From an uncultured Ruminococcus sp. (GTDB lineage Bacteria; Bacillota; Clostridia; Oscillospirales; Ruminococcaceae): DNA of 64,000 nt. This document shows positions 1 to 64,000 of this stretch, piece after piece (positions within the stretch are counted from its first letter, which is position 1; every line of letters starts with the position of its first letter). A model generated the notes under the pieces. That model made no database searches. It was not told where the DNA came from and saw only the letters and a program-made list of their open reading frames with translations. Both the position numbers and the translations under genes were made by a program. The stretch lies in contig CAMKMD010000006.1 in the NCBI GenBank assembly GCA_946413815.1, positions 1-64,000 on the forward strand, given 5' to 3'.

Positions 1-3000
1 CGTCTCTTACGAGTACTACGTTTGTGAGATCCTGTCCGTCCTTTGCGGTAACTGTCAGCTTTGCTCCGGGGAGCTCTGTGCCGGCGCCCTCTGTTGCATC
101 CTTCTTGCTGATCGAAGCTGTTATTGCCTTATCAGAAAGCTCTGCTGTTGAAGGTCCTTCTGTTACCTTGCCCTTGTCGATCGTGAAATCGACTGTGGAC
201 TCTGTTACGAGATAGCCCTCAGGTGCTGCTACTTCCTTCAGTGTGTACTTTCCGTCTGTGAGCTTGCCTACTGTTACTGTCTCGTCCCCTGTGATGAATG
301 TGAGCTTGCTGCCGTCAATTACGTATACGTCGTACTTGTTCTCCTCTGTGATCTTATCGGCCTTTGTTCTGCCCGATACTGTCACGTCGGCTGACATATT
401 TCCGTCGTTCTTGATCAGTGTGAGCTCTGCGCCCTTTACCTGCTTGCTGCCGTTGGTTGCATCTACCTTGGAGATCACCATTTCGCCCTTCTTGGTGTCG
501 AGCATTGTGATCTTGCCGCCGGCTGTTTCCTCGTTCTCCTTCGTATCTGTTACGTTTGCGGCATTCTTAACCTCTGTTATCTTGCCGTACTCGTCGATGG
601 TGAAGGTGATGGTCTCAGCCTTGTTGTACTCGTCGCCGGGAGTCTGGATCTCTTCCAGTGAATACTTGCCTGCGGGAAGCTTTGAAAGAACTGTGTCTGT
701 TGTGCCTGAGATGAAGCTGATGCTGCTTCCGCTCTGCTCAAGCTTTGTCTTGTCTGAACCCTTGCCCAGAGTTACCTTTACGTCCTCCAGTGATGTGCCG
801 TCCAGATTTGTGATCGTCAGCTTTGCGCCCGGAAGCTCTGCTGTTCCCTCACCTGCGATCTCTACCTTGCTTATGGTAGCCTCGATCACCTTATCTGTGA
901 GATCAAGCTTCTCAAGTGCTTCTTCATTGACCTTAACTGTACCGTCCTTTTCAAGTACGAACGGAATAGAAGTGGTCTTTGCATAGCCCAGAGGTGCTGT
1001 ATCCTCGATCAGCTCGTACTCGCCTGCCGGCAGTCCGCTGAGCTTGGAGTCCTCTGTTCCTGAAATAAATGTTACTGTCTTTTCGTCCTCGTCAACAACA
1101 TAGGTATCTGCTGTTACCTTGTCGTCCTCAGACTTTGTAAGGCCTTCGATCTCTACCTTGCTAAGGTCGATGTCATCAGTGCCTTTGTACTTAACTACAA
1201 GTACTGCGCCCTCGAGATTCTCACTCTTGCCGCCTGTTACAGCAGTCTTGCTTATTACAACGGGAGCGACCTCGATAGCCTCAGCATCAGAAACGACAAT
1301 AGAAGACTTACCAGTGATCTCCATTGTGCCGCCTGTTGCTTCGTCAGTGATCTTCTGTACTGCTGTGATCTCGCCGTCATTAACTACGAATGTCAGAGTG
1401 CTCTCGATTACAGAGTATGTTGTTTCGCCGACTGTGAAGTCATCGCCTGTCTCCTTGAGCTCGTATGTGCCGTCAGGCAGGTTGCTGATGACCTTCGCAT
1501 TATCTGTTGATGTCCACTCTATGGACTTCTTATCTTCAGAAAGGTCCTTATCGAATGTCTTTGAAAGATCTGTAACGCCTTCAGCGGGCTTGGTAAGTGT
1601 GAGCTTGAGTGTTGCTCCGGGGAGCTCATCCTCGCCGCCTACTGCCTTCTTGCTGATCGTAACAGTCTTTGTCTTGGCATCACTGATCTTGATAGAAGAA
1701 TCATCTGTGCTCTCGATAGTACCGTTCTCGTCCTCCACCTTTGTGGATTTTTCAATAACACCGTTGTTGACTGTGAACTTGAACTCGCTGTCGATTACTG
1801 TGTATACAGTACCATCATTAACGAATTCGCCGCCGGTTTCCTTCAGTGTATAGTCTCCATCGGGAAGTCCCTTGATCTCTACAGGCTTGTCAGCAGATGT
1901 ATACTTGATAGTATTTCCATTTACTGCAGTTTCTGTGATATCTGTCTCACCCTGGAGAACCTTGATGTTTTCAAGTGTTGCGTCTGTAACAGCTGCCTTG
2001 TCCAGTGTGATAGTGATCTCAGCACCGGGAAGTTCGCTCTCGCCGTTCACTGCGCTCTTGCTTACAGAGATATCAGAGATATCATCTGTGATTGTGATCG
2101 TTCCGTCTGCAGCCTTTACAGTTCCGCCTGTTGTTGAAGCAGTCAGTACTGTAACATTGCCTTCATCGTCGATCTTGAACTCAAACTCAGATACTACCTG
2201 GTATCCATCGGGAGCAGCCTTCTCTTTAAGAGTATATGTTCCAGCCGGAAGGCCTGTGAACTCTGCTGCTTTGTCTGTGGATGTCCATGTAAGTGTCTTG
2301 CCGTCTGTGCTTACTGCATTAGAAGCACCGTTAGTAACTGTAACATTTGAAAAATCGATTGCAGTCTGTGTTTCGCCCTCGCCGGTAACACCGGTAAGTT
2401 CAAATACTGCATCGGGTGCCTCTTCGCCGCCGCCTACTACCTTCTTGCTGATGATAACAGGCTTCTCTTCAGGCTTTACTGCATCACCGATCTCGATAGA
2501 AGTTGCAGATGTTACCTTTGCAACACAATCGTTAGACTCGGATTTAGCCTCAGCATCCAGTGTTGAGATAACACCGTTTCTGATTGTAAAGCTGAGTGTG
2601 CTGTCAAGCACGCTGTATGTTACAGCATCTTCGCCTTCACCTACTGTGAACTCTCCGCCCGTCTCAGCGAGAGAATATACACCGTCGGGAAGTCCGTTGA
2701 TAGTTACAGGAGAACCGCCGGATACATACTTGATAGTCTTTGCAGCCTTATCAAGTGCTGTGGCTGTGATGTCTTCTGTACCTCTTGATACCTTTACGTT
2801 TGTGAAATCGCCGTCATTAGATGTGATCTCACCGTCATTATCGCTATCCTTCAGTGCTGATACAAGTGTAAGTGTCAGCTCAGCGCCCTCGAGTTCCTCA
2901 GAACCGTTGATTGCCTTCTTGGAGATATCGATAGTAGAAATGCTGTCTGTGATGATAAGTCCGTCATTTCCATCTGTTTCCTTAGCGCCTGTTGTCTCAG

Positions 3001-4290
3001 CGTTTACGAGAGCAACAACGCCGTCGGTAACAGTGAATTCGAATGCGGATACTACTGTGCAGCCGTCAGGAGCTGTTTTCTCCTCAAGTGTATATGTACC
3101 GTTGGGGAGGTTGATAAGCTCTGCTGCTGTACCGGTGGATGTCCATGTGATGTGATCTGCAGGTCTTGTGCCCTCAGGAAGTGTTGCATTCTTGACTGCG
3201 ATACCTGAAAGATCGATGGACTGTCCGTCTTCCTTAACTCCTGTCAGCTTGAACTCTGCACCGGCTACCTCGTTGTCGGAGCCTGTGATCTTCTTGCTGA
3301 TGGAAGTTATCTTTTCTTCTTTGGGAACCTCAGCATCGCCGACCTTGATAGTTGCTGCGTCGGTGATATAATAGCCGGGTTCAGTACCGAGTGATTCGTA
3401 TGTTGTTCCCTCTGCTGTGAAGTCGGTTGTTCCTGTCTCATCAGTCTTGCTGATGATCATGCCGTCCTTTACAACGAAGGAAGCAGAAGATGTGATTACG
3501 GAGTATTCCTTGCCATCAGGAGTTCTGAATGTGTCACCAGTCTCCGTGATGGTGTAGTTACCGTCGGGAAGGTTACCGATCTTTACAGGATTGATACCGT
3601 CAGAAGTGAATCTGATAGTACTGTTCCATGCACGGCCGCCCGGGTTGGTAATTGTTTCTTCTCCGCGCTTTACAATAACGTTTCTGAGTGTTTTTCCCTG
3701 TCCGCCAAAACCAACAGCAGGAGCATAGTCATCATATCTTATCTCGATATTAGCGCCAGCGATCTCAGTCTGTCTGACAATATCAAGCTTGCTGACTGTG
3801 ATATACTTTCCGTCACCAACAACAATACTCTTGCCTGTTGTTGTATAGTAACCGGGAACACCTGTCTGTACTGTGTCGTAGGAAGCACCCTCAGCTGTGA
3901 AATCTGTGGTGACATCGCTGCCCTCGTCATCCTTCTCAGTCTTGCTGATGATAACACCATCCTTGACCTCAAAAATGAACTCGCCGGGGATAACTGTAAA
4001 TGTGTCACCCTTATCATTTGTGAAGTTGTCTCCAGTCTCCGTCAGCTTATACTTGCCGTCCTTGAGACCTGAAACCTTCACGTTTACCTTGCCGTTAGTT
4101 ACAAATTCGATCTTGTCAGGCTTTACAGCATCGGCAGTAAGGTCTGCTGAGCCCTGCTTTACTGTTACGCCTTCGAAATTGATTCCAGGGCTGACGGGTT
4201 CGATCGTGAGTGTTGCACCAGCTATCTCTGTCTTACCATCGGTAATGTCTACCTTGCTGAAGGAGATGCTGTTGTCATCCTTCTTAAGAT
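1..4290 (-). repeat. Array of at least 11 Cna_B/SpaA-like domain repeats
   Basis: Reading the minus strand, domains begin near 4290, 3800, 3320, 2945, 2465, 2085, 1665, 1265, 880, 490 and 125, so the unit is about 360-490 bp (120-165 aa). The closing strand comes in two classes: NLPDGTYTLKETG followed by F (domains 1, 2, 4, 6, 7), and GLPAGTYTLKEKAAPDGY-like (domains 3, 5, 8, 10; domain 9 is a variant ending LEEIQTPGDEY). The opening Lys in ISK and the Glu in LKE are kept in nearly all copies, as expected for isopeptide-forming domains. Copies diverge enough that they are not recent exact duplications. The eleventh is cut by the window edge. Confidence 0.85.
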
Positions 4291-6748
4291 CCTGGTAAGC
4301 GTAATGCCACTCACCGCCGTCGTTGTGGAATGTGCCGCCGGAAACCATCCAGCCGCGTGATGTGCCGCCGAGAACTGCATCAGAGTCTGTTCTGGGAACA
4401 AGGAAGATACCGGTTGCACCATCGATCTTAACATCCTTACAACCATTAAGGTTATAAACAATGTGACGTGCAACTACATCTGATGAACCATTCTCATCAT
4501 CAGTAATAGAAACCTTGTTGCCTTCATTAATGACACCGTCTTCACCAGGAATCAGATACTTTATCGGACCTAATTCAACAGACTCAGTTGTCTTGAAGTT
4601 GAAGACTATTGTCTGATCAGGAAGCTTCTTTACTGTAACACCTTCAGATCCCTTAAAGCAGCCAACATAATCATCTGCATTAACGTAGATCGTTGCATCA
4701 TCAGGATAACCTGTTGTGTCAAGCTCACACTTATTATCACCTGTCATAACAGGCTTAGCATTTGCATTCTTGGAAACAAGTTCCTCAGAAATCTGCTTCA
4801 TATGATCAAGTATCGGTGTGATTTTTGCCGTTATCTGATCAGCAGACTCTTCAACGATAGTATAATGATCCTGTCCTTCGCCGCCTTCGGTACCTGTTGC
4901 CTGAACACGTGTTTTGTCAGGAGTATGAATGACTGCGTCAAAGGTGTTACCGCCAAGTCTGATTCTATCGGTGTCATTTACTATATTAGCAACATAGAAA
5001 TGGCCGCCGAACTTCTTATCGCTACCTTCTAACCTTGAAAAATCAGGGTCAGCATTGATGTTCTCCTTATTGGAGAAATTGATTGCAGCATAGTTTGTCT
5101 CAAGGTGGTTGGTCTGATTAAAGTTCTGTGCAGTGATACCGAATTCAACAGCATCACCAAGGATAGAAAGATAATCATACTCATTCTCGACACTTAAAGG
5201 AGTGAACTTGATGTAATCAGTAAGCATTGTTGCTTCCTCTTCAAGATCGGGAACTGACTCTCTCTCCTTGCCGGGAATGCTTACGGTATATCCCTTGAAG
5301 ATATCGCCGTCCTTGATCTCAACACATCCGCTGAGCTGCTTGGCATTGCTGATACTAAGATTGTTCTGGTTAGCGTTGCGCTGTAGAAGTTTGATCGTTA
5401 TGTTCTCGCTTCCGGTAATACGCTCACCTGCGATAACATTACCGTTCTGATCACCCCAGGAAGCATTTTCAGCGTCCTGGAACACCAGGGTATCGCCATT
5501 ATACGGAGACAGAGCATATGTGTCGGAGCTTGTAGCGTGCTTAACCTCAAGGAAAATATACAATCTGTCAGCATCAGTGATCGAGATCGGTTTTTCACCT
5601 TCGGTTTCAGTTTTAACTTCATAGCCAACGCTGTCCTTAACAAAGTTAACAACATCAGTGTTACCTTCTCTTCTGACAGTATTAGCACGGAATCCGGGGA
5701 TATTATCAGCACCGGACTGCTCGAGATTTACGAGCTGGCGATCGTTTGAAAGATCCTCGTTTGAGAGATACACTCTGTAGAATATATCATACTGATCAGG
5801 ATCAAACGCTATAGTAGTGATATTAGAGTCCTCCGAACCGGATTCTCTGAATTCACTGCCGTATGGGATCGCAAACTTGGATGTTTCTTCATTCTCAGGA
5901 TCGAACTGCTGGAACTTATATCCAACTGCATTCTCTCTCTTGGGGCCTGCGCCCTTGGGAACGAGATACTCGTAGATCCAGTACTTCTTACCTGTAGATG
6001 GTGAAACGGTCGTAGGTGTTTCTTCGTCATAGCGAAGAATGTTCACCTGAAGTGTTCTGTCATCAGCACTCTGTGCCTTGATCTCTGCAGTGTCATTTGC
6101 CGTGCCGGGTCTTTCTCCGGTCTTTGCTGTCAGTGAAGTGGCAGTATCGACGCCGAAATACTTTGTCTCAGTGCCAACGGTTGCAGCGATGCTGGTTGCT
6201 GCAAGTGTATCCTTCTTTTCAATCGCGTCATTTTCATCAAGTTCAACTGACGGATCGTTATTCTCAAGGAGCGTACCCTTGAGAGAGGTGGGAGTGACCA
6301 TTCCGGGTCCCCACATACCTCCGCCCGCTCTTAATACATCAAAAGAACGTGGCGCAGATACCCATGAGCTTGCGTCTGCTACTTCAAGCTCAATAAGCTT
6401 TGCACCTGTTACCTCACTGGCCTGGCCCATCATTCCCGGCTGCGTGCCGGTAGCCTCGACAAGGAGATAATAAGTGTTGTCCGGTAATGTGACATTAACA
6501 GCCGCGCCTTCAGGATCTGTGAACGAGATGTTCGCATAGATATCAGCTAACTGCAACATTCCTGCACCCAGGCCGGTGCCGGTTCTCAGATCATCCTGAT
6601 CAAGCGAGAAACCGCTCGTAGCCGGAGCTGAATCCCCGGTCCCAGCCGGGAGGGCAACCGCAGTAAGCTGTGAAAGCGTAAGGCTCGTCGCCGTCATTAC
6701 CGACGCTGTCAGAAACGAGGTGATTCGTTTCCTCAAGCTAATCTTCAT
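1..6748 (-). CDS. Giant secreted Cna_B/SpaA-repeat surface protein, 3' end beyond window
   Basis: The frame is open from ATG at 6748 to the window edge, 2249 codons with no stop, so the C-terminus is not visible. An AAAGGAGG ribosome site lies 8 nt before the ATG. Residues 1-33 form a Sec signal peptide (basic MKISLRKR, then a hydrophobic stretch). Residues about 40-810 have no repeat I recognise and may be a ligand-binding head. From about residue 820 at least eleven tandem domains follow. Each opens with an ISK-type strand and a (L)PGA-type turn, and ends with a GLPDGTYTLKE-type strand, the pattern of Cna_B/SpaA prealbumin-like domains that form Lys-Asn isopeptide bonds with a catalytic Glu. 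The ORF track misses this gene because it has no stop; all + strand ORFs over 24-6470 are shadows. A sortase motif, dockerin or membrane anchor could lie beyond base 1. The adhesin or scaffold role is inferred. Confidence 0.88.
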   Translation of the reverse strand, partial: MKISLRKRITSFLTASVMTATSLTLSQLTAVALPAGTGDSAPATSGFSLDQDDLRTGTGLGAGMLQLADIYANISFTDPEGAAVNVTLPDNTYYLLVEATGTQPGMMGQASEVTGAKLIELEVADASSWVSAPRSFDVLRAGGGMWGPGMVTPTSLKGTLLENNDPSVELDENDAIEKKDTLAATSIAATVGTETKYFGVDTATSLTAKTGERPGTANDTAEIKAQSADDRTLQVNILRYDEETPTTVSPSTGKKYWIYEYLVPKGAGPKRENAVGYKFQQFDPENEETSKFAIPYGSEFRESGSEDSNITTIAFDPDQYDIFYRVYLSNEDLSNDRQLVNLEQSGADNIPGFRANTVRREGNTDVVNFVKDSVGYEVKTETEGEKPISITDADRLYIFLEVKHATSSDTYALSPYNGDTLVFQDAENASWGDQNGNVIAGERITGSENITIKLLQRNANQNNLSISNAKQLSGCVEIKDGDIFKGYTVSIPGKERESVPDLEEEATMLTDYIKFTPLSVENEYDYLSILGDAVEFGITAQNFNQTNHLETNYAAINFSNKENINADPDFSRLEGSDKKFGGHFYVANIVNDTDRIRLGGNTFDAVIHTPDKTRVQATGTEGGEGQDHYTIVEESADQITAKITPILDHMKQISEELVSKNANAKPVMTGDNKCELDTTGYPDDATIYVNADDYVGCFKGSEGVTVKKLPDQTIVFNFKTTESVELGPIKYLIPGEDGVINEGNKVSITDDENGSSDVVARHIVYNLNGCKDVKIDGATGIFLVPRTDSDAVLGGTSRGWMVSGGTFHNDGGEWHYAYQDLKKDDNSISFSKVDITDGKTEIAGATLTIEPVSPGINFEGVTVKQGSADLTADAVKPDKIEFVTNGKVNVKVSGLKDGKYKLTETGDNFTNDKGDTFTVIPGEFIFEVKDGVIISKTEKDDEGSDVTTDFTAEGASYDTVQTGVPGYYTTTGKSIVVGDGKYITVSKLDIVRQTEIAGANIEIRYDDYAPAVGFGGQGKTLRNVIVKRGEETITNPGGRAWNSTIRFTSDGINPVKIGNLPDGNYTITETGDTFRTPDGKEYSVITSSASFVVKDGMIISKTDETGTTDFTAEGTTYESLGTEPGYYITDAATIKVGDAEVPKEEKITSISKKITGSDNEVAGAEFKLTGVKEDGQSIDLSGIAVKNATLPEGTRPADHITWTSTGTAAELINLPNGTYTLEEKTAPDGCTVVSAFEFTVTDGVVALVNAETTGAKETDGNDGLIITDSISTIDISKKAINGSEELEGAELTLTLVSALKDSDNDGEITSNDGDFTNVKVSRGTEDITATALDKAAKTIKYVSGGSPVTINGLPDGVYSLAETGGEFTVGEGEDAVTYSVLDSTLSFTIRNGVISTLDAEAKSESNDCVAKVTSATSIEIGDAVKPEEKPVIISKKVVGGGEEAPDAVFELTGVTGEGETQTAIDFSNVTVTNGASNAVSTDGKTLTWTSTDKAAEFTGLPAGTYTLKEKAAPDGYQVVSEFEFKIDDEGNVTVLTASTTGGTVKAADGTITITDDISDISVSKSAVNGESELPGAEITITLDKAAVTDATLENIKVLQGETDITETAVNGNTIKYTSADKPVEIKGLPDGDYTLKETGGEFVNDGTVYTVIDSEFKFTVNNGVIEKSTKVEDENGTIESTDDSSIKISDAKTKTVTISKKAVGGEDELPGATLKLTLTKPAEGVTDLSKTFDKDLSEDKKSIEWTSTDNAKVISNLPDGTYELKETGDDFTVGETTYSVIESTLTFVVNDGEITAVQKITDEATGGTMEITGKSSIVVSDAEAIEVAPVVISKTAVTGGKSENLEGAVLVVKYKGTDDIDLSKVEIEGLTKSEDDKVTADTYVVDEDEKTVTFISGTEDSKLSGLPAGEYELIEDTAPLGYAKTTSIPFVLEKDGTVKVNEEALEKLDLTDKVIEATISKVEIAGEGTAELPGAKLTITNLDGTSLEDVKVTLGKGSDKTKLEQSGSSISFISGTTDTVLSKLPAGKYSLEEIQTPGDEYNKAETITFTIDEYGKITEVKNAANVTDTKENEETAGGKITMLDTKKGEMVISKVDATNGSKQVKGAELTLIKNDGNMSADVTVSGRTKADKITEENKYDVYVIDGSKLTFITGDETVTVGKLTDGKYTLKEVAAPEGYLVTESTVDFTIDKGKVTEGPSTAELSDKAITASISKKDATEGAGTELPGAKLTVTAKDGQDLTNVVLVRD

Positions 6749-6977
6749 GGCTTTTCCTCCTTTATAATAAGATAAAGAGTAATGCGAGGAAAAGGTCTGA
6801 TTAGGACAATGTTTTGTTGTTTCTTACGGATCACTATTTTTATTATATATAGTTCTAAAGATTCTAAAGCTTCGTCGTATCAGCCAATTCCCTCTTTAGA
6901 GTTTGAACGCATAGATATACTTTGATATTATCTTCCGCTTGCGACTCGGCCTGATAATGGCATATCTATACAACTAT
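6749..6977 (-). promoter_or_regulatory. Long structured 5' leader of the giant surface protein
   Basis: About 220 nt separate the predicted transcription start from the ATG. The minus-strand RNA can form a two-tier stem: GUAUAGAUAU (6971-6962) pairs with AUAUCUAUGC (6918-6909), enclosing AUUAUC/GAUAAU (6958-6953 with 6932-6927) and a small CCG/CGG hairpin. A second hairpin pairs UCUAAAG (6900-6894) with CUUUAGA, and that 3' strand is present twice in tandem (6869-6863 and 6860-6854), so two pairings compete. It does not match TPP, c-di-GMP-I or the other riboswitches I can recall. Pairings were found by eye; regulation is inferred. Confidence 0.4.
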
Positions 6978-7006
6978 ATTATACCCCTTTTTTAAAATAT
7001 TGTCAA
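6978..7006 (-). promoter_or_regulatory. Consensus sigma-A promoter for the giant surface protein
   Basis: TTGACA (7006-7001), a 17-bp spacer, then TATAAT (6983-6978) on the minus strand. Both hexamers match consensus. The start of transcription should fall near 6971. Confidence 0.85.
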
Positions 7007-7141
7007 TAGATTATTACCATATTATTTCGAACTTGATCATTTTTATTTCAAAAAAGAACAAAAATATAATCATTTACCGAGATTTCTTGTACTAATTCAA
7101 ATCTTTTACACTATCATACTGTGCAGCACTCATTAAACAGC

Positions 7142-7173
7142 AAAACTGCGCAAGATCAAACTTGCGCAGTTTT
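7142..7173 (-). terminator. Terminator of the rnf operon
   Basis: AAAACTGCGCAAG and CTTGCGCAGTTTT form a 13-bp stem with a short loop, just after the rnfB stop. A T-rich stretch follows on the minus strand. The rest of 7007-7141 holds nothing else I can identify. Confidence 0.85.
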
Positions 7174-7183
7174 AGTTAATTTA

Positions 7184-7969
7184 TCAGTTTTTATGGATTG
7201 CCTTGGTCGGGCAGACATCTGCACAGACTCCGCAGCCGGTACATTTGTCGTAATCTATGAACGAATGATTATCATTTACAGTGATCGCTCCGTTTGGACA
7301 TTTCTTTTCACAAATTCGGCAGCCGATACAGCCGTTCTTGCAGCTTAGCTTTGTCTGTTTACCATTTGCAGCGGATGAACAGAGAACATCCACTTTAGCA
7401 GATTTCGGCCTGATGGTTATCAGCTTGTTTGGACAGGCTGCAGCACACTGGCCGCAGGCTCCGCACAACTCAGGGATGATGCTTGCTACTCCGTTCTTTA
7501 TAACAACTGCGTCATGCTCGCATACAGCAGCACAGTCGCCGAGACCGATACATCCGTACTTGCAGAGACCGTTTCCGCCATAGAAACGCTTTACCGCCTT
7601 ACAGGATTGAACTCCGTCAAAGTCAAATGCTGTCTGAGTCGCTTCACAGTTGCCGTTGCAATGTACAACAGCAGCCATGGGTATCACTTCAGGAGCTGCA
7701 GTGCCGAGTATCTCAGCTATCTTCCCTGCCGCATCAGCTCCGCCGGGACGACAGAGGTTTGTAGGTGCACCGCTGTTGACGATCGCATCAGCATAATCTG
7801 CGCATCCGGCATATCCGCAGGCACCACAGTTTGCCTGAGGGAGAGAACCGCTGATCTTCTCAACTCTCTCGTCCACTTCAACATAGAATACCTTTGCTGC
7901 AACAGTAAGAAGTACAGCTGCAAGGAGTCCGCACACGCCAAGTATTATTACAGGTATAAGATAAGTCAT
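7184..7969 (-). CDS. rnfB: Rnf electron-transport complex subunit B
   Basis: RnfB is the ferredoxin-facing, multi-iron-sulfur subunit of the membrane Rnf complex, which oxidises reduced ferredoxin with NAD+ and pumps Na+ or H+. The 261-aa protein has one N-terminal membrane helix (residues 4-26) and a CGACGYAGC cluster-binding motif near residues 49-57. Several ferredoxin-type motifs follow: CKYGCIGLGDC, CGACGQCAAACP, CKNGCIGCRICEKKCP and CTGCGVCADVCP, enough for several [4Fe-4S] clusters. It is the last gene of rnfCDGEAB, 12 nt after rnfA, with GGAGGTG before its ATG. Length and motif order are typical of clostridial RnfB. Confidence 0.97.
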   Translation of the reverse strand: MTYLIPVIILGVCGLLAAVLLTVAAKVFYVEVDERVEKISGSLPQANCGACGYAGCADYADAIVNSGAPTNLCRPGGADAAGKIAEILGTAAPEVIPMAAVVHCNGNCEATQTAFDFDGVQSCKAVKRFYGGNGLCKYGCIGLGDCAAVCEHDAVVIKNGVASIIPELCGACGQCAAACPNKLITIRPKSAKVDVLCSSAANGKQTKLSCKNGCIGCRICEKKCPNGAITVNDNHSFIDYDKCTGCGVCADVCPTKAIHKN

Positions 7970-7981
7970 GGCCGCACCTCC

Positions 7982-8560
7982 TTAGTTAAACAGTCCGGAG
8001 AATCCCATGAAGCTCACGGACACGATGGAGGCGGCTATCAGTGTTGCGGGGACACCCTTGAAGGTCTCCGGGATATCGGCATACTCCAGCTTTCTGCGGA
8101 CACCTGAGAAGATCACCAGCGCAAGCATGAAGCCAAGTCCGGCACCAAGTGCATTGACAAGAGACTGTATAAAACTGTAACCGTTGTCGATGTTAAGTAC
8201 TGTTACACCAAGAACCGCGCAGTTTGTTGTGATGAGCGGCAGATATACACCCAGCGACTTATAAAGTGAGGGGATGGTCTTTTTCAGTGCCGTCTCAACG
8301 AGCTGTACGAAAAGTGCGATGACCAGAATGAATACAACAGTATCGAAGTATTCAAGGCCGTTGGGGACGAGAAGTCCGTGATGGATCGGATATGTAACTG
8401 CCGTTGCACATATCATAACGAAGGTTACGGCAATGCCCATACCTGACGCACTGTCAAGCTTCTTTGAAACTCCGAGGAAGGGACAGATACCCATGAACTT
8501 TGAAAGAACAAAGTTATCGGTAAGCATTGCAGAGAGAAGTATTATCATCATGCTTTTCAT
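7982..8560 (-). CDS. rnfA: Rnf electron-transport complex subunit A
   Basis: RnfA is a six-helix integral membrane subunit of Rnf, homologous to RnfE and NqrE. The 192-aa protein begins with the family pattern DNFVLSKFMGICPFLG and keeps LPLITTNCAVLGV in the middle; the conserved Cys residues of these two stretches are thought to bind an iron-sulfur cluster within the membrane. The start overlaps the rnfE stop by 4 nt, which suggests translational coupling. Full length for the family. Confidence 0.97.
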   Translation of the reverse strand: MKSMMIILLSAMLTDNFVLSKFMGICPFLGVSKKLDSASGMGIAVTFVMICATAVTYPIHHGLLVPNGLEYFDTVVFILVIALFVQLVETALKKTIPSLYKSLGVYLPLITTNCAVLGVTVLNIDNGYSFIQSLVNALGAGLGFMLALVIFSGVRRKLEYADIPETFKGVPATLIAASIVSVSFMGFSGLFN

Positions 8561-9249
8561 TCTGACTTTTCCTCCTTTCCTTCATTGCAGCTTCCTGCCA
8601 TAGGGCATTTCTCGCAGCCCTCGCCGCCGCAGCTTATCTCGGCAGGCGGTTTTCTGTTAGCAAATCTGTTTACTACAGCTATTATCATTCCAAGCGTAAA
8701 GAAGCCTCCGGCAGGCATGATAAAGAGCAGCATGGGATTATTATGCAGAACAGGGATATCCATTCCCATCCACTGGCCCGCACCGATTATCTCGCGTACA
8801 GAGCCCATTGCGAAGAGGGCAAGAGTAAATCCGATTCCCATTCCTATCGCATCAAAGGCCGAAGCGATAACTCCGTTCTTGCTTGCAAACATCTCTGCAC
8901 GTCCGAAGATTATGCAGTTTACAGTTATAAGTGTGAGATAGATGCCAAGGCTTGCATACAGTGAAGGCACAAAGCCTTCAAGCAGGAATCCTATAAGAGT
9001 TACGAAACTTGCTATGATAACGATGAAAGCAGGTATCCTGACTTTATCAGGTATCACCTTTCTGAGTGCGGAAACAACGATATTAGAGCCAAGGAGAACG
9101 AATGTCGTTGCAAGGCCCATGCCGATGCCGTTCATTGCCTGGGTTGTTACGGCAAGTGTAGGACACATACCGAGGAGCATCACAAGTGTCGGGTTTTCCT
9201 TGATGATGCCTTTGGTCAGTTCCTGTGCAAGAGTCTTTTTCTCAGCCAT
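8557..9249 (-). CDS. rnfE: Rnf electron-transport complex subunit E with a Cys-rich tail
   Basis: RnfE is the second RnfA-like six-helix membrane subunit. Family motifs are NPTLVMLLGMCPTLAV (residues 19-34) and LTLITVNCIIFGRAE (105-119), each with the conserved Cys. The protein is 230 aa. After the last helix (about residue 197) it has a hydrophilic tail with four cysteines at about 207, 212, 215 and 221 (CGGEGCEKCPMAGSC), which I do not associate with classical RnfE. The tail could bind a metal or cluster on the cytoplasmic side. The gene overlaps rnfG by 8 nt and rnfA by 4 nt. Confidence 0.95.
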   Translation of the reverse strand: MAEKKTLAQELTKGIIKENPTLVMLLGMCPTLAVTTQAMNGIGMGLATTFVLLGSNIVVSALRKVIPDKVRIPAFIVIIASFVTLIGFLLEGFVPSLYASLGIYLTLITVNCIIFGRAEMFASKNGVIASAFDAIGMGIGFTLALFAMGSVREIIGAGQWMGMDIPVLHNNPMLLFIMPAGGFFTLGMIIAVVNRFANRKPPAEISCGGEGCEKCPMAGSCNEGKEEKSE

Positions 9250-9793
9250 TGAGTATCGCCTCCTTGTTGTTATTGTATGCCTGAAGTGCTGTTTCCACAG
9301 CCTTCTTCATTCCCTTTGAGGAGAATGTGGCGCCGCTGACAGCGTCAAGTGTGACCTCAGGACCTGACTGTCCGTAGAACTGCTCGCGGAATGTCCCGAT
9401 ATCTCTTACCTTTGAACCGAGGCCGGGAGTCTCTCCGAGGGAGACGAACTCGATACCTGATACAGCACCGTCCGCATCGATTCCCACAAGGATATTGATA
9501 CCGCCCTTGGAATAGCCGTCAGCCACTACCTGTACAGCCGTTCTGCCGTCAGATGTGACTGCGATATTCTCTATCCCCTCTCCAAGATCACCATCAAGAA
9601 GACGGCAGTCTACCTTGCCGAAAAGAGATTCAACACTGGTGCTGAATTTAAGAGCCTTCTGTTCTGCTATCCTGTCCTTTGTAAGTTCATAGGCAAAGGT
9701 CAGCAGCAGAGCAGCTGCTATACATATTATAGTAAGAACAACAGCAGGCTTGATATTATCCCATGCTCCGCTCTTTGTTTTTGCTTCACTCAT
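9242..9793 (-). CDS. rnfG: Rnf electron-transport complex subunit G (FMN protein)
   Basis: RnfG carries an FMN covalently bound through phosphate to a threonine and passes electrons within Rnf. The 183-aa protein has one N-terminal membrane helix (about residues 16-35), an ETPGLG motif near 121, and the flavinylation motif SGAT with Thr at about 156, inside an FMN-binding domain. It overlaps rnfD by 4 nt and rnfE by 8 nt. The flavin transferase ApbE is not in this window. Confidence 0.96.
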   Translation of the reverse strand: MSEAKTKSGAWDNIKPAVVLTIICIAAALLLTFAYELTKDRIAEQKALKFSTSVESLFGKVDCRLLDGDLGEGIENIAVTSDGRTAVQVVADGYSKGGINILVGIDADGAVSGIEFVSLGETPGLGSKVRDIGTFREQFYGQSGPEVTLDAVSGATFSSKGMKKAVETALQAYNNNKEAILNG

Positions 9794-10743
9794 TCTTTTG
9801 CAGCCTCCTTTGCTCCGAATACCTTGGTCCTTGTGAGCTGCTCAATATACGGCGTGAGTACATTCATAAGCAGTATGGAGAAGGATACGCCCTCCGGATA
9901 TGAACCGAAACGGCGGATAACAAAGGTTATGATTCCGCATCCGAGGCCGAATACTATTTTTCCCTTTTTGGAAATAGGTGTTGTGGCATAATCTGTAGCC
10001 ATGAAGAATGCTCCGAGGAATACTCCTCCGGCAAGGATCTGTGCTACAGGATCGCAGCCTGCTATCAGGCAGAGCACGAAAAGGCTTCCGATAAAGGAAA
10101 GAGGTGCTGCAAGAGAGATCATCTTTCTTGCTGCAAGATAAAGTCCACCGATGAGAAGTGCAAGTGCACATGTCTCACCGAGACATCCGCCTGTGTTTCC
10201 GAGGAAGAGATCCATCAGCGATGGCTGACCTGCTTCATCTGTACCTATATAAATAAGAGGAGTTGCACTTGAAACAGCATCGGCAGTCTTGTACCAGAAA
10301 GGCTTTACCCAGTTTGTCATAGCCGAGGGGAAACTTACCATGAGAACGATTCGTGCTGTTATAGCCGGATTGGCAAAGTTCTGTCCCAGGCCTCCGAAAA
10401 GCTGTTTTACTATCACTATAGCTGTAAAGCTGCCTATCACTGCCATCCAGAAAGGAAGAGTGACAGGAAGGTTCATTGCCAGGATAAGGCCGGTCACTAC
10501 AGCGGAAAGATCACCAATGGTATTTTCGCGTTTCATAAGCTTACGGCTGAGGAATTCAAATGCAACGCAGCTTACGATACATACAGCTGCAAGTGCAAGC
10601 GCCCTGAGGCCGAAGATCACGCAGCCTGCTATAAATGCCGGCATAAGGGCAAGTATAACATTGAGCATGATATGCGATGTCTTGAGATAGTTCTCGTCGT
10701 GAGGTGACGGAGAAACGACCAGTTTTCTGTTTTCCATACTCAT
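9790..10743 (-). CDS. rnfD: Rnf electron-transport complex subunit D (FMN protein)
   Basis: RnfD is the large membrane subunit thought to form the ion path together with RnfG. The 317-aa sequence is strongly hydrophobic with about eight or nine predicted helices. It contains FGGLGQNFANPA and the flavinylation site SSAT with Thr at about 161. It lies between rnfC (4-nt gap) and rnfG (overlap). Length matches the family. Confidence 0.97.
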   Translation of the reverse strand: MSMENRKLVVSPSPHDENYLKTSHIMLNVILALMPAFIAGCVIFGLRALALAAVCIVSCVAFEFLSRKLMKRENTIGDLSAVVTGLILAMNLPVTLPFWMAVIGSFTAIVIVKQLFGGLGQNFANPAITARIVLMVSFPSAMTNWVKPFWYKTADAVSSATPLIYIGTDEAGQPSLMDLFLGNTGGCLGETCALALLIGGLYLAARKMISLAAPLSFIGSLFVLCLIAGCDPVAQILAGGVFLGAFFMATDYATTPISKKGKIVFGLGCGIITFVIRRFGSYPEGVSFSILLMNVLTPYIEQLTRTKVFGAKEAAKE

Positions 10744-10747
10744 TACC

Positions 10748-12025
10748 TCACTTTCTCGGGATCAGCATCTTGGCGAGCTGATTGGTCTCTGCCAGTTTTC
10801 TGTTGGCAGGACAGACATAAGTACAGCTTCCGCAGTTCATACAGAGCATGACCTTCAGCTTCTTCAGATCTTCTATATCCTTGATCTTGTATGCACGGTC
10901 TATCTCAGTAGGCATAAGGCCGAGGGGACATACATTGACGCAGCGTCCGCAGCGGATGCAGGCTGTTGTTTTTCTGTCGTCATAGGTCTTGAATGCAAGA
11001 ACCGCATTTGAGGTCTTTACAACAGGCATATCCATATCAGGTATAGACATACCCATCATGGGGCCGCCGCCGATGAGCTTGATGACTTTATCTGTCTCTG
11101 TCTTGCAGAATTCAAGTATCTCACGGAAGGAAGTGCCGATGACAGCTCTTACGTTCTTGGGCTCACCGACAGCATTGCCGTCAATAGTAAGACGGCGTGT
11201 GACAAGAGGCATACCGGTCTTCACATATCTGTACAGGAATGCGATGGTGGATACGTTTATAACGATAACTCCGGTATCAGCCGGGAGAGTTCCTTCCTCT
11301 ACTATACGGCCTGAGGAGTTGTAGATGATGACCTTCTCAGCACCCTGAGGATAAACTGAAGGAAGTGTTATTACATCGATGCCGTCGATCTTAGCTGTAA
11401 GCTCGGTATACCTTGCGATGGCCTCCGGCTTGTTCTCCTCGATCGCCAGCTTTGCTACCTTGATCCCAAGGTACTTCATCACCATTTCGATACCGCCCAT
11501 TACAGATTCTGTATCCTCTGTAAGCTCGCGGTAATCGGCTGTTATGTAGGGCTCACACTCGGCTCCGTTGATAACAAGGGTATCGACCTCGTTCTTGGGG
11601 TTCAGCTTTATGTGTGTCGGGAATCCGGCACCTCCGAGTCCGCAGGAACCGCTTTCACGGACCGCCTTGATGAAGCTCTCCTTATCAGTTACGACGGGCG
11701 GATGCACCTCATCTGATACCGTCTGGAGACCGTCAGTTTCGATCTCGACTGCCTTGCAGACAGCACCCATTGCCGTCTGATAGTCACTTATTGCCGTTAC
11801 TTTGCCGGATACGCCCGAATGAACAGGTACGCTGAACGGAGCATCGCAGTCGCCGATCTTCTGTCCGACAGCAACAGTATCTCCGACCTTAACCAGCGGC
11901 TGACACGGTACGCCCATGTGCATAGACATCGGGATGCGCACCTTTCCCGGTATGGGAAAGTCAACTGTAGCACTGTTTTCCGTATTCTTACGGTGCTTCA
12001 GTTTTATGCCGTTGAGTCTTTTCAT
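10748..12025 (-). CDS. rnfC: Rnf electron-transport complex subunit C (NADH-binding)
   Basis: RnfC is the peripheral NAD(H)- and FMN-binding subunit. The 425-aa protein starts with a barrel-sandwich domain (residues about 20-100), then an NAD/FMN region with GLGGAGFPTHIKL, and then two [4Fe-4S] motifs, CIRCGRCVNVCP and CMNCGSCTYVCP, near residues 355-405. It opens the rnfCDGEAB operon. The ATG at 12025 has an AGGAG site 8-9 nt upstream and a good promoter at 12080-12108. The long Ala-rich C-terminal extension of proteobacterial RnfC is absent, as is normal for Clostridia. Confidence 0.97.
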   Translation of the reverse strand: MKRLNGIKLKHRKNTENSATVDFPIPGKVRIPMSMHMGVPCQPLVKVGDTVAVGQKIGDCDAPFSVPVHSGVSGKVTAISDYQTAMGAVCKAVEIETDGLQTVSDEVHPPVVTDKESFIKAVRESGSCGLGGAGFPTHIKLNPKNEVDTLVINGAECEPYITADYRELTEDTESVMGGIEMVMKYLGIKVAKLAIEENKPEAIARYTELTAKIDGIDVITLPSVYPQGAEKVIIYNSSGRIVEEGTLPADTGVIVINVSTIAFLYRYVKTGMPLVTRRLTIDGNAVGEPKNVRAVIGTSFREILEFCKTETDKVIKLIGGGPMMGMSIPDMDMPVVKTSNAVLAFKTYDDRKTTACIRCGRCVNVCPLGLMPTEIDRAYKIKDIEDLKKLKVMLCMNCGSCTYVCPANRKLAETNQLAKMLIPRK

Positions 12026-12079
12026 ATTATTCTCCTCTCCACTTTAGTACTTACTAACGATTTAACCGCAGATATAATT

Positions 12080-12108
12080 ATTATACTATATATCTTCAGA
12101 TAATTCAA
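12080..12108 (-). promoter_or_regulatory. Promoter of the rnf operon
   Basis: TTGAAT (12108-12103), 17-bp spacer, TATAAT (12085-12080), about 55 nt upstream of rnfC. Confidence 0.75.
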
Positions 12109-12199
12109 GCATTTTTTCGCTTTTTCTTATTTAAATATAATAATGTAACACCGGTAAAATGACAATAAAGGCAAAAAGCTGACAGAAATGTACTTTAAT

Positions 12200-12236
12200 G
12201 CCCCTCCCCTGCCGCATATTGCGGCGGGGAAGGGGC
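12200..12236. repeat. Strong GC-rich inverted repeat between rnfC and the AraC gene
   Basis: GCCCCTCCCCTGCCGCA and TGCGGCGGGGAAGGGGC form a 17-bp near-perfect hairpin with a 3-nt loop. The + strand side is followed by a moderately T-rich run; the minus side is not. It is separate from the AraC terminator. It may insulate the rnf promoter from upstream transcription. The rest of 12109-12288 shows no gene. Confidence 0.6.
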
Positions 12237-12288
12237 TCTATTCTTCGTCTTATTGCGCATATTGATGAATCTGTATGAATCTGAGAAA

Positions 12289-12320
12289 ACAAAAAACCGC
12301 CGTGCTTGAAACGGCGGTCT
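12289..12320 (-). terminator. Terminator of the AraC-family gene
   Basis: ACCGCCGT and ACGGCGGT form an 8-bp stem with a 7-nt loop, followed on the minus strand by TTTTTTG, starting 13 nt after the stop at 12332. Confidence 0.9.
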
Positions 12321-12331
12321 CGATGTTTATT

Positions 12332-13084
12332 TTATCTTTTAGCAGATCTTCTTGAACCTGACTGCGGGAAATATGTGTCTTTGTATTCCTTCGGCGTCAG
12401 TCCGGTATGTCTGCGGAACTGCTTGATGAAGTAGCTCTGTGAGCTGAAGCTGAGGTGATTGCTTATCTCAAGAGCAGTATAATCAGAGAAGCGAAGCATA
12501 TTCTCAGCTGCTTCTATTTTCTTCTCCATGATATATGAGCTGATGGCAACGCCTGTCTCTGCCTTGAACAGTCTCGATATATAAGGTACGCTGCAGCCTG
12601 CATGAGAAGCTATATCCTGAACAAGAAGCTTATCGTTCAGGTTATCGCTGATATAGTCAAGAATGACTGTCATTGTTCTCGGGTAGATGCGGCCTGTGCT
12701 GATCTGTCTCATCCTCTTGGTAAACTCGATAACGATCTCATAGTAAACTGAGTTGATCTCCTTCTCGTTGGTACAGAGCTCTGCACGCTGGAGATAGGCA
12801 TCACTGAGAGCCTGTGCCTCGTCCTTTGACATACCGCTTGAGGAGCAGTAACGTGTAAGAAGGGCGATAGTAACTACCAGATGATACTTCAGATCCTTGA
12901 GGTGATCTTCGCAGAGTTTGCCGAATCCATCCTCTCCGAGAGGGGCGAAGAGGGTTTTTACGGTCTCCAGATTACCGGAACATACACCTTTGCAGAATGC
13001 CAGTTCCCTTTCGATCGGAGCAAGATCTTCAGCAGTGTTGTTCACACCGGAACGGCAAGATCTTACTGTTGAATTATTTTTCAT
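12332..13084 (-). CDS. AraC-family transcriptional regulator
   Basis: This 250-aa DNA-binding regulator has a C-terminal AraC double helix-turn-helix (residues about 140-240). The first helix-turn-helix lies around VQDIASHAGCSVPYISRLF and the second ends in the family signature FSSQSYFIKQFRRHTGLTPKEYK. The N-terminal 130 residues look helical and do not resemble a cupin sensor, so the signal is unknown. The ATG at 13084 is preceded by AGGAGG and its own promoter at 13114-13142. It is divergent from the fusion regulator at 13259, so one may control the other or a shared target; this is inference. Confidence 0.9.
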   Translation of the reverse strand: MKNNSTVRSCRSGVNNTAEDLAPIERELAFCKGVCSGNLETVKTLFAPLGEDGFGKLCEDHLKDLKYHLVVTIALLTRYCSSSGMSKDEAQALSDAYLQRAELCTNEKEINSVYYEIVIEFTKRMRQISTGRIYPRTMTVILDYISDNLNDKLLVQDIASHAGCSVPYISRLFKAETGVAISSYIMEKKIEAAENMLRFSDYTALEISNHLSFSSQSYFIKQFRRHTGLTPKEYKDTYFPQSGSRRSAKR

Positions 13085-13113
13085 ACTATACCTCCTGTGA
13101 TTTGTATATGTAT

Positions 13114-13142
13114 ATTTTACACCTTGTTTTAGTATGATTCAA
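13114..13142 (-). promoter_or_regulatory. Promoter of the AraC-family gene
   Basis: TTGAAT (13142-13137), 17-bp spacer, TAAAAT (13119-13114), about 30 nt before the ATG. Confidence 0.65.
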
Positions 13143-13184
13143 CCCCAAAATTGAATTTTTAGTGCCGAAAATGAAGAAAACCTA

Positions 13185-13213
13185 TTGCAATTAGAGTAAT
13201 ATTATGATATATT
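13185..13213 (+). promoter_or_regulatory. Promoter of the fusion regulator
   Basis: TTGCAA (13185-13190), 17-bp spacer, TATATT (13208-13213). It is divergent from the promoter at 13114-13142. Confidence 0.55.
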
Positions 13214-13258
13214 ATTAAATGTATGATAGTAAATACTTATCCCGTAGGAGGTGATACC

Positions 13259-15487
13259 GTGAAGAATCATATTGATATCGGCATCATAACTGCACAGGCA
13301 GCTGATTCTGAACAGCGTCAGATTTTATGCGGTATCATCGGAGAAGCTCAGAAGCTGGGAATGAATTCCATCGTTCTTTCCAACATCTACAATTCTTCTG
13401 AATATTTTGCCGATGTTGAAGTAGAGAACCGTATCTATGATCAGATACTTTCAAAGCAGCTCGACGGTATCATCCTTACGGCTGAATCCTTCCTCAATCA
13501 GGAGCTACAGGCGCGTATCAACGGTCTTCTTAAGCAGAGAAGCGATATCCCGGTCATTGTAACCGGAGCCGAGATAGAGGGATTTGAGTGCATAAACAAT
13601 GATGTCCGCGCCGATACAAAAGATATCATCGATCATCTTATCGAAGCACACAGCTTCTCCAGGATCGATTTTCTCACAGGTCCGGCTGAATATGATACCT
13701 CCATCCTCAGAGCCGAAGGATATAAGGATTCACTGTGCGCCCACGGTATACCATTCAGGGAGAACAGGGTAATTTACGGAGATTTCTGGATGAACTCAGG
13801 TGAGAAGCTTGCCGACGAATACATAAGCGGAAAACGACCGCTTCCGGAGGCTGTTGCCTGTGCAAATGACTACATGGCATACGGCCTTTGTGACAGGCTT
13901 ATGGAGAACGGTATCAGTATACCTGACAAGGTGACAGTTACCGGATATGAATATATCGGTTCAAGGTGCTATCATAACCCTATACTGACAACCTATCAGC
14001 GAAACAGAACTGCGCTAGGCGCCCGGGCTGCTTCCATTATCTACAGCAGGATCACGGGAAAACAGACTTCTCTTCCGGATATCAGCGGGCACATCGTGCT
14101 CGGCGACAGCTGTGCCTGCTGTGCAGATGATACTACTCTTTGTGCAGAGCTTTCGGCCATCCGAAGAGAGATGTTTTTCAGCCGGATGAACCTCACCGGA
14201 AACTTTGAGCAGCAGCTGACCATCTGCCGTTCTGTAAGCGATTATGTGGGTGTATTGCAGGAATTCGTCTATCTGATACGTGATATCAGGGGGCTGTATC
14301 TTTGCCTGCACGACAACTGGTGTAGCATGGAGCAGACTAAAGATCCCATGTCAGCAGAAACTGGTGACTCCATGATATGCTATACTATCATGCGTCCTGA
14401 CGGCAACTGTCCGAAGCCCGTCGTATTCCGCACTCTTGAAGAATTGCCGCCTGTTATCTGCCAGACAGACAAGGAGCTTGTATTGTATAACTGCCCTATA
14501 TTCTTTTCGGGCAAGTATTTCGGATATTTCATCCTGCAGTATGACCACGCGGACAGCTATGATATCATATTCCGGGACTGGCTGAAAACAGCTGCAAGCG
14601 CTCTTGAACTCCTGCGAATGAAGAATGACATCAACACGCTGCTTGAGTGCCGTGATCTTTCCGTTCAGCATGACTCAACTACGGGTATGCTTAACGAAAA
14701 GGGGCTTGAAAACGAGCTGCGCCTTATGCTGAGCAGAAATCCGGACGATCAGTCAATTGCGTTTGTTCTTATACGTACTGCAGCCTTTACAGATGACATC
14801 AATATAGATTCAAAAAGAGCAGGAATAGAACTCGACCGCAAGATCGCTTCTATCCTGACTTCACAATGCAGCATTTCCGATCTGTGCGGAAAGATCGCTG
14901 ACAAGACCTATGCTTTCATCAGGACTTCATTAAAAGGCGAAGATGACTTCAGGATGCTGCCCGACAGGATCTCCACTCTTATTGTATACTCGGAGCAGTA
15001 CCGTGAAAACTTCGGCCATGATTCTGTTATTATGTGCAGCCGGCAGTGCTGTACAAAGGACTTTGACTATAATACCATTCTCAGGGAACTGCTGGATGAA
15101 GCTGATGACAGGCTGTATACAAGCTCACTCCTTCACAGGAATCCCTATTACTCCGTATACTCCGGAGTGAGGGAGCTTATCTACAGCACCCCCTCCATAG
15201 ATCACAACTCGGCAGAAATATGCAGATCGCTGACTCATAGTGAGGGTTATTTCCGCTCTGTATATAAGGAGCTGTTTGGCATCAGCTTCCATCAGGACCT
15301 TATCAGGAGCCGAATCTCACTGGCTAAATACCTTATACTCACCTCTTCCATGAGCATAGAGATGATCGCGGAAAGCTGCGGTTATGTTGATACAAAACAT
15401 TTTTACCATCAGTTTCGGAAACTGACGGGAGTAAGTCCGAGAAAATACAAGCTCTCGGATCCTTCCGTAAACATAAAGGAGGGTTGA
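13259..15487 (+). CDS. Sensor/GGDEF-like/AraC fusion transcriptional regulator
   Basis: The start is GTG at 13259, because AGGAGGTG sits 5 nt upstream; the ATG at 13223 given by the ORF track has no such site. The protein is 742 aa. Residues about 1-290 resemble the LacI/PBP1-type sugar-sensing fold (IDIGIITAQ, ACANDYMAYGLCDRL, VTVTGYEYIG) but lack the N-terminal LacI helix-turn-helix. Residues about 300-480 are a linker or GAF-like region. Residues about 480-630 begin like a GGDEF domain (DSTTGMLNEKGLENEL), but the GGDEF signature is replaced by GKIADKTYAFI, so cyclase activity is unlikely. The C-terminal 100 residues are an AraC helix-turn-helix ending HFYHQFRKLTGVSPRKYK. It probably senses a small molecule and regulates nearby or distant transport or sugar genes. 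It may be cotranscribed with the GNAT gene 1 nt downstream. Confidence 0.85.
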   Translation: MKNHIDIGIITAQAADSEQRQILCGIIGEAQKLGMNSIVLSNIYNSSEYFADVEVENRIYDQILSKQLDGIILTAESFLNQELQARINGLLKQRSDIPVIVTGAEIEGFECINNDVRADTKDIIDHLIEAHSFSRIDFLTGPAEYDTSILRAEGYKDSLCAHGIPFRENRVIYGDFWMNSGEKLADEYISGKRPLPEAVACANDYMAYGLCDRLMENGISIPDKVTVTGYEYIGSRCYHNPILTTYQRNRTALGARAASIIYSRITGKQTSLPDISGHIVLGDSCACCADDTTLCAELSAIRREMFFSRMNLTGNFEQQLTICRSVSDYVGVLQEFVYLIRDIRGLYLCLHDNWCSMEQTKDPMSAETGDSMICYTIMRPDGNCPKPVVFRTLEELPPVICQTDKELVLYNCPIFFSGKYFGYFILQYDHADSYDIIFRDWLKTAASALELLRMKNDINTLLECRDLSVQHDSTTGMLNEKGLENELRLMLSRNPDDQSIAFVLIRTAAFTDDINIDSKRAGIELDRKIASILTSQCSISDLCGKIADKTYAFIRTSLKGEDDFRMLPDRISTLIVYSEQYRENFGHDSVIMCSRQCCTKDFDYNTILRELLDEADDRLYTSSLLHRNPYYSVYSGVRELIYSTPSIDHNSAEICRSLTHSEGYFRSVYKELFGISFHQDLIRSRISLAKYLILTSSMSIEMIAESCGYVDTKHFYHQFRKLTGVSPRKYKLSDPSVNIKEG

Positions 15488-15488
15488 T

Positions 15489-16031
15489 ATGGAACTCAGA
15501 CCTATAAAAAGAGGAACTATAGACGAAAAGAATGCTGAGGAGGTCAATATAGAAGCCTTCCCGGAAAACGAATATGTCCCTGTATCCGACCTGCTCAATT
15601 CAGTAGAGAATGGTGATATGGATATGCTGGCCATATATACGGAATACGGGTTTTCAGGCTTCCTGATGACCAGAAAGTGGACAGACTTCATATATCTGTG
15701 CTTTTTTGCAGTAAAGAAGGAACTCAGGAACAAGGGCATCGGTTCTGAAACGCTACGTAAGCTGAAGGAATACTATAACGGACTTGAGATCACCGTGGAC
15801 TACGAAGCGCCTGATGAGAGCTGCGACAACAACGAGCAGAGGATAAGTAGACGAGGTTTCTATAAGCGTTGCGGATTCCATGTGACCGGCTGGTACCAGT
15901 ACTACATGGACTGTGAGTTTGAGATTGCAAGCACTCAGGTGCCGTTCAACAAGGAATCATTTGAAGCGCTCAACGCCTTCATACATTCAAGGGTGCCTGA
16001 GTTTGACCCGCATCTATACCGTAAAGACTGA
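15489..16031 (+). CDS. GNAT-family N-acetyltransferase
   Basis: A 180-aa acetyltransferase-fold protein. The acetyl-CoA pyrophosphate-binding motif A is seen as FFAVKKELRNKGIGSETL (residues about 71-88), followed by the FYKRCGFHVTGWY motif typical of the C-terminal part of GNAT domains. The substrate cannot be told from sequence. The start at 15489 has an AGGAGGG site reaching back into the end of the upstream regulator, so the two genes are probably one unit, ending at the terminator at 16033-16067. Confidence 0.88.
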   Translation: MELRPIKRGTIDEKNAEEVNIEAFPENEYVPVSDLLNSVENGDMDMLAIYTEYGFSGFLMTRKWTDFIYLCFFAVKKELRNKGIGSETLRKLKEYYNGLEITVDYEAPDESCDNNEQRISRRGFYKRCGFHVTGWYQYYMDCEFEIASTQVPFNKESFEALNAFIHSRVPEFDPHLYRKD

Positions 16032-16032
16032 A

Positions 16033-16067
16033 AAACCGGACAGATACATAAGGTATCTGTCCGGTTT
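16033..16067 (+). terminator. Terminator of the fusion regulator-GNAT unit
   Basis: AAACCGGACAGATAC pairs with GTATCTGTCCGGTTT (15 bp, 5-nt loop) followed by GTTTTG. It may also serve the converging feo operon on the minus strand, which ends at 16081. Confidence 0.92.
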
Positions 16068-16080
16068 GTTTTGCACAGAA

Positions 16081-16221
16081 CTATTCTTTTCGGCAGCCGC
16101 TGCACTTTGAACAGTCACCGCAGCAGGAGTTTCCGTTTTTACGCGACCGGATGATCTGTCTGACAGCCAGCAGTACAGACAGCACTATCAGTATAACGAG
16201 GATGATATCAAGCCGGCTCAT
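16081..16221 (-). CDS. FeoB-associated Cys-rich membrane protein
   Basis: A 46-aa protein starting at ATG 16221, which overlaps the feoB stop in ATGA and points to translational coupling. The 73-aa ORF in the track includes upstream frame only. It has one membrane helix (residues 5-22) and a Cys-rich tail NSCCGDCSKCSGC typical of the small proteins found after feoB in Firmicutes. It probably binds Fe(II) at the cytoplasmic mouth of the transporter or aids FeoB assembly; that role is inferred. Confidence 0.88.
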   Translation of the reverse strand: MSRLDIILVILIVLSVLLAVRQIIRSRKNGNSCCGDCSKCSGCRKE

Positions 16222-18554
16222 AACAGTTGTCCTATCAGATTGACTATTGTGGCTGCCGCCCATGCTACGATACACTGCCATACAACAACGAACAATGCCC
16301 ATTTTTTTCCAAGCTCACGCTTTATGGCAGCTATCGCTGCTACGCATGGTGTATAGAGGAGAGAGAATACAAGCAGTGCAGCTGCACCGGATGTAGTAAG
16401 CGCGTCAGCAACTCCTCCTGCAAAGAGGATTTCAAGAGTTGACACAACGCTCTCCTTAGCCATGAAACCGCTTATAAGAGCTGTTACTATACGCCAGTCC
16501 GCCAGTCCGGCAGGCTTCATGAGTGGAGCGATCATGCCGGCAAATGCCGCAAGCATACTGTCCTTTGAATCTGTTACTATATTGAGACGGAAATCGAAGC
16601 TCTGGAGGAACCACACAACGATGGTGGCTATAAGTATGACTGAAAACGCTCTCTGGAGGAAATCCTTTGCCTTATCCCAGAGAAGACGGGCAACATTGAT
16701 AAAGCCGGGAAGACGGTAATTCGGGAGCTCCATTACAAATGGTACTGCGTCACCTCTGAACTTTGTATTCCTGTAGAGAAGAGCAGCAAGTATGCCGGTC
16801 ACTATACCGAGGAGGTAGAGACCCGTCATTATGAATGCTCCCCTTCCCGGGAAGAATACGCTTACAAAAAAACCGTATATCGGAAGCTTTGCTGTACAGC
16901 TCATGAAAGGGGTAAGAAGTATTGTCATCTTTCGGTCGCGCTCACTGGGCATTGTGCGGGTGGACATGACTGCGGGAACAGTACAGCCGAAGCCGATAAG
17001 AAGCGGCACTATGCTCCGTCCGGAAAGGCCTATCTTACGGAGCAGCTTGTCCATGAAGAAAGCAACTCTTGCTATATACCCGCTGTCCTCGAGCAGAGAA
17101 AGGAAGAAAAACAGTGTGACGATTATAGGGAGGAAGCTGAGAACACTGCCGACTCCGGTAAAGATGCCGTCAATGATAAGACCGTGGATGACATCGTTGA
17201 CACCGGCTGAAGCAAGGCCGCGGTCAGCAGCTGCTGTGAGCTTGTCTATGCCTGATTCGAGCAGAGACTGCATCCATGCACCTATGACATTGAAGGTGAG
17301 AAAGAATACAAGCGCCATAATAAGTATAAAGGCAGGAATAGCCGTATACTTGCCGGTCAGAATCTTGTCGATATGACGGCTGCGGATATGTTCCTTGCTT
17401 TCATGCGGACGTATTACTGTGTCCCGACAGACACGGTGTATGTATGAAAAGCGCATATCCGCTATAGCTGCGCTTCTGTCAAGCTTTCGCTCCTTCTCCA
17501 TCTGCAGAACGATATGCTCAACCATCTCGGTCTCATTCTGTTCAAGCGAAAGCTGTTTCAGGACAAGCGGATCTCCTTCTATGACCTTGCTTGCTGCAAA
17601 TCGGACGGGCAGTCCTGCTGCTTTGGCGTGGTCATCTATAAGGTGGCTGATAGCATGAAGGCAGCGATGAACTGCTCCTCCGTTCTCTGTGGCATCACAG
17701 TAATCCTGCTCGACAGGCCTTTCCTGATAATGCGCGATATGGATGGCATGGTCGATTAGCTCGTCAACACCAGAATTCTTCGCGGCGGATATGGGAACTA
17801 CGGGAACACCGAGCATCTTTTCCATAGCGTTGACATCAACAGAACCGCCGTTTGCGGTAAGCTCGTCCATCATATTCAAAGCCACTACCATAGGGATATC
17901 CATTTCAAGAAGCTGCATGGTCAGGTACAGATTTCTTTCGATATTGGTAGCGTCAACTATGTTTATGATAGCATGAGGCTTCTCGTCAAGGACGAAGTTT
18001 CGTGATACTATCTCTTCACTGCTGTAGGGTGACATAGAATATATTCCCGGCAGATCGGTCACAAGGGTATCGTGGTGTCCTGTTATCTCACCGTCCTTGC
18101 GGTCGACTGTAACTCCGGGGAAATTTCCAACGTGCTGGTTGGAACCGGTAAGGCGGTTGAAAAGGGTCGTCTTGCCGCAGTTCTGATTGCCTACAAGTGC
18201 AAACTTCATTACAGTACCGTCAGGGAGCGGATTGCCGCTGCCCTTGGGGTGGAACTTGCCGCCCTCACCAAGTCCGGGATGCTCTGTTTTACGCTTCTTC
18301 CGGATGTCTGAATGAACAGCTGATGAAGTTTCGACAGGCTCTACCATGATCTTTTCGGCATCAGCAATCCGAAGTGTAAGCTCATATCCTCTGATCTGAA
18401 GCTCCATAGGATCGCCCATAGGAGCGTACTTAACGACCTTGACTTCCGCTCCGGGTATTATACCCATATCGAGAAAATGCTGTCGCAGTGCGCCTTCACC
18501 GCCGACCTCCAGGACAGATGCTGACTTTCCGATCTCAAGTTCCTTAAGATTCAT
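16218..18554 (-). CDS. feoB: Ferrous iron transporter, FeoA-FeoB fusion
   Basis: GTP-driven Fe(II) importer of the cytoplasmic membrane. I choose ATG 18554 (MNLKELEIG), with AAAGGAAG 5 nt upstream, giving 778 aa; the ORF-track start at 18593 lies in the leader hairpin. Residues 1-75 are a FeoA (SH3-like) domain. A linker of about 40 residues follows, then the FeoB G domain with G1 GNQNCGKTT, DLPGIYS and NMMDE, then two Gate domains with about eight to ten membrane helices, including LLIGFGCTVPAVMSTRTM with the conserved Cys. FeoA and FeoB are usually separate genes; fusions are known in some Clostridia. Terminal gene order is feoAB then the Cys-rich protein. Confidence 0.96.
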   Translation of the reverse strand: MNLKELEIGKSASVLEVGGEGALRQHFLDMGIIPGAEVKVVKYAPMGDPMELQIRGYELTLRIADAEKIMVEPVETSSAVHSDIRKKRKTEHPGLGEGGKFHPKGSGNPLPDGTVMKFALVGNQNCGKTTLFNRLTGSNQHVGNFPGVTVDRKDGEITGHHDTLVTDLPGIYSMSPYSSEEIVSRNFVLDEKPHAIINIVDATNIERNLYLTMQLLEMDIPMVVALNMMDELTANGGSVDVNAMEKMLGVPVVPISAAKNSGVDELIDHAIHIAHYQERPVEQDYCDATENGGAVHRCLHAISHLIDDHAKAAGLPVRFAASKVIEGDPLVLKQLSLEQNETEMVEHIVLQMEKERKLDRSAAIADMRFSYIHRVCRDTVIRPHESKEHIRSRHIDKILTGKYTAIPAFILIMALVFFLTFNVIGAWMQSLLESGIDKLTAAADRGLASAGVNDVIHGLIIDGIFTGVGSVLSFLPIIVTLFFFLSLLEDSGYIARVAFFMDKLLRKIGLSGRSIVPLLIGFGCTVPAVMSTRTMPSERDRKMTILLTPFMSCTAKLPIYGFFVSVFFPGRGAFIMTGLYLLGIVTGILAALLYRNTKFRGDAVPFVMELPNYRLPGFINVARLLWDKAKDFLQRAFSVILIATIVVWFLQSFDFRLNIVTDSKDSMLAAFAGMIAPLMKPAGLADWRIVTALISGFMAKESVVSTLEILFAGGVADALTTSGAAALLVFSLLYTPCVAAIAAIKRELGKKWALFVVVWQCIVAWAAATIVNLIGQLL

Positions 18555-18575
18555 ATTTCTTCCTTTCAAAACTAC

Positions 18576-18611
18576 AAAGATCCCCGCCGGCACATCCGAC
18601 TGGGGATCTTT
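18576..18611 (-). promoter_or_regulatory. Leader hairpin upstream of feoAB
   Basis: AAAGATCCCC and GGGGATCTTT form a 10-bp stem around a 16-nt loop, about 10 nt before the feoAB ribosome site and after its promoter. On the minus strand no T run follows, so it is more likely a leader or mRNA-stability element than a terminator. On the + strand a T5 run follows, but no + gene ends here. Confidence 0.55.
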
Positions 18612-18649
18612 TTATACTTTATACCGGTTTGTTTTACTACGCTAATGTT

Positions 18650-18678
18650 ATTGTAGCACAAGCATACTTATTTGTCAA
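18650..18678 (-). promoter_or_regulatory. Promoter of the feo operon
   Basis: TTGACA (18678-18673), 17-bp spacer, TACAAT (18655-18650). No classical Fur box was seen. The -35 lies only about 25 nt after the thiC stop and no terminator separates them, so some readthrough from thi is possible. Confidence 0.8.
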
Positions 18679-18700
18679 CACCGATATTATTGTAACTTAT

Positions 18701-20014
18701 TTATTTTTCTGTACAGAACTCTACCTTTTCGCCGTTAAGTATCATGTTGGTTGTTCTTACAGCACACATCTTACCGCACATTGAGCATGTATGACGTTCT
18801 GCTATAGGTGTGCTTTCGTAGTAGCGGCGTGCCTTTTCGGGGTCTATTGCTACCTTGAACATAGCCTCCCAGTCAAGTGCATGACGGGCTGCTGCCATTT
18901 CATTATCTGCATCTGTTGCATGAGGTATTCCCTTTGCGATATCTGCGGCGTGGGCTGCAATACGGCTGGCGATAATTCCTTCCTTTACATCATCAACATC
19001 AGGAAGTCTGAGGTGCTCGGCAGGAGTTACATAGCAGAGGAAGTCCGCGCCGTTTGCGGCTGCAATAGCGCCTCCGATAGCTGATGTGATGTGGTCATAG
19101 CCGGGAGCGATGTCTGTTACAAGAGGGCCGAGTACATAGAAGGGGGCGTTGTGACATATACGCTTCTGGAGCTTCATATTGGCAGCTATCTCATTCATTG
19201 CCATGTGACCGGGACCTTCTACCATGACCTGTACATTCTTTGCCCAGGCTCTCTCGGTAAGTGCGCCAAGTTCGATAAGCTCTGCGATCTGACCGGCATC
19301 GGTGGAATCATCGATACATCCCGGACGAAGCGCATCTCCGAGGCTGATAGTTACGTCATACTCCTGAAGGATGTCAAGAACCTCGTCGTAGTACTCATAG
19401 AAGGGGTTTTCGTTTCCGGTCATCATCATCCATGCAAAGAGAAGAGAACCTCCGCGGGAAACAATGTTCATCTTTCTCTTGTCACGCATGAAGGCCTCTA
19501 CTGCACGGCGGTTGATGCCGGCGTGTATGGTCATGAAGTCAACACCCTCTTCTGCGTGGGCTCTGACCACCTTGAGGAAATCCTTTGCTGTGATCTCGAG
19601 AAGATCCTTGTCAAGATAACCGATAGCGTCATACATAGGTACAGTGCCGATCATTGCAGGTGAGCGCTCTACAAGTCTCTTTCTGAATTCGTTTGTCTTT
19701 CCGTAGTTACTGAGATCCATTATGGCTTCTGCGCCGAAACTTATAGCCATATCCACCTTCTTCATCTCGATCTCATAATCCTTTACATCACCGGAGATAC
19801 CAAGGTTCACATTGATCTTGGTACGCATACGTGAACCAATACCCTCAGGGGATATGGACTTGTGATTTATGTTGCAGGGAATGGCAACCTCTCCTCTGGC
19901 AACCAGCTCACGGAGCTCCTCGGCGGGGATGTATTCCTTCTTTGCAACTGTTTCCATTTCGGGAGTGATGATGCCGAGCTTGGCTGCTTCCATCTGTGTT
20001 TTATAATTCTTCAT
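18701..20014 (-). CDS. thiC: Phosphomethylpyrimidine synthase
   Basis: Radical-SAM enzyme that rearranges aminoimidazole ribotide into HMP-P, the pyrimidine of thiamine. I use ATG 20014 ([14 protein letters not shown]), with GAAAGGAAT upstream, giving 437 aa; the ORF-track start at 20098 lies inside thiD. This is the short ThiC form without the N-terminal extension of enterobacteria. Family motifs include [23 protein letters not shown] and the C-terminal cluster motif [10 protein letters not shown] that holds the [4Fe-4S] cluster. It is the last gene of the thi operon, 16 nt after thiD. Confidence 0.97.
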
Positions 20015-20030
20015 ATATTTATTCCTTTCG

Positions 20031-20828
20031 TTATTTCGCATATATGCTGTTGATATCGTAGGTATGATCAAGGGGGCCGCTGCCTTTTCCAAGATCAAGG
20101 CCGGCTTTTATGGCTCCTGTCAGGTATTCCTTTGCAAGCCTTACCGCCTCTTCAAGGCTATGGCCTTTGGCAAGGTTTGATGCTATGGCACTTGAGAGAG
20201 TGCAGCCGGTGCCGTGGGTATTGGGATTGTCGATACGTTCTGACTCGAACCATCTTATTCCCCTTCCGGTAGAGAGTACATCTGCTGCGTCGCATATGCT
20301 GTGGCCGCCCTTCACAAGGACTGAACAGCCGTATTTACTGTGGAGCATTAAAGCAGACTCCTCCATATCCCTGCGGTTCTTTATCTCTTTTCCGGTAAGA
20401 AGTTCAGCCTCCGGTATATTCGGGGTTATGACTGTACTTATCGGAAAGAGCAATTGTGTCATTCCGGCGACCGCCTCTGAGGTGCTGAGCTTTGATCCGC
20501 TCGTGGCGACCATTACCGGATCAAGCACGATGTTTGCAGCCTTATGCCTGTTAAGGCACTCTGCAATGACCTGTATCAGCACAGGTGAAGAGACCATACC
20601 GATTTTTACTGCATCTGGAAAGATGTCTTCAAATACAGCATTTATCTGATCGCGGAGAATATCAGGAAGTGTCTCCTGAACAGAACGTACTCCTGTGGTA
20701 TTCTGTGCTGTAAGAGCTGTGATAGCACTCATGGCAAATACGCCGTTCATGGTCATGGTCTTGATATCCGCCTGGATCCCGGCGCCGCCGGACGAATCGC
20801 TTCCGGCGATAGTAAGAGCTGTCCTCAT
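20031..20828 (-). CDS. thiD: Hydroxymethylpyrimidine/phosphomethylpyrimidine kinase
   Basis: Phosphorylates HMP and HMP-P to HMP-PP, the pyrimidine donor for ThiE. The 265-aa ribokinase-fold protein shows [18 protein letters not shown] at the N-terminus, DPVMVATSG in the middle and the anion-hole motif [14 protein letters not shown] near residues 204-217, with the catalytic Asp just before it in the family pattern. Start and the thiE stop share one base. Standard length. Confidence 0.97.
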
Positions 20829-21478
20829 CAGCGGATACCTCCTCTTGTAAGAAGGGAAACTGCAGCTTTCAGATTCTTCGCTGCTGAGCGGATATCTTTC
20901 GCTCCGAAAAGCGAGGACACTACTGCGATCCCAGCCATACCGCCCCCCGACAGATCCGAAAGATTGCTCTCTGTTATACCTCCTATGGCTACTGAAGGGA
21001 TATCAACACTGCCGCATATCTCACGCAGCTGTGCTGTTGTGATCCTTATTGCATTTGTTTTTGTCGGCGACGGAAAAACTGCACCAACGCCAAGATAATC
21101 CGCACCTTCATTATATGCTTTCAGTGCCTGTCCGGGAGTTTTTGCCGTTGCTCCTATGATAAAACTCTCCCCGGCATAAGCTCTTATCTCAGTTACTGCC
21201 GTGTCTTCTATGCCTACATGAACTCCGTCTGCACCGGATTCAACAGCAGCTTTATAGTCGTCATTGATTATCAGGGGTACTCCGTACTCCTCACAGAGCT
21301 TTTTTACTCTGTATGACTCCTCTGTTAACTGCTCAGTAGTTAGCCCTTTTTCCCGGAGCTGAAGTATTGTTACTCCCCCTTCGAGCGCCTCCCTGATGCA
21401 GGAGTAAAAATCTCTGTCACCTATGCACTTCCTGTCTGTGACAGCATACAGAAGGAGCTGTTCACGTTTTATATTCAT
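20828..21478 (-). CDS. thiE: Thiamine-phosphate synthase
   Basis: Couples HMP-PP with the carboxythiazole phosphate to make thiamine phosphate. The 216-aa TIM-barrel protein has the expected [33 protein letters not shown] and [15 protein letters not shown] motifs, with SVAIGGI binding the phosphate. Its start overlaps the tenI stop by 17 nt, with GGAGAGG upstream. Distinguished from the neighbouring tenI by the intact pyrophosphate-binding residues. Confidence 0.96.
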
Positions 21479-22067
21479 TCATACCTCTCCTTAATCCGGC
21501 AATATATCCGGCTTCATCTTCACTTGTCATAAGACTGCTCATCACGCATATTCCTGCTGCACCTGCTTCAATTATGCTCCCGGCATTTTCGGGAGTTATA
21601 CCGCCTATGGCATAGACAGGTATGCTGACTGATGAGCAGACCTCACGCAGGAAGCTGAGGCCTCTGCCGGGCAGGCCTGCTTTGCAGTCCGTTTCAAAAA
21701 TATGGCCGGCTGTCTGATATGTCGTGCCGAGGGATACTGCCTCCTGCGCCTCTGCCGCCGAGTGTACAGATACACCTAAAACCGGATATCTGTCCCTGTC
21801 TGCAAACTCTCTGAGAAGCGGCAGCGGAAGATGCAGCGCCCCGCCATAAGACGGGTATGTATGACTGACAAAACTGACGCCTGTACCGGCACATATTTCA
21901 GAGATACGCTTTGCAAGCTCTTTGTATTCAGCCGGCGGAAGATCCTTTTCCCTTAGAATGACCGCATCTGCTCCGGCTTCACATATTCTTCTTATACGCC
22001 CGGTAAAATCGTCCCTGCAGAGCAGACGGTTTGTTACACATATTATCTTACACATAAAGGTAATCAT
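21462..22067 (-). CDS. tenI: Thiazole tautomerase TenI
   Basis: TenI aromatises the thiazole made by ThiG so that ThiE can use it. The 201-aa ThiE-like barrel carries the TenI signature GHIFETDCKAGLPGRG and a VHSAAEAQEA stretch, close to the Bacillus TenI pattern, and lacks the ThiE motif LQLREKG (it has VILREKDL). It sits between thiH and thiE. The true start may be the internal ATG at 22055 (MCKIICVTNR), which overlaps the thiH stop; neither ATG has a strong ribosome site, which suggests translational coupling. Confidence 0.88.
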   Translation of the reverse strand: MITFMCKIICVTNRLLCRDDFTGRIRRICEAGADAVILREKDLPPAEYKELAKRISEICAGTGVSFVSHTYPSYGGALHLPLPLLREFADRDRYPVLGVSVHSAAEAQEAVSLGTTYQTAGHIFETDCKAGLPGRGLSFLREVCSSVSIPVYAIGGITPENAGSIIEAGAAGICVMSSLMTSEDEAGYIAGLRRGMNEYKT

Positions 22068-23298
22068 TCAGGACAGGCTGTAAGCCCTCTTCGGACATAT
22101 CCTTGTACATCTGTGCAAAGCTTCGGCTGTCGTTTATCTCGAACTGCTCATCGCCCTCTGCTTCGCTCTCCTTACCGGTGTATTTGCTCTCATGGTCTCC
22201 TATACCGGTTGATACACCTGCACTGATCTTAGTCGCGGCTATCTTAACTATTCCGTTGCGGAACTCCTCGCTCTCACGTGAGGAAACGGTTATACCCGCA
22301 AAAGGCAGGAACATCCTGTATGCGCAGAGGATCTGGCAGAGCTCACGCTCGTGCACATCAAGAGGATTTATTGTCTCGTTGTTTATGATAGGTCTCAGTC
22401 TCGGACAGGAAAGGCTTACCTCGGCATGAGGATACTTGCGCTGGAGGTAGTATACATGAAGCGCAGAGGCAAGAGCATCCTTTCGGAAATCTGACAGACC
22501 GAGAAGAGCCGAACAGGCTATACCGCGCATACCGCCCATGAGAGCTCTCTCCTGAGCTTCAAAACGGTAGGGCCATACTCTCTTGTGGCCCGCAAGATGG
22601 AGCTGTTCATATCTAACCGGATCATAGGTTTCCTGGAAGACTGTTACATAGTCTACTCCGCATTCATGCAGGTAGCGGTAATCTTCTGTATTCATCGGAT
22701 ATACCTCTATACCCACCATGCGGAAATACTTCCTTGCAAGCTTGCAGGCCTCGCCAATGTACCTGACATCGCTCTGAGCACGGCTCTCACCAGTCAGAAG
22801 AAGTATCTCCTCCATGCCGCTGTCTGCTATCACCTTCATCTCATGCTCGATCTGCTCCATGGAGAGCTTCATACGGCGTATATGATTATAGCAGTTGAAG
22901 CCGCAATAGACACAGTAGTTCTCACAGTAGTTAGCGATATACAGTGGGGTGAACAGGTAGACGGTGTTGCCGAAGTGCTTACGTGTTTCAAGCCTTGCAC
23001 GCTCTGCCATCTGTTCGAGGAACGGTGCTGCAGCCGGCGACAGAAGAGCTTTGAGGTCATCAACAGAGATATTCTCATGCTGAAGCGCCCTGTGTACATC
23101 AGCGGCGGTGTACTGCGAGTAGTCGTAATTCTCTACCTGAGACATCACCTTATCACGGATATCGGATGATATCTGCTCCATGTCCGGAAGATAGGCCATA
23201 TGATCGGTACGGCTGGACGGATCGGTCTCCAGACGGTGCTTTCGTTCGAGGGCTTCGGATGAAAGCTCGTCCGAGTCTATATAGAAATGATTCTCCAT
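22048..23298 (-). CDS. thiH: 2-iminoacetate synthase
   Basis: Radical-SAM tyrosine lyase that supplies dehydroglycine for thiazole synthesis, the oxygen-independent alternative to ThiO. The start is ATG 23298 (MENHFYIDSDEL), with GAGGTG 5-6 nt upstream, giving 416 aa; the ORF-track extension into thiG is not needed. The SAM [4Fe-4S] motif is YCENYCVYCGF, followed by LLLTGESR and the ThiH-type C-terminal domain with LSCPRLRPI and SAGVSTGIGDH. It begins 10 nt after the thiG stop. Confidence 0.96.
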   Translation of the reverse strand: MENHFYIDSDELSSEALERKHRLETDPSSRTDHMAYLPDMEQISSDIRDKVMSQVENYDYSQYTAADVHRALQHENISVDDLKALLSPAAAPFLEQMAERARLETRKHFGNTVYLFTPLYIANYCENYCVYCGFNCYNHIRRMKLSMEQIEHEMKVIADSGMEEILLLTGESRAQSDVRYIGEACKLARKYFRMVGIEVYPMNTEDYRYLHECGVDYVTVFQETYDPVRYEQLHLAGHKRVWPYRFEAQERALMGGMRGIACSALLGLSDFRKDALASALHVYYLQRKYPHAEVSLSCPRLRPIINNETINPLDVHERELCQILCAYRMFLPFAGITVSSRESEEFRNGIVKIAATKISAGVSTGIGDHESKYTGKESEAEGDEQFEINDSRSFAQMYKDMSEEGLQPVLNDYLYV

Positions 23299-23308
23299 AG
23301 CGCTCACC

Positions 23309-24082
23309 TCAGTCCCTGAGGAATCCGGTAAGAGTATCAGAGGGGGCACCGCCGCGCATGAGAACTCTTCCGAGGCCGGAAAGGTAGGCCTTTCTTCCGG
23401 CTTCGACAGCCTGACGGAAGGCGTCCGCCATTACGGGAAGATCGCCGGCCGTGGCAAGAGCGGTATTGCACATTACTGCAGCCGCACCCATCTCCATAGC
23501 CTCGCAGGCCTGTGAAGGACGGCCTATGCCTGCGTCCACGATTATGGGAAGGTCTATCTCGTCGATAAGTATCTGTATGAAATCCTTTGTTGCAAGTCCC
23601 TTGTTGGAGCCTATAGGAGATGCAAGAGGCATTACAGATGCAGCTCCGGCGTTAACAAGGTCGCGGGCAGTATTAAGGTCGGGATACATATAAGGCATTA
23701 CAATGAAGCCTTCCTTTGAGAGTATCTCTGTAGCACGGACAGTCTCTGCGTTGTCAGGAAGAAGATACTTTGTATCCCGCATTATCTCGACCTTGACAAA
23801 ATCACCGCAGCCGAGCTCTCTGGCAAGACGGGCTATACGCACGGCCTCGTCTGCGTTTCTTGCACCGGAGGTATTGGGAAGGAGAGTAACTCCCTCCGGG
23901 ATATAGTCAAGGATATTCTCATGCTCTTTTGTCTGTGCACGGCGTACTGCTAGAGTTATAAGCTCCGCTCCTGCATACTTCACTGCCGCTTCGATAAGAG
24001 AAAGTGAATACTTTCCCGAGCCGAGAATAAAGCGGGAGCTGAATTCATGCCCGCCTATTAAAAGTTTGTCGTTTGTGTTCAT
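23309..24082 (-). CDS. thiG: Thiazole synthase
   Basis: Condenses deoxyxylulose phosphate, dehydroglycine and the ThiS thiocarboxylate into the thiazole phosphate. The 257-aa TIM-barrel protein has FILGSGKY at the N-terminus, [37 protein letters not shown] and [22 protein letters not shown], all typical of ThiG. The Schiff-base Lys is probably the one in DFVKVEIM. It is 21 nt after thiF. Confidence 0.97.
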
Positions 24083-24103
24083 TATTATCCTTCTTTCATT
24101 GAT

Positions 24104-24739
24104 TCAGCATTCAGTCTCGCCGGATATCAGACGTATTATCATATGAGCCTGATGTGCGGCGCAGACCAGCACTCTTGAAGCAAAAAGGCCTTCGCCCTCT
24201 GCTACACCATTCACTTCGTCGCCGCAGAGATAAAACCTTCCGGCAACTCTGCGTGTATGTATCAGGTTTGCCGAAAAGGTTCCGGCCATACCTGACCCGG
24301 CTACAATATACTTGTCCGGGTAAGTCTCCAGTACGGTGTTGACGAGCATCGCTTTCTGGTCAGCTTTATCAAAGGCCTCACAGATGAATTTCTCGTCTTT
24401 CAGCATAGACGGGATGTTGTCCGGAGTGAGCTTTACTGTGTCTGCTGTTATATGGCAGTACGGAGCTATCCGGGAAAGAGTCTGCTCAAGAGCCTCCGTT
24501 TTCGGTATGCCTAACTGGTCGGGGAAATACTGCTGCCGGTTGAGGTTTGAGATATCGACCTTGTCAAAGTCGATGATGTGCAGTCTTCCGACACCCGCCC
24601 TTGCAAGCGCTATCGATATGTTGGAGCCGAGACCGCCGAGGCCGCATACAGCAACAGAGGCCTCTGAAAGCTTCTTCTGCATATCAGTTCCGTGCCGTTC
24701 CGCAAGTGCTGCGAACATTTCTTCTTTTGATGGTATCAT
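24104..24739 (-). CDS. thiF: Sulfur carrier protein adenylyltransferase ThiF
   Basis: Activates the C-terminal GlyGly of ThiS by adenylation. The ORF-track start at 24757 is a TTG; ATG 24739 has GGAGG 8 nt upstream and gives 211 aa. The Rossmann nucleotide loop GLGGLGSN and the IDFDKVDISNLNRQQY stretch are typical of E1-like enzymes. It is the short ThiF form without the CxxC zinc motifs of E. coli ThiF, as in many Clostridia. It abuts the thiS stop. Confidence 0.93.
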   Translation of the reverse strand: MIPSKEEMFAALAERHGTDMQKKLSEASVAVCGLGGLGSNISIALARAGVGRLHIIDFDKVDISNLNRQQYFPDQLGIPKTEALEQTLSRIAPYCHITADTVKLTPDNIPSMLKDEKFICEAFDKADQKAMLVNTVLETYPDKYIVAGSGMAGTFSANLIHTRRVAGRFYLCGDEVNGVAEGEGLFASRVLVCAAHQAHMIIRLISGETEC

Positions 24740-24740
24740 A

Positions 24741-24935
24741 TCAGCCGCCTCCGACAAAGCCTACTATCTCAACGCTGTCTCCATCCTTTACGACAGTATC
24801 ATTATACTTTGCTTTAGGGACGATATCAAGATTCAGCTCGACAGCCACTCTTTCCGGCTTATATCCGCCGTCAAGAACGAGCTGTGCTATGGTCTTTCCG
24901 GCCGCTTCATGCTCCTTGCCGTTTATCTTTACCAT
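24741..24935 (-). CDS. thiS: Sulfur carrier protein ThiS
   Basis: A 64-aa ubiquitin-fold protein ending in GlyGly(Gly), the group that is adenylated by ThiF and turned into the thiocarboxylate sulfur donor for thiazole. VAVELNLDIVPK and GDSVEIVGFVGGG are typical. It is the first gene after the TPP riboswitch, with AAAGGAGG 6-7 nt before the ATG. Confidence 0.96.
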   Translation of the reverse strand: MVKINGKEHEAAGKTIAQLVLDGGYKPERVAVELNLDIVPKAKYNDTVVKDGDSVEIVGFVGGG

Positions 24936-24953
24936 ATTCTACCTCCTTTACAC

Positions 24954-24991
24954 AAAAAGGCGGAAACTGCCGGGATATGGCAGCTTCCGCC
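24954..24991 (-). terminator. Riboswitch-controlled terminator of the thi operon
   Basis: GGCGGAAGCTGCC and GGCAGTTTCCGCC form a 13-bp stem followed by TTTTTGTG on the minus strand, between the TPP aptamer and thiS. This is the expression platform: TPP binding should favour this stem and stop transcription. Confidence 0.92.
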
Positions 24992-25002
24992 GAAGTTACT
25001 TC

Positions 25003-25083
25003 TTTCCCTACGTTGGCATTATCCAAATCAGGTTACAGGTCGGAGACTCATTCGTCTCCCTCTCAGCCCGTCTACGAGCTCCC
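25003..25083 (-). ncRNA. TPP riboswitch (thi-box aptamer)
   Basis: The minus strand shows the conserved elements in order: GGGAGC, ACGGGCTGAGAGGGAGAC (the CUGAGA pyrimidine-sensing core), GACCTGTAACCTGATTTGGA, TAATGCCAACGTAGGGAA. The pattern is that of the class-wide thi box, and the downstream thiamine genes agree with it. Confidence 0.97.
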
Positions 25084-25115
25084 TTTATATATAGGTCATA
25101 TACCGACCTTTGAAT

Positions 25116-25144
25116 ATTTTACCACAATCATAACAGAATTGCAA
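25116..25144 (-). promoter_or_regulatory. Promoter of the thi operon
   Basis: TTGCAA (25144-25139), 17-bp spacer, TAAAAT (25121-25116), about 32 nt upstream of the aptamer. Confidence 0.7.
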
Positions 25145-25172
25145 TAGCCGGCAATATAATTTTTTCTTCAAA

Positions 25173-25634
25173 CTATTTACAGACCTTCTTTTCCATATAG
25201 TCATAGCACAGCTTGTCACCGTTTTCGGTATCTATCATGAAAAATCCGGTAGATGTATAGCCGCGTTTCAGGTAGATACCCTTCGCAGGCAATGATGCGG
25301 AAAGCTCTATCCTGTCGTACTCAGCTGTTACAGGTGCTTCTGCATGGTCAAGAAGTTCTCTCCCGTAGCCTCTCCCCTGGTATTCAGGCAGGACAAACAG
25401 ACGGTTTATCTCACAGCCGTTCACAGTAACAGTTCCGGCGTATGAGCCGTCCCCGGTCACAAGCAGCCAGACATTTTCTTCTTCGATATCTTTTACGATA
25501 TGCTCCTGTGAGTGATGGGCAAGAAAGAAACTTACCGCACCCTCAGGATAATAATGCGGGTAAACTGCTGAGATAGTCTCTGCTGCTATCTTTTTTACGA
25601 TATCTGCATCTTTTAGTTCTGCTTTAATTATCAT
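25173..25634 (-). CDS. GNAT-family N-acetyltransferase
   Basis: A 153-aa GNAT-fold protein. Motif A is NRLFVLPEYQGRGYGRELLDHAE (residues about 77-99), with the RGYG acetyl-CoA loop; the C-terminal strand KGIYLKRGYTSTGF follows. The substrate is unknown. It overlaps the end of the PAP2 gene by 11 nt and is the last gene of the cyclase-PAP2-GNAT unit. Confidence 0.88.
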   Translation of the reverse strand: MIIKAELKDADIVKKIAAETISAVYPHYYPEGAVSFFLAHHSQEHIVKDIEEENVWLLVTGDGSYAGTVTVNGCEINRLFVLPEYQGRGYGRELLDHAEAPVTAEYDRIELSASLPAKGIYLKRGYTSTGFFMIDTENGDKLCYDYMEKKVCK

Positions 25635-26181
25635 TTACAATCTTTCTTCTTTCCCTTCTCTCAAAGAAGGCAGCTGCTGCCTTGGCTGATACAGTGCCGA
25701 GTACAGCGCCGGCCAAAACATCTGTGGGGAAATGGACATAGAGATACATACGCGAGAATGCTATGAGATTGGCAAGTACCATTGCGGGGACTCCGAGCAT
25801 CTTGCTGTAGTGGAGAAGGGCTCCTGCTCCGGCAAAGCTCGCAATGGAATGGCCGGAGGGAAAAGAATAATCTTTCGGTATCTTGACAAGCATATCCTCC
25901 AGCGGGTCTATCCAGCAGGGGCGGTCACGGCGGATAAGGTTCTTCAGTACAAGGTTTCCGGCTACAAATCCTCCGGATATTGCAGCTATCATAACTGCGC
26001 CCGCTTTTCTTAGTTTCTCGCTAAGAAGAAGCATAGTGCTGAATGCCAGCCAGAATACGCCGAGGTCGCCAAAGCGTGTGACCCAGGGAATGAGCCTGTC
26101 CATGGTCTGACTGCGGTAGTGTTTCTGTATATAATCAAGTATGCCGAAATCGGAATGCTGTATGTTGATCTTCCTGATCAT
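25624..26181 (-). CDS. PAP2-family membrane phosphatase
   Basis: A 185-aa integral membrane phosphatase. The three PAP2 motifs are present: KNLIRRDRP (about 80-88), PSGH (about 108-111, with the catalytic His) and SRMYLYVHFPTDVLAG (about 143-158). About four to five helices surround them. Likely substrates are undecaprenyl diphosphate or phosphatidic/diacylglycerol phosphates; which one cannot be decided. It begins 1 nt after the cyclase stop. Confidence 0.92.
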   Translation of the reverse strand: MIRKINIQHSDFGILDYIQKHYRSQTMDRLIPWVTRFGDLGVFWLAFSTMLLLSEKLRKAGAVMIAAISGGFVAGNLVLKNLIRRDRPCWIDPLEDMLVKIPKDYSFPSGHSIASFAGAGALLHYSKMLGVPAMVLANLIAFSRMYLYVHFPTDVLAGAVLGTVSAKAAAAFFERRERRKIVNDN

Positions 26182-26182
26182 A

Positions 26183-26770
26183 TCAATCCTCCGTCATGAG
26201 AAATGCTCTGCAGGGTGCTCCGTCACAACCGGCAAGGTTCAGCGGCGCGGCACTAAGGAAATATCTTCCTTCTGATACTCCGTCAAGACAGAGCCCTTCG
26301 AGAAGAACGATGTCTTTTGAAAGAAGTATCACATGGACCTCCATCGGGGCACCCTCAGGTCCGAAGCTCTGGGAATCTATGCCAAGCAGGAGAACTCCGC
26401 TTCCAGCAAAGACTCGTGCGGCACCGGCAGTAACAACTGCTCCCCCTGCAATCAGTATGCGATCACCGGCTGAGAGCTTACGTGCTTCGGAAACGATATC
26501 CTCTGCATCTGCTCCCGTAAGATCACCTGTTCTTCGGCAGACATAGCAGGGGCCTACAAAGCTTTCAAGAGGTATCTGCTCGACTGTTCTGCCGTCACGC
26601 AGAAAATGAAAGGGAGAATCAATATGTGTTCCGTTGTGGACGCACATTGAAAGCTCAGACAGATTGTACATATCGCCCTCTGCTATACTCCTTGCAACAT
26701 TCCTCTGTGGTGAGGGGTCTCCCGGATATACGACGCAGGAAAAAACCTCCTGTGAGATGTCGATCAGCAT
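26183..26770 (-). CDS. Cyclase-family metal hydrolase (kynurenine formamidase-like)
   Basis: A 195-aa member of the cyclase/KynB family, soluble metal-dependent amidohydrolases. The metal-binding motif HNGTHIDSPFHF (residues about 45-56) is intact, with GIDSQSFG later. In the absence of other kynurenine genes, the true substrate is open; relatives also act on isatin and other amides. It leads a three-gene operon behind a promoter whose spacer holds a palindrome. Confidence 0.88.
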   Translation of the reverse strand: MLIDISQEVFSCVVYPGDPSPQRNVARSIAEGDMYNLSELSMCVHNGTHIDSPFHFLRDGRTVEQIPLESFVGPCYVCRRTGDLTGADAEDIVSEARKLSAGDRILIAGGAVVTAGAARVFAGSGVLLLGIDSQSFGPEGAPMEVHVILLSKDIVLLEGLCLDGVSEGRYFLSAAPLNLAGCDGAPCRAFLMTED

Positions 26771-26801
26771 ACCATACCTTCTTTCATAGTTTTATACTGA
26801 T

Positions 26802-26830
26802 ATTATACACCAAAACAGGAGGTTTTGCAA
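26802..26830 (-). promoter_or_regulatory. Promoter with operator-like palindrome for the cyclase-PAP2-GNAT unit
   Basis: TTGCAA (26830-26825), 17-bp spacer, TATAAT (26807-26802). The spacer contains CAAAAC-AGGAG-GTTTTG (26811-26827), an inverted repeat well placed for a repressor. It lies directly after the S41 gene stop at 26837. Confidence 0.7.
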
Positions 26831-26836
26831 TAGGTA

Positions 26837-28516
26837 TTATTTGCTCAGGAACTCTACTGCCTTTGCAAGGAGATAGTCCTCGTCTTTATTGAAGACCGCA
26901 TCAAGTGCCTCCTCGTCAAAGGGAACTCTGATATCAAGGCTGTTGCCTGAGATACCGTCTTTTCCTGAATCTACGAAGGGTGTCCCGTCTTCGTCCAGCA
27001 TCATGGCGCCGGACATGTAAATATAGTATTTTTCAAGCTCTATACTGGTAACTCCTTGTCCTGAGCCGTTAGGCTTGGTAAAGCCCATAATGGTCACATT
27101 ATCCATCTGACTCATAACGTGTACAAGGTGATCTGCTGCGCTGATGCTTCCGGCATTGACAAGTATCACTATCCGGCCGTCATCAAGTATGCCTTCACTT
27201 TCAAAAGTGTTTTTCTTTCCGAGAAGGAATTTTCCTTCCGAATCTGTCAAATAACGGCGGTTTGTCCTGTCCCATACGCCGTTGTAGTTATAGAGGTGTT
27301 CGCCCTCTGTGCCTAGAACCTCGGCTATGGCACGGATGAGATTGCCGGAGCCGCCGCTGTTGTTCCTGAGGTCGATTATAAGTTCGTTCATGCCGCTTTC
27401 CTTTGCCTCGTTTATATTCCTGCGGATGCTTTCCTTCATTTCGACATAGGATTTTCCTGAATACTTTATCTCTCCGGCATCGCTTTTCGAATCAAAAAAC
27501 ATACTCTTGATGCGGAGAACAGGAATACTGCCTTTAACCTTGCTCCACGAGAAGTTCGCCCCCTCAATTCCGCTGTCAAGTCTTTTCATAGCTGCATTAA
27601 GACGTAAATAATAATCACCTGAGGATGCAAGCATAGTTGTCTGTTCACTGCCGTCATCTGCTATATAGCCAACTTCGACAGAGTCGCCGCCTGTACCGGC
27701 AAGAAGAGTACTGCGATAGAAATATCTGTTGTCCGCATCAGCTGTATTCATCATATAGCCATCGGAAAGATTGCCATATACCGGCACCTCTGCTGCGGCT
27801 TCTTCAACGGGCTTGCCGTTCCATAAGGTGATTATCGTTCCGTTACGGATGCCCTTTTCAGCAAGTGCCTTATCGACCTGTACAGCAACAGTTCTGCCGT
27901 CTTCAAGGTTCATGAGAACCAAACCGTGATCCTCGCCATAGAGTTTTGAAACTATGGCGTATTCCTCGCTGGAGTACTCGTTCATATAGCTGAAACCCAC
28001 ATGGCCGTCGTGAAATTCAGAGAGAAAAGCTTTCATTGCGGCATAGTTTGCAAACTCGTCGTGATCCTTCTGTGCCTTTTCAAACATAGGCTTATACTTG
28101 GCATAGAGTTCATCGTAGTCTATACCCTTCCATTCGGAAAGAATGTAGCGCTGTCTGAACACCCTGATTATCTCGTCAAATTCCTTGCTGTAATCAGGTG
28201 AACGATAGCCCTTGTAAAGGAGACACACCGGCACCGCTGCAAGCGTACACAGAGCTGATACTAATGAAACAAGTCTGCGGAAAGATAGCTTGTCACGGAA
28301 AAACCCAAGTGCGCATATCACAGCGCCTGTGTAGACAGGTATCATTGACTTATCTGTTCCTATCGTGGATGCAACTGCCAAAACAGCAACTGCAGGAAGA
28401 AAATACATCAGTCTGAAGGCAGGCTTAAGATTCTTTGCAGCATAACCGGAAAAGAAGAAACAAAGAACACACAGAACTGTGCCGAGGCAGACTGAAAAAA
28501 TATCATAGTAATACAT
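26837..28516 (-). CDS. Membrane-anchored S41-like (tail-specific) peptidase
   Basis: A 559-aa protein with three to four N-terminal membrane helices (residues about 5-105), then an S41/Tsp-type protease domain. The tricorn/S41 core is seen as LIIDLRNNSGGSGN, the nucleophile region NAGSISAADH (Ser in the family SxSAxE position) and the downstream GFTKPNGSGQG, where the Lys could be the general base. A PDZ-like stretch with IRNGTIITLWNGKPVEEA precedes it. It is 12 nt after the second ABC permease, so it is probably part of the exporter operon. It may act on a peptide or immunity factor; this is inference. Confidence 0.8.
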   Translation of the reverse strand: MYYYDIFSVCLGTVLCVLCFFFSGYAAKNLKPAFRLMYFLPAVAVLAVASTIGTDKSMIPVYTGAVICALGFFRDKLSFRRLVSLVSALCTLAAVPVCLLYKGYRSPDYSKEFDEIIRVFRQRYILSEWKGIDYDELYAKYKPMFEKAQKDHDEFANYAAMKAFLSEFHDGHVGFSYMNEYSSEEYAIVSKLYGEDHGLVLMNLEDGRTVAVQVDKALAEKGIRNGTIITLWNGKPVEEAAAEVPVYGNLSDGYMMNTADADNRYFYRSTLLAGTGGDSVEVGYIADDGSEQTTMLASSGDYYLRLNAAMKRLDSGIEGANFSWSKVKGSIPVLRIKSMFFDSKSDAGEIKYSGKSYVEMKESIRRNINEAKESGMNELIIDLRNNSGGSGNLIRAIAEVLGTEGEHLYNYNGVWDRTNRRYLTDSEGKFLLGKKNTFESEGILDDGRIVILVNAGSISAADHLVHVMSQMDNVTIMGFTKPNGSGQGVTSIELEKYYIYMSGAMMLDEDGTPFVDSGKDGISGNSLDIRVPFDEEALDAVFNKDEDYLLAKAVEFLSK

Positions 28517-28528
28517 AGATCTGCCTCC

Positions 28529-29320
28529 TTAATTGAGATCGTCTGTGTGGAAGTAGACATAGCCAAGAAAAAGCATCAGTGCTGATACTGCAAGGGATAT
28601 AATGACAGAAAAGGTCATTTCAGGCACTTTGAGCGTTACATCCATTATAGTATGCATATCAGTGTCAAGACCATAGATCTGCCATCTGTCACAGGAATTA
28701 AGTATCTTCATTACTGAGGCTAATCCAAGCACATCTGAATCATGATTGATAAATGAACTCCACACGTATTCACCGAATCCTACAAGTGCGACAAAAAATG
28801 GCCTTTTAAGAATGAATGATATGAATACCATAGTGCAGATGATACGAAGAAGCGGGGCAATAATCATAACATAGCGTATCATGAAATCCGAAACGCTGAA
28901 ATATGTGCCCCAGCCATGCTTTGCCGCGATGACAGCGGGCATGGCTATAAAGAGTAGCATTGAGCCTATAAGAGTAAAGATGATCGCCGGTATAACTCTT
29001 CCCCAGTAGACCTCGCTTCTTTTCTTACCACTCGTAAGTTCATAATAGAGTGTACGGTCGTGAAAATCACCTGCACAGATATCGCCGACAGCAAATGCGA
29101 TGAAAAGAAGAACTAATCCTATCATTTCATTAAGAAAACCTTCTGAAAGCCACTGGCTTGCACTGTGCTCGTCACGCTGAAGATCCCAGAACTCGTTACC
29201 GTATGTAAATGCCCTCATAAGTCCGATAAGAAGTATAGCAGCCCAGACAATGAACTTCAGCTTTGAAAAGAAGAACTGTCTTATCTGTGAAACAGCTATT
29301 GCTGTTGTATTCTTTAGCAT
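28529..29320 (-). CDS. ABC-2-type exporter permease, second subunit
   Basis: I place the start at ATG 29320 (MLKNTTAIAV), with GGAGGG 7 nt upstream, giving 263 aa; the longer ORF reads back over the previous permease. About six membrane helices are visible. The GDICAGDFHDRTLYYELTSGKKRSEVYWGR stretch is shared with the neighbouring permease and is typical of BcrB/lantibiotic-immunity permeases. It pairs with the first permease and the ATPase upstream. Confidence 0.87.
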   Translation of the reverse strand: MLKNTTAIAVSQIRQFFFSKLKFIVWAAILLIGLMRAFTYGNEFWDLQRDEHSASQWLSEGFLNEMIGLVLLFIAFAVGDICAGDFHDRTLYYELTSGKKRSEVYWGRVIPAIIFTLIGSMLLFIAMPAVIAAKHGWGTYFSVSDFMIRYVMIIAPLLRIICTMVFISFILKRPFFVALVGFGEYVWSSFINHDSDVLGLASVMKILNSCDRWQIYGLDTDMHTIMDVTLKVPEMTFSVIISLAVSALMLFLGYVYFHTDDLN

Positions 29321-29336
29321 AATACGTCCCTCCATT

Positions 29337-30146
29337 TCAGTGTATATCTGATTTGCGGAAAACTGCATATCCTGCAAGCAGATATACAGCTGTGCATACA
29401 ACAGCCATAACCGACATCAGCATTGCTGTATGTGGTTCGATCCGGTCAGTAAATACAATTATATCGCTGCCGAGGACATAGTCTGAGGTATAGTTTTCAA
29501 ATGATGACACTTCACTGATACTTAGACTGGAAACGAGCCATGAAAATGTGTGCATCTCCTCTGTTTCGATATCAGCAAGCCCTGTCACCATCAGAGGAAT
29601 CAGACCTGCCGCAAAGCCCGCAAACGCTCCGGCAACGTTGCTTCTTGCTACAAATGACATCATTATGACGAAGGCCATCAGTCTTACAAGTTCAAGAGTG
29701 ATCAGAGCATAGCGCAGGATCATCTCTCCGGCGGGAACGCTCCAGCCCCAGCCTAATATGATGGTCGGGATAACCACAGCAACCACAACGACTACTGCTG
29801 ACCTTAATAGGCCTGAGCATATTCCGACAATTGCACGTCCGAAGTATACAGATGAGCGCTTATGGCCGTAGATGACTTCATAGTTAAGAGTTTTGTCCGT
29901 AAAATCCCATCCGGCGATTCGCGAGGAGAAAAGGACAGCAAACAGGAAAAATACAATAGTCATATCGCCTGTCATAAAAGCAGCGATAATGCTTCCTGTG
30001 AGTACTTCTCCCGACAGGTATCCCTGAAATGTTTCTATAGCAATAACAGAAAAATACATCAGCGTCAATGCTGTTGCCCATAGATAGTAGATGTCACGCT
30101 TCATTATGTAAATCTGAGATTTTATTATGTTCAGCATCATGATCAC
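29337..30146 (-). CDS. ABC-2-type exporter permease, first subunit
   Basis: A 269-aa integral membrane protein with about six helices and the same WDFTDKTLNYEVIYGHKRSSVYFGR pattern as the next gene, suggesting the two arose by duplication and form a heterodimer. The annotated start is a GTG at 30146; ATGs at 30140 and 30137 (MMLNIIKS) are alternatives. It overlaps the end of the ATPase gene by about 50 nt, which fits translational coupling. Related to BcrB and lantibiotic immunity exporters. Confidence 0.86.
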   Translation of the reverse strand: MIMMLNIIKSQIYIMKRDIYYLWATALTLMYFSVIAIETFQGYLSGEVLTGSIIAAFMTGDMTIVFFLFAVLFSSRIAGWDFTDKTLNYEVIYGHKRSSVYFGRAIVGICSGLLRSAVVVVVAVVIPTIILGWGWSVPAGEMILRYALITLELVRLMAFVIMMSFVARSNVAGAFAGFAAGLIPLMVTGLADIETEEMHTFSWLVSSLSISEVSSFENYTSDYVLGSDIIVFTDRIEPHTAMLMSVMAVVCTAVYLLAGYAVFRKSDIH

Positions 30147-31050
30147 CTACCATATTCATATAATATTGTTCAAGATTTGCTTCATGTACATACATTGAGA
30201 GCGGTATAACTCCGTTTTCATAGAGAGTTTTTGATATCAGCCGGATGTCGTCAAGCCTTTCCCAGAGCCTTATACTACCGTCCGTGTCTGTATCAAACTG
30301 CGAGACAGAGAGTTTTTCGGAGAGTACAGCTGCGGCGAGAGGATCATTGTCGGTATGTATGTAGAAATAATCGCTGCATTCCTTCCTGAGTTCTTCGGCT
30401 GAACGGAAGCATATCATCTTTCCATTGTTGATGAACATATAGTCAGTACACATCTGCGAGAGTTCTGAAAGGATGTGTGAGGAAATAAGTATCGTAATGT
30501 GGTTTTCACGGTTGAGCCTCAGAAGAAGCTCGCGCACCTCTATGATACCCTCGGGGTCAAGTCCGTTTACAGGCTCGTCAAGCACCATTATCTCCGGCTT
30601 TGTCAGAAGTGCTCCTGCAATGCCAAGGCGCTGACGCATACCGAGAGAGAAGTTGCCTACCTTCTTCTTTCCCGTATCTCCGAGGCCGACGATCTTAAGC
30701 ACCTCATCGATGCGCTTAGTATCGGGAACGCCCTTTTGAAGACACTGCTTGGTAAGATTCTCCCTGGCGGTCATCTTCTCCTTGGCGTATGGAGTTTCGA
30801 TCATAAAACTCATGCGGCTCCTTGCATGGGCAAGCTCTTTCTCACCGGAACCGCCGTAGATCTCGATAGTGCCGGCCGTTGGGATGACAAGTCCGCCGAG
30901 CATCTTCATGATAGTCGTTTTTCCCGCACCGTTTGGTCCTATCAGTCCGCATATCATTCCTTCTCTGATAGAGAATGATACATTATCCACCGCTTTCTGT
31001 TTCATGAACTGTTTTGTAAGGTTTTGAACACTGATGACTGTTTTATCCAT
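30094..31050 (-). CDS. ABC exporter ATP-binding protein (BcrA-like)
   Basis: ATPase of the exporter. The start is ATG 31050 (MDKTVISVQNL), with AGGAGG about 8 nt upstream, giving 318 aa; the ORF-track extension is leader. Walker A GPNGAGKTT, signature FSLGMRQRLGIAGAL, Walker B IMVLDEPVNGLDPEG and the H-loop SSHILSEL are intact. The C-terminal 100 residues are the extra domain common in BcrA/antimicrobial-peptide exporters. Two permeases and a protease follow; two two-component systems lie upstream, with a terminator between them and this gene. Confidence 0.93.
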   Translation of the reverse strand: MDKTVISVQNLTKQFMKQKAVDNVSFSIREGMICGLIGPNGAGKTTIMKMLGGLVIPTAGTIEIYGGSGEKELAHARSRMSFMIETPYAKEKMTARENLTKQCLQKGVPDTKRIDEVLKIVGLGDTGKKKVGNFSLGMRQRLGIAGALLTKPEIMVLDEPVNGLDPEGIIEVRELLLRLNRENHITILISSHILSELSQMCTDYMFINNGKMICFRSAEELRKECSDYFYIHTDNDPLAAAVLSEKLSVSQFDTDTDGSIRLWERLDDIRLISKTLYENGVIPLSMYVHEANLEQYYMNMVGDHDAEHNKISDLHNEA

Positions 31051-31079
31051 AAGATCATCCTCCTGTGGTTTTTCTTCTG

Positions 31080-31145
31080 ATTTTATCATAAAACACAGTA
31101 TTAAAGAAATCCTTAAATCCATAATTGTTTACAAAATGTTCACAA
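31080..31145 (-). promoter_or_regulatory. Regulated promoter region of the BcrA-like exporter
   Basis: On the minus strand TTGTGAACA (31145-31137) and TTGTAAACA (31134-31126) are near-identical repeats with an 11-bp period, as expected for an OmpR-family dimer site. A -10-like TATGAT (31090-31085), overlapped by TAAAAT, follows, with no good -35, which fits an activated promoter. That the neighbouring response regulator binds here is inferred. Confidence 0.5.
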
Positions 31146-31161
31146 TCAAAGTATAAATAAA

Positions 31162-31179
31162 GGAGTGCCGGAGCACTCC
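31162..31179 (-). terminator. Terminator after the two-component genes
   Basis: GGAGTGC and GCACTCC form a 7-bp stem with a CGGA loop, followed by TTTATTTATAC on the minus strand, right after the histidine kinase stop at 31185. Confidence 0.75.
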
Positions 31180-31184
31180 CTATT

Positions 31185-32084
31185 TTATGCTTTTCGGAAA
31201 CGAAGACTGATGGTCAGTACACCGTTCCTTATCTCCGCCTGCGCCGTTGCTGACTGCTTGGCGGCAAGCAGCCGGACTATGTATAGCCCGAGACCAGCGC
31301 CTGTCCTGCTGCGTGAACGGTCTGCTCTGTAGGTGCGGAGAAAAAGATTTTCTGCATCCTCCTGTGCAAGTTCAGGGGCCGGATTGGAAAAACAGACAGC
31401 GACCGTCTCCGCTTCTTCTTTGACAGAGAAACGGAAAGAACCTGCCGAATACTTTATAACGTTGTTCAGCAGGTTTTCAAGCATTCGCGTCAGCAAGCGT
31501 CTGTCAGCCATCATACAGATAGTCCTGTCAGGCAGCTCGATTTCCGGTTCAAGGTCATTCAGCCGAATAACTGCTTCATGATCAGCTATGAACTGGGCCG
31601 CTTCATTGACTGCATTCACCTTTTCAAGAGGTACCTGGTCATTATCGCTTTCAAGTACGGAAAGCTCAAAAAAGCTGTCAGCTATCTCTTTGAGTACATC
31701 AGCCTTCTCCCTGCATACACTGAGGTATTCCCGGGATCTCTCTGTCAGATCTTCTTTCTCTAAAAGCTGGAGGTCACCTCTTATTACTGTCAGAGGTGTG
31801 CGGAGATCGTGGGCAATATCTGAAACGGATTCCCTGAGGGATCGTTCGGCTCTTTCTCTTTCATTCTTCAGCTGCTGCTGATAATCAAGTGTGCGGTTGA
31901 CCTCGGCGGTCGTTTTCATTACCTGCTTATCTATGGTATTCACGGTTATCCTTCTGTTGTAGTCACCCTGACGGTTGAGCTCAAGCTCCTTTGATATTGT
32001 TTTCAGGTCGGCGTGGATAACGGAGAGCCGGAAGAATAATATCACTGTCACCGCAGCGAGTACGGATATTACTGCCCACAGCAT
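31185..32084 (-). CDS. Sensor histidine kinase 1
   Basis: A 299-aa membrane kinase with one N-terminal membrane helix (residues 2-22) and no large extracellular domain, so the signal may be sensed in the membrane or through a partner. The HisKA phosphoacceptor box SDIAHDLRTPLT is around residues 86-97; the ATPase domain has NLLNNVIKYS (N box) and GAGLGLYIV (G box). The kinase type resembles those controlling lantibiotic and antimicrobial-peptide exporters. It is 1 nt after its response regulator gene and likely controls the exporter immediately downstream; the last point is inference. Confidence 0.92.
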   Translation of the reverse strand: MLWAVISVLAAVTVILFFRLSVIHADLKTISKELELNRQGDYNRRITVNTIDKQVMKTTAEVNRTLDYQQQLKNERERAERSLRESVSDIAHDLRTPLTVIRGDLQLLEKEDLTERSREYLSVCREKADVLKEIADSFFELSVLESDNDQVPLEKVNAVNEAAQFIADHEAVIRLNDLEPEIELPDRTICMMADRRLLTRMLENLLNNVIKYSAGSFRFSVKEEAETVAVCFSNPAPELAQEDAENLFLRTYRADRSRSRTGAGLGLYIVRLLAAKQSATAQAEIRNGVLTISLRFRKA

Positions 32085-32085
32085 A

Positions 32086-32763
32086 TTACTCCCCCTTCAT
32101 ACGATAGCCTATTCCCCATACAGTTTCTATAAAATCCTCTCCGCAGGCTTTTTTCAGTTTGGAGCGCAGATTGCTCATATGCACGTTTATGGTGTTGTCC
32201 TCGCAGATATACTCCTGCTCCCACACTGATTCGTAGAGATTTGCCTTGGTAAAGGTCTTGGTCGGGTATTCCATCATCAGCTTTATAAGCTGGAGTTCCT
32301 TTAGTGTCAGAGTGACAGGAGTGCCGTTATACGTCAGTCTGTTCTCAGCGGAGATATATTCAAGTCCTCTGAAGGATATGGTCTTTGCCGGTTCGTCCCT
32401 TCCGGAGCGTCTCAGCACAACCTCTATACGCACCTGCACTTCCTTGAGATCGAAGGGCTTCAGAATATAATCGTCGGCGCCGAGTCGCAGAACTTCAAGT
32501 CTGGTCTCAAGCATTGACCTTGCTGAGAGTACGATTACAGGTGTATCCGAATGGGCTCTCAGCTCACGGATAAGCTGTTCCCCAGGCTTACCAGGCAGCA
32601 TAAGGTCCATCAGGATAATGTCGTAATCAGGATCGGCAAGCTTTTCGGCAGCGATATTTCCGTCCGCCGCCTGATCAGTGATATAGCCGCAGCCTGTAAG
32701 GAAATCTGTCAGCATTTTTCTTATATCGGGTTCGTCTTCTACTACAAGTATCCTTATATCCAT
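32086..32763 (-). CDS. OmpR-family response regulator 1
   Basis: A 225-aa receiver plus winged-helix regulator. The receiver has the acidic pocket VVEDE, the phospho-Asp in IILMDLMLPG (about residue 53) and the Lys in ILKPF. The C-terminal OmpR/PhoB DNA-binding domain ends with NTINVHMSNLRSKL and the VWGIGYRM signature. It starts 10 nt after kinase 2, placing both pairs in one transcript. Confidence 0.94.
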   Translation of the reverse strand: MDIRILVVEDEPDIRKMLTDFLTGCGYITDQAADGNIAAEKLADPDYDIILMDLMLPGKPGEQLIRELRAHSDTPVIVLSARSMLETRLEVLRLGADDYILKPFDLKEVQVRIEVVLRRSGRDEPAKTISFRGLEYISAENRLTYNGTPVTLTLKELQLIKLMMEYPTKTFTKANLYESVWEQEYICEDNTINVHMSNLRSKLKKACGEDFIETVWGIGYRMKGE

Positions 32764-32773
32764 TATATGCCTC

Positions 32774-33778
32774 CTATACTACTGTCTTGTAAAATCTGAT
32801 ATCGAACTGTGCTCCGCCCTCCGGAGCATTTCTGGCCTGTATAACACCGTTATGGAGCGCAAGCATACGGCGGGAGAATGCGAGTCCGATACCGTAGCCT
32901 ACGCTCGGTGACTGTGATGAGCGGTAGAAACGGTCAAATATCCTGTCCTGATCGCCCTCGGGGATGCCGCTGCCGGTATCTGTGATCAGTATCCCGGTAT
33001 AGATATTGTTATCTGCGATCTCAACTGTGATACTGCCGCCTTCCGGAGTATGCTCCATGCAGTTTTTGAGTATGTTTATCAGCGCCTCAGTGAGGTATTT
33101 CACATCGCCTTCTATGGAAGGCTCACCGCTGACCTTCGTTATGAGTTCTATACCTTTGAGCTCCATTGATACCGATACCGGCTCCCCGGCAAGTCTCAGC
33201 AGTTCCCGGCAGTCGATACGCTCACGGCGCAGGGTCACTGCACCGGCATCTATCCTTGATATATTAAGGATGGTCTCTATCAGCCACTGCATCTGTGCAA
33301 GCAGGGACATCAGTTCACGCAGACGGCCTGATATATCAGAGCTTATATCCATGCTTCGCATATTGCTGAGTATGAGTATCATAGACGTCAGAGGAGTCCT
33401 CAGCTGATGGGAGATATCCTCAAGGGATTCTTTCATAAGGCTTTTTTCATTCTTCAGTGCGGCATTCTGTTCGCGTAGCCTTACTGTCATCTTCTTTATC
33501 TCGGATGTGAGGATACTCAGTTCACCCTCGGAGTACTCGTTGAGCTCGAAGGTATCGCACCCGTGGAGAACCTTTTCGATACTGTCGCATAGGCGTGAGA
33601 TCTTGCTGAGCTCTCTTGAACGAAATATGAGATATGTTATGGTAATGAGCAGACCTGCGGCTGATACTATCATAGCCGCCCTTGCATCTATAAAGAAGCA
33701 TCCTGCAGCTGCGGCTGCCGTAATCATCAGCGTCATGAGTATGAATACCCTGACTTCGCGCTCTCTCAGGAGCTTCAT
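32774..33778 (-). CDS. Sensor histidine kinase 2 (BceS-like)
   Basis: A 334-aa kinase with two closely spaced N-terminal membrane helices (residues about 11-49) and almost no outside loop, as in BceS/intramembrane-sensing kinases that take their signal from an ABC transporter. HisKA box DISHQLRTPLT (about 119-129), N box NILKNCMEHT and G boxes DTGSGIP and GYGIGLAFS are intact. It overlaps its regulator by 4 nt. Its likely partner is the divergent FtsX-type exporter at 34624-37594. Confidence 0.92.
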   Translation of the reverse strand: MKLLREREVRVFILMTLMITAAAAAGCFFIDARAAMIVSAAGLLITITYLIFRSRELSKISRLCDSIEKVLHGCDTFELNEYSEGELSILTSEIKKMTVRLREQNAALKNEKSLMKESLEDISHQLRTPLTSMILILSNMRSMDISSDISGRLRELMSLLAQMQWLIETILNISRIDAGAVTLRRERIDCRELLRLAGEPVSVSMELKGIELITKVSGEPSIEGDVKYLTEALINILKNCMEHTPEGGSITVEIADNNIYTGILITDTGSGIPEGDQDRIFDRFYRSSQSPSVGYGIGLAFSRRMLALHNGVIQARNAPEGGAQFDIRFYKTVV

Positions 33779-34449
33779 TTGTCCACCGCCTTGTAGCCGA
33801 GGCCGCGTACTGTAAGGATTATGGAAGGATTCTGCGGGTCATCCTCTATCTTGTCGCGAAGTCGCTTCATATACACATTAAGTGTATTATCCGAGACGAA
33901 CTCACCGGAAAACGACCATAGCTCATCGGCTATCATATTCCTTGTAAGCACCTGATCCTTATGCGTAAAGAAGACAAGCAGGAGCCTGTATTCAAGCGCA
34001 GACAGGAATAGTTCTTCTCCGTTTTTCGTTACTTTTCCTTTCGCCTTGTCTATTGAAACATTGCCGCAGGAGATCAGAGATGAGACAGGCTTATTCCTTC
34101 TCATTGCGTTTTTTATCCTTGCGGCAAGCTCTCTCGGACGGAATGGCTTGCTGACGTAATCATCCGCCCCGACGTCAAATCCGGCGACTGTGCAGGCTTC
34201 ATCAGCCTGCGCTGTAAGAAATATGACCGGGACATCGGAATCCTGCTTGATCCTTGCGCAAACCGAAAAACCGTTGCCGTCACACAGAGATATATCTACA
34301 AGGACGCAGTCAAATCTGCCGTTCTCAAAAAGCGCAAGTCCGGCTTCCTGTCCTGTGGCATGGGCAGTTGTATAGCCCTCACTTCTGAGGAATTCCATTA
34401 AATTGCGTGCAAGCTGCTCGTCATCTTCTACCAGGAGTATAGCTGCCAT
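33775..34449 (-). CDS. OmpR-family response regulator 2
   Basis: A 224-aa regulator with receiver LLVEDDEQLARNL, phospho-Asp in CVLVDISLCDG (about residue 52), Lys in VSKPF, and a C-terminal winged helix with NTLNVYMKRLRDKI and VRGLGYKAV. It leads the RR-HK-RR-HK operon from the promoter at 34506-34534, divergent from the exporter genes. The short linker and kinase pairing resemble BceR-type systems. Confidence 0.94.
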   Translation of the reverse strand: MAAILLVEDDEQLARNLMEFLRSEGYTTAHATGQEAGLALFENGRFDCVLVDISLCDGNGFSVCARIKQDSDVPVIFLTAQADEACTVAGFDVGADDYVSKPFRPRELAARIKNAMRRNKPVSSLISCGNVSIDKAKGKVTKNGEELFLSALEYRLLLVFFTHKDQVLTRNMIADELWSFSGEFVSDNTLNVYMKRLRDKIEDDPQNPSIILTVRGLGYKAVDK

Positions 34450-34505
34450 ATTCTCACCTCTGTTTATTCATTATGTTTCTATTTTCAATACACAGGAACA
34501 TTTAT

Positions 34506-34534
34506 AGTATAACACAATTGATCAGAGTTCGCAA
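34506..34534 (-). promoter_or_regulatory. Promoter of the two-component operon
   Basis: TTGCGA (34534-34529), 17-bp spacer, TATACT (34511-34506), about 57 nt before response regulator 2. Confidence 0.7.
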
Positions 34535-34555
34535 GTCCGGTAAAGTGACATTATT

Positions 34556-34601
34556 GTAATGAAATAGTAATAGAATAGTAATTCTGATATGATATTATAA
34601 T
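34556..34601 (+). promoter_or_regulatory. Response-regulator-type direct repeats and -10 for the FtsX exporter
   Basis: Three GTAAT boxes begin at 34556, 34567 and 34578, exactly 11 bp apart, and run into the place where a -35 would be. TATAAT (34596-34601) follows with no recognisable -35. This is the layout of an OmpR-family activated promoter. Binding by the divergent response regulator 2 is inferred. Confidence 0.65.
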
Positions 34602-34623
34602 ATCAGAAAAGGAGGTATGATCT

Positions 34624-35331
34624 ATGGATCTGCTAAGAATAGAGAATTTATGCAAAACTTACGGCAAGGGCGATAATGAAGTTAAGGCTCTTGACGATGT
34701 ATCATTCACTGTACCCAAGGGACAGATGTGTGCTGTCATCGGTGCCAGCGGTTCGGGAAAATCAACTCTGCTGCATATCATCGGTGCTGTAGACACACCT
34801 ACTTCGGGAAAGGTCTTCCTTGAGGATCAGGATGTATTCAGCCAGAACAATACAAACCTTGCAATCTTCAGGCGCAGACAAGTAGGCATGATATATCAGT
34901 TCTACAATCTCATACCGGTTCTCAACGCCGAGGAGAATATAACTCTCCCGATGATAATGGACGGCAGAAAGCCGGACAAGGCACACCTTGAAAAACTGCT
35001 TGAACTTCTCGGACTGAAAGAACGACGTCTTCATCTTCCTTCACAGCTCTCCGGCGGACAGCAGCAGAGAGTCTCCATAGGACGTGCGCTGTTTAGCTCA
35101 CCGGGAGTTATACTTGCGGACGAGCCTACGGGAAACCTCGACAGCAAGAACAGCGCTGAGATCATGGAGCTCCTGAGAAAGTCGAACCATGAGTTCAATC
35201 AGACGATGCTCATAATCACACATGACGAGAATATCGCTTTGCAGTGCGACCGTATCATCACTCTCTCTGACGGAAGGATAATCAATGACCAGCTCACAGG
35301 CTTTGCGGAGGTGAAGCGTCATGACATTTGA
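34624..35331 (+). CDS. ABC transporter ATP-binding protein (MacB/BceA type)
   Basis: A 235-aa ATPase of the type that drives FtsX-like mechanotransmission or peptide-resistance transporters. Walker A GASGSGKST (about 40-48), signature LSGGQQQRVSIGRAL, Walker B VILADEPTGNLDS and switch His in ITHDENIA are present. The AAAAGGAGG site lies 8-9 nt before the ATG. It overlaps its permease gene by 11 nt. Confidence 0.95.
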   Translation: MDLLRIENLCKTYGKGDNEVKALDDVSFTVPKGQMCAVIGASGSGKSTLLHIIGAVDTPTSGKVFLEDQDVFSQNNTNLAIFRRRQVGMIYQFYNLIPVLNAEENITLPMIMDGRKPDKAHLEKLLELLGLKERRLHLPSQLSGGQQQRVSIGRALFSSPGVILADEPTGNLDSKNSAEIMELLRKSNHEFNQTMLIITHDENIALQCDRIITLSDGRIINDQLTGFAEVKRHDI

Positions 35332-37594
35332 GACCCTTCTTGCAAAACGTTACATTTTCGCTCAGAAAAAACATTCGCTGCTGACTTTAAGCAGTATCGC
35401 CGTTGCGGTAACGCTTATGACCTTTCTGTTCTGTGCATTTACTACATACATCAACTGCATAGCTAAGGGGGCACCTTATCATATAAAGCTTGTCGGCGCT
35501 ACTACCGAACTTGCGGATTACGTTAAAGATTACCCCGGAGTAAAGGAAAGCTACCCGGAAAAGCTGTCTGACGGCACTTATGAAATAAGGGTATTCTTCG
35601 ACAAAGAAATCGTGAACCCTTTTGAAATGATACAAGATATCGAGGTCTTACTTGAAAAAGAACCTGACAGATTAAAGCTTGATCCTGATAAATTCAGCTA
35701 TAAGGATAATTTTGTATACATGGCTTTTGATATGATCGGTGACATCGGCAAAACGGCTATGGCACAGTACGTTGCTTTGTTTTATATCGTTATCCTGTTC
35801 CTTGCCTTTGCTCTGAGACTTATCATTGACACTTCATTTGAGGTCTCTGCAAAGGAAAGAGAAAAGCAGTTCGGAGTGTTGCAGTCTATAGGCGCTTCTC
35901 CGAAACAGATCGTTGGTATCATAACATTCGAGGGACTTCTTCTGTCGGCTGTAGGAATTCCTGTCGGTCTGATTCTCGGTATCGGTCTGACATTCCTAGC
36001 CTTCAGGTTCATTGCATCCACAGAGCTTTTTGAAACATACGTATCAGACCCGAAATACATAGCAGATATGGGTGTTTCTGTTAAGCCTCTGCTGATACTT
36101 ATCTGCGCTGTTACCTGCCTTGTATGGGTGCTTTTCTCAGCATACGGCACAGGTATGCGTATAATAAAAAAGAGCCCGATACAGGCGATAACCGAGCGAA
36201 GCAACACAATCAAAAAGGTACGCAAAGGCAGTCTCTGGGGACTCCTGTTCGGCTGGACAGGCAAGATGGCCACAAGAAACAATCACCGTCAGCCCAAGAG
36301 ATATATAATCACTATACTCGCTCTGACACTTTCGATCACTCTGTTCACAGCATTCAGCCTTATACTCAATACGGCGGACAATATCGTTGAGCAGCAATTT
36401 GATATGATAGGAAGCGATATCGTACTTGATTCCTATTCCACAAACTACGAAGAATCTGACGCAGTAAATCAGAAACTGGTTTCATCAGGTTATTTTAAGG
36501 ACTGCGGTATGAGCATCAGCTTTAATTTTATTTCAGAGATCATCGAAAAGGGCGACCGCAACAGATACGGTATTATCGAATATGTAAATCGTGAAGCATA
36601 TAACAGCACCTTACAATCCCGAGGCGTTGAAAACACATTTAGCTATGATGAGCTGCTCAGCAGCGGACAGTACCTCATGCTTGATTATACTGATGATATA
36701 ATTCCGGAAGGAAACTCGATAATCGGCAAATCTGTTACTTACATTGAAGTTGACGAAGAAGAGTACAACAGAGAGCACGATAAGGAAGGTAACAAATATA
36801 TCTCTTCATCTTCGGATTCAGAAAAGTATTACAAAAAAGAGATGAAAGATATAACCTTGCCAATAGCAGATCGAAAAGCTGTAATTCAGAGAATGTATGA
36901 AATAAGAGGAGCTGTCTTCATAGCTCCGATAGAAATGTATATCAATGATACAAGAGATATTCTCGGAGATACAAGATGGGGTGCAAACTTTAGTCTGAAC
37001 TATAAGGATTATAAGCTTCATGATCAAGCAGTACACTGGCTTGAAACTGAGCTTGGAGCAGGAAAAACCGACTACTATTCCGGCAATATGGGATCACTTT
37101 CATATGAAGACTATTATTCTGACAGGCACAGGATAAATACAACTATCGTAGCGGTAAAATATTCACTTCTCTTTGTAGGTTTTCTCATCGGAGCTATCGC
37201 TCTCGTTAATATGATCAACATCATATCCACAGGTATAGCCAACAGAAAGAGTGAGATCGCTTCGATGCTTTGTCTCGGAATGACTCCAAAACAGCTTTAC
37301 CATATGTCATTTATCGAGTGTCTGCAGTATGCATTCAGTTCGGCCTGCGTTTCATTTCTTTTAAGTACGGGAATAATATTCATTCTCAGGAAAATGATAT
37401 CAAGTATATTCTTTGATGCGGATATTTCGAACAGCACTGAACTGAGCAGTATGATGATCAGGTATACAGAGCCCCTGCCGACTATACTTATAGCATCGAT
37501 AGCAGCACTTGCCGCTGCCCTTATCACCTCATATATCCCTCTGCGGCGTATGCAGAAAGAATCCCTTGTCGATCAGATACGCTCAATAGAATAA
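35321..37594 (+). CDS. FtsX-like ABC transporter permease
   Basis: A 757-aa membrane protein with two FtsX/MacB-type halves. Helices are seen near residues 20-48, 147-170, 195-228, 247-270 and 325-348, then an extracellular region of about 260 residues (350-610), then helices near 615-645, 665-690 and 720-745. The cytoplasmic SAKEREKQFGVLQSIGASPKQI and NRKSEIASMLCLGMTPKQL stretches are the hallmark ATPase contacts of this family. The size and large outside domain resemble BceB-type resistance transporters. It is divergent from two-component systems, which fits a sensing-detoxification module. Confidence 0.92.
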   Translation: MTFETLLAKRYIFAQKKHSLLTLSSIAVAVTLMTFLFCAFTTYINCIAKGAPYHIKLVGATTELADYVKDYPGVKESYPEKLSDGTYEIRVFFDKEIVNPFEMIQDIEVLLEKEPDRLKLDPDKFSYKDNFVYMAFDMIGDIGKTAMAQYVALFYIVILFLAFALRLIIDTSFEVSAKEREKQFGVLQSIGASPKQIVGIITFEGLLLSAVGIPVGLILGIGLTFLAFRFIASTELFETYVSDPKYIADMGVSVKPLLILICAVTCLVWVLFSAYGTGMRIIKKSPIQAITERSNTIKKVRKGSLWGLLFGWTGKMATRNNHRQPKRYIITILALTLSITLFTAFSLILNTADNIVEQQFDMIGSDIVLDSYSTNYEESDAVNQKLVSSGYFKDCGMSISFNFISEIIEKGDRNRYGIIEYVNREAYNSTLQSRGVENTFSYDELLSSGQYLMLDYTDDIIPEGNSIIGKSVTYIEVDEEEYNREHDKEGNKYISSSSDSEKYYKKEMKDITLPIADRKAVIQRMYEIRGAVFIAPIEMYINDTRDILGDTRWGANFSLNYKDYKLHDQAVHWLETELGAGKTDYYSGNMGSLSYEDYYSDRHRINTTIVAVKYSLLFVGFLIGAIALVNMINIISTGIANRKSEIASMLCLGMTPKQLYHMSFIECLQYAFSSACVSFLLSTGIIFILRKMISSIFFDADISNSTELSSMMIRYTEPLPTILIASIAALAAALITSYIPLRRMQKESLVDQIRSIE

Positions 37595-37606
37595 CAGTAT
37601 GAATAA

Positions 37607-37641
37607 AGCCCGGAAACGTTCTCAGAGGACGCTTCCGGGCT
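37607..37641. terminator. Bidirectional terminator between the FtsX permease and paaK
   Basis: AGCCCGGAA and TTCCGGGCT form a 9-bp stem with an imperfect inner part. TCTTTAT follows on the + strand and TTTATTC on the minus strand, so it can serve both converging genes. Confidence 0.82.
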
Positions 37642-37653
37642 CTTTATGTATTA

Positions 37654-38889
37654 TCAGTCGTAACGCTCGTCTATTACACGGGCTGTCTTCTTCTCGCTTC
37701 TCGGGAGAACGCCTACCTCTACGACCTTTACGATAGGTGTGAAGCCTATGCGGCTCTTGACCTTGGCAGCGATACGGTTCGCTACATCGTTAAAGTCATA
37801 GTCGCCTGTTGTCTCAACGTAGATACGCATCGTATCCTTGCCGTCAAGGTGTGAGATACGTATCTGATACTCGCTGGAGATCTCATGGAATCCGCCGAGT
37901 ACCTCTTCGATCTGGCTCGGGAATACGTTAACGCCCTTGATCTTCATCATATCATCTGTACGTCCCTTGATGGTATCTATGCGGGGATAGCATCTGCCGC
38001 AGGAGCACTTCCCGGGAATTATGCGTGAAAGATCATGTGTGCGGTAACGGATGAGCGGTGCGCCTTCCTTTACAAGGGTGGTTATTACTATCTCACCGGG
38101 CTCGCCGTCGGGTACGTTCTTGCCTGTAACAGGGTCGATTATTTCGAGGTAGAGGTAATCGTCCCAGTAGTGCATACCCTCGCCGCCGGGACAGTTGATA
38201 CCGATACCCGGTCCGTATATCTCAGTTAGTCCGTATATATCAAAGAGCTCTATGCCAAGCTGATTTGCTATGTTGTCACGCATCTTCTGGCTCCATCTTT
38301 CAGAACCGATAACGCCCTTCTTCAGCTTGATCTTGTCCCTGATGCCGCGCTTTTCTATCTCCTCGCCAAGGAGAAGAGCATAGGAAGAGGTGGCACAGAT
38401 AACAGTGCTCTCCATATCCTGCATCATCTGGAGCTGCTTGTCAGTATTTCCGGGACCCATAGGTATTACCATTGCGCCCAGTCTCTCAGCGCCGTTCTGG
38501 AAGCCGATACCGGCTGTCCAGAGACCATAGCCGGGAGTGATCTGGATCCTGTCTTTGTTGGTGATACCTGCTGTCTCGTAGCAGCGTGCGAACATTATAG
38601 CCCAGTCCTCAACATCCTTTGCTGTATAGGGTATAATTACGGGTGTGCCTGTTGTGCCGGAAGACGAATGGATGCGGACTATCTCCTCCTCCGGTGCTGT
38701 CATAAGTCCGAGAGGGTATGCCTCGCGGAGGTCGCTCTTCTCTGAGAATGGCAGCTTTGCAAAATCCTCCGGGGAATCTACTCTGCTGATGCCTGCCTCC
38801 TTTAGCTTCTTTCCGTAGAAGCTTCCGGCCTTTTCGAGTGCAGCAATACGGCTGTTAACAAGCTCAAGCTGCTTTTCTGTGATCTGCAT
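37654..38889 (-). CDS. paaK: Phenylacetate-CoA ligase
   Basis: Adenylate-forming ligase that activates aryl acids, probably phenylacetate or indoleacetate, with CoA. The 411-aa protein has the AMP-binding P-loop SSSGTTGTPVIIPY (about 75-88), the IYGLTEIYGPG motif and a C-terminal PaaK-type domain with GRTDDMMKIKGVNVFPSQIEE. It is the last gene of iorA-iorB-paaK, so it likely works with the indolepyruvate oxidoreductase, in the reverse or salvage direction (aryl acid to aryl-CoA to arylpyruvate). No other phenylacetate-degradation genes are present. Confidence 0.93.
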   Translation of the reverse strand: MQITEKQLELVNSRIAALEKAGSFYGKKLKEAGISRVDSPEDFAKLPFSEKSDLREAYPLGLMTAPEEEIVRIHSSSGTTGTPVIIPYTAKDVEDWAIMFARCYETAGITNKDRIQITPGYGLWTAGIGFQNGAERLGAMVIPMGPGNTDKQLQMMQDMESTVICATSSYALLLGEEIEKRGIRDKIKLKKGVIGSERWSQKMRDNIANQLGIELFDIYGLTEIYGPGIGINCPGGEGMHYWDDYLYLEIIDPVTGKNVPDGEPGEIVITTLVKEGAPLIRYRTHDLSRIIPGKCSCGRCYPRIDTIKGRTDDMMKIKGVNVFPSQIEEVLGGFHEISSEYQIRISHLDGKDTMRIYVETTGDYDFNDVANRIAAKVKSRIGFTPIVKVVEVGVLPRSEKKTARVIDERYD

Positions 38890-38915
38890 GGTTTTCTTTC
38901 CTTTCGTATTATTGC

Positions 38916-39494
38916 TCAGGCTTCGTATCTGAGCGCCTTTTCATTGAGTTCTATAAACTGAGGCTTGACGCTGCGCTTCATGGCCTCAACTGCGTCATCT
39001 GTTGTAAAGGGGAGAACGCCGGACTTTACCGCTACTCCGAGAAGTATCATGTTCAGTGCTCTCGGTGAGCCAAGCTCACGGCATATCCGGTCACCGTCAA
39101 CTACTGTAAGTTTATTAACCTTGCCGGCAAGATAATCGAGCATTTCCCTTCCGTTATAATCTGAGCCCCTGAGTGCAGCCGTTACAGGCATCACAGGACG
39201 GCTGTTGACTATCACTGTACCGCCCTTTTTAAGATAAGGCAGCATACGTACAGCCTCAGCGGGCTCGAATGCTATGATGATATCAGCCGTACCGGTGCCG
39301 AACATAGGTGTGCATATCTCCTCGCCCTGAGCGGTGCGGAGGAAGCTGAATACACTTCCGCCCTTCTGTGCCATACCGATAGTCTCGGCACTCATTACTG
39401 AGAATCCCTTTTCCATTGCGCAGGCTGCTATGAGCTTTGAGGTAAGGACAGTACCCTGTCCTCCCACGCCGCAGAGAAGAATATTATTTATCAT
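38916..39494 (-). CDS. iorB: Indolepyruvate ferredoxin oxidoreductase, beta subunit
   Basis: The gamma-type domain subunit of IOR, which oxidatively decarboxylates arylpyruvates to aryl-acetyl-CoA and reduces ferredoxin. The 192-aa protein begins LLCGVGGQGTVLTSKLIA and has SAETIGMAQKGGSVFSFLR, both typical. It is 5 nt after iorA and 26 nt before paaK. Confidence 0.96.
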   Translation of the reverse strand: MINNILLCGVGGQGTVLTSKLIAACAMEKGFSVMSAETIGMAQKGGSVFSFLRTAQGEEICTPMFGTGTADIIIAFEPAEAVRMLPYLKKGGTVIVNSRPVMPVTAALRGSDYNGREMLDYLAGKVNKLTVVDGDRICRELGSPRALNMILLGVAVKSGVLPFTTDDAVEAMKRSVKPQFIELNEKALRYEA

Positions 39495-39499
39495 ATCAC

Positions 39500-41329
39500 T
39501 CAGACCTCCTTTTCACAGCTTATTGCGCCAACCGTACATACCTGGGTGCAGAGACCGCAGCCTGAACAGAGTGAATTATCGATCTTTACGCTGCCGTCTG
39601 AGATGATGATACCGGGACAGCCGAGGCTGTTTATGCACTTGCGGCACTGTATACACTTGTCAGGATCGATGACCGCAGGCTTATCAGGTTTGATGAGAAC
39701 AGCACACGGTGAACGGAAGATTATTGCCTTAACGCCCTTTTCAGCGGCTACACGCTTTACTGTCTCAACGGCCTTATCAAGCTGCAGAGGATCAACTGTC
39801 TCCACTGTTGTCAGACCTACACCGCGAAGAACGGCTTCTATATTCACCTTGTCAACTACCTGACCCATCATGGTACGGCCTGTACCGGGATGAGGCTGAT
39901 GGCCGGTCATTGCAGTAGTAGAGTTATCGAGCACGATCAGAGTCATATCCGCCTGATTGTATACTGCGTTGACTGCACCTGTGATAGCAGAGGCGAAGAA
40001 GGTGGAGTCACCTACGAAGGCAAAGCACTTCGTGTCCGGTTCTATCTTGCCTACGCCCTGTGCGATATTAACTCCTGCGCCCATACATAGGCAGGTATCT
40101 ACCATATCAAGCGGCATGGCATTTCCGAGAGTATAACAGCCGATATCACCACAGAATATGGTCTTCTGTCCCTTCATGGCCTGCTTTACTGCATAGAAGC
40201 TGGCACGATGAGGACATCCTGCACAGAGTACAGGCGGACGTACAGGCAGCTCCGGCGGAGTGTCCTGAACTTCGATATCCTGAAGCTCGGCATCATCAAG
40301 TCCCCAGCCCATAAAGAAGGAGATATCCCCTCTTACGCTGTCGCAGGTATTCTCGCCGGCGGTCTTTACATGGCCGGTAAGCTTGCCGATGATGCGGGTA
40401 TTGAGGTGGTACTTGCCGCATACATAAACGAGCTCACGCTCTATGACAGGGTCAAGTTCTTCGATACAGAGCACCTCGTCAAGGTCTTTCAGGAAGTTTA
40501 CAGCTGCCTTCTCGGGGAACGGGAAGGGTGTTGATACCTTGAAGAGTGCGGGAGCTTCCCTGTCTCTGAGCACTTCCTTTACATAAGTCCAGCTGATACC
40601 GTGTGAGGCTATACCCTTGCGGCAGCCGGGTTCGGAAGGCGGAAGTACGATATTCCTGCCATATCCTGAGAAGATATCGGAAAGTTCAGCATTGCGCTCC
40701 TCGATATTCATATGGGCGTTGTAGGAAAGACGCGGGAATATGACCCAGCGTGAGGAATCCTTTACAAAGCCCTCGGGCTTGTTCTCCTTATACTCCTCCC
40801 TGTCCTTTACGTCTATGGAAGCATAGGCATGACAGACTCTTGTTGTAGGTCGGAAGAATACAGGGGTATGATACTTCTCAGAGAACTCGAGGGCCTCCTG
40901 TATCATATCATAGGCTTCCTGTACAGTAGAGGGATCAAAGCAGGGCAGTTTTGAGAAAGAGGCAAAGTGGCGGGTATCCTGCTCAGTCTGAGATGAGATG
41001 GGGCCGGGGTCATCGGCTACCATTATTACCATACCACCCTTGACGCCTATGTATTCAAGGCTCATGAGCGGGTCAGATGCAACATTCAGACCAACCTGCT
41101 TCATAGTGACCATGCTGCGGGCTCCGCAGTAGGCCGCGCCTGCGCCGAGTTCCATTGCAGCTTTTTCGTTTACAGACCATTCTACGTATATCTTTCCGTC
41201 ATTGTTCTTTGCGGTCGTCTCCAGAACCTCTGTTGAGGGTGTGCCGGGATAGCCGCAGATAAGATTGAGTCCGGCAGCTATAGCGCCTCTGGCTATTGCT
41301 GCGTTTCCCATCAGGAATTCTTTGTGCAT
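39500..41329 (-). CDS. iorA: Indolepyruvate ferredoxin oxidoreductase, alpha subunit
   Basis: Large catalytic subunit of IOR, 609 aa. The N-terminal pyrimidine-binding domain has LICGYPGTPSTEVLE and EWSVNEKAAMELGAGAAY. The thiamine-diphosphate domain has CAGCPHRASFY, the GDIGCYTLG stretch and GDSTFFASAITGAVNAVYN. Two ferredoxin-type motifs close the protein: CIQCRKCINSLGCP and CSGCGLCTQVC. It begins the ior operon behind a consensus-like promoter with an overlapping palindrome. It depends on thiamine diphosphate made by the thi genes in the same window. Confidence 0.97.
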   Translation of the reverse strand: MHKEFLMGNAAIARGAIAAGLNLICGYPGTPSTEVLETTAKNNDGKIYVEWSVNEKAAMELGAGAAYCGARSMVTMKQVGLNVASDPLMSLEYIGVKGGMVIMVADDPGPISSQTEQDTRHFASFSKLPCFDPSTVQEAYDMIQEALEFSEKYHTPVFFRPTTRVCHAYASIDVKDREEYKENKPEGFVKDSSRWVIFPRLSYNAHMNIEERNAELSDIFSGYGRNIVLPPSEPGCRKGIASHGISWTYVKEVLRDREAPALFKVSTPFPFPEKAAVNFLKDLDEVLCIEELDPVIERELVYVCGKYHLNTRIIGKLTGHVKTAGENTCDSVRGDISFFMGWGLDDAELQDIEVQDTPPELPVRPPVLCAGCPHRASFYAVKQAMKGQKTIFCGDIGCYTLGNAMPLDMVDTCLCMGAGVNIAQGVGKIEPDTKCFAFVGDSTFFASAITGAVNAVYNQADMTLIVLDNSTTAMTGHQPHPGTGRTMMGQVVDKVNIEAVLRGVGLTTVETVDPLQLDKAVETVKRVAAEKGVKAIIFRSPCAVLIKPDKPAVIDPDKCIQCRKCINSLGCPGIIISDGSVKIDNSLCSGCGLCTQVCTVGAISCEKEV

Positions 41330-41360
41330 AATAATACCTCTTTTACGGTTTCTTGCTATA

Positions 41361-41394
41361 GTAGTATTCTACTACATTCATCAATGGTTGTCAA
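41361..41394 (-). promoter_or_regulatory. Promoter and operator-like palindrome of the ior operon
   Basis: TTGACA (41394-41389), 17-bp spacer, TAGAAT (41371-41366). GTAGTA-TTC-TACTAC (41361-41375) is a perfect inverted repeat covering the -10, a good position for a repressor. The repressor is not identified. Confidence 0.75.
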
Positions 41395-41401
41395 TAATAT
41401 A

Positions 41402-41436
41402 CGGATGCCCTCCGGCGAATGCCGGAAAGACATCCG
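41402..41436 (-). terminator. Terminator-like hairpin after the GH25 gene
   Basis: CGGATG and CATCCG, with an inner CCGGC/GCCGG stem and AUUC loop, form a strong interrupted hairpin after the stop at 41453. The T run on the minus strand is weak, so the call is moderate. Confidence 0.6.
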
Positions 41437-41452
41437 ATGATCAACAGACGGC

Positions 41453-42781
41453 TCAGCTGAGAGGTCTGTCCATATACTGGATATTAAAGTCTACGTCGCC
41501 TTCGATACCGGCTATCCTGCCGTAGGCGCTCTGCTGCCATACTGCGAAATCGCCTTCGTAATTGGTCTCGTCAACATAGTGTGCGAGCCATACAGGATGA
41601 TTTCCGCGGTTCGTCCAGAAGTTGAGAAGGAAGTTACGGCTGCTGTAGAGCATACCGGTATATCCCGCCTTGCCAACCTCATCACAGAAGGCTTCAAAGA
41701 ACTCGTTAAGGTCGTGGCTGTTCATGCCGTAGCGCTGGAAACGGCCGAATTCCTCCCAGTCAAAGACTATGGGGAATGCAAGCTTTCTTCCTCCGAGCTG
41801 CTCCACCATCCACTTAGCGTGCTCGCGCACCTTTTCCTCGGTGTTGTCGGTGCAATAGAAGTATACTCCCACATCAAGGCCAGCCTTGGTAGCTTCTTCC
41901 ATATTGCGGTCGTAGTATTCGTCCTTGACAAGGTCGCTGTAGCAGTATCCCATGCGCATGAATACAAATTGCACGCCTGCCTCCTTGACAGCGTTGTAGT
42001 CGACGTTAGTCTGCCATGCAGATACATCTATTCCGTAGCGGACATTCTCATACGGATGTGCTGCCTTGAAATCCGCAAAATCTACGCGGGCATTGTTATC
42101 CTGGGCTTTCGGGATCTCGTCGAGGACAAGCACTGTCAGATCAAAAGATGTTGCATTTCCCGAGCTGTCCGTTACAGTTGCAGTAATGGGATAGCTTCCG
42201 TTTTCGGCTGTATTAACCTCTCCGGTGTATGTGAGCTTCGGGGCTCTGTCGTAATTGTCAACGTAGCCGACTATCTTGCCGAGGTCGAAGGCCTCGCCTT
42301 TTTTAGCGTAGGGCTCCCATCCGGAATTGAGTATGACAGGCGCCTGGGTATCAGTTACAGTATACGATATCTCTTTTTCAAACTTTATTCCGTCCTTAAA
42401 GAATTCAAGCTTTGTCGTCCGGGCACCGGTCTCTGATGTGTCGATAAGGGTATCCGGAGTGAGAAGCTCTGCGTTGTTATCTGTTATAAAGTCTGCTGCG
42501 CTTACTGTGGTGTAAACTTCAACAGTGGGCTGACACTCAACCTTGAAGTCTGCGGGCGGTTCTCCTGTGACTGTGGTAGTCGCAGATTCTGTTGTTGCGG
42601 TAGTTGTGGTAGTTGTAGTGGCTGTTGTTCCGGCTGTAGTCGTCTGGGGGCCAGTTACTGTTTCAGTTCCCGCAACTGTAGCCTGATTGTCTGGGTAGTC
42701 TGCTTTCTGAACTACTGTTGACCCGCAGCTTGCAAAAGCAACGCCGCAGAGCATCAGTATTCCGATGATAATACGCTTCAT
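41453..42781 (-). CDS. Lipoprotein GH25 lysozyme
   Basis: A 442-aa exported muramidase. A lipoprotein signal peptide ends in a lipobox with Cys at about 19 (VAFASC). A Thr-rich linker (about 36-74) follows, then one or two Ig-like domains with TDTQAPVIL and ITATVTDSSGNAT (about 90-225), then the GH25 domain (about 245-440) with YGIDVSAWQ, the catalytic FDWEEFG and the closing VDFN. It should cut the N-acetylmuramic acid beta-1,4 bond at the outer face of the membrane. It follows murT-gatD, which amidate the peptidoglycan stem. Confidence 0.93.
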   Translation of the reverse strand: MKRIIIGILMLCGVAFASCGSTVVQKADYPDNQATVAGTETVTGPQTTTAGTTATTTTTTTATTESATTTVTGEPPADFKVECQPTVEVYTTVSAADFITDNNAELLTPDTLIDTSETGARTTKLEFFKDGIKFEKEISYTVTDTQAPVILNSGWEPYAKKGEAFDLGKIVGYVDNYDRAPKLTYTGEVNTAENGSYPITATVTDSSGNATSFDLTVLVLDEIPKAQDNNARVDFADFKAAHPYENVRYGIDVSAWQTNVDYNAVKEAGVQFVFMRMGYCYSDLVKDEYYDRNMEEATKAGLDVGVYFYCTDNTEEKVREHAKWMVEQLGGRKLAFPIVFDWEEFGRFQRYGMNSHDLNEFFEAFCDEVGKAGYTGMLYSSRNFLLNFWTNRGNHPVWLAHYVDETNYEGDFAVWQQSAYGRIAGIEGDVDFNIQYMDRPLS

Positions 42782-42791
42782 AGTTCTCCTT

Positions 42792-43526
42792 TTATTTGCT
42801 TAGTAATCTGTCAAGCATTACCTGCCGGCACTGCTTTTCTAATGTGTCATCAAGAGGGGCAAGCTCTCCGCTGCCCCCGTTTCGGCTAAGGCAGTAGGAG
42901 ATCATATAGTCTGAAAGCTCAGGGTTCTTTGAGAGACATGGGCCGTGCATATACGTAGCTATGACATTCTTCTCCATGTAGCCCTCGTACCGGCTCTTTG
43001 AGCAGTTTCCGTTGCCGAAGAGCACCTCTCCGAGGGGCGTCTTCACATCATGAGTCTGGCCGCCGTGATTCTCAAATCCGACTACATCAACAGGCTTGCC
43101 TGTGATGCTGGTGCGGATGGCGATATTGCTTATACAGCGCATCTTTCTGCTGGAGGGAGCGACTGTGTAATAATCGAAGAGACCGAGACCGGGAATATCA
43201 TTTCCGTCTGCATCGCGGTAATACTTTCCCATGAGCTGATAGCCGCCGCATATGAGGAAGAGGAAGGTACCGTTATCGTAGGCGGCCTTGATACCGTCGC
43301 GGCAGCGAAGCAGGTCGGCTGAGATGTGCTGCTGCTCAAGGTCGGCTCCTCCGCCGATGTAGATGAGGTCATAGCTGCTGAAATCTGGCATATCGCCCCC
43401 GAGGGAGTAGGAATCGACAGTGCAGTCGATATCACGCATACGGCAGCGGTAGCGAAGTATCTCCATGTTTCCGCTGTCACCGTAAAGGTCGAGCATATCA
43501 CCGTACATATGGAGTATCTTTATCAT
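42792..43526 (-). CDS. gatD: Lipid II isoglutaminyl synthase, glutaminase subunit
   Basis: Class I glutamine amidotransferase that supplies ammonia to MurT for amidation of D-Glu in the lipid II stem peptide. The 244-aa protein has the nucleophile elbow LICGGYQLMG with Cys at about 93 and the catalytic His in TYMHGPCLSKNPEL at about 194. The C-terminal Glu of a classic triad is not obvious, as is usual for GatD. It overlaps murT by 4 nt. Confidence 0.96.
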   Translation of the reverse strand: MIKILHMYGDMLDLYGDSGNMEILRYRCRMRDIDCTVDSYSLGGDMPDFSSYDLIYIGGGADLEQQHISADLLRCRDGIKAAYDNGTFLFLICGGYQLMGKYYRDADGNDIPGLGLFDYYTVAPSSRKMRCISNIAIRTSITGKPVDVVGFENHGGQTHDVKTPLGEVLFGNGNCSKSRYEGYMEKNVIATYMHGPCLSKNPELSDYMISYCLSRNGGSGELAPLDDTLEKQCRQVMLDRLLSK

Positions 43527-44863
43527 TTCTGCTCACCTCCGTGTTTCTCACTGTATCGCTTCAGGGCAGCTCTTGTGGGCTGGACTGCGGTATAGTTGGC
43601 GATGACGAATTTTCTGCCGGGAGTCTTTGCAAGCTCCTCAACTGCTTCGTCAAGGTCGGGGCGCACTACGATATTTGCCGCATCATAGCCTGAGCATTTG
43701 ATACGTACAGCTATATCATAGGCTCTTGTACCTGAGGTCACGACTCTTGTTACACGCTCGAATATCGTAAAGTTGATATCGTATATCCATGAGACATCAA
43801 GTCCGTCTGCGATATTGTCGTTGAGGACAAAGAGAAGCTCCTTCTCGCCCTTCATCTCGTTCATTACTCTGAGAGTCATATTCGCACCAACAGGATTTTT
43901 GGCAAGATTGAGTGTTGCCTTGCGGTCGCCGAGCATGAAGTTCTCCATACGTCCGTTATTGACGGTATAGTTGTTTATGACGTTGTCTGTCACCTTCTGC
44001 TCTATGCCGTAAAGCTTTGCAGCTGCGGCCACGGCTGTCATGTTGTAAATATTGTATATGCTGTTGAGCTGAGGGCTGTAGGTATGGCCGTCAGCTGTGA
44101 ATTCCGGCTTGTCAAGATCGATGCCGGAGGCTGTGATATAGGGTTGCTCTGACCCGAAACCGCATTTCCGGCAGCGGAATCTGCCAATGTGGGAGTACTG
44201 GTAATAGTCATATACCAGAGCTTCGCCGCAGAAGGGGCAGAAGCGTCCCTCGGATGCTTCGTATATAGTATCTGTCGCAAAGGCATAAGGCTCTGCATGG
44301 AAATACTTTACATTCTTGTTCTCCGGATTTGCTCTGCCGAGACGAGCTGTGTTCGGGTCGTCACCGTTGAGTATCAGGTTGCCCGTAAATGTCTTGCAGA
44401 AGCCGTTTATTTTCTGTATCAGAGTCTCCATTTCGCCGTTTCTGTCGAGTTGATCGCGGAAGAAATTGAGAACTACAAGAGTCTCAAGCTTCAGCTGTGA
44501 GTAAACGACCGGCACATGGCTTTCGTCTGTTTCGAGTATGAGAAGGTCGGCATCAACTTTTCCCGAACCGTCACAGTATTTAAGAAGCATGGAGCAGATG
44601 CCTGTATCAAGGTTATTGCCCTCGCGGTTTATTATTATCTTTTTGCCGGACTGCTCAAAAAGCTGTGCGATACAGTTTGTGACCGAGGTCTTGCCGTTTG
44701 TACCTGTCACAGCGATTATTGGGCAGTCCACCTTGAACATCTTACAGGCCTTGCCGCCTGTAAGATGCCAGAGGATTATTCCGGGGAGATTTCCGGCATT
44801 GCGCTTGAAAAGCCGGAGAAATCCCACTACGATCTTGCCTATGAGTATAAGAAGTCTGTTCAA
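43523..44863 (-). CDS. murT: Lipid II isoglutaminyl synthase, MurT subunit
   Basis: Mur-ligase-fold subunit that activates D-Glu of lipid II with ATP for amidation by GatD ammonia. The 446-aa protein has the Mur P-loop VTGTNGKTSVTN, a four-Cys zinc ribbon (CPFCGEAL and CRKCGFG, about residues 205-230) that is specific to MurT, and the C-terminal DUF1727 domain. The start appears to be TTG at 44863, with GGGAG 9 nt upstream. It lies 19 nt after the large helicase gene with no terminator between, so it may be cotranscribed with it. Confidence 0.95.
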   Translation of the reverse strand: MNRLLILIGKIVVGFLRLFKRNAGNLPGIILWHLTGGKACKMFKVDCPIIAVTGTNGKTSVTNCIAQLFEQSGKKIIINREGNNLDTGICSMLLKYCDGSGKVDADLLILETDESHVPVVYSQLKLETLVVLNFFRDQLDRNGEMETLIQKINGFCKTFTGNLILNGDDPNTARLGRANPENKNVKYFHAEPYAFATDTIYEASEGRFCPFCGEALVYDYYQYSHIGRFRCRKCGFGSEQPYITASGIDLDKPEFTADGHTYSPQLNSIYNIYNMTAVAAAAKLYGIEQKVTDNVINNYTVNNGRMENFMLGDRKATLNLAKNPVGANMTLRVMNEMKGEKELLFVLNDNIADGLDVSWIYDINFTIFERVTRVVTSGTRAYDIAVRIKCSGYDAANIVVRPDLDEAVEELAKTPGRKFVIANYTAVQPTRAALKRYSEKHGGEQK

Positions 44864-44882
44864 ATCTAATATCTCCCTTTTT

Positions 44883-47800
44883 TTACTTCTGTTCTGAGAA
44901 ACTTACCTTTCCGTCTTCGCTGAATTCAATATATCCGCGGTTCTTTGCGGCCTTCATACCGAGTGATACGGCTTCGGTTATGGTGTCGGTAATGCGTGAG
45001 AAACCGAAGAGGCGAGCCGTCTCGCGGATCAGATCCTCGCGCTGCATAGCTACCTGCTCCTCCATGATAAGGCGGATTCCGTTTGCTATCTCCTCAGGCG
45101 CTATCTCGTCCATTGAACGCTTTGCGTCATCTGAAGCCTGCGCACGGCAGAGCGTATACTCATCAGGCACCTGTCCGGGCTTCCAGAGGAAGGCGTCTTC
45201 CCCTGCTGTTACTGCAACCGCACCGGATCTTGCTATAGCGGCATCAGCTGTCTTCTTCATGACTTCACCGGCTCTTGTTATGCCAAAACAGCTGAAGAGC
45301 TTCTTGCGGAGCACGTTCCTGCTTACCGGTGCTTCTGCTTCAAGGATATCATTTACGCATTTCACGATCTTAGTCTCGTTGTCCTCTGTGAATTTTTCAG
45401 AAGGACCGTATTCCTTGATCTTGAAGGGTGTGAACTTGTCACACTTGTCTGCAAGTGCGCTTACTTCCTCTGTTTCAAACACGAGCTCAGCAGACTTCTT
45501 AGGTTCCTCTTTGACTGTTTCTGCAGGGTTGCGGTAACGCTCAAGTGCTGCTGCGATCTCGTCCTCAATCTTCTTTATGGCCTTCTCCTTGTTGTCGAGC
45601 CAGTCAAGGATATATACCGTTGTGGTATTCCAGCCGAGGCCCTTTAGTACGCCGGCCTGTGCAATGTGACGTTCCTTGGACATACCCGTATTGTACCAGT
45701 TCTTTCCGCAGCAGTTGATAGCAAGCAGATAGGTCTCCGGCTTGTCAGGATTAGCAACGGCAACGTCGATCTTGTAGTCAGAGCAGCCGACTGAACAGTT
45801 TGCTGTATATCCACGCTTTCTCAGTTCCTCTGCTACTACCTGCTCAAAGCCTTTTCCCGCAGACGAGGAATTAGTACGTACATTTAGCGCACTTCTGCCC
45901 TTGGCTGCGAATTCAAGGAAGCCCTTCAGGCCTTCAACGCCGTCAGAGCGTGTGCGGCTGAGATCGATCATTTCCGGTGTAATTACAGAGAATACTATCA
46001 TCTCACACTTTGAACGTGAGATCGCTACGTTGAGACGTCTCCAGCCGCCGTCACGGTTGAGCGGACCGAAATTCATGGAGACCTTACCTTCCTTGTCGGG
46101 GCCGTAGCCAATAGAGAACATGATGACATCGCGTTCATCACCCTGTACATTTTCAAGGTTCTTGATTATGATGGGTTCGTACTGCTCGTTGGCCCACTGC
46201 TCAAGCTCCGGACGGGCACGATAAGCGTCCGTCAGGAGATCGTCCACAAGGTTCTGCTGCGGAAGGCTGAACGTAACTACACCGATACTCTGCTTCCTGA
46301 GTACAGGATCCTCAAGTCTTCTTGTGATCTCAGCCACGATAGCCTGAGCTTCGGCCTTGTTTGTGCGTGTGGAGCTCTTGTCATAGTAACCGTCAACGTG
46401 TACCCAGCTGACCTTGGATATCTGGTCATCGGGAGACGGGAAGGTATAGAGCTTATTATCGTAGTACTTTACGTTGCTGTAGGCGATAAGGCTCTCATGC
46501 TGTGAGCGGTAATGCCAGAGCAGATGCTGCTGCGGCATTGAAAGCGCAAGACAGTCATCAAGAACGCTCTCCAGGTCTTCCTTCTCGTAGTTCTCCTCAT
46601 CCACCTGACTTGTGCTGAAGAAGCTTGTAGGAGGAAGCTGCCTTGGGTCGCCGACAACTATGACATTCTCGCCTCTTGCAATGGCGCCCACTGCCTCACT
46701 TGTTGGAAGCTGTGAAGCCTCATCGAAGATTACGAGATCAAATTTCGGGTATGAAGGATCGATGTACTGAGCGACAGAGATGGGGCTCATGAGCATTACC
46801 GGGCACATCCTTCGCAGGAGGTTAGGAATGCTGTCAAACAGCTTTCTTATGGACATCATCCTGCCGTTGCTCTTTATAGCCTTCTGGAGTATGCCTATCT
46901 CGGAGCTTGCGGCGGAAGTGCCTGCTGCGGGCACCTTGGCTGAAAGCTCGGCAACGAGCTCATTGATGGTGAGCTTGGAGAAGTTTTCAAGAGCTTCATT
47001 GTATTTTCTTATAGTATCTTCAAACAGTACTCCCTGGAACTTGCTGAGAACGGGCTCGGAGCTGATAACTGAAGTCACTATCGCACGGCTGAGATCGCTG
47101 TCGAAGGCTTTTGTGAGCTCCGATGTGCTGACCTTGCCTGAAAGATAATTGTCTGCAATATTCCCTATACCGTAATCACGCAGTTTCTTACTGAGTGTTA
47201 CGATGCCCGCCCATTCCTTGAGCTGAGGAAGAGCGCCTATGATATCATCAGCCTTGCGGGCGGCTTCATTCTCCCAGTCACTGCCGGATGAGAGCATTGA
47301 TGTATCAATGGAGTAGTTCGTCTCCAGTTCTTTGAGTACGCTTTCAAGCTCGCCGAAGGATTCGTTAAGCTTGTCGGTCTCTGCCTTGCTTGCCTGCTTC
47401 TGTGAAGGTGTTCCGTATCTTTCACAGACTGCCCTGGACATCCTTGTCTTGTCATCACGGTCAAAAGCAGAGTTCAGTAGTCTGTTTCTTATACTTTCGG
47501 AGGAGGTCAGCGCCTTGTCAGCGATCTCCCAGTCGGTATCCTGAGACTGCCATATGGAGCCGAAGGCAGCAAGGACATCCGGTGAAACGGAATCGATGCT
47601 TTCTGAAAGCTCTCTGGCACGGATTATCTTTTCATACCATCCGGAGATGTTTTCTTTGTTGACAGTATCCCGGCTCTTGCTGTGTACAGCAAGCTCCTTC
47701 ACGAGCTTCTTGCTCTTTATAGCTTTGGGCAGGAACCATTTCTCCTGTACGGCCTTCCAGTTCTGCTGGGCGGCAGCTGCATCGTAGGAAAGGACTGATG

Positions 47801-50684
47801 ACTCGAATTTATCGAGAAGCTCTGTCTTCAGCGTACTGAGCTCCCTGCCGTTTTCTATAACCTTGAGCACAGCGGGCTGCCTGATATCCCAGTCAGTGCT
47901 GTCAACAATGCCGGGGAGTATATATCCTCCGGACATAGCTTCACTTATGATGCCGGATATCTCACGGCACTGATCAAGAGTCAGTTCGCTCCTGCCGGAA
48001 AATCCGCTCAGGAAGGCCTTCTGAGTACCGGCCTTTGAAAGGGCGCTCTTCAGTTCTGAGAGCTTTGCTTCAAGGTTCGGCCTTGTCTGCGGGGTGCAGT
48101 TATCAAGACGGCAGCAGGTCAGAGGAGTTGCTGTCACATCTCCGAATTCCCTGCCGGCTGCAGCAAGGCTCTCAAGTGCCTCGTGCCATTTTGTATAGGA
48201 ATCAGAGCTCATGGCGTTGAGCTGTGACTCTGTAAAGCTGAACTTTCCTCCGTATTGCTTGTTCTGTTCATACCTTACTGCCGCATCATACAGAGACATA
48301 CCGAAACTGCGTACTTTATGGATGGCCTCCATAGTGCCGTTGAGCTCCTGTCTGAGTTCGCTGATCCTGTCAGCCTGCGCCTTGTATTCGGCAGGCTGCT
48401 TGATCCTGCCTATATTGAGAGTATCCTCCAGCTGCTTGAGAACATAGCGCTTCTGTGCCTTGTTGGAATGGAGCTCAAGACAGAAGGGTGCAAGACCGAT
48501 CTTGTTGAGACGCTTTTCTACTACTTCAAGGGCTGCCATCTTCTCTGCCACGAAGAGTACGAATTTGCCGTGATGCAGGGCATTGGCTATCATATTGGTG
48601 ATGGTCTGGGATTTGCCTGTACCGGGAGGCCCATGGAGGACGAAGCTCTGTCCGGAGTTTGCCGCACATACAGCGGCAAGCTGTGATGAATCGGCTGCTA
48701 CAGGGACTGCAAGATCTGCAGGAGCGATCTTTGTATCAAGCTCGAGAGGAGGGATGTTCAGATCCTCAGCCTCCCATTCTGTCTTGCCAGACATGAGACT
48801 GGCAACGACCTTGTTTGCGGCAAGCTCATCCGCACGGTTGCGGATATCATTCCACATGATAAAGCGGTTGAAGGAGAACTGTCCTATAAAGGCGAACTCC
48901 TCTATCTCCCAGCGGGATTTCGCCATAACGCCCTTACGGATGGTACTGAATATCAGCGGGAGGTTTACTCCGTTCTCGTCCTCCGGTACGGGGGTAAGTC
49001 CTGAGATATCTATACCGTAGAACTGTCTGAGCATTTCAAGGAGAGTGATGTTGAACTGAGTGTCCTCATCGCGTACCTTGATGCTGTAGGAATTGTCCTG
49101 TACCTTGCGCGTGATATCAACAGGAATGAGCACAAGAGGAGCATAGCGCGCCTTCTCACTCTTTTCGGTCTCATACCAGCGCAGGAAACCAAGTGCAAGA
49201 TAGATGGTATTCGCACCGTTTTCCTCGATGCTGACTTTGGCCAGACGTGTGAGCTTCTTCATTGCCTTGTCAAGGTCGGATTCCTTCAGGAAGGTGCGCA
49301 GGCGCTGATTCTTCAACTCTGCATCGGCAATGGCAGAGATCTGTTCCTTCTGCTCTGTAGGTTCGTATATCTTGCTCTCTGAAGGCTCAAGTGCCAGATC
49401 GTTAGGTACAGCCATGACCTTGAATTCAAGGCCCTTCGAGACCTCGTCCTCAATTGATCCGAGACCGGATGTCATGAGCTGCACGCTGAGAGCGGTCGCA
49501 CGGAAATTCAGAAGGCTGTTCCGAAGACTGAGGTCAAGGAGCTTTCTCTCCCATATTACCTGCTTGGTGACTTCCTTAGCTTCCTCGGGACGGATATCGC
49601 CGATTATCTCAAGCTCACTCGGAGCGGAAGTTATATCATCTTTTTTGCGGGCACCGTAGTCAACTGCCTGATAGGAACCGTTTTCAAGGACACGGGCCGG
49701 CATAGGTCTGATACCGCTTGCGCGTGTACGGCTGATATCTATTGCAAAAACAAAGTTTTCAGGTTCATCGAAACAGGCGAGTGCATCTTTCTCGGCGTTG
49801 TCGAAATCGACGCTCTTTCCGGCTACAAAGTCTGTACACTCAACGGCGCAGAGGGCATTGACTCCTCTGGCCATTCGCTTTGTGACGGCAGACACGTCAT
49901 ATTGCAGGCAGTCCGGGAAGGTCTCCGCATCAAGCCAGCATCCCGCAAAGGCGTGTCCTTTGACAACAAAGAGTATAGGGTTCAGGCCTACAGCTTCAAG
50001 ACAGGAGCAGAACAGGACAGAGAGATCAAGACAGGTGCCTGCCCTGCCGTCGATGACTGCATCGGGAGTGCGGATGCGCTGTGCAGTCTCGTAGCTGGCA
50101 GTGGGGGTTGTATAGGCTATATTCATTTCCTGGAGAGCCGCATATATGGCCGCTGCCTGATTGCGTACTATATTTGCGTTTCTGGTCTGATATCCTGTAA
50201 AGGCGGGATCTCCGCTCCACTTCTGCAGATACAGGCTTGCTCCGGAAACAACTTCCTGTACCTTCGGGTGATTCGGCATAACGAAAGCTGCTGCCATCTC
50301 CGGCATATTCTGTGAGCCTGTCCACTGGTCATAGGCAAGCAGTTCGACAGTACGCACCTCGGACGCTATCACCTCATCGCCCTGCAGTGCTTCAAGTGTT
50401 ACGCTGCCGATCATTTTTTCTGTAAGGCTGAAAAGATAATCGGACTTCATCACTATCTGGACAGGTGATACCGTCACTGACTGACCCGCTTCAATATCTA
50501 ACGGAACGGATTCAAAGAGATTTGCAAACTCCGGCTCAAACTTTATACGCAGCTTTACGCTCCGGAGATCCTCAGCGGAATTGTTCTTCATAACTACATT
50601 GCGGAATACCGGAACATAGTTCTGCTGAAGCGAAAAATTGATCTGGGCAGTCATTACCCCGTCAAAGGTTATCATGTTATCCAT
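44883..50684 (-). CDS. Transglutaminase-like/DUF4011 SF1 helicase/nuclease fusion
   Basis: A 1933-aa multidomain protein. Residues 1-115 are a beta-rich domain. Residues about 140-330 are a transglutaminase-like fold with GRAGTCLDLSVLF (Cys 218) and VKGHAFAGCW (His 244), so the cysteine protease-type dyad is intact. Residues about 375-640 match the DUF4011 region that precedes SF1 helicases. The helicase core follows, with Walker A HGPPGTGKSQTI (about 684) and Walker B FDLVIFDEASQLP, VVGDPRQLPPTS and QGDERDVIMFSIGYG. A Vsr/restriction-endonuclease-like domain follows (FEQVVAEELRKRGY, SVGCSDYKIDVAV), then a DUF3320-like C-terminus. Helicase-nuclease proteins of the DUF4011 type are linked to anti-phage defence. 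The murT-gatD-lysozyme genes follow. Function in this host is unproven. Confidence 0.85.
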   Translation of the reverse strand: MDNMITFDGVMTAQINFSLQQNYVPVFRNVVMKNNSAEDLRSVKLRIKFEPEFANLFESVPLDIEAGQSVTVSPVQIVMKSDYLFSLTEKMIGSVTLEALQGDEVIASEVRTVELLAYDQWTGSQNMPEMAAAFVMPNHPKVQEVVSGASLYLQKWSGDPAFTGYQTRNANIVRNQAAAIYAALQEMNIAYTTPTASYETAQRIRTPDAVIDGRAGTCLDLSVLFCSCLEAVGLNPILFVVKGHAFAGCWLDAETFPDCLQYDVSAVTKRMARGVNALCAVECTDFVAGKSVDFDNAEKDALACFDEPENFVFAIDISRTRASGIRPMPARVLENGSYQAVDYGARKKDDITSAPSELEIIGDIRPEEAKEVTKQVIWERKLLDLSLRNSLLNFRATALSVQLMTSGLGSIEDEVSKGLEFKVMAVPNDLALEPSESKIYEPTEQKEQISAIADAELKNQRLRTFLKESDLDKAMKKLTRLAKVSIEENGANTIYLALGFLRWYETEKSEKARYAPLVLIPVDITRKVQDNSYSIKVRDEDTQFNITLLEMLRQFYGIDISGLTPVPEDENGVNLPLIFSTIRKGVMAKSRWEIEEFAFIGQFSFNRFIMWNDIRNRADELAANKVVASLMSGKTEWEAEDLNIPPLELDTKIAPADLAVPVAADSSQLAAVCAANSGQSFVLHGPPGTGKSQTITNMIANALHHGKFVLFVAEKMAALEVVEKRLNKIGLAPFCLELHSNKAQKRYVLKQLEDTLNIGRIKQPAEYKAQADRISELRQELNGTMEAIHKVRSFGMSLYDAAVRYEQNKQYGGKFSFTESQLNAMSSDSYTKWHEALESLAAAGREFGDVTATPLTCCRLDNCTPQTRPNLEAKLSELKSALSKAGTQKAFLSGFSGRSELTLDQCREISGIISEAMSGGYILPGIVDSTDWDIRQPAVLKVIENGRELSTLKTELLDKFESSVLSYDAAAAQQNWKAVQEKWFLPKAIKSKKLVKELAVHSKSRDTVNKENISGWYEKIIRARELSESIDSVSPDVLAAFGSIWQSQDTDWEIADKALTSSESIRNRLLNSAFDRDDKTRMSRAVCERYGTPSQKQASKAETDKLNESFGELESVLKELETNYSIDTSMLSSGSDWENEAARKADDIIGALPQLKEWAGIVTLSKKLRDYGIGNIADNYLSGKVSTSELTKAFDSDLSRAIVTSVISSEPVLSKFQGVLFEDTIRKYNEALENFSKLTINELVAELSAKVPAAGTSAASSEIGILQKAIKSNGRMMSIRKLFDSIPNLLRRMCPVMLMSPISVAQYIDPSYPKFDLVIFDEASQLPTSEAVGAIARGENVIVVGDPRQLPPTSFFSTSQVDEENYEKEDLESVLDDCLALSMPQQHLLWHYRSQHESLIAYSNVKYYDNKLYTFPSPDDQISKVSWVHVDGYYDKSSTRTNKAEAQAIVAEITRRLEDPVLRKQSIGVVTFSLPQQNLVDDLLTDAYRARPELEQWANEQYEPIIIKNLENVQGDERDVIMFSIGYGPDKEGKVSMNFGPLNRDGGWRRLNVAISRSKCEMIVFSVITPEMIDLSRTRSDGVEGLKGFLEFAAKGRSALNVRTNSSSAGKGFEQVVAEELRKRGYTANCSVGCSDYKIDVAVANPDKPETYLLAINCCGKNWYNTGMSKERHIAQAGVLKGLGWNTTTVYILDWLDNKEKAIKKIEDEIAAALERYRNPAETVKEEPKKSAELVFETEEVSALADKCDKFTPFKIKEYGPSEKFTEDNETKIVKCVNDILEAEAPVSRNVLRKKLFSCFGITRAGEVMKKTADAAIARSGAVAVTAGEDAFLWKPGQVPDEYTLCRAQASDDAKRSMDEIAPEEIANGIRLIMEEQVAMQREDLIRETARLFGFSRITDTITEAVSLGMKAAKNRGYIEFSEDGKVSFSEQK

Positions 50685-50732
50685 ACGATCTTACTCTCTC
50701 CTTCCGGATAAAGATTTTTTCTCATACTTATT

Positions 50733-50761
50733 ATAATAACATATTTTTCGATCCTTTACAA
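50733..50761 (-). promoter_or_regulatory. Promoter of the helicase-nuclease gene
   Basis: TTGTAA (50761-50756), 17-bp spacer, TATTAT (50738-50733), about 48 nt before the ATG. It is divergent from the SGNH promoter at 50832-50860. Confidence 0.6.
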
Positions 50762-50831
50762 TAGATTTCTGCTAATTTGTAAGTGAAGTTTTAGACTAAA
50801 CATGGAAAAAACAGCCCCAGAAAAGTTTTTC

Positions 50832-50860
50832 TTGCCTTTTTTAATGATATATGTTATAAT
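50832..50860 (+). promoter_or_regulatory. Promoter of the SGNH hydrolase gene
   Basis: TTGCCT (50832-50837), 17-bp spacer, TATAAT (50855-50860). The ribosome site AGGAAGTG precedes the ATG at 50910. Confidence 0.75.
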
Positions 50861-50909
50861 ATTTTTATATGCTGATCCGTAAACAAGAAATTTCAGGAAG
50901 TGAATTCTG

Positions 50910-51917
50910 ATGAAAAAGATCATTTCGATCCTTGCCGGACTCCCGTATATGGCCGTATTGTTCACCGTAGCCGTCTTCGGACTGATGGTGCTGCTCTGCG
51001 GTTCGGAGAAACTTCCGGAAGGACCGCTGACAAGAGATCTCTCAGTTATGGCGCAGGCTGCTCAGGAAACTACAGATACAACTGCTGAGACGACTGTGAC
51101 AACGACCGAGACAACTACTGCAGAAACTACAGAGGAAACTACCACGGAGACTACCGTGACTACAGAGACATCCACCGATACATCCACAGATACCGGTACC
51201 GAGACCACTGCAGATACCTCAGACTCAACCGCATCCGGCAGTTCCTCCGGTTCAGACACGCATACCCCTGCTGTGCCTAACGAAATATACAACTTCGTTT
51301 CAGCCGGTGAATCCCCGAACAGTGACTTCTATCAGAGCAGACTTACCGTTATAGGCGACTCAATTGCCTACGGCTTCAACTGCTACGGCTTTATCCCCAC
51401 AGAACACAACCTTGCTACCGAATCCGTTTCGATATGGAACTTCAACGAGTTCACCTTCGACAAGGGAGGCGGTACAATGAGTATCGTTGATGCTGCTAAC
51501 TATGTTCACCCGAGCCTGATATACATATCACTCGGTCTCAATGACGTGAACAATCACGATCCTGCCGGTTTTGCTGCCACCTACAGCGCTATAATCAGTC
51601 AGCTGCAGAGCTATATGCCCGATGCGGTCATAGTTATAGGAAGCATAACTCCCGTTTCCGCAGACTGCTGGTTCACAGACAATGCTACAATTATGGAGTA
51701 CAACAATGCCATCGCTGGAATGGCTGCCGGCTTCGCTTCACCGAGAGTGCTTTACTTTGACGCTTTCTCAGTTCTATGCGATCCCTATACAAACGCCCAG
51801 AACAGCGCACACGCCGGCGGAGACGGAATCCATCTCGGTCCGTCAGCCTACAGTCTTGTACTCTCATCGCTGTTCAATTTCCTCGACTATAACGGTGCGT
51901 CAGACCTTATATACTGA
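50910..51917 (+). CDS. Secreted or membrane-tethered SGNH/GDSL hydrolase
   Basis: A 335-aa protein. An N-terminal hydrophobic segment (about residues 8-30) may be a signal or anchor. A Thr/Glu/Ser-rich linker (about 53-117) follows, then an SGNH-hydrolase domain. Catalytic blocks are GDSIAYG (Ser about 151), GLNDVNN (Asn about 211) and DGIHLG (Asp about 305 and His about 308). Likely an esterase that deacetylates or deacylates cell-wall or plant polysaccharide; the substrate is unknown. The linker composition is shared with the GH25 gene and is typical of ruminococcal exported proteins. Confidence 0.9.
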   Translation: MKKIISILAGLPYMAVLFTVAVFGLMVLLCGSEKLPEGPLTRDLSVMAQAAQETTDTTAETTVTTTETTTAETTEETTTETTVTTETSTDTSTDTGTETTADTSDSTASGSSSGSDTHTPAVPNEIYNFVSAGESPNSDFYQSRLTVIGDSIAYGFNCYGFIPTEHNLATESVSIWNFNEFTFDKGGGTMSIVDAANYVHPSLIYISLGLNDVNNHDPAGFAATYSAIISQLQSYMPDAVIVIGSITPVSADCWFTDNATIMEYNNAIAGMAAGFASPRVLYFDAFSVLCDPYTNAQNSAHAGGDGIHLGPSAYSLVLSSLFNFLDYNGASDLIY

Positions 51918-51942
51918 CCGCATCTGATAAAGGAGTAATACT

Positions 51943-52608
51943 ATGGAAAATGCTACTATTCAGGAGCTGTTTGATCTCAACCACACTCTGGCCGCTGATT
52001 ACCTCAGAGGGTTTACCTATCCATGGGAGGCTTTAAAGGGCATCAGTGATTTCATAATCAGTCTCGGAAAAACCCTCAGCCCTGATGAATACGATCAGCC
52101 CTCGGAAAATGTATGGGTGCACAAGACAGCAAAGATATTCCCCACAGCTTATCTCGGAGCTCCCTGCATCATAGGTGCTAACACAGAGGTAAGGCACTGT
52201 GCCTTCATCAGAGGCAGTGCTCTGGTGGGTGAGAACTGCGTTGTGGGAAACTCCGTTGAGCTCAAGAACGTTATCCTTTTCGACAACGTTCAGACACCTC
52301 ATTACAACTACGTGGGTGACAGCATACTTGGATACAAGTCACATATGGGTGCAGGTTCCATCACTTCAAACGTTAAGTCTGACAAGACTAATGTGGTTGT
52401 CAAGGACTGCGATGAGTGTATTGAGACAGGCATCAAGAAGATGGGTGCCATACTCGGTGACTATGTTGAGGTAGGCTGCAACAGTGTACTCAACCCCGGT
52501 ACAGTTATCGGCAGATCGACTAATATATATCCCACAAGCTGCGTCAGAGGCGTTGTTCCCGCTAACAGCATCTATAAGACAGGCGGCATAATAGTTGAAA
52601 AGAACTAA
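51943..52608 (+). CDS. Hexapeptide-repeat (left-handed beta-helix) acyltransferase-like protein
   Basis: A 221-aa protein with a short helical N-terminus (about residues 1-50) and then repeated hexapeptide turns (VWVHKTAKIFPTAYLG, CIIGANTEVRHCAFIRG, LVGENCVVGNSVELKN, LGYKSHMGAGSITSN and later ILGDYVEVGCNSVLNPGTVIG). This is the coil of UDP-sugar pyrophosphorylase or acyltransferase LbH domains without a full nucleotidyltransferase domain. Likely an acetyltransferase or sugar-nucleotide enzyme of cell-envelope glycan assembly. It is 25 nt after the SGNH gene, so they probably form one unit. Confidence 0.85.
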   Translation: MENATIQELFDLNHTLAADYLRGFTYPWEALKGISDFIISLGKTLSPDEYDQPSENVWVHKTAKIFPTAYLGAPCIIGANTEVRHCAFIRGSALVGENCVVGNSVELKNVILFDNVQTPHYNYVGDSILGYKSHMGAGSITSNVKSDKTNVVVKDCDECIETGIKKMGAILGDYVEVGCNSVLNPGTVIGRSTNIYPTSCVRGVVPANSIYKTGGIIVEKN

Positions 52609-52621
52609 CATATAATAATGA

Positions 52622-52658
52622 CCCGGAGTATCCTGTGACGTTTCTCCGGGCCATTTTT
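52622..52658 (+). terminator. Terminator of the SGNH-LbH unit
   Basis: CCCGGAG (52622-52628) and CTCCGGG (52644-52650) pair, followed by CCATTTTTC. Confidence 0.82.
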
Positions 52659-52720
52659 CTATGTACTGGAATATTTCAATCAGAAATCCGACAGAAAAAG
52701 CAATAATCCACTAAAATCTA

Positions 52721-52770
52721 TTGACAAAAACACTTTGTATATGATATAATTAAATCACGTAAAACACTTT
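52721..52770 (+). promoter_or_regulatory. Promoter of the cupin-AraC gene with flanking direct repeats
   Basis: TTGACA (52721-52726), 18-bp spacer, TATAAT (52745-52750). The 10-mer AAAACACTTT occurs at 52727-52736 and again at 52761-52770. Each copy sits beside a promoter element, so autoregulation is plausible. Confidence 0.65.
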
Positions 52771-52796
52771 CTTCTTAGTGAAAGGGGCTGAACGCA

Positions 52797-53660
52797 ATGG
52801 AAAAGAAAGAAAAAGATTCCTTCCGCAGCAAGCTCTCTAAGCGTATTATCCGTACACCAAGTCCGGCAGCAAAAAAAGCTTTCTTCTACATTCAGGAAAC
52901 GGGCATACTGAAGACAGAAGACGCCGGCGCTTCACACCGAGAGGATATCGAATCGTTCCTTATCGCAGCCGTTGTGAAAGGAAGCGGTACTCTGAATGTA
53001 GACGGTGACATCCACAGTCTGAGTGCCGGTGACTGCTTCTTCATCGACTGCCGTGTACCGCACACCTTCACGAGTTCTGAAACAGACCCGTGGGAGATCG
53101 CATGGACACATTTCAACGGTGCGACATCCGAGCAGTACTATGAATACTTCCTGTCACAGAACAGAAACGTATTCCACCCGGTATACTTTGACAGAATAGT
53201 CTCAGTCATCAATGAGCTGATAGATATCAGTGAAAAGACGACTCCGGACTCTGAGATCGTAGCCTCCAAGCTGATCGTTGAGCTGCTTACACTCGCTCTT
53301 ACTGTCAATATTTCCGGTGAACAGTACGACTCGGCTCTCAAACAGAAGCTCGCAGCAGTCAACAGCTACATCGAGGAGCACTTTAACGAGGATCTCTCCC
53401 TTGAACAGCTTTCCTCCCGTTTCTACATCAGTAAATTCTACTTAACTCGCGAATATAAAAAAATCTACGGCAACACTATCTTTCAACACATCATCACCGC
53501 CCGCATCAATTACGGAAAACAGCTTCTGAGATTCTCCGACAAGTCTGTAGAAGAGATCGCTCATCTCTGCGGATTCAATGATCAGAGCTATTTTGCAAGG
53601 CAGTTCAAAAAGGCTGAAAACCTTACCTGTTTCGCCTACAGGAAAAAATGGCGTGATTAA
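52797..53660 (+). CDS. AraC-family regulator with cupin sensor
   Basis: A 287-aa regulator. Residues about 40-110 are a cupin-like ligand pocket (GSGTLNVDGDIHSLSAGDCFFID, VPHTF), and residues about 185-285 are the AraC double helix-turn-helix with LSLEQLSSRFYISKFYLTREYKK and CGFNDQSYFARQFKKAENLTCFAYR. Regulators of this layout respond to sugars and usually control transport or glycosidase genes. No target gene is adjacent on the + strand, as the converging topoisomerase genes follow. Confidence 0.92.
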   Translation: MEKKEKDSFRSKLSKRIIRTPSPAAKKAFFYIQETGILKTEDAGASHREDIESFLIAAVVKGSGTLNVDGDIHSLSAGDCFFIDCRVPHTFTSSETDPWEIAWTHFNGATSEQYYEYFLSQNRNVFHPVYFDRIVSVINELIDISEKTTPDSEIVASKLIVELLTLALTVNISGEQYDSALKQKLAAVNSYIEEHFNEDLSLEQLSSRFYISKFYLTREYKKIYGNTIFQHIITARINYGKQLLRFSDKSVEEIAHLCGFNDQSYFARQFKKAENLTCFAYRKKWRD

Positions 53661-53684
53661 CGGATAGTATTTTGCGGAAACAAT

Positions 53685-53713
53685 ACGGCTGTACAGCATA
53701 AAACTGTACAGCC
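53685..53713. terminator. Bidirectional terminator between the cupin-AraC gene and the topoisomerase genes
   Basis: CGGCTGTACAG and CTGTACAGCCG form an 11-bp stem with a 7-nt loop. CTTTTCTTTG follows on the + strand, while the minus strand is less T-rich. Converging genes end on both sides. Confidence 0.85.
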
Positions 53714-53729
53714 GCTTTTCTTTGTCCTC

Positions 53730-55970
53730 TTATAATGTGAGCTGATTGCTGTCGCCAAGCTCCTTTGCAGGCTTTCCGGCTGCCGGAACTGACTTTGCAC
53801 GGTACTTGTCATATCCAGGAGCATCCTCGGGGGTGAGAACCTCTGCTGAGGTAAGGGTATTGTTCTTGCGGAGGTTGATGACCTGAACGCCCTGTGAATC
53901 CCTCGTTGTCTTAGGCAGTATCATGCCGGTATTGAATACAAGGGCATGACCGCCTGAAGTGCGGAGCAGTATATCACAGTCCTCGCTGATGAAAAGTGCA
54001 GCAGTGAGGGGAGATTTCTCTGAATAGGCCTTCTGGAGCTTCTTTCTGTTGGTCTTGGTCTCGTATGCCTTCATGGGCACCTTTGCACACTTTCCGTTCT
54101 CAAAGAAGAAGAGCATATAGCCGCTGTAATCGGTAGTAGGCACCATGGTGCTGAGGCCTTCGCCTTCGTCAAAGCTGAGCTGCGCCGGGATATAATCGCC
54201 CATGACGCTTGCCTTGGTATCGGCAAATGCGCTCGCCCTGGACTTGTATGCCTGCGCCTTGTCTGAGAAGAATATAAGTTCGGTGCGGTTGTTGGACTCA
54301 AATGACTGCATGATGTAGTCTCCTTCCTTGAGCTTCTGTTCGCTGCTCATACGGAGAGACTGGGGAGTTATCTTCTTGAAGTAACCGCTTGCGGATACAA
54401 AGAGATGGACGGGATAATCAGGAGTATCGTCCTCGGCAACTGCCTCCTCCTCGTCTGACTTGTAGTAGAAGAGTGTCTTTCTCGGCTGGGCGTAGTTGGC
54501 GATGACCTCATTGAGCTCACCGATTATGATCTTTCGGATCTTTTTCTTGTCACGGAGTATCTCCTCCATCTCGGCAATGTCCTTGCGGAGCTGATCGACT
54601 TCTTCGATACGGCGTAGGATATACTGCTTATTGATGTTGCGAAGCTTTATCTCAGCTACGAACTCAGCCTGTATCTCGTCGATGCCGAAGCCTATCATAA
54701 GGTTCGGCACTACATCAGCCTCATTCTCGGTCTCGCGGATTATCTTTATCGCCTTGTCGATATCGAGCAGTATCTTGGACAGAGCTTCCAGGAGATGGAG
54801 CTTTTCCTTCTTCTTCTGCAGATCATGGTAGGTACGGCGCTGAACACATTCCTCACGGAAGGCTGTCCATTCGGTGAGTATCTCACGGACGCCCATTACC
54901 TTAGGAGTACCAGCGATAAGTATATTGAAGTTGCAGGGATAGCTGTCCTGTAACGGAGTAAGCCGGTAGAGCTTCTGCATCAGCTTTTCGGGATCTGTAC
55001 CACGTTTAAGGTCTATGGCTATCTTCAGACCGTCGAGGTCGGTCTCGTCACGGATATAGCTGATCTCACGTATCTTTCCTGCCTTGACGAGCTCCACTAT
55101 CTTGTCGATAATGGCTTCGATGGTCGTTGTATATGGTATCTGGGTGATTTCGAGACAGTTTGCAGACTTATCATAGCTGTACTTTGAGCGCACCTTGACA
55201 CTGCCTCTGCCTGTTTCGTATATCTTTGTAAGCTCGGCCTCATCGTAGAGCATATAACCGCCGCCGGGGAAATCAGGTCCCTTGAGCGTGCTGAGGATGT
55301 CATGATCAGGATCCTTCATGAGAGCTATGGTAGTCTCACATACCTCCTGAAGATTGAACGGGCAGACATTGCTCGCCATGGATACAGCGATACCCGTATT
55401 GGAGTTTACAAGTACTGTCGGGAAAGTTGCAGGGAGCAGAGTAGGCTCCTGCATTGTGTTATCGTAGTTGGGAACGAAATCAACAGTCTCCTTGTCTATA
55501 TCACGGAAAAGCTCGCTGCATATCTTCTCCAGTTTGACTTCGGTGTATCGGGGAGCAGCAAAGTGCATACGGCTTGAATACTGCTTTCCGAAGTTTCCCT
55601 TGGAGTCTATGAAGGGGTGGAGAAGTGCTTCATTTCCTCTTGTAAGACGTACAAGAGTCTCATATATAGCCTGGTCTCCATGAGGATTGAGTTTCATGGT
55701 CTCGCCCACTACATTAGCAGACTTAGATCTCTCTTTATCAGGACTGAGCAGTCCCCTCTTGTACATCATATAGAGCAGCTTTCTGTGAGAGGGCTTGAAA
55801 CCGTCTATCTCCGGCAGTGCTCTTGATATGATAACGCTCATGGCGTAGGGCATATAATTGCTTTTGAGTACATCGGAGATCTGCTGATCAACTACACTTC
55901 CCGAGCCTTCGATATATGCTTCGTGTTTGAATACCGGCTTTTTCTTTTCTGTATCTTTCTTTCTTGCCAT
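53730..55970 (-). CDS. parC: Type IIA DNA topoisomerase subunit A (ParC/GyrA-like)
   Basis: A 746-aa DNA breakage-reunion subunit. The catalytic Tyr is in FAAPRYTEVKL (about residue 135), and the GyrA/ParC winged-helix core, TGIAVSMASN and a long coiled-coil tower (about 375-490) follow. The C-terminal 250 residues (after about 500) resemble a beta-pinwheel but without a clear GyrA-box. The quinolone-determining region reads NPHGDQAIYE, where most GyrA/ParC have GDS/TA.YD, so Ser is replaced by Gln and Asp by Glu. With the partner gene upstream it looks like a divergent topo IV-like pair found in Clostridia rather than the main gyrase. Confidence 0.9.
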   Translation of the reverse strand: MARKKDTEKKKPVFKHEAYIEGSGSVVDQQISDVLKSNYMPYAMSVIISRALPEIDGFKPSHRKLLYMMYKRGLLSPDKERSKSANVVGETMKLNPHGDQAIYETLVRLTRGNEALLHPFIDSKGNFGKQYSSRMHFAAPRYTEVKLEKICSELFRDIDKETVDFVPNYDNTMQEPTLLPATFPTVLVNSNTGIAVSMASNVCPFNLQEVCETTIALMKDPDHDILSTLKGPDFPGGGYMLYDEAELTKIYETGRGSVKVRSKYSYDKSANCLEITQIPYTTTIEAIIDKIVELVKAGKIREISYIRDETDLDGLKIAIDLKRGTDPEKLMQKLYRLTPLQDSYPCNFNILIAGTPKVMGVREILTEWTAFREECVQRRTYHDLQKKKEKLHLLEALSKILLDIDKAIKIIRETENEADVVPNLMIGFGIDEIQAEFVAEIKLRNINKQYILRRIEEVDQLRKDIAEMEEILRDKKKIRKIIIGELNEVIANYAQPRKTLFYYKSDEEEAVAEDDTPDYPVHLFVSASGYFKKITPQSLRMSSEQKLKEGDYIMQSFESNNRTELIFFSDKAQAYKSRASAFADTKASVMGDYIPAQLSFDEGEGLSTMVPTTDYSGYMLFFFENGKCAKVPMKAYETKTNRKKLQKAYSEKSPLTAALFISEDCDILLRTSGGHALVFNTGMILPKTTRDSQGVQVINLRKNNTLTSAEVLTPEDAPGYDKYRAKSVPAAGKPAKELGDSNQLTL

Positions 55971-55989
55971 CTTTCTCTCTCCTCTCCTG

Positions 55990-57966
55990 TCAGCTTATAT
56001 CTGCAAGGTCAAGATAATCTGCGCCGTACTCGGATATATAATCCTTTCTGCCCTGCAGGTCATCGCCGAGAAGCATCTCGAATATCTCTGCGGATTCTGT
56101 GATATCTTCAACAGTGACCTTGATAAGACGGCGGGTATCGGGATTCATGGTAGTCAGCGACATCATATCCGGCTCGTTCTCACCAAGACCTTTCGAGCGC
56201 TGGATAGTGTGTTTCTTGTCGCCGATGATATCAAGTATCCTCTGCTTCTCCTGCTCAGTATAAGCAAAGTAGGTCTTCTCCTTTGTGTTGATCTCAAAGA
56301 GCGGCGATTCTGCAATATACACGTAGCCTTCCTCGATGAGAGTAGGAGTCAGGCGGTAGAGCATGGTAAGGATGAGAGTTCTGATCTGGAAACCGTCAAC
56401 ATCGGCATCGGTACAGATAACTATCTTGCTCCAGCGGAAGTTGTTGATATTGAAGGTGGAAAGCTCCTTGTTAGCCTTCGTGCTTACCTCTACGCCGCAT
56501 CCGAGCACCTTGATCAGATCAGTTATGATCTCGCTCTTGAAGATCTTGGAGTAGTCGGCTTTGAGGCAGTTGAGTATCTTTCCTCTTACGGGGATAACTG
56601 CCTGGAACTCCGCATTGCGTGCGAGTTTTACAGAACCGAGGGCTGAATCACCCTCCACTATATATATCTCACGGCGGCTTACGTCCTTGGTACGGCAGTC
56701 TACGAACTTCTCCACCATATTGGCAAGGTCGATGGTGCCGGTGAGCTTTTTCTTGACGTTGAGACGGACTCTCTCGGCGTTCTCACGGCTGCGCTTGTTG
56801 ATGAGCACCTGCTCTGCTATCTTCTGGGCTTCATCCGGATTCTCGATGAAGTATACCTCAAGCTGATGGCGGAGGAACTCTGTCATAGCCTCACGTATAA
56901 ACTTGTTGGTTATGGCCTTCTTTGTCTGGTTGGCGTAGGAGGTCTGAGTCGAGAAGGATGAAGACACAAGCACAAGACATTCTTCAACATCGGTGTAGGA
57001 TATCTTGCTCTCGTTCTTCTGATAGCCGTTAATTGACTTGATATAGCTGTCTATCTGAGCCTGAAAGGCACGCTTGACAGCCTCTGCCGGTGAACCGCCG
57101 TGCTCGAGATAGCTGGAGTTATGATAATACTCTGTCAGCTTGACCTTGTTTGAGAATACAAGAGACACATCAAGCTTTACCTTGTACTCCGGCTTATCCT
57201 CACGGTCACGGCCTTTCTTCTCGGCTGTCCAGTGCTGTATGGAGGTGAGGGTCTGGTCACCTGCAAGCTCCTGTACGTATTCGGTTATACCGTTCTCGTA
57301 GAGGAATTCCTGCTCGTTGAATGTGCCTGCCACGTTCTCAGAACGGAACACAAAGAGAAGTCCCGGGTTTACCACGGCCTGACGCTTCAGGATATCACAG
57401 AAATACTCGTCGGATACTGCAATGTCAGTAAATACATCAAGGTCCGGGCGCCAGCGTGTCTTTGTACCGGTCTGACGACGCTTGCAGGGCTCTTTTTTCA
57501 GTCCGCCCACATTGTTTCCCTTTTCAAAGCTGAGATTGTACTTGAATCCGTCACGTACTACCTCTACATTCATGAATTCGGAAGAATACTGCGTAGCGCA
57601 GAGACCGAGGCCGTTAAGGCCGAGAGAGTACTCATAATCCGAAGAGCTGTCATACTTTCCTCCGGCATAGAGCTCACAATAGACAAGCTCCCAGTTATAA
57701 CGCTTCTCGTTGTTGTTATAGTCCACGGGGCAGCCTCGTCCGAAGTCCTCGACCTCGATATCGTGATTACGGTAATGTGTGACTATTATCTTGCTGCCAA
57801 ATCCCTCTCTTGCCTCGTCGATTGAGTTGGAGATGACCTCAAAGATAGAATGCTCACAGCCATCAAGGCCGTCTGAACCGAATATTACAGCGGGGCGTTT
57901 CCTTACACGGTCGGCACCCTTGAGCATGGATATACTGTCGTTATCGTATTCCTTTTTCCTTGCCAT
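55990..57966 (-). CDS. parE: Type IIA DNA topoisomerase subunit B (ParE/GyrB-like)
   Basis: A 658-aa ATPase subunit. The GHKL domain shows RKRPAVIFGSDG, NSIDEA, DFGRGCPV and LYAGGKY; where GyrB has GGLHGVG this protein has LGLNGLG. The TOPRIM domain shows VEGDSALGSVKLARN in place of EGDSAGGS, with DADVDGFQIRTL later. All catalytic Glu/Asp positions remain, so it is probably active but divergent. It is 19 nt before the subunit A gene. The ATG at 57966 is preceded by a distant GGAGAG with a small hairpin between. Confidence 0.9.
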   Translation of the reverse strand: MARKKEYDNDSISMLKGADRVRKRPAVIFGSDGLDGCEHSIFEVISNSIDEAREGFGSKIIVTHYRNHDIEVEDFGRGCPVDYNNNEKRYNWELVYCELYAGGKYDSSSDYEYSLGLNGLGLCATQYSSEFMNVEVVRDGFKYNLSFEKGNNVGGLKKEPCKRRQTGTKTRWRPDLDVFTDIAVSDEYFCDILKRQAVVNPGLLFVFRSENVAGTFNEQEFLYENGITEYVQELAGDQTLTSIQHWTAEKKGRDREDKPEYKVKLDVSLVFSNKVKLTEYYHNSSYLEHGGSPAEAVKRAFQAQIDSYIKSINGYQKNESKISYTDVEECLVLVSSSFSTQTSYANQTKKAITNKFIREAMTEFLRHQLEVYFIENPDEAQKIAEQVLINKRSRENAERVRLNVKKKLTGTIDLANMVEKFVDCRTKDVSRREIYIVEGDSALGSVKLARNAEFQAVIPVRGKILNCLKADYSKIFKSEIITDLIKVLGCGVEVSTKANKELSTFNINNFRWSKIVICTDADVDGFQIRTLILTMLYRLTPTLIEEGYVYIAESPLFEINTKEKTYFAYTEQEKQRILDIIGDKKHTIQRSKGLGENEPDMMSLTTMNPDTRRLIKVTVEDITESAEIFEMLLGDDLQGRKDYISEYGADYLDLADIS

Positions 57967-57974
57967 ATCATCAT

Positions 57975-57988
57975 GCCGCTAATGCGGC
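57975..57988 (-). promoter_or_regulatory. Small hairpin between ribosome site and start of the topoisomerase B gene
   Basis: GCCGC-ATTA-GCGGC lies between GGAGAG (57993-57988) and the ATG at 57966. Folding the 14-nt hairpin would bring the otherwise distant ribosome site closer to the start codon. Confidence 0.5.
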
Positions 57989-58026
57989 TCTCCTTTCGTA
58001 TATTGATAAAACGAACATTCTTTTAT

Positions 58027-58055
58027 ATTGTATCACAGTCCGCCCAAAAATGCAA
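58027..58055 (-). promoter_or_regulatory. Promoter of the topoisomerase operon
   Basis: TTGCAT (58055-58050), 17-bp spacer, TACAAT (58032-58027), about 60 nt upstream of the ATG. Confidence 0.7.
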
Positions 58056-58085
58056 GCCCTGAAACGGCGGTTTTTCAGTATTTCA

Positions 58086-58119
58086 CAAAAAAAGAGCACA
58101 AACGTTCTGTTTGTGCTCT
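58086..58119 (-). terminator. Terminator of the CobW-type gene
   Basis: AGAGCACAAAC and GTTTGTGCTCT form an 11-bp stem with a 5-nt loop, followed by TTTTTTTG on the minus strand, just after the stop at 58131. Confidence 0.92.
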
Positions 58120-58130
58120 GATGTATAGTG

Positions 58131-59090
58131 TCATATAAATACATAATCGGGCGAGCCGTTAAGAGGTCTGATGTGTCTGTCTACTGCCTCTGCGCTGACA
58201 TGGTCACCTATAACAATGAGTACAGCCTGTCCGTCTGATACCGGGAGTAGCTCGCATTCCCCCGGAGTTGCATTTATTTTCAGCCAGCCGTTTTCCACGG
58301 GAAGAGCACCTTTGATACGATAAACCCTGCCGCACTCCGGGTCCGAGAAAACTGATCCGATCAGGGGCTGTATACTTTCCTCCGGAACAGAAAGGCGCAT
58401 AAAATAGTGTACTCCGCTCAGCAGCTCGTCAGGAGAGTACTTCTTTACGTAGGATGAAAGTTTGTATCCGGCTGACATCAGTCCTTCGTAATCGTCAGCT
58501 GTAAGTGTCTTCCATTCCTTTGCCAGCATATCGTCTGAGGCGAAGCGGCGTGTACAGCCGATGCTTTCAAGAGCGGAATTCAGACGGTCTATAGCCTCCT
58601 CAACCTCCCCTGCACTGCCTGCGGACTTACTGAGTATGAGCCGGCCGCAGCAGGCTGCCTCAGATGCAAAGAGGTATTCCATCTGGTCTGTGTGCTGCTC
58701 TGAACCTGCTTCTATCACTGTCAGGATGCTGCCCGTCTCAAACCAGCGGTCAAGGGGCTCGTCACGGATTACGTCGAAGAATTCGTCCATATCAAAGATA
58801 CCGGAGGGCTCTATTATGACACGGTCAAAATGCTGCATTCCAAGAGCGATGAGCTGTGTACGGAAACGGCGTCTGTGGCAGTGCTGGTCGCAGCCGCCGG
58901 AGACCATCTCCAGCTGGCAGTTTTCGCCTTTCAGCTCCTGAAGCAGCAGCATATCCACATTGACTGCCCCGAGGTCATTTACAAGCACTGCGATGCGAAG
59001 TCCCTTAGATATAAGGTATCTGGCATATCCAAACAGAAAAGTTGTCTTTCCGGAGCCAAGAAGCCCGGTAATCAGATCTACCTTAGTCAT
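58131..59090 (-). CDS. CobW/COG0523-type G3E GTPase
   Basis: A G3E-family P-loop GTPase, the group of metal-chaperone GTPases. The start is ATG 59090 (MTKVDLITGLLG), with GGAGG 9-10 nt upstream, giving 319 aa. Walker A is GLLGSGKTT, a Walker B-like stretch is RVIIEPSGIFDMDEF, and the base-specificity region is LILSKSAG. Members usually carry a CxCC metal site near residue 65; here the same place reads GGCDQHCHRRR, so the metal site is altered. A distinct C-terminal domain (about 220-319) follows. It is 37 nt after the penicillin-binding protein gene. Metal target is unknown. Confidence 0.85.
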   Translation of the reverse strand: MTKVDLITGLLGSGKTTFLFGYARYLISKGLRIAVLVNDLGAVNVDMLLLQELKGENCQLEMVSGGCDQHCHRRRFRTQLIALGMQHFDRVIIEPSGIFDMDEFFDVIRDEPLDRWFETGSILTVIEAGSEQHTDQMEYLFASEAACCGRLILSKSAGSAGEVEEAIDRLNSALESIGCTRRFASDDMLAKEWKTLTADDYEGLMSAGYKLSSYVKKYSPDELLSGVHYFMRLSVPEESIQPLIGSVFSDPECGRVYRIKGALPVENGWLKINATPGECELLPVSDGQAVLIVIGDHVSAEAVDRHIRPLNGSPDYVFI

Positions 59091-59127
59091 ATATGTTCTC
59101 CTCCTTTTCCATGTTATTCTACCACGA

Positions 59128-60744
59128 TTATTGCTTTGTGTCAACCTGAGACAGCTTTTTCAGCCCCTTTGTTATATCACGGAACACAGGTGCAGCTGAT
59201 TCATTGCCGTATCCGCCGTCCTCTGCAAGTATGGTTATCGCATATTCCGGAGAATCAGCAGGATAAAAGCCCGTTATCCATCCGTGACATAATTCCTCGC
59301 CGTTTTCATCGTATCTGCCTGTCTGTGCTGTAGATGTCTTTGCACCTGAGCGGATGCCTCTTGCGTAGGCATTTGAACTCTTGTTTTCCCTCACCGCCGA
59401 CACCATCATTTTTTTCAGATCTTCGGCAGTGTACCTGTCGATAACACGGATGCCGGGGAGCCGCTTTTCGTTTGTTACCGTCCTGCCGTCAGCTGTAAGT
59501 CCTTTCACCAGTGTCAGCTGATGCACTACTCCTCCGCCGGCTATAGCTGCTGTCAGCTGGTTTATCTGTATAGGTGTTGCTGTAAGCCTCCCCTGTCCGA
59601 AAGAGAAATTTGCAAGCTCAGCTGGTATGAGAAGCTCCTCCGCAGTGGGAAGGACACCTGCCGAGGAGGTCATGCCTGCGCAGAGCATATTCTCCCTGCC
59701 GAAGCCGAAATCAGAGGCAAGCTGCCGGAAGCGATGAACGTCAAGGTGGCTGCTGAGGTCTATAAAGTAGGTGTTACAGGAGTTCACAAGGGCATCCGTC
59801 ATAGTCTGCAAGCCGTGACCGTCGTATTTGTGACAGTTGAAGAGCTGCCCGCAGATATTCTTGCTGCCGGTGCATTCGTATACGCCATTATCCCAGCCCT
59901 CCTGTATCCCCTCGCAGGCTGTGACAAGCTTGAAGACTGAGCCTACACTATAGGAATAGAGTGCTCTGTTTATAAGAGGGAGGTCCTTGTTTTCAAGCGC
60001 CGCTCCTATATCATCACGGCTGTACTGCGGAAGACTGACAAGAGCGAGTATCTCGCCGGTCCCCACCTCTGAGACTATTATCGCACCCTTTCTGATATCC
60101 TTGCCGCAATCCTCACAGAGAGACTGTATACGGCTGTCAATGGTCAGAACTACGCCTGTATCCTGTCTTCGGCTGCGTATAACCGTCTTTCCCCTGCCCA
60201 TCATCACTCTTCCGGAGCCGTCAACGGCATAGGTTACGCTGTTCTCTGAGCCGTTTCCGCGCAGTAAGGCGTCGTAGGCATACTCTATACCGCTTACTCC
60301 TGTACCCTCAGATGTGTAGCCGATGATATGCTGTGCAAGCTGCTCTCCGCTGTACCGCACGGGTATGGTAAAAACTGTTATACCTTCTGTCTCCGTTGTA
60401 TCCTTCCGACACTCATAGGCGAATGGTCTTCCCTTTTCGCAGCTGCTCAGAAAGGCTTCCCGGTCAAGTGCTGTGGTCGCTGCTTCCTCGCAGTCGATGG
60501 CTGACGGCACGGCTACGGCTATATACTTTTCTTCCCTGTTGACAAGCGGCTGCATATCCCTGTCATATATCGTCCCCTGACACTCTCCGGCTGAGACCGT
60601 AAGGTCAGAGCGCTGTGCTTCCACCTGTACGGCCTCCTCAGGCATATCAGATGCGAGGCGATAATAATTGGCGGTTGTTAGGACAAAGGAAAGATAGAAA
60701 CACACAGTCAGGAATATGATACGATTTTCTCCGAATTTACACAT
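59128..60744 (-). CDS. Class B penicillin-binding protein (PBP2/FtsI-type transpeptidase)
   Basis: D,D-transpeptidase of cell-wall cross-linking. The ATG at 60744 (MCKFGENRII) has GGAGG 8 nt upstream; the ORF-track start is a GTG 9 nt earlier. Of 538 aa, residues 8-27 are a membrane anchor, about 50-190 a pedestal domain, and 210-520 the transpeptidase with SxxK as YSVGSVFK, SxN as NSCNTY and the third motif as AKTSTAQTG (KTG replaced by KTS). It is shorter than most PBP2/FtsI and lacks PASTA domains. It is close to the elongation- or sporulation-linked PBPs of Clostridia, but which is uncertain. Confidence 0.9.
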   Translation of the reverse strand: MCKFGENRIIFLTVCFYLSFVLTTANYYRLASDMPEEAVQVEAQRSDLTVSAGECQGTIYDRDMQPLVNREEKYIAVAVPSAIDCEEAATTALDREAFLSSCEKGRPFAYECRKDTTETEGITVFTIPVRYSGEQLAQHIIGYTSEGTGVSGIEYAYDALLRGNGSENSVTYAVDGSGRVMMGRGKTVIRSRRQDTGVVLTIDSRIQSLCEDCGKDIRKGAIIVSEVGTGEILALVSLPQYSRDDIGAALENKDLPLINRALYSYSVGSVFKLVTACEGIQEGWDNGVYECTGSKNICGQLFNCHKYDGHGLQTMTDALVNSCNTYFIDLSSHLDVHRFRQLASDFGFGRENMLCAGMTSSAGVLPTAEELLIPAELANFSFGQGRLTATPIQINQLTAAIAGGGVVHQLTLVKGLTADGRTVTNEKRLPGIRVIDRYTAEDLKKMMVSAVRENKSSNAYARGIRSGAKTSTAQTGRYDENGEELCHGWITGFYPADSPEYAITILAEDGGYGNESAAPVFRDITKGLKKLSQVDTKQ

Positions 60745-60750
60745 AAAAAA

Positions 60751-60778
60751 CACCTCCGTACCAGTATTGGCGGAGGTG
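60751..60778 (-). terminator. Hairpin after dtd that also holds the PBP ribosome site
   Basis: CACCTCCG and CGGAGGTG form an 8-bp stem with a 12-nt loop, followed by TTTTTTATG on the minus strand. It looks like an intrinsic terminator for dtd. Its 3' arm contains the GGAGG used by the PBP start at 60744, so the same fold would hide that ribosome site. Confidence 0.8.
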
Positions 60779-60785
60779 CTGTGGA

Positions 60786-61220
60786 TTATTCAAGTATAAC
60801 GGTGAAAGGACCGTCATTCAGAAGCTCAACCTTCATATCTGCACCGAAAATACCTGTCTCGGTATGCTTTCCCTTGCTGCGGCAGTACTCTACGAAGTAG
60901 TTGTACAAGGCCTCGGCACGGTCGGGTTTAGCTGCCTGTATGAAGTTCGGGCGGTTGCCTTTGCGGCAGTCGGCGTAAAGTGTGAACTGTGAGACAACAA
61001 GGAGGTCTCCGCCAACATCGGTAAGAGAAAGATTAATCTTGTCGTTCTCGTCCGAAAAGATACGGAGATTTATCATCTTGTCTGCAAGCCGGCGGCATTC
61101 GGCTTCCGTGTCTTCCGCTCCTATACCGAGCAGGACAAGATAACCCTTGCCTATGCTTCCACAGACCTTGCCGTCCACGGTGACAGAAGCTGATGCCACT
61201 CTCTGCAATACTATCCTCAT
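60786..61220 (-). CDS. dtd: D-aminoacyl-tRNA deacylase
   Basis: Removes D-amino acids mischarged on tRNA. The 144-aa protein shows [17 protein letters not shown] at the start, [19 protein letters not shown] in the middle and [10 protein letters not shown] at the end (a variant of the usual NDGPVT). These form the chirality-checking site at the dimer interface. It starts 1 nt after the GH42 stop, so they are in one operon. Confidence 0.96.
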
Positions 61221-61221
61221 C

Positions 61222-63192
61222 TTACTTCCTCACTATATCAGTCTCGAAGGGGGCAAGCTCGAGATGATCCTTTCCTGTTGCGCTTATCAGGCTGTACATT
61301 GACTTCGGAAGGGATATCTCCGCAGGCTCCTCGGAATTGTTGAAGAAGAAGATAAACTCCTCCTTGCCGTTGGTGCGGGTCGTTACCTCAACTCCTGCGG
61401 GAAGTCCTTTCAGCTTGGGTATCTTGGTCTGTGTCATAAGATTCGATGCAAAGCCGTCATAGAATTCCTGACTGCTGACTGTGCCGACGTAATAGGTAAC
61501 ACCGGAGCAGTACCGGTTCATTGTCACTGCCGGACATCCCTTGTAGAAGCTGTCTGTATACTCGGAATAAGCTCTTGCGGTCGTTGGCTGCAGGATATCA
61601 CACCACTCACGGCAGGGGTACTCGCTTCCGGAGAAATCACGCATGGTGCGTTTCTTATCACCTATCGGGTCGTACTCAGATATCTCCGCGCCCACAAGCT
61701 CCTTGAATACGGTCGGAAGATCATCCATGATACAGTTGTTATGCTCGTCTTTTACTCCGGTGCGGCAGGTCAGAACGAGAGTACCGCCGTTGATAACGAA
61801 GCGGTAGAGATTCTCCGTAACTGAACGCTTATTGACAAAGAGAGAGGGAGCTACAACCAGCTTGTACTTTGAAAGATCGGTCGCCGGAGATACTATATCT
61901 ATGTTGGCACCGTACTTTGAAAAAGCATAGTGGAAACGGCGAAGCTGCTCCATATAGCTGAAACCGGCAGTCTGGGGCTGTATATCAAGGGCATAGGCTG
62001 TCTCCGGCGAATACAGCAGCGCTATATCCGATACTATCTCGGTATGCTCCAGCATATTCAGCCGTCCTGCCACGCGGCAGAGGTCGGAGAACTCTGTAAA
62101 ACGGCGGTTCGGCTTTCCGCTGTGGTCAAGTATACCGTGCCAGAACATCTCTGCTCCGGTCAGGGCTGTCCTCCAGCGGAAGTGTATCACCGCATCGGCT
62201 CCGTGTGCAAAGGCCTGTAACGAGTAGCCTTTAAGCTGACCGGGCTGCGGTGCACAGGACATGGGACTCCAGCTGCCCGTAGGACCGCTGAGCTGCTCCA
62301 TTACCCAGAATTTCTGCTCGCGCACGCCTCTCATCAGATCAAGATAGAAAGCATGAGAGTAGGGCTTTTCCTTATCCTCGGGCAGTCTGAGCGGAGGATA
62401 ATTGTCGTAGGAAACAAAGTCAAGCTCGCCGAATAGTCTGTAAAAATCGGGAGTATTGCTGCTGAAGCAGGTGTTGGTCGTCAGCACCGCCTTCGGACAC
62501 TCCCTGCGTATGGTTATGGCTATTTCCTTTACAAAGCTGATGATGCTGTCATTGCAGAAGCGGTACCATTCAAGGCAGAGAGCAGGGTTCTGCCATGCCT
62601 TCGGGTATGCTGTCGGAGGCTGTATCTGTGAAGCGTTGTTATACTCTCCGCTCCATACTACATTTCCGAAAGCCTTGTTTATCATTTCCACGTCTGCATA
62701 CTTGTCAAGCAGCCATGCACGGAACTTTTCACGGCAGGCAGGACAGGTGCATGAATATGCTTCAAGCTCGTTGTCGATCTGCCATGCAACTATTGATCTG
62801 TTGGCATTGTAACGCCGCACGATCTGCGTTGTTATACGGCGTGCGTGCTGTATAAACACCGGTGAATTTATACAGCGGTGACCGCGGACACCTGTCTGTA
62901 AGGGCTTTCCGTCCTCACCGACACGTACAATATCGGGGTAGGATTCATACAGCCACAGCGGCGGGCAGTTGGTGGGGATACCCATTATTATGCCAAGTCC
63001 GGCAGAAGCACAGAGCTTCATGATCTCGTCGAGCCATTCAAAATCGTATTCACCCTCCCGGGGTTCGAGCCTCGACCATGAGAATTCACCGAGCCTTACT
63101 ACCTTAACGCCGGTCTGCGCCATTGTGATTATGTCATGCTCCCAGAGAGTCCGGTCGCACTGTTCCGGGTAGTAGTCAACGCCTATGATCAT
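61222..63192 (-). CDS. GH42 beta-galactosidase
   Basis: Intracellular glycoside hydrolase of family 42 that cuts beta-galactosides. The 656-aa protein begins [10 protein letters not shown]. The acid/base Glu is in WQIDNE (about residue 142) and the nucleophile in FWVMEQLSG (about 299). The zinc-binding cysteines of many GH42 enzymes are visible near 107, 148, 150 and 153 (CTCPAC). A trimerisation domain (about 385-590) and a small C-terminal beta domain follow. No signal peptide. GGAGGTG lies 5-6 nt before the ATG. It is 16 nt after the phosphatase gene. Confidence 0.95.
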
Positions 63193-63208
63193 ATTGCACC
63201 TCCGGTAA

Positions 63209-63754
63209 TTAACCTATATTATACTCTATCACCTGACAATTATCCATGGACCAGTTATCAAACTCTTCATTAGTCATATCGTGGAAATAGGTCTCTATCA
63301 CACGGCATACACCGTTATGTGTGACAAGAAGAACGTTCTTGTCTGTTTTGCCGTAGTTTGCGATAACTTCATCAAGGAGAGAATAAACTCTGTGAGTAAG
63401 ACGAAGGAGCGGCTCTCCGGTATGACCCATGGGAGAAGCAAATTCCTTCTTGTTTTCTCTGAAGCCCTCTGTGCTTCTGGGCTGTCCTTCAAAATCACCG
63501 TAATCCCACTCACGGAGACGGTTGTCATACTTCACAGGGGCAAGAGTCATGCTGTTTGCCTGCTGTGCAGTCTCCTTTGCACGGGAGAGAGGTGAGCAGT
63601 AGATAATGTCAACTTTGCCCATCTGTTTGAGCGTTCCGGCAAGCCTCATCGACTGCTCGGCACCTGTGAAATTCATTGGTACGTCTGTTGTTCCGAGAAT
63701 GAGATCCTTCTTGTTGTATTCGGTCTCACCGTGTCTTGTTACGAATAACTTCAT
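63209..63754 (-). CDS. Histidine phosphatase-family protein (phosphoglycerate mutase-like)
   Basis: A 181-aa phosphatase with the catalytic block FVTRHGETEYN (phospho-His about residue 8) and the second His in LLVTHNGVCRVIE. EWDYGDFEG is also typical. Members act as phosphoglycerate mutases or phosphatases for small metabolites such as alpha-ribazole phosphate; the substrate is not clear. Its start overlaps the recN stop by 4 nt. Confidence 0.9.
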   Translation of the reverse strand: MKLFVTRHGETEYNKKDLILGTTDVPMNFTGAEQSMRLAGTLKQMGKVDIIYCSPLSRAKETAQQANSMTLAPVKYDNRLREWDYGDFEGQPRSTEGFRENKKEFASPMGHTGEPLLRLTHRVYSLLDEVIANYGKTDKNVLLVTHNGVCRVIETYFHDMTNEEFDNWSMDNCQVIEYNIG

Positions 63755-64000
63755 TTCTTTCCCATCGCCTTTCTGATTTCTGCCTCTGCATTTTCCAGCA
63801 TCAGCTTACTTGGATCCTCACCGCCCATTATTCTCGCAATCTCTGCGATACGGCCCTGAAGATCGAGTTTTGTTACGTGTGTTTCTGTTCTGTCATCCTG
63901 TAATGTCTTTTCAATAAGCAGATGATCATCTGCCATTACTGCTATCTGTGAAAGATGTGTCACGCATATTACCTGACGCACTCTGCCGAGTTCCCGCAGC
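63751..64000 (-). CDS. recN: DNA repair protein RecN, C-terminal end (partial)
   Basis: The frame is open to the window edge. Visible residues include RQVICVTHLSQIAVMADDHLLIEK and ARIMGGEDPSKLMLENAEAEIRK, the closing ATPase (H-loop) part of RecN, an SMC-like protein that acts in double-strand break repair. Walker A, B and the coiled coil must lie beyond base 64000. The stop overlaps the next gene by 4 nt. Confidence 0.9.
   Translation of the reverse strand, partial: LRELGRVRQVICVTHLSQIAVMADDHLLIEKTLQDDRTETHVTKLDLQGRIAEIARIMGGEDPSKLMLENAEAEIRKAMGKK

Follow-up and report, generated by a model that had tools for sequence, protein, structure and literature searches.

A regulator of an uncultured Ruminococcus sp. 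joining a LacI-like sensor, a GAF-like domain, a degenerate GGDEF domain and an AraC domain

The gene and its domains

The window, i.e., the whole stretch of 64,000 nucleotides that was analyzed, harbors an open frame on the forward strand (13223-15487) which, read from the upstream in-frame ATG at 13223, encodes 754 amino acids. A GTG at 13259 appears to be the better start, since the sequence AGGAGGTG (13247-13254) is located just 5' of it; the initial annotation had placed the start at the same position, and the likely ribosome-binding site TAGGAGGTG, ending at 13254, a few bases 5' of the GTG, agrees with that choice. Residue numbers in the text refer to the 754-residue frame, and 12 has to be subtracted to obtain those of the GTG start. 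The features of the gene are the following (with their basis in brackets):

13246..13254, +, TAGGAGGTG, likely ribosome-binding site of the GTG at 13259 (sequence)
13259..15487, +, LacI-GAF-degenerate GGDEF-AraC one-component regulator, GTG start, 742 amino acids (frame, Pfam, upstream sequence)
13277..14113, +, LacI/periplasmic-binding-protein-like sugar-sensor domain, residues 19-297, without the N-terminal LacI HTH (Pfam, PDB relatives)
14114..14629, +, GAF-like domain with long flanking helix, about residues 298-469 (AlphaFold, Foldseek, weak Pfam GAF_2)
14630..14666, +, connecting signaling helix into the DxxTG motif, about residues 470-481 (helices ending the linker model and starting the GGDEF-like model)
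14667..15139, +, degenerate GGDEF domain, residues 482-639, with DSTTGMLN retained and the catalytic and GTP-binding residues gone (Pfam, profile, AlphaFold, Foldseek, alignment)
14888..14920, +, GKIADKTYAFI, residues 556-566, with ADKTY in the place of GGDEF (alignment)
15221..15451, +, AraC DNA-binding domain, HTH_18, residues 667-743 (Pfam)

The two ends of the protein were readily assigned. When the whole protein was scanned, Pfam placed Peripla_BP_1 at residues 19-282 (67.7 bits, cut-off 22.2) and Peripla_BP_3 at residues 136-297 (64.7 bits), and the best PDB relatives of this part by sequence are LacI-family sensor domains; the same scan disclosed no LacI HTH in the regulator, the sensor fold beginning at residue 19. 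At the C-terminus, HTH_18 is located at residues 667-743 (57.4 bits, cut-off 33.6), with the double HTH of the AraC/XylS family, and the best PDB relatives by sequence are AraC domains. Both the sugar-binding fold lacking the LacI DNA-binding helix and the AraC domain at the other end, as they had been recognized from the letters of the sequence, are therefore borne out.

The about 170 residues separating the sugar-binding fold from the GGDEF-like domain, for which the initial annotation had given no domain, model as GAF-like. The AlphaFold model of residues 291-486 (pLDDT 72.7) consists of a helix, a sheet and a long final helix, and nearly all the 50 Foldseek matches listed for it are of the GAF/phytochrome type (PDE6, Lcd1, KdpD), even though they are weak (best E 1.5e-3). 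Pfam GAF_2 is also weak and present in two of 43 relatives; a profile of the linker retrieved no PDB homologue by sequence, and it is the model alone that suggests GAF. Residues from about 300 to 470 may therefore be described as a GAF-like domain, on a model of medium confidence and weak Foldseek E-values, and the order of the domains is LacI sensor, GAF-like, GGDEF-like and AraC.

As for the middle domain, the Pfam GGDEF family matches residues 482-639 with 20.3 bits (E 5e-4) in the scan of the whole protein, under the cut-off of 23.8, and with 24.9 bits, over the cut-off, when the stretch is scanned alone; the same family is matched by 47 of 54 diverse AraC-linked relatives, each scanned singly. 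A profile built on the 54 degenerate copies only retrieved 57 PDB sequences at E < 0.1, nearly all of GGDEF proteins (best E 4.6e-11), the structures of FimX being among them. The AlphaFold model of residues 468-646 has a mean pLDDT of 83.7, and all the 50 Foldseek matches listed for it are GGDEF domains (E from 5e-8 to 2e-5, query-normalized TM up to 0.72). GGDEF_2 gave no Pfam match in the regulator or in the GGDEF-like stretch at E up to 1. Both profile and model indicate that the middle domain has a GGDEF fold, so that the GGDEF-like domain foreseen by the initial annotation is upheld and the fold prediction returned GGDEF rather than an unrelated fold.

Relatives of the regulator and the loss of the active site

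A total of 131 relatives were fetched and aligned. An AraC domain is present in 87 of them (81 with the GGDEF-like region), 34 end with a GGDEF domain, nine bear an EAL domain, and one (L070) is a broken copy of the AraC clade, with an in-frame TGA within the AraC part and a frame of 657 amino acids, which may reflect decay of the gene or an error in the sequence. The EAL versions L121-L129 are LacI-GAF sensors of about 1115 amino acids whose EAL phosphodiesterase output lies at residues ~510-735; in L122, about 380 residues beyond the EAL domain have no Pfam match.

Relatives are present in all the 35 sampled genomes of the genus and in none of the 24 genomes sampled from the order's other families. 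Among 391 sampled genomes of the class, one further full-length AraC version was found, which belongs to a different genus of the same family (G433, 36%); in the rest of this sample the same N-terminus bears GGDEF, EAL or GGDEF-EAL. In three sequences from other families of the class (L170, L172 and L176), LacI-GAF is followed by EAL, and an intact GGDEF motif is absent from the protein; L170 has, ahead of EAL, a GGDEF domain devoid of the motif, which represents another route to the loss of the motif. The LacI-GAF N-terminus joined to an intact GGDEF domain, without AraC, occurs in the genome of the regulator itself and in the genus, where this N-terminus may also bear EAL. The genome of the regulator harbors six LacI-GAF-GGDEF paralogues sharing the same domain order. 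It has about 20 well-scoring GGDEF domains, because of which c-di-GMP is probably made.

The comparison between the two main groups of copies revealed what the degenerate domain has lost. In the GGDEF-ending copies, the metal Asp, the Asp at the third position (DxDxLKxIND), the Lys and the guanine Asn and Asp are each found in 34 of 34 sequences, and so are the D and E of the GGDEF loop, one copy reading GRDEF. The motif is thus kept in 33 of the 34 GGDEF-ending copies versus none of the 81 AraC-linked ones, where each catalytic or guanine position is scattered over many residues and the loop takes dozens of differing five-letter forms. In the regulator under study, the first Asp is replaced by Arg, the third-position Asp by Ala, the Lys by Thr, and the guanine Asn and Asp both by Ile; ADKTY aligns with GGDEF, so that the loss of the signature at GKIADKTYAFI, already noticed in the bare sequence, is confirmed. 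None of the features of an active diguanylate cyclase (GG(D/E)EF loop, metal Asp, guanine Asn/Asp) was found in the regulator.

The DxxTG turn at the beginning of the domain is retained in most AraC-linked copies (Asp 75/81, Thr 73/81, Gly 75/81, and the later Gly 77/81). In the diguanylate cyclases that have been studied, the DxLT turn is the junction of the input coiled coil with the GGDEF domain (PMC8041772). The retention of DxxTG, the scattering of the active site and the role of this turn point, therefore, to a degenerate GGDEF domain that keeps its input junction and has lost its chemistry. Moreover, the dN/dS of the domain ranges from 0.02 to 0.20 in all the 11 AraC-type pairs measurable for synonymous change and is broadly like that of the sensor domain; for the AraC domain, the values among relatives do not exceed those of the other domains in most pairs. 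Such purifying selection speaks for a retained function of the degenerate domain. In seven copies, the identity to the query is 22-31% for the GGDEF-like domain versus 30-54% for the linker. The domain is not indispensable to the design: six AraC copies (L020 and L130-L134), organized as LacI-GAF-AraC in 564-609 amino acids, lack it altogether and represent a natural deletion experiment.

Four changes of the AraC label are required on the tree of sensor and linker; when all the AraC copies were forced into one clade, the resulting topology was not rejected (p-AU 0.47). Independent, repeated losses of GGDEF are for this reason not claimed, and the absence of the motif from all the 81 copies may be the outcome of one loss inherited many times.

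Genomic neighborhood and candidate targets

A divergent AraC regulator of 250 amino acids is located upstream (window 12332-13084, -), 174 bp from the GTG, and a GNAT acetyltransferase gene (15489-16031, +) begins one base past the stop of the regulator, with which it is probably co-transcribed; this pairing was not found in the relatives. The neighbors in the window, the divergent AraC gene included, are not conserved beside relatives; the Rnf operon, GNAT, FeoB and thiamine genes were looked for at 22 loci of relatives and not found, with the only exception of a FeoB relative near one orthologue, and thus say little on function. In two orthologous loci, L032 and L034, the divergent AraC regulator has a homologue (43-45% identity) at a distance of about 4 kb from the orthologue; the two are separated by a GH9-dockerin-GH16 gene in L032 and by a relative of this gene in L034, with a flanking GH5-like gene in both. 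This arrangement hints at a link between the two regulators. The promoter region shared with the divergent AraC gene (12332-13084) is the first candidate target, and no direct repeats fit for an AraC site were found in this divergent promoter.

Many relatives adjoin genes for secreted polysaccharide-degrading enzymes, most of which carry dockerins; the enzymes include GH10, GH30-esterase, GH44, GH9-GH16, GH5, GH26-CBM35, GH95 and rhamnogalacturonan lyases. Dockerins are common, with about 110-150 or more matches per genome. In four genomes, counted by hand against a simple Poisson null in which the dockerins of the regulator's own genome were at least about 150, a dockerin is found within 5 kb of 15 of 22 AraC copies (8.0 expected, approximate p 0.002) and of 12 of 24 GGDEF copies (8.8 expected, approximate p 0.12), without a significant difference between the two (Fisher p 0.24). 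The proximity is only moderately above background. In the regulator's own window, there is no dockerin gene among the matches listed. The targets of the related copies are probably genes for polysaccharide-degrading, often dockerin-bearing, enzymes, the pattern being suggestive only.

The same window also contains (44883-50684, -) a gene for a 1933-residue DUF4011-helicase-MTES_1575 nuclease-DUF3320 protein, which scores 1251 bits against the PADLOC candidate defence family PDC-S37 and 525 bits against Hhe.

Proposed function and comparison with known systems

It is likely that the gene encodes a transcription factor of the one-component type, cytoplasmic and responsive to sugar, which derives from a sugar-sensing diguanylate cyclase and whose dead GGDEF domain acts as a relay or dimerizer. 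The proposal is based on the domain order, the GGDEF fold, the loss of the active site with the input motif kept, the purifying selection and the kinship with proteins whose motif is intact. The LacI-like fold would bind a small carbohydrate; its opening or closing would be passed, through the GAF-like domain and the signaling helix, into the degenerate GGDEF domain, which would neither synthesize c-di-GMP nor bind GTP any more and might serve as a dimerizing relay and as a spacer placing two AraC domains on DNA.

The initial annotation had left two roles for the GGDEF-like domain, nucleotide binding or dimerization only. The latter, extended to a relay, is now favored, and the former is unlikely because the replacements affect both metal Asp residues, the guanine Asn and Asp, and the whole GGDEF loop. 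An allosteric nucleotide sensor, binding GTP, c-di-GMP or another nucleotide and integrating it with the sugar signal at the promoter, would fit with the purifying selection on the domain, with the c-di-GMP probably made by a genome so rich in GGDEF domains, and with FimX, a signaling protein whose degenerate GGDEF domain responds to GTP through a variant motif that it needs (PMC8846402). FimX has an EAL output. In the regulator and its AraC-type kin, however, every recognized GTP-contact position is replaced and varies freely, and no RxxD inhibitory site was seen by eye ahead of ADKTY, which makes a nucleotide sensor quite improbable.

A vestigial domain, left behind by the fusion and limited to a spacing role, is somewhat less improbable, but still unlikely: although six AraC-type relatives do without the domain, and it diverges more than the linker, its low dN/dS, a fold that still models confidently and a DxxTG motif conserved at about 90% or more are hardly those of a remnant. 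The coexistence in the same genome of intact-GGDEF paralogues with the same N-terminal domains might also suggest that the regulator mainly modulates an active LacI-GAF-GGDEF cyclase, forming heterodimers through the GGDEF-like domain; the well-scoring AraC DNA-binding domain, constrained at least as strongly as the other domains in most pairs, renders this highly improbable. A sugar-responsive transcription factor with a non-catalytic relay is the reading retained here.

The overall plan recalls that of XylR of Escherichia coli (PDB 4fe4/4fe7), which has an N-terminal LacI-like sugar-binding domain without the LacI HTH and a C-terminal AraC domain, the AraC part of the regulator matching that of XylR; the XylR chain, however, has 392 amino acids, whereas the regulator has 742-754, the about 350 additional residues being the GAF-like and degenerate GGDEF domains. 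With the LacI/periplasmic-binding sensor diguanylate cyclases of Clostridia, the regulator shares the LacI-GAF-GGDEF order and homologous sequence, but those cyclases keep GGDEF or GGDEY and end there, whereas in the regulator the active-site residues are gone and an AraC domain is present. A GGDEF-like domain within a transcription factor is also found in PucR-type regulators (Pfam GGDEF_2), where no specific function has been reported for it (PMC7652997); their HTH and sensor families are different, and the domain of the regulator matches classical GGDEF rather than GGDEF_2. The AraC family regulators tied to c-di-GMP, CuxR and VfmE (PMC9045272), differ in binding it via an RxxxR motif and not through a GGDEF domain. 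In the literature searched, no description of LacI-GGDEF-AraC proteins was found; what is undescribed there is the combination of LacI, GAF, degenerate GGDEF and AraC in kin of coexisting intact-motif cyclases, the XylR plan and the GGDEF-like domain of PucR being already known.

The expression of the cellulosome of R. flavefaciens depends on the substrate (PMC3672088), and no paper naming the regulators of this response was found in the literature searched; the present proteins represent a candidate regulator family for fiber-degrading genes in Ruminococcus. A broader scenario can be put forward tentatively, and with some doubt, according to which a genus-wide sensor family would have given up signaling by a second messenger and come to control genes directly: an AraC domain would have been added to a sugar-sensing diguanylate cyclase, the catalytic domain would have become a relay coupled by a coiled coil, and the resulting proteins would have multiplied, reaching up to about ten copies per genome, as dedicated regulators acting locally on cellulosomal enzyme genes in Ruminococcus. 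In this family, the conversion of an enzyme domain into a non-catalytic relay can be traced, as intact and dead versions bearing the same sensor occur in one genome; their comparison shows directly that the DxxTG input turn must be kept by the dead domain, whereas the active site may be lost.

Follow-up and report, generated by a model that had tools for sequence, protein, structure and literature searches.

Anti-phage helicases are generally thought to be paired with a nuclease. The closest described relatives of the protein analyzed here combine a DUF4011 domain with an SF1 helicase and belong to two curated families. The first, ProA, is represented by the NCBIfam model NF058533 ("anti-phage protein ProA"), an equivalog in release 20.0 (June 2026); a literature search on ProA, on DUF4011 with transglutaminase-like (TG-like) domains, and on DUF3320 found no description of ProA. 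The second, Hhe (DUF4011-helicase-Vsr; NF042953, PADLOC Hhe), shares with our protein the core of DUF4011, SF1 helicase, and REase. A third relative, the PADLOC candidate defence protein PDC-S37, is represented by a model that spans DUF4011 onwards and includes neither a TG-like nor a beta-sandwich part.

Family membership and domain layout

The window, by which we mean the whole analyzed stretch of 64,000 nucleotides, is part of contig 6 (CAMKMD010000006.1) of an uncultured Ruminococcus genome of 4.2 Mb in 151 contigs. It contains an intact open reading frame on the minus strand (44883..50684) that begins with ATG and runs for 1933 codons. The product matches NF058533 with 2121.5 bits, compared to a curated cut-off of 1500, and positions 1–1903 of the 1903-position profile align to residues 16–1897 with the N-terminal TG-like part included. 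Judged by this match, the protein belongs to the ProA anti-phage family, within a subclade that is predicted to be nuclease-dead. The initial annotation had put the locus forward as an undescribed system, which the end-to-end match rules out because the existing model already covers the TG module. Its description of a single 1933-residue protein in which a TG-like module is fused to a DUF4011 helicase is upheld by the open frame, the Pfam domains, and the TG fold found on homologues and in a structural model, and the proposed link to defence agrees with both the NF058533 name and a match to PDC-S37 (1251 bits, residues 378–1921). The anti-phage role is assigned here from the NCBI curated name rather than from experiment on the window protein. 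PADLOC also gives a weaker Hhe match; membership of Hhe is ruled out by an NF042953 score of 740.8 bits, compared to a cut-off of 2000. The closest named record is the protein of L079, a Ruminococcus MAG from water buffalo rumen, with 92% identity over the N-terminal 380 residues.

All features of the gene are given on the minus strand. The first domain (residues about 1–123, 50316..50684) is assigned to the beta-sandwich class on the basis of strands in an AlphaFold2 model and Foldseek matches to Ig-like and pilus-chaperone folds, and only to that fold class because the TM-scores are low. It is followed by the TG-like domain, of papain-like thiol protease fold (residues 124–332, 49689..50315), and by DUF4011 (residues 381–552, 49029..49544; Pfam PF13195, 5e-47). 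The 1A part of the SF1 helicase motor with its Walker A motif GPPGTGKS (residues 666–745, 48450..48689) is separated from motifs II to VI (FDEASQ, GDPRQLPP, HYRSQH, VAISRS; residues 1286–1598, 45891..46829) by a long, variable helical insert whose extent is taken from Pfam borders (residues 746–1285, 46830..48449); Pfam matches to the SF1 helicase cover residues 666–726 and 1313–1565. In the alignment of homologues, conservation along ProA is highest in the helicase core and lowest in the insert. The C-terminal part comprises an MTES_1575/Vsr-like REase with a degenerate active site (residues 1613–1710, 45555..45848; PF18741, 1.1e-21) and DUF3320 (residues 1767–1809, 45258..45386; PF11784, 1.5e-6). 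Upstream of the gene, a promoter-like site matching the consensus, TTGTAA-17-TATTAT with TG before the second hexamer (50733..50761, minus strand), lies about 49 nt before the start codon, and a ribosome-binding-like stretch precedes the ATG.

Some copies of the gene in the genus are split or truncated, for which MAG errors are a possible cause. In the Ruminococcus MAGs L130, L132, L136, and L129 the protein ends just past the REase, at about residue 1716 in window numbering, and DUF3320 is missing; the L129 copy is also split into two frames near residue 1002.

Genomic setting in Ruminococcus

The ProA gene is followed after 20 nt by murT, encoding the ligase subunit of lipid II isoglutaminyl synthase (43523..44863, minus strand; PF08353/PF08245), and then by its partner, a gatD-like CobB/CobQ glutamine amidotransferase gene (42792..43526, minus strand; PF07685). 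Both are conserved neighbours that we do not judge to be part of the ProA system. On the upstream side a GDSL-lipase and hexapeptide-transferase pair (50910–52608) is inverted in the lineage of the window relative to most relatives (L079 versus L080); in the GDSL-like hydrolase (50910–51917) a signal-like N-terminus is followed by a long mucin-like linker (TTETTTAETTEETTTETT) that is rich in Thr and Glu. We considered and rejected the possibility that the gene lies in a defence island or mobile element, since the neighbours scanned with Pfam are ordinary, including a topoisomerase/gyrase A-type subunit gene, and relatives show synteny at the site.

The fixity of this position raises the alternative that the protein serves Ruminococcus in genome maintenance, as a housekeeping helicase possibly expressed with murT-gatD, and not in defence. 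ProA stands directly before murT-gatD in all 20 genus relatives examined and likewise in most Ruminococcus flavefaciens-type loci. ProA distances correlate with those of murT and gatD (r of 0.85 and 0.89, values reached by 0/999 permutations in a Mantel test; murT and gatD correlate with each other at 0.82), which indicates a vertically inherited resident of this Ruminococcus site. A DUF4011 gene, its TG status left aside, also belongs to the core genome of P. aeruginosa (PMC10250203). Nevertheless, we consider a housekeeping role unlikely. ProA exceeds the cut-off in 32 of the 60 genus genomes and is missing from genomes that are 98–99% complete. Among the 12 genomes at least 90% complete that have no ProA, ten retain a close murT (80–84% identity), and one locus (G031/L182) presents a clean empty site in which the hexapeptide-repeat transferase gene, in other relatives a flanking neighbour of ProA, lies about 40 bases from murT. 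Retention of murT-gatD in ProA-free genomes indicates that the pair is independent of ProA and, judging by gene content, ProA is dispensable in Ruminococcus. The housekeeping distribution that the initial annotation named as an argument against defence is thus found in part: the site is fixed and vertically inherited in much of the genus, but the gene itself is absent from many near-complete genomes.

Outside these lineages the association dissolves. Loci of the R. albus type and those of other Clostridia have ProA at other sites, with no murT nearby, and a functional unit with murT-gatD is not favoured since each is found without the other. Elsewhere in the phylum few genomes have the gene, with 7 of 398 exceeding the cut-off, and TG-bearing relatives are found on 80 plasmid records, mostly from Pseudomonadota. 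The contig search yielded mostly Ruminococcus, with 80 of 435 relatives kept, and the sample of diversity comes from the genome search and the plasmids. Among the ProA loci compared, no neighbouring gene recurs across lineages, in line with the earlier statement that the protein has no recognized partner.

Two active sites with different fates

In DUF4011 proteins the REase motif consists of RID, then GIECDGxxYHS, then ARDRDR. The window protein has KIDVAV, then LLAINCCGKNWYNTGMSKERHIA; where GIECDGxxYH is expected stands LLAINCCGKNWY, and alignment with active relatives places Asn1657 (45714..45716, minus strand) at the position of the catalytic Glu of GIECDG. Asp1640 of SDYKIDVAV is present, and the ExD...H half of the site is lost (Glu, Asp1659, and His1664 are absent). 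When the motif was scored on an alignment of 74 sequences, Glu was found at position 1657 in 28/28 DUF4011 proteins outside the branch (17 without a TG-like domain and 11 with one, counting the split protein L163), and in 0/38 scorable proteins of the Clostridia/Bacteroides ProA branch. Across a wider set of Clostridia the count is 0/99 scorable loci.

Vsr itself lacks the REase Glu, and for this reason absence of the residue alone is not proof of inactivity. It could be argued that the REase is still an active nuclease working through an altered metal site, much as Vsr functions without an ExK glutamate, with the TG module as a regulator: Asp1640 and Arg1672 are invariant in 99/99 Clostridia loci, the Pfam match is strong, and the domain is under strong purifying selection, with dN/dS values of about 0.01–0.17, close to those of the TG domain, in close branch pairs with measurable divergence (dS approaches saturation in some cases, and a value from one pair represents about 100 codons). 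We consider this improbable, because the losses extend beyond the Glu. Position 1657 in the branch is occupied by M, N, S, F, L, or I, which is unlike a substituted catalytic residue, and Asp1659, His1664, Asp1673, and Arg1676, nearly invariant in active relatives, are lost, much eroded, or freely variable in the subclade. The best reading is that the REase of this branch is chemically dead, as predicted from its motifs, in which case "nuclease" is a wrong annotation for clostridial ProA proteins, and the purifying selection, similar to that on the TG domain, suggests that the domain is retained for a non-catalytic role. The Vsr-like nuclease of the initial annotation holds as to the domain and its Asp1640; an active nuclease is not supported, and the degeneracy of the site went unnoticed there.

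The TG-like domain gives the opposite picture in the counts. The window protein by itself matches Pfam Transglut_core weakly (residues 164–234, 0.0064, below the cut-off); of the 36 homologous domains compared, 31 match this family, the best at 5e-6, and 30 match the likewise TG-like family DUF553. An AlphaFold2 model of residues 124–332 has a pLDDT of 93.4 and a pTM of 0.92; it replaced an earlier run on residues 1–380 with 25 mostly close sequences, which reached a pLDDT of 74.5 and gave weak, mainly Ig-like matches. Foldseek matches of the model in the PDB are mostly TG-like or related thiol-protease folds, comprising two putative cysteine proteases, peptide:N-glycanase (PNGase), Rad4/XPC, TglA, LapG, and arylamine N-acetyltransferase; E-values of 0.0015 and weaker and low whole-target TM-scores mean that they identify the superfamily and not the function. 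When the TG alignment was used as a profile against PDB sequences, no meaningful match came back. A TG-like fold for residues 124–332 is supported by the homologue matches and the model, as the initial annotation had expected; the contrary outcome, which it had named as a refutation, did not arise. The Cys and His that it named are Cys218 (50031..50033, minus strand), the predicted nucleophile, and His244, and Asp263 is most likely the third residue of the predicted triad. In the Clostridia ProA loci Cys218 is kept in 108/109, His244 in 108/109, and Asp263 in 109/109. One Ruminococcus MAG (L138, RGIG5054; ProA at 7998–13805, plus strand) encodes a triad that reads A/R/D, with Cys replaced by Ala and His by Arg, in a frame that is otherwise open (1936 aa), the helicase part included, and is thus a natural triad-dead variant.

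The history of both sites was traced on a tree built by a quick IQ-TREE run from 676 columns of DUF4011 and helicase only, with the columns of the traits themselves excluded. TG-bearing proteins form one clade (SH-aLRT 98), so that the TG-like domain was most simply gained once, and the predicted nuclease-dead branch is nested within this clade with support of 100. Two changes of each trait, TG and the REase Glu, were counted. The Glu appears to have been lost twice, once basally in the Clostridia/Bacteroides branch and once in L167. Each loss falls on a TG-bearing lineage, and two events are too few to claim a statistical dependence of the loss on TG. A relative of 1441 aa without the TG module (L061/L178, G206:C6) has lost both the REase Asp (FKIPLAV) and Glu (AILMDN), and none of its neighbouring open reading frames was recognized as a separate TG gene; the protein is placed inside the ProA branch on a long branch, which makes its position unsure.

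In L167, from Acinetobacter baumannii plasmid p5637 (3143–8299), the REase Glu of a TG-bearing DUF4011 protein has been lost (GIIVDG), apparently independently, and a ThiF-family gene and a WYL-domain gene lie nearby. In L163, from Cyanobacterium sp. HL-69 plasmid pCHL69-2 (7695–14105), separate but adjacent open reading frames, annotated as two helicase genes, encode the TG part and the DUF4011-helicase-REase part, an arrangement that may reflect a natural split or a sequencing frameshift.

A candidate effector and comparison with known systems

Besides the ATPase, the TG-like site is the only intact catalytic site in the protein, and its triad is near-invariant (108–109 of 109) compared to an REase Glu found in 0/99 scorable Clostridia loci, which makes the TG-like protease the best candidate for the effector. 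The reading that we prefer, to which we give slightly less than even credence, is a DNA-sensing helicase whose effector is a TG-like cysteine protease. The DUF4011-SF1 helicase and the REase-derived module would together sense abnormal nucleic acid arising from phage infection, the helicase core being the likely sensor and motor and the REase fold, predicted to be dead yet constrained, a likely DNA-binding or gating module. ATP-driven movement would then unlock the N-terminal protease (Cys218-His244-Asp263), which would cleave a host or phage protein and so stop the infection. On this reading the ancestor had both nuclease and protease sites, as Pseudomonadota members still do, and the Clostridia/Bacteroides branch would have given up the nuclease chemistry and retained the protease. 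Counted against a protease effector are the loss of the triad in L138 with an open helicase gene, and L061, which has neither the TG module nor the Glu.

Some TG-like domains, that of Rad4 among them, are not catalytic. L138 and L061, together with the conservation of the helicase motifs and the presence of Rad4/XPC among the Foldseek matches, could indicate that neither site is the effector and that the helicase itself blocks or strips phage DNA, with TG and REase as binding modules after the manner of the Rad4/XPC domain, but this has little probability, since Rad4-type domains have lost the triad whereas here it is kept in 108 of 109, and since L138 and L061 are single cases that could be decaying.

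A broader, evolutionary form of the protease-effector reading is possible, although we regard it as somewhat doubtful. It holds that an effector switch took place in the ProA branch: a helicase-nuclease would have gained the TG-like cysteine protease once and then lost its nuclease chemistry, the fold being kept for DNA binding. The outcome would be an anti-phage system of one protein that senses DNA and acts by proteolysis, encoded in Ruminococcus by a resident gene at a single site. As far as could be checked, the Clostridia/Bacteroides branch appears to be a new, nuclease-dead and protease-intact variant by its predicted active sites, a combination that makes the effector question directly testable. 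Natural variants are at hand with both sites, with the protease only (the window branch), with the nuclease only (Hhe type), with a broken triad (L138), and with neither site (L061). If the protease is the effector, a single chain in which a DNA-sensing helicase controls a cysteine protease would be an unusual arrangement, and it would be worthwhile to find the substrate of the protease.

Compared to the known families, the window protein has the architecture of ProA from end to end. TG-bearing Pseudomonadota members score 2190–2372 bits against NF058533, and those tested all keep the REase Glu except Acinetobacter L167, whereas the Clostridia/Bacteroides subclade of the window is without it; membership by score does not demand an intact REase site, a feature that the window protein lacks. 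Hhe is about 39% identical to the window protein over the C-terminal helicase and REase, and its members L172 and L174 have no aligned TG triad and keep GIECDG. In Hachiman HamAB the effector is held in check by a sensor helicase, which releases it in response to abnormal DNA (PMC12278908). Its likeness to ProA is that of a model for how the protein might work, with no homology claimed: unlike ProA, Hachiman consists of two proteins with unrelated domains, and its effector is a nuclease.
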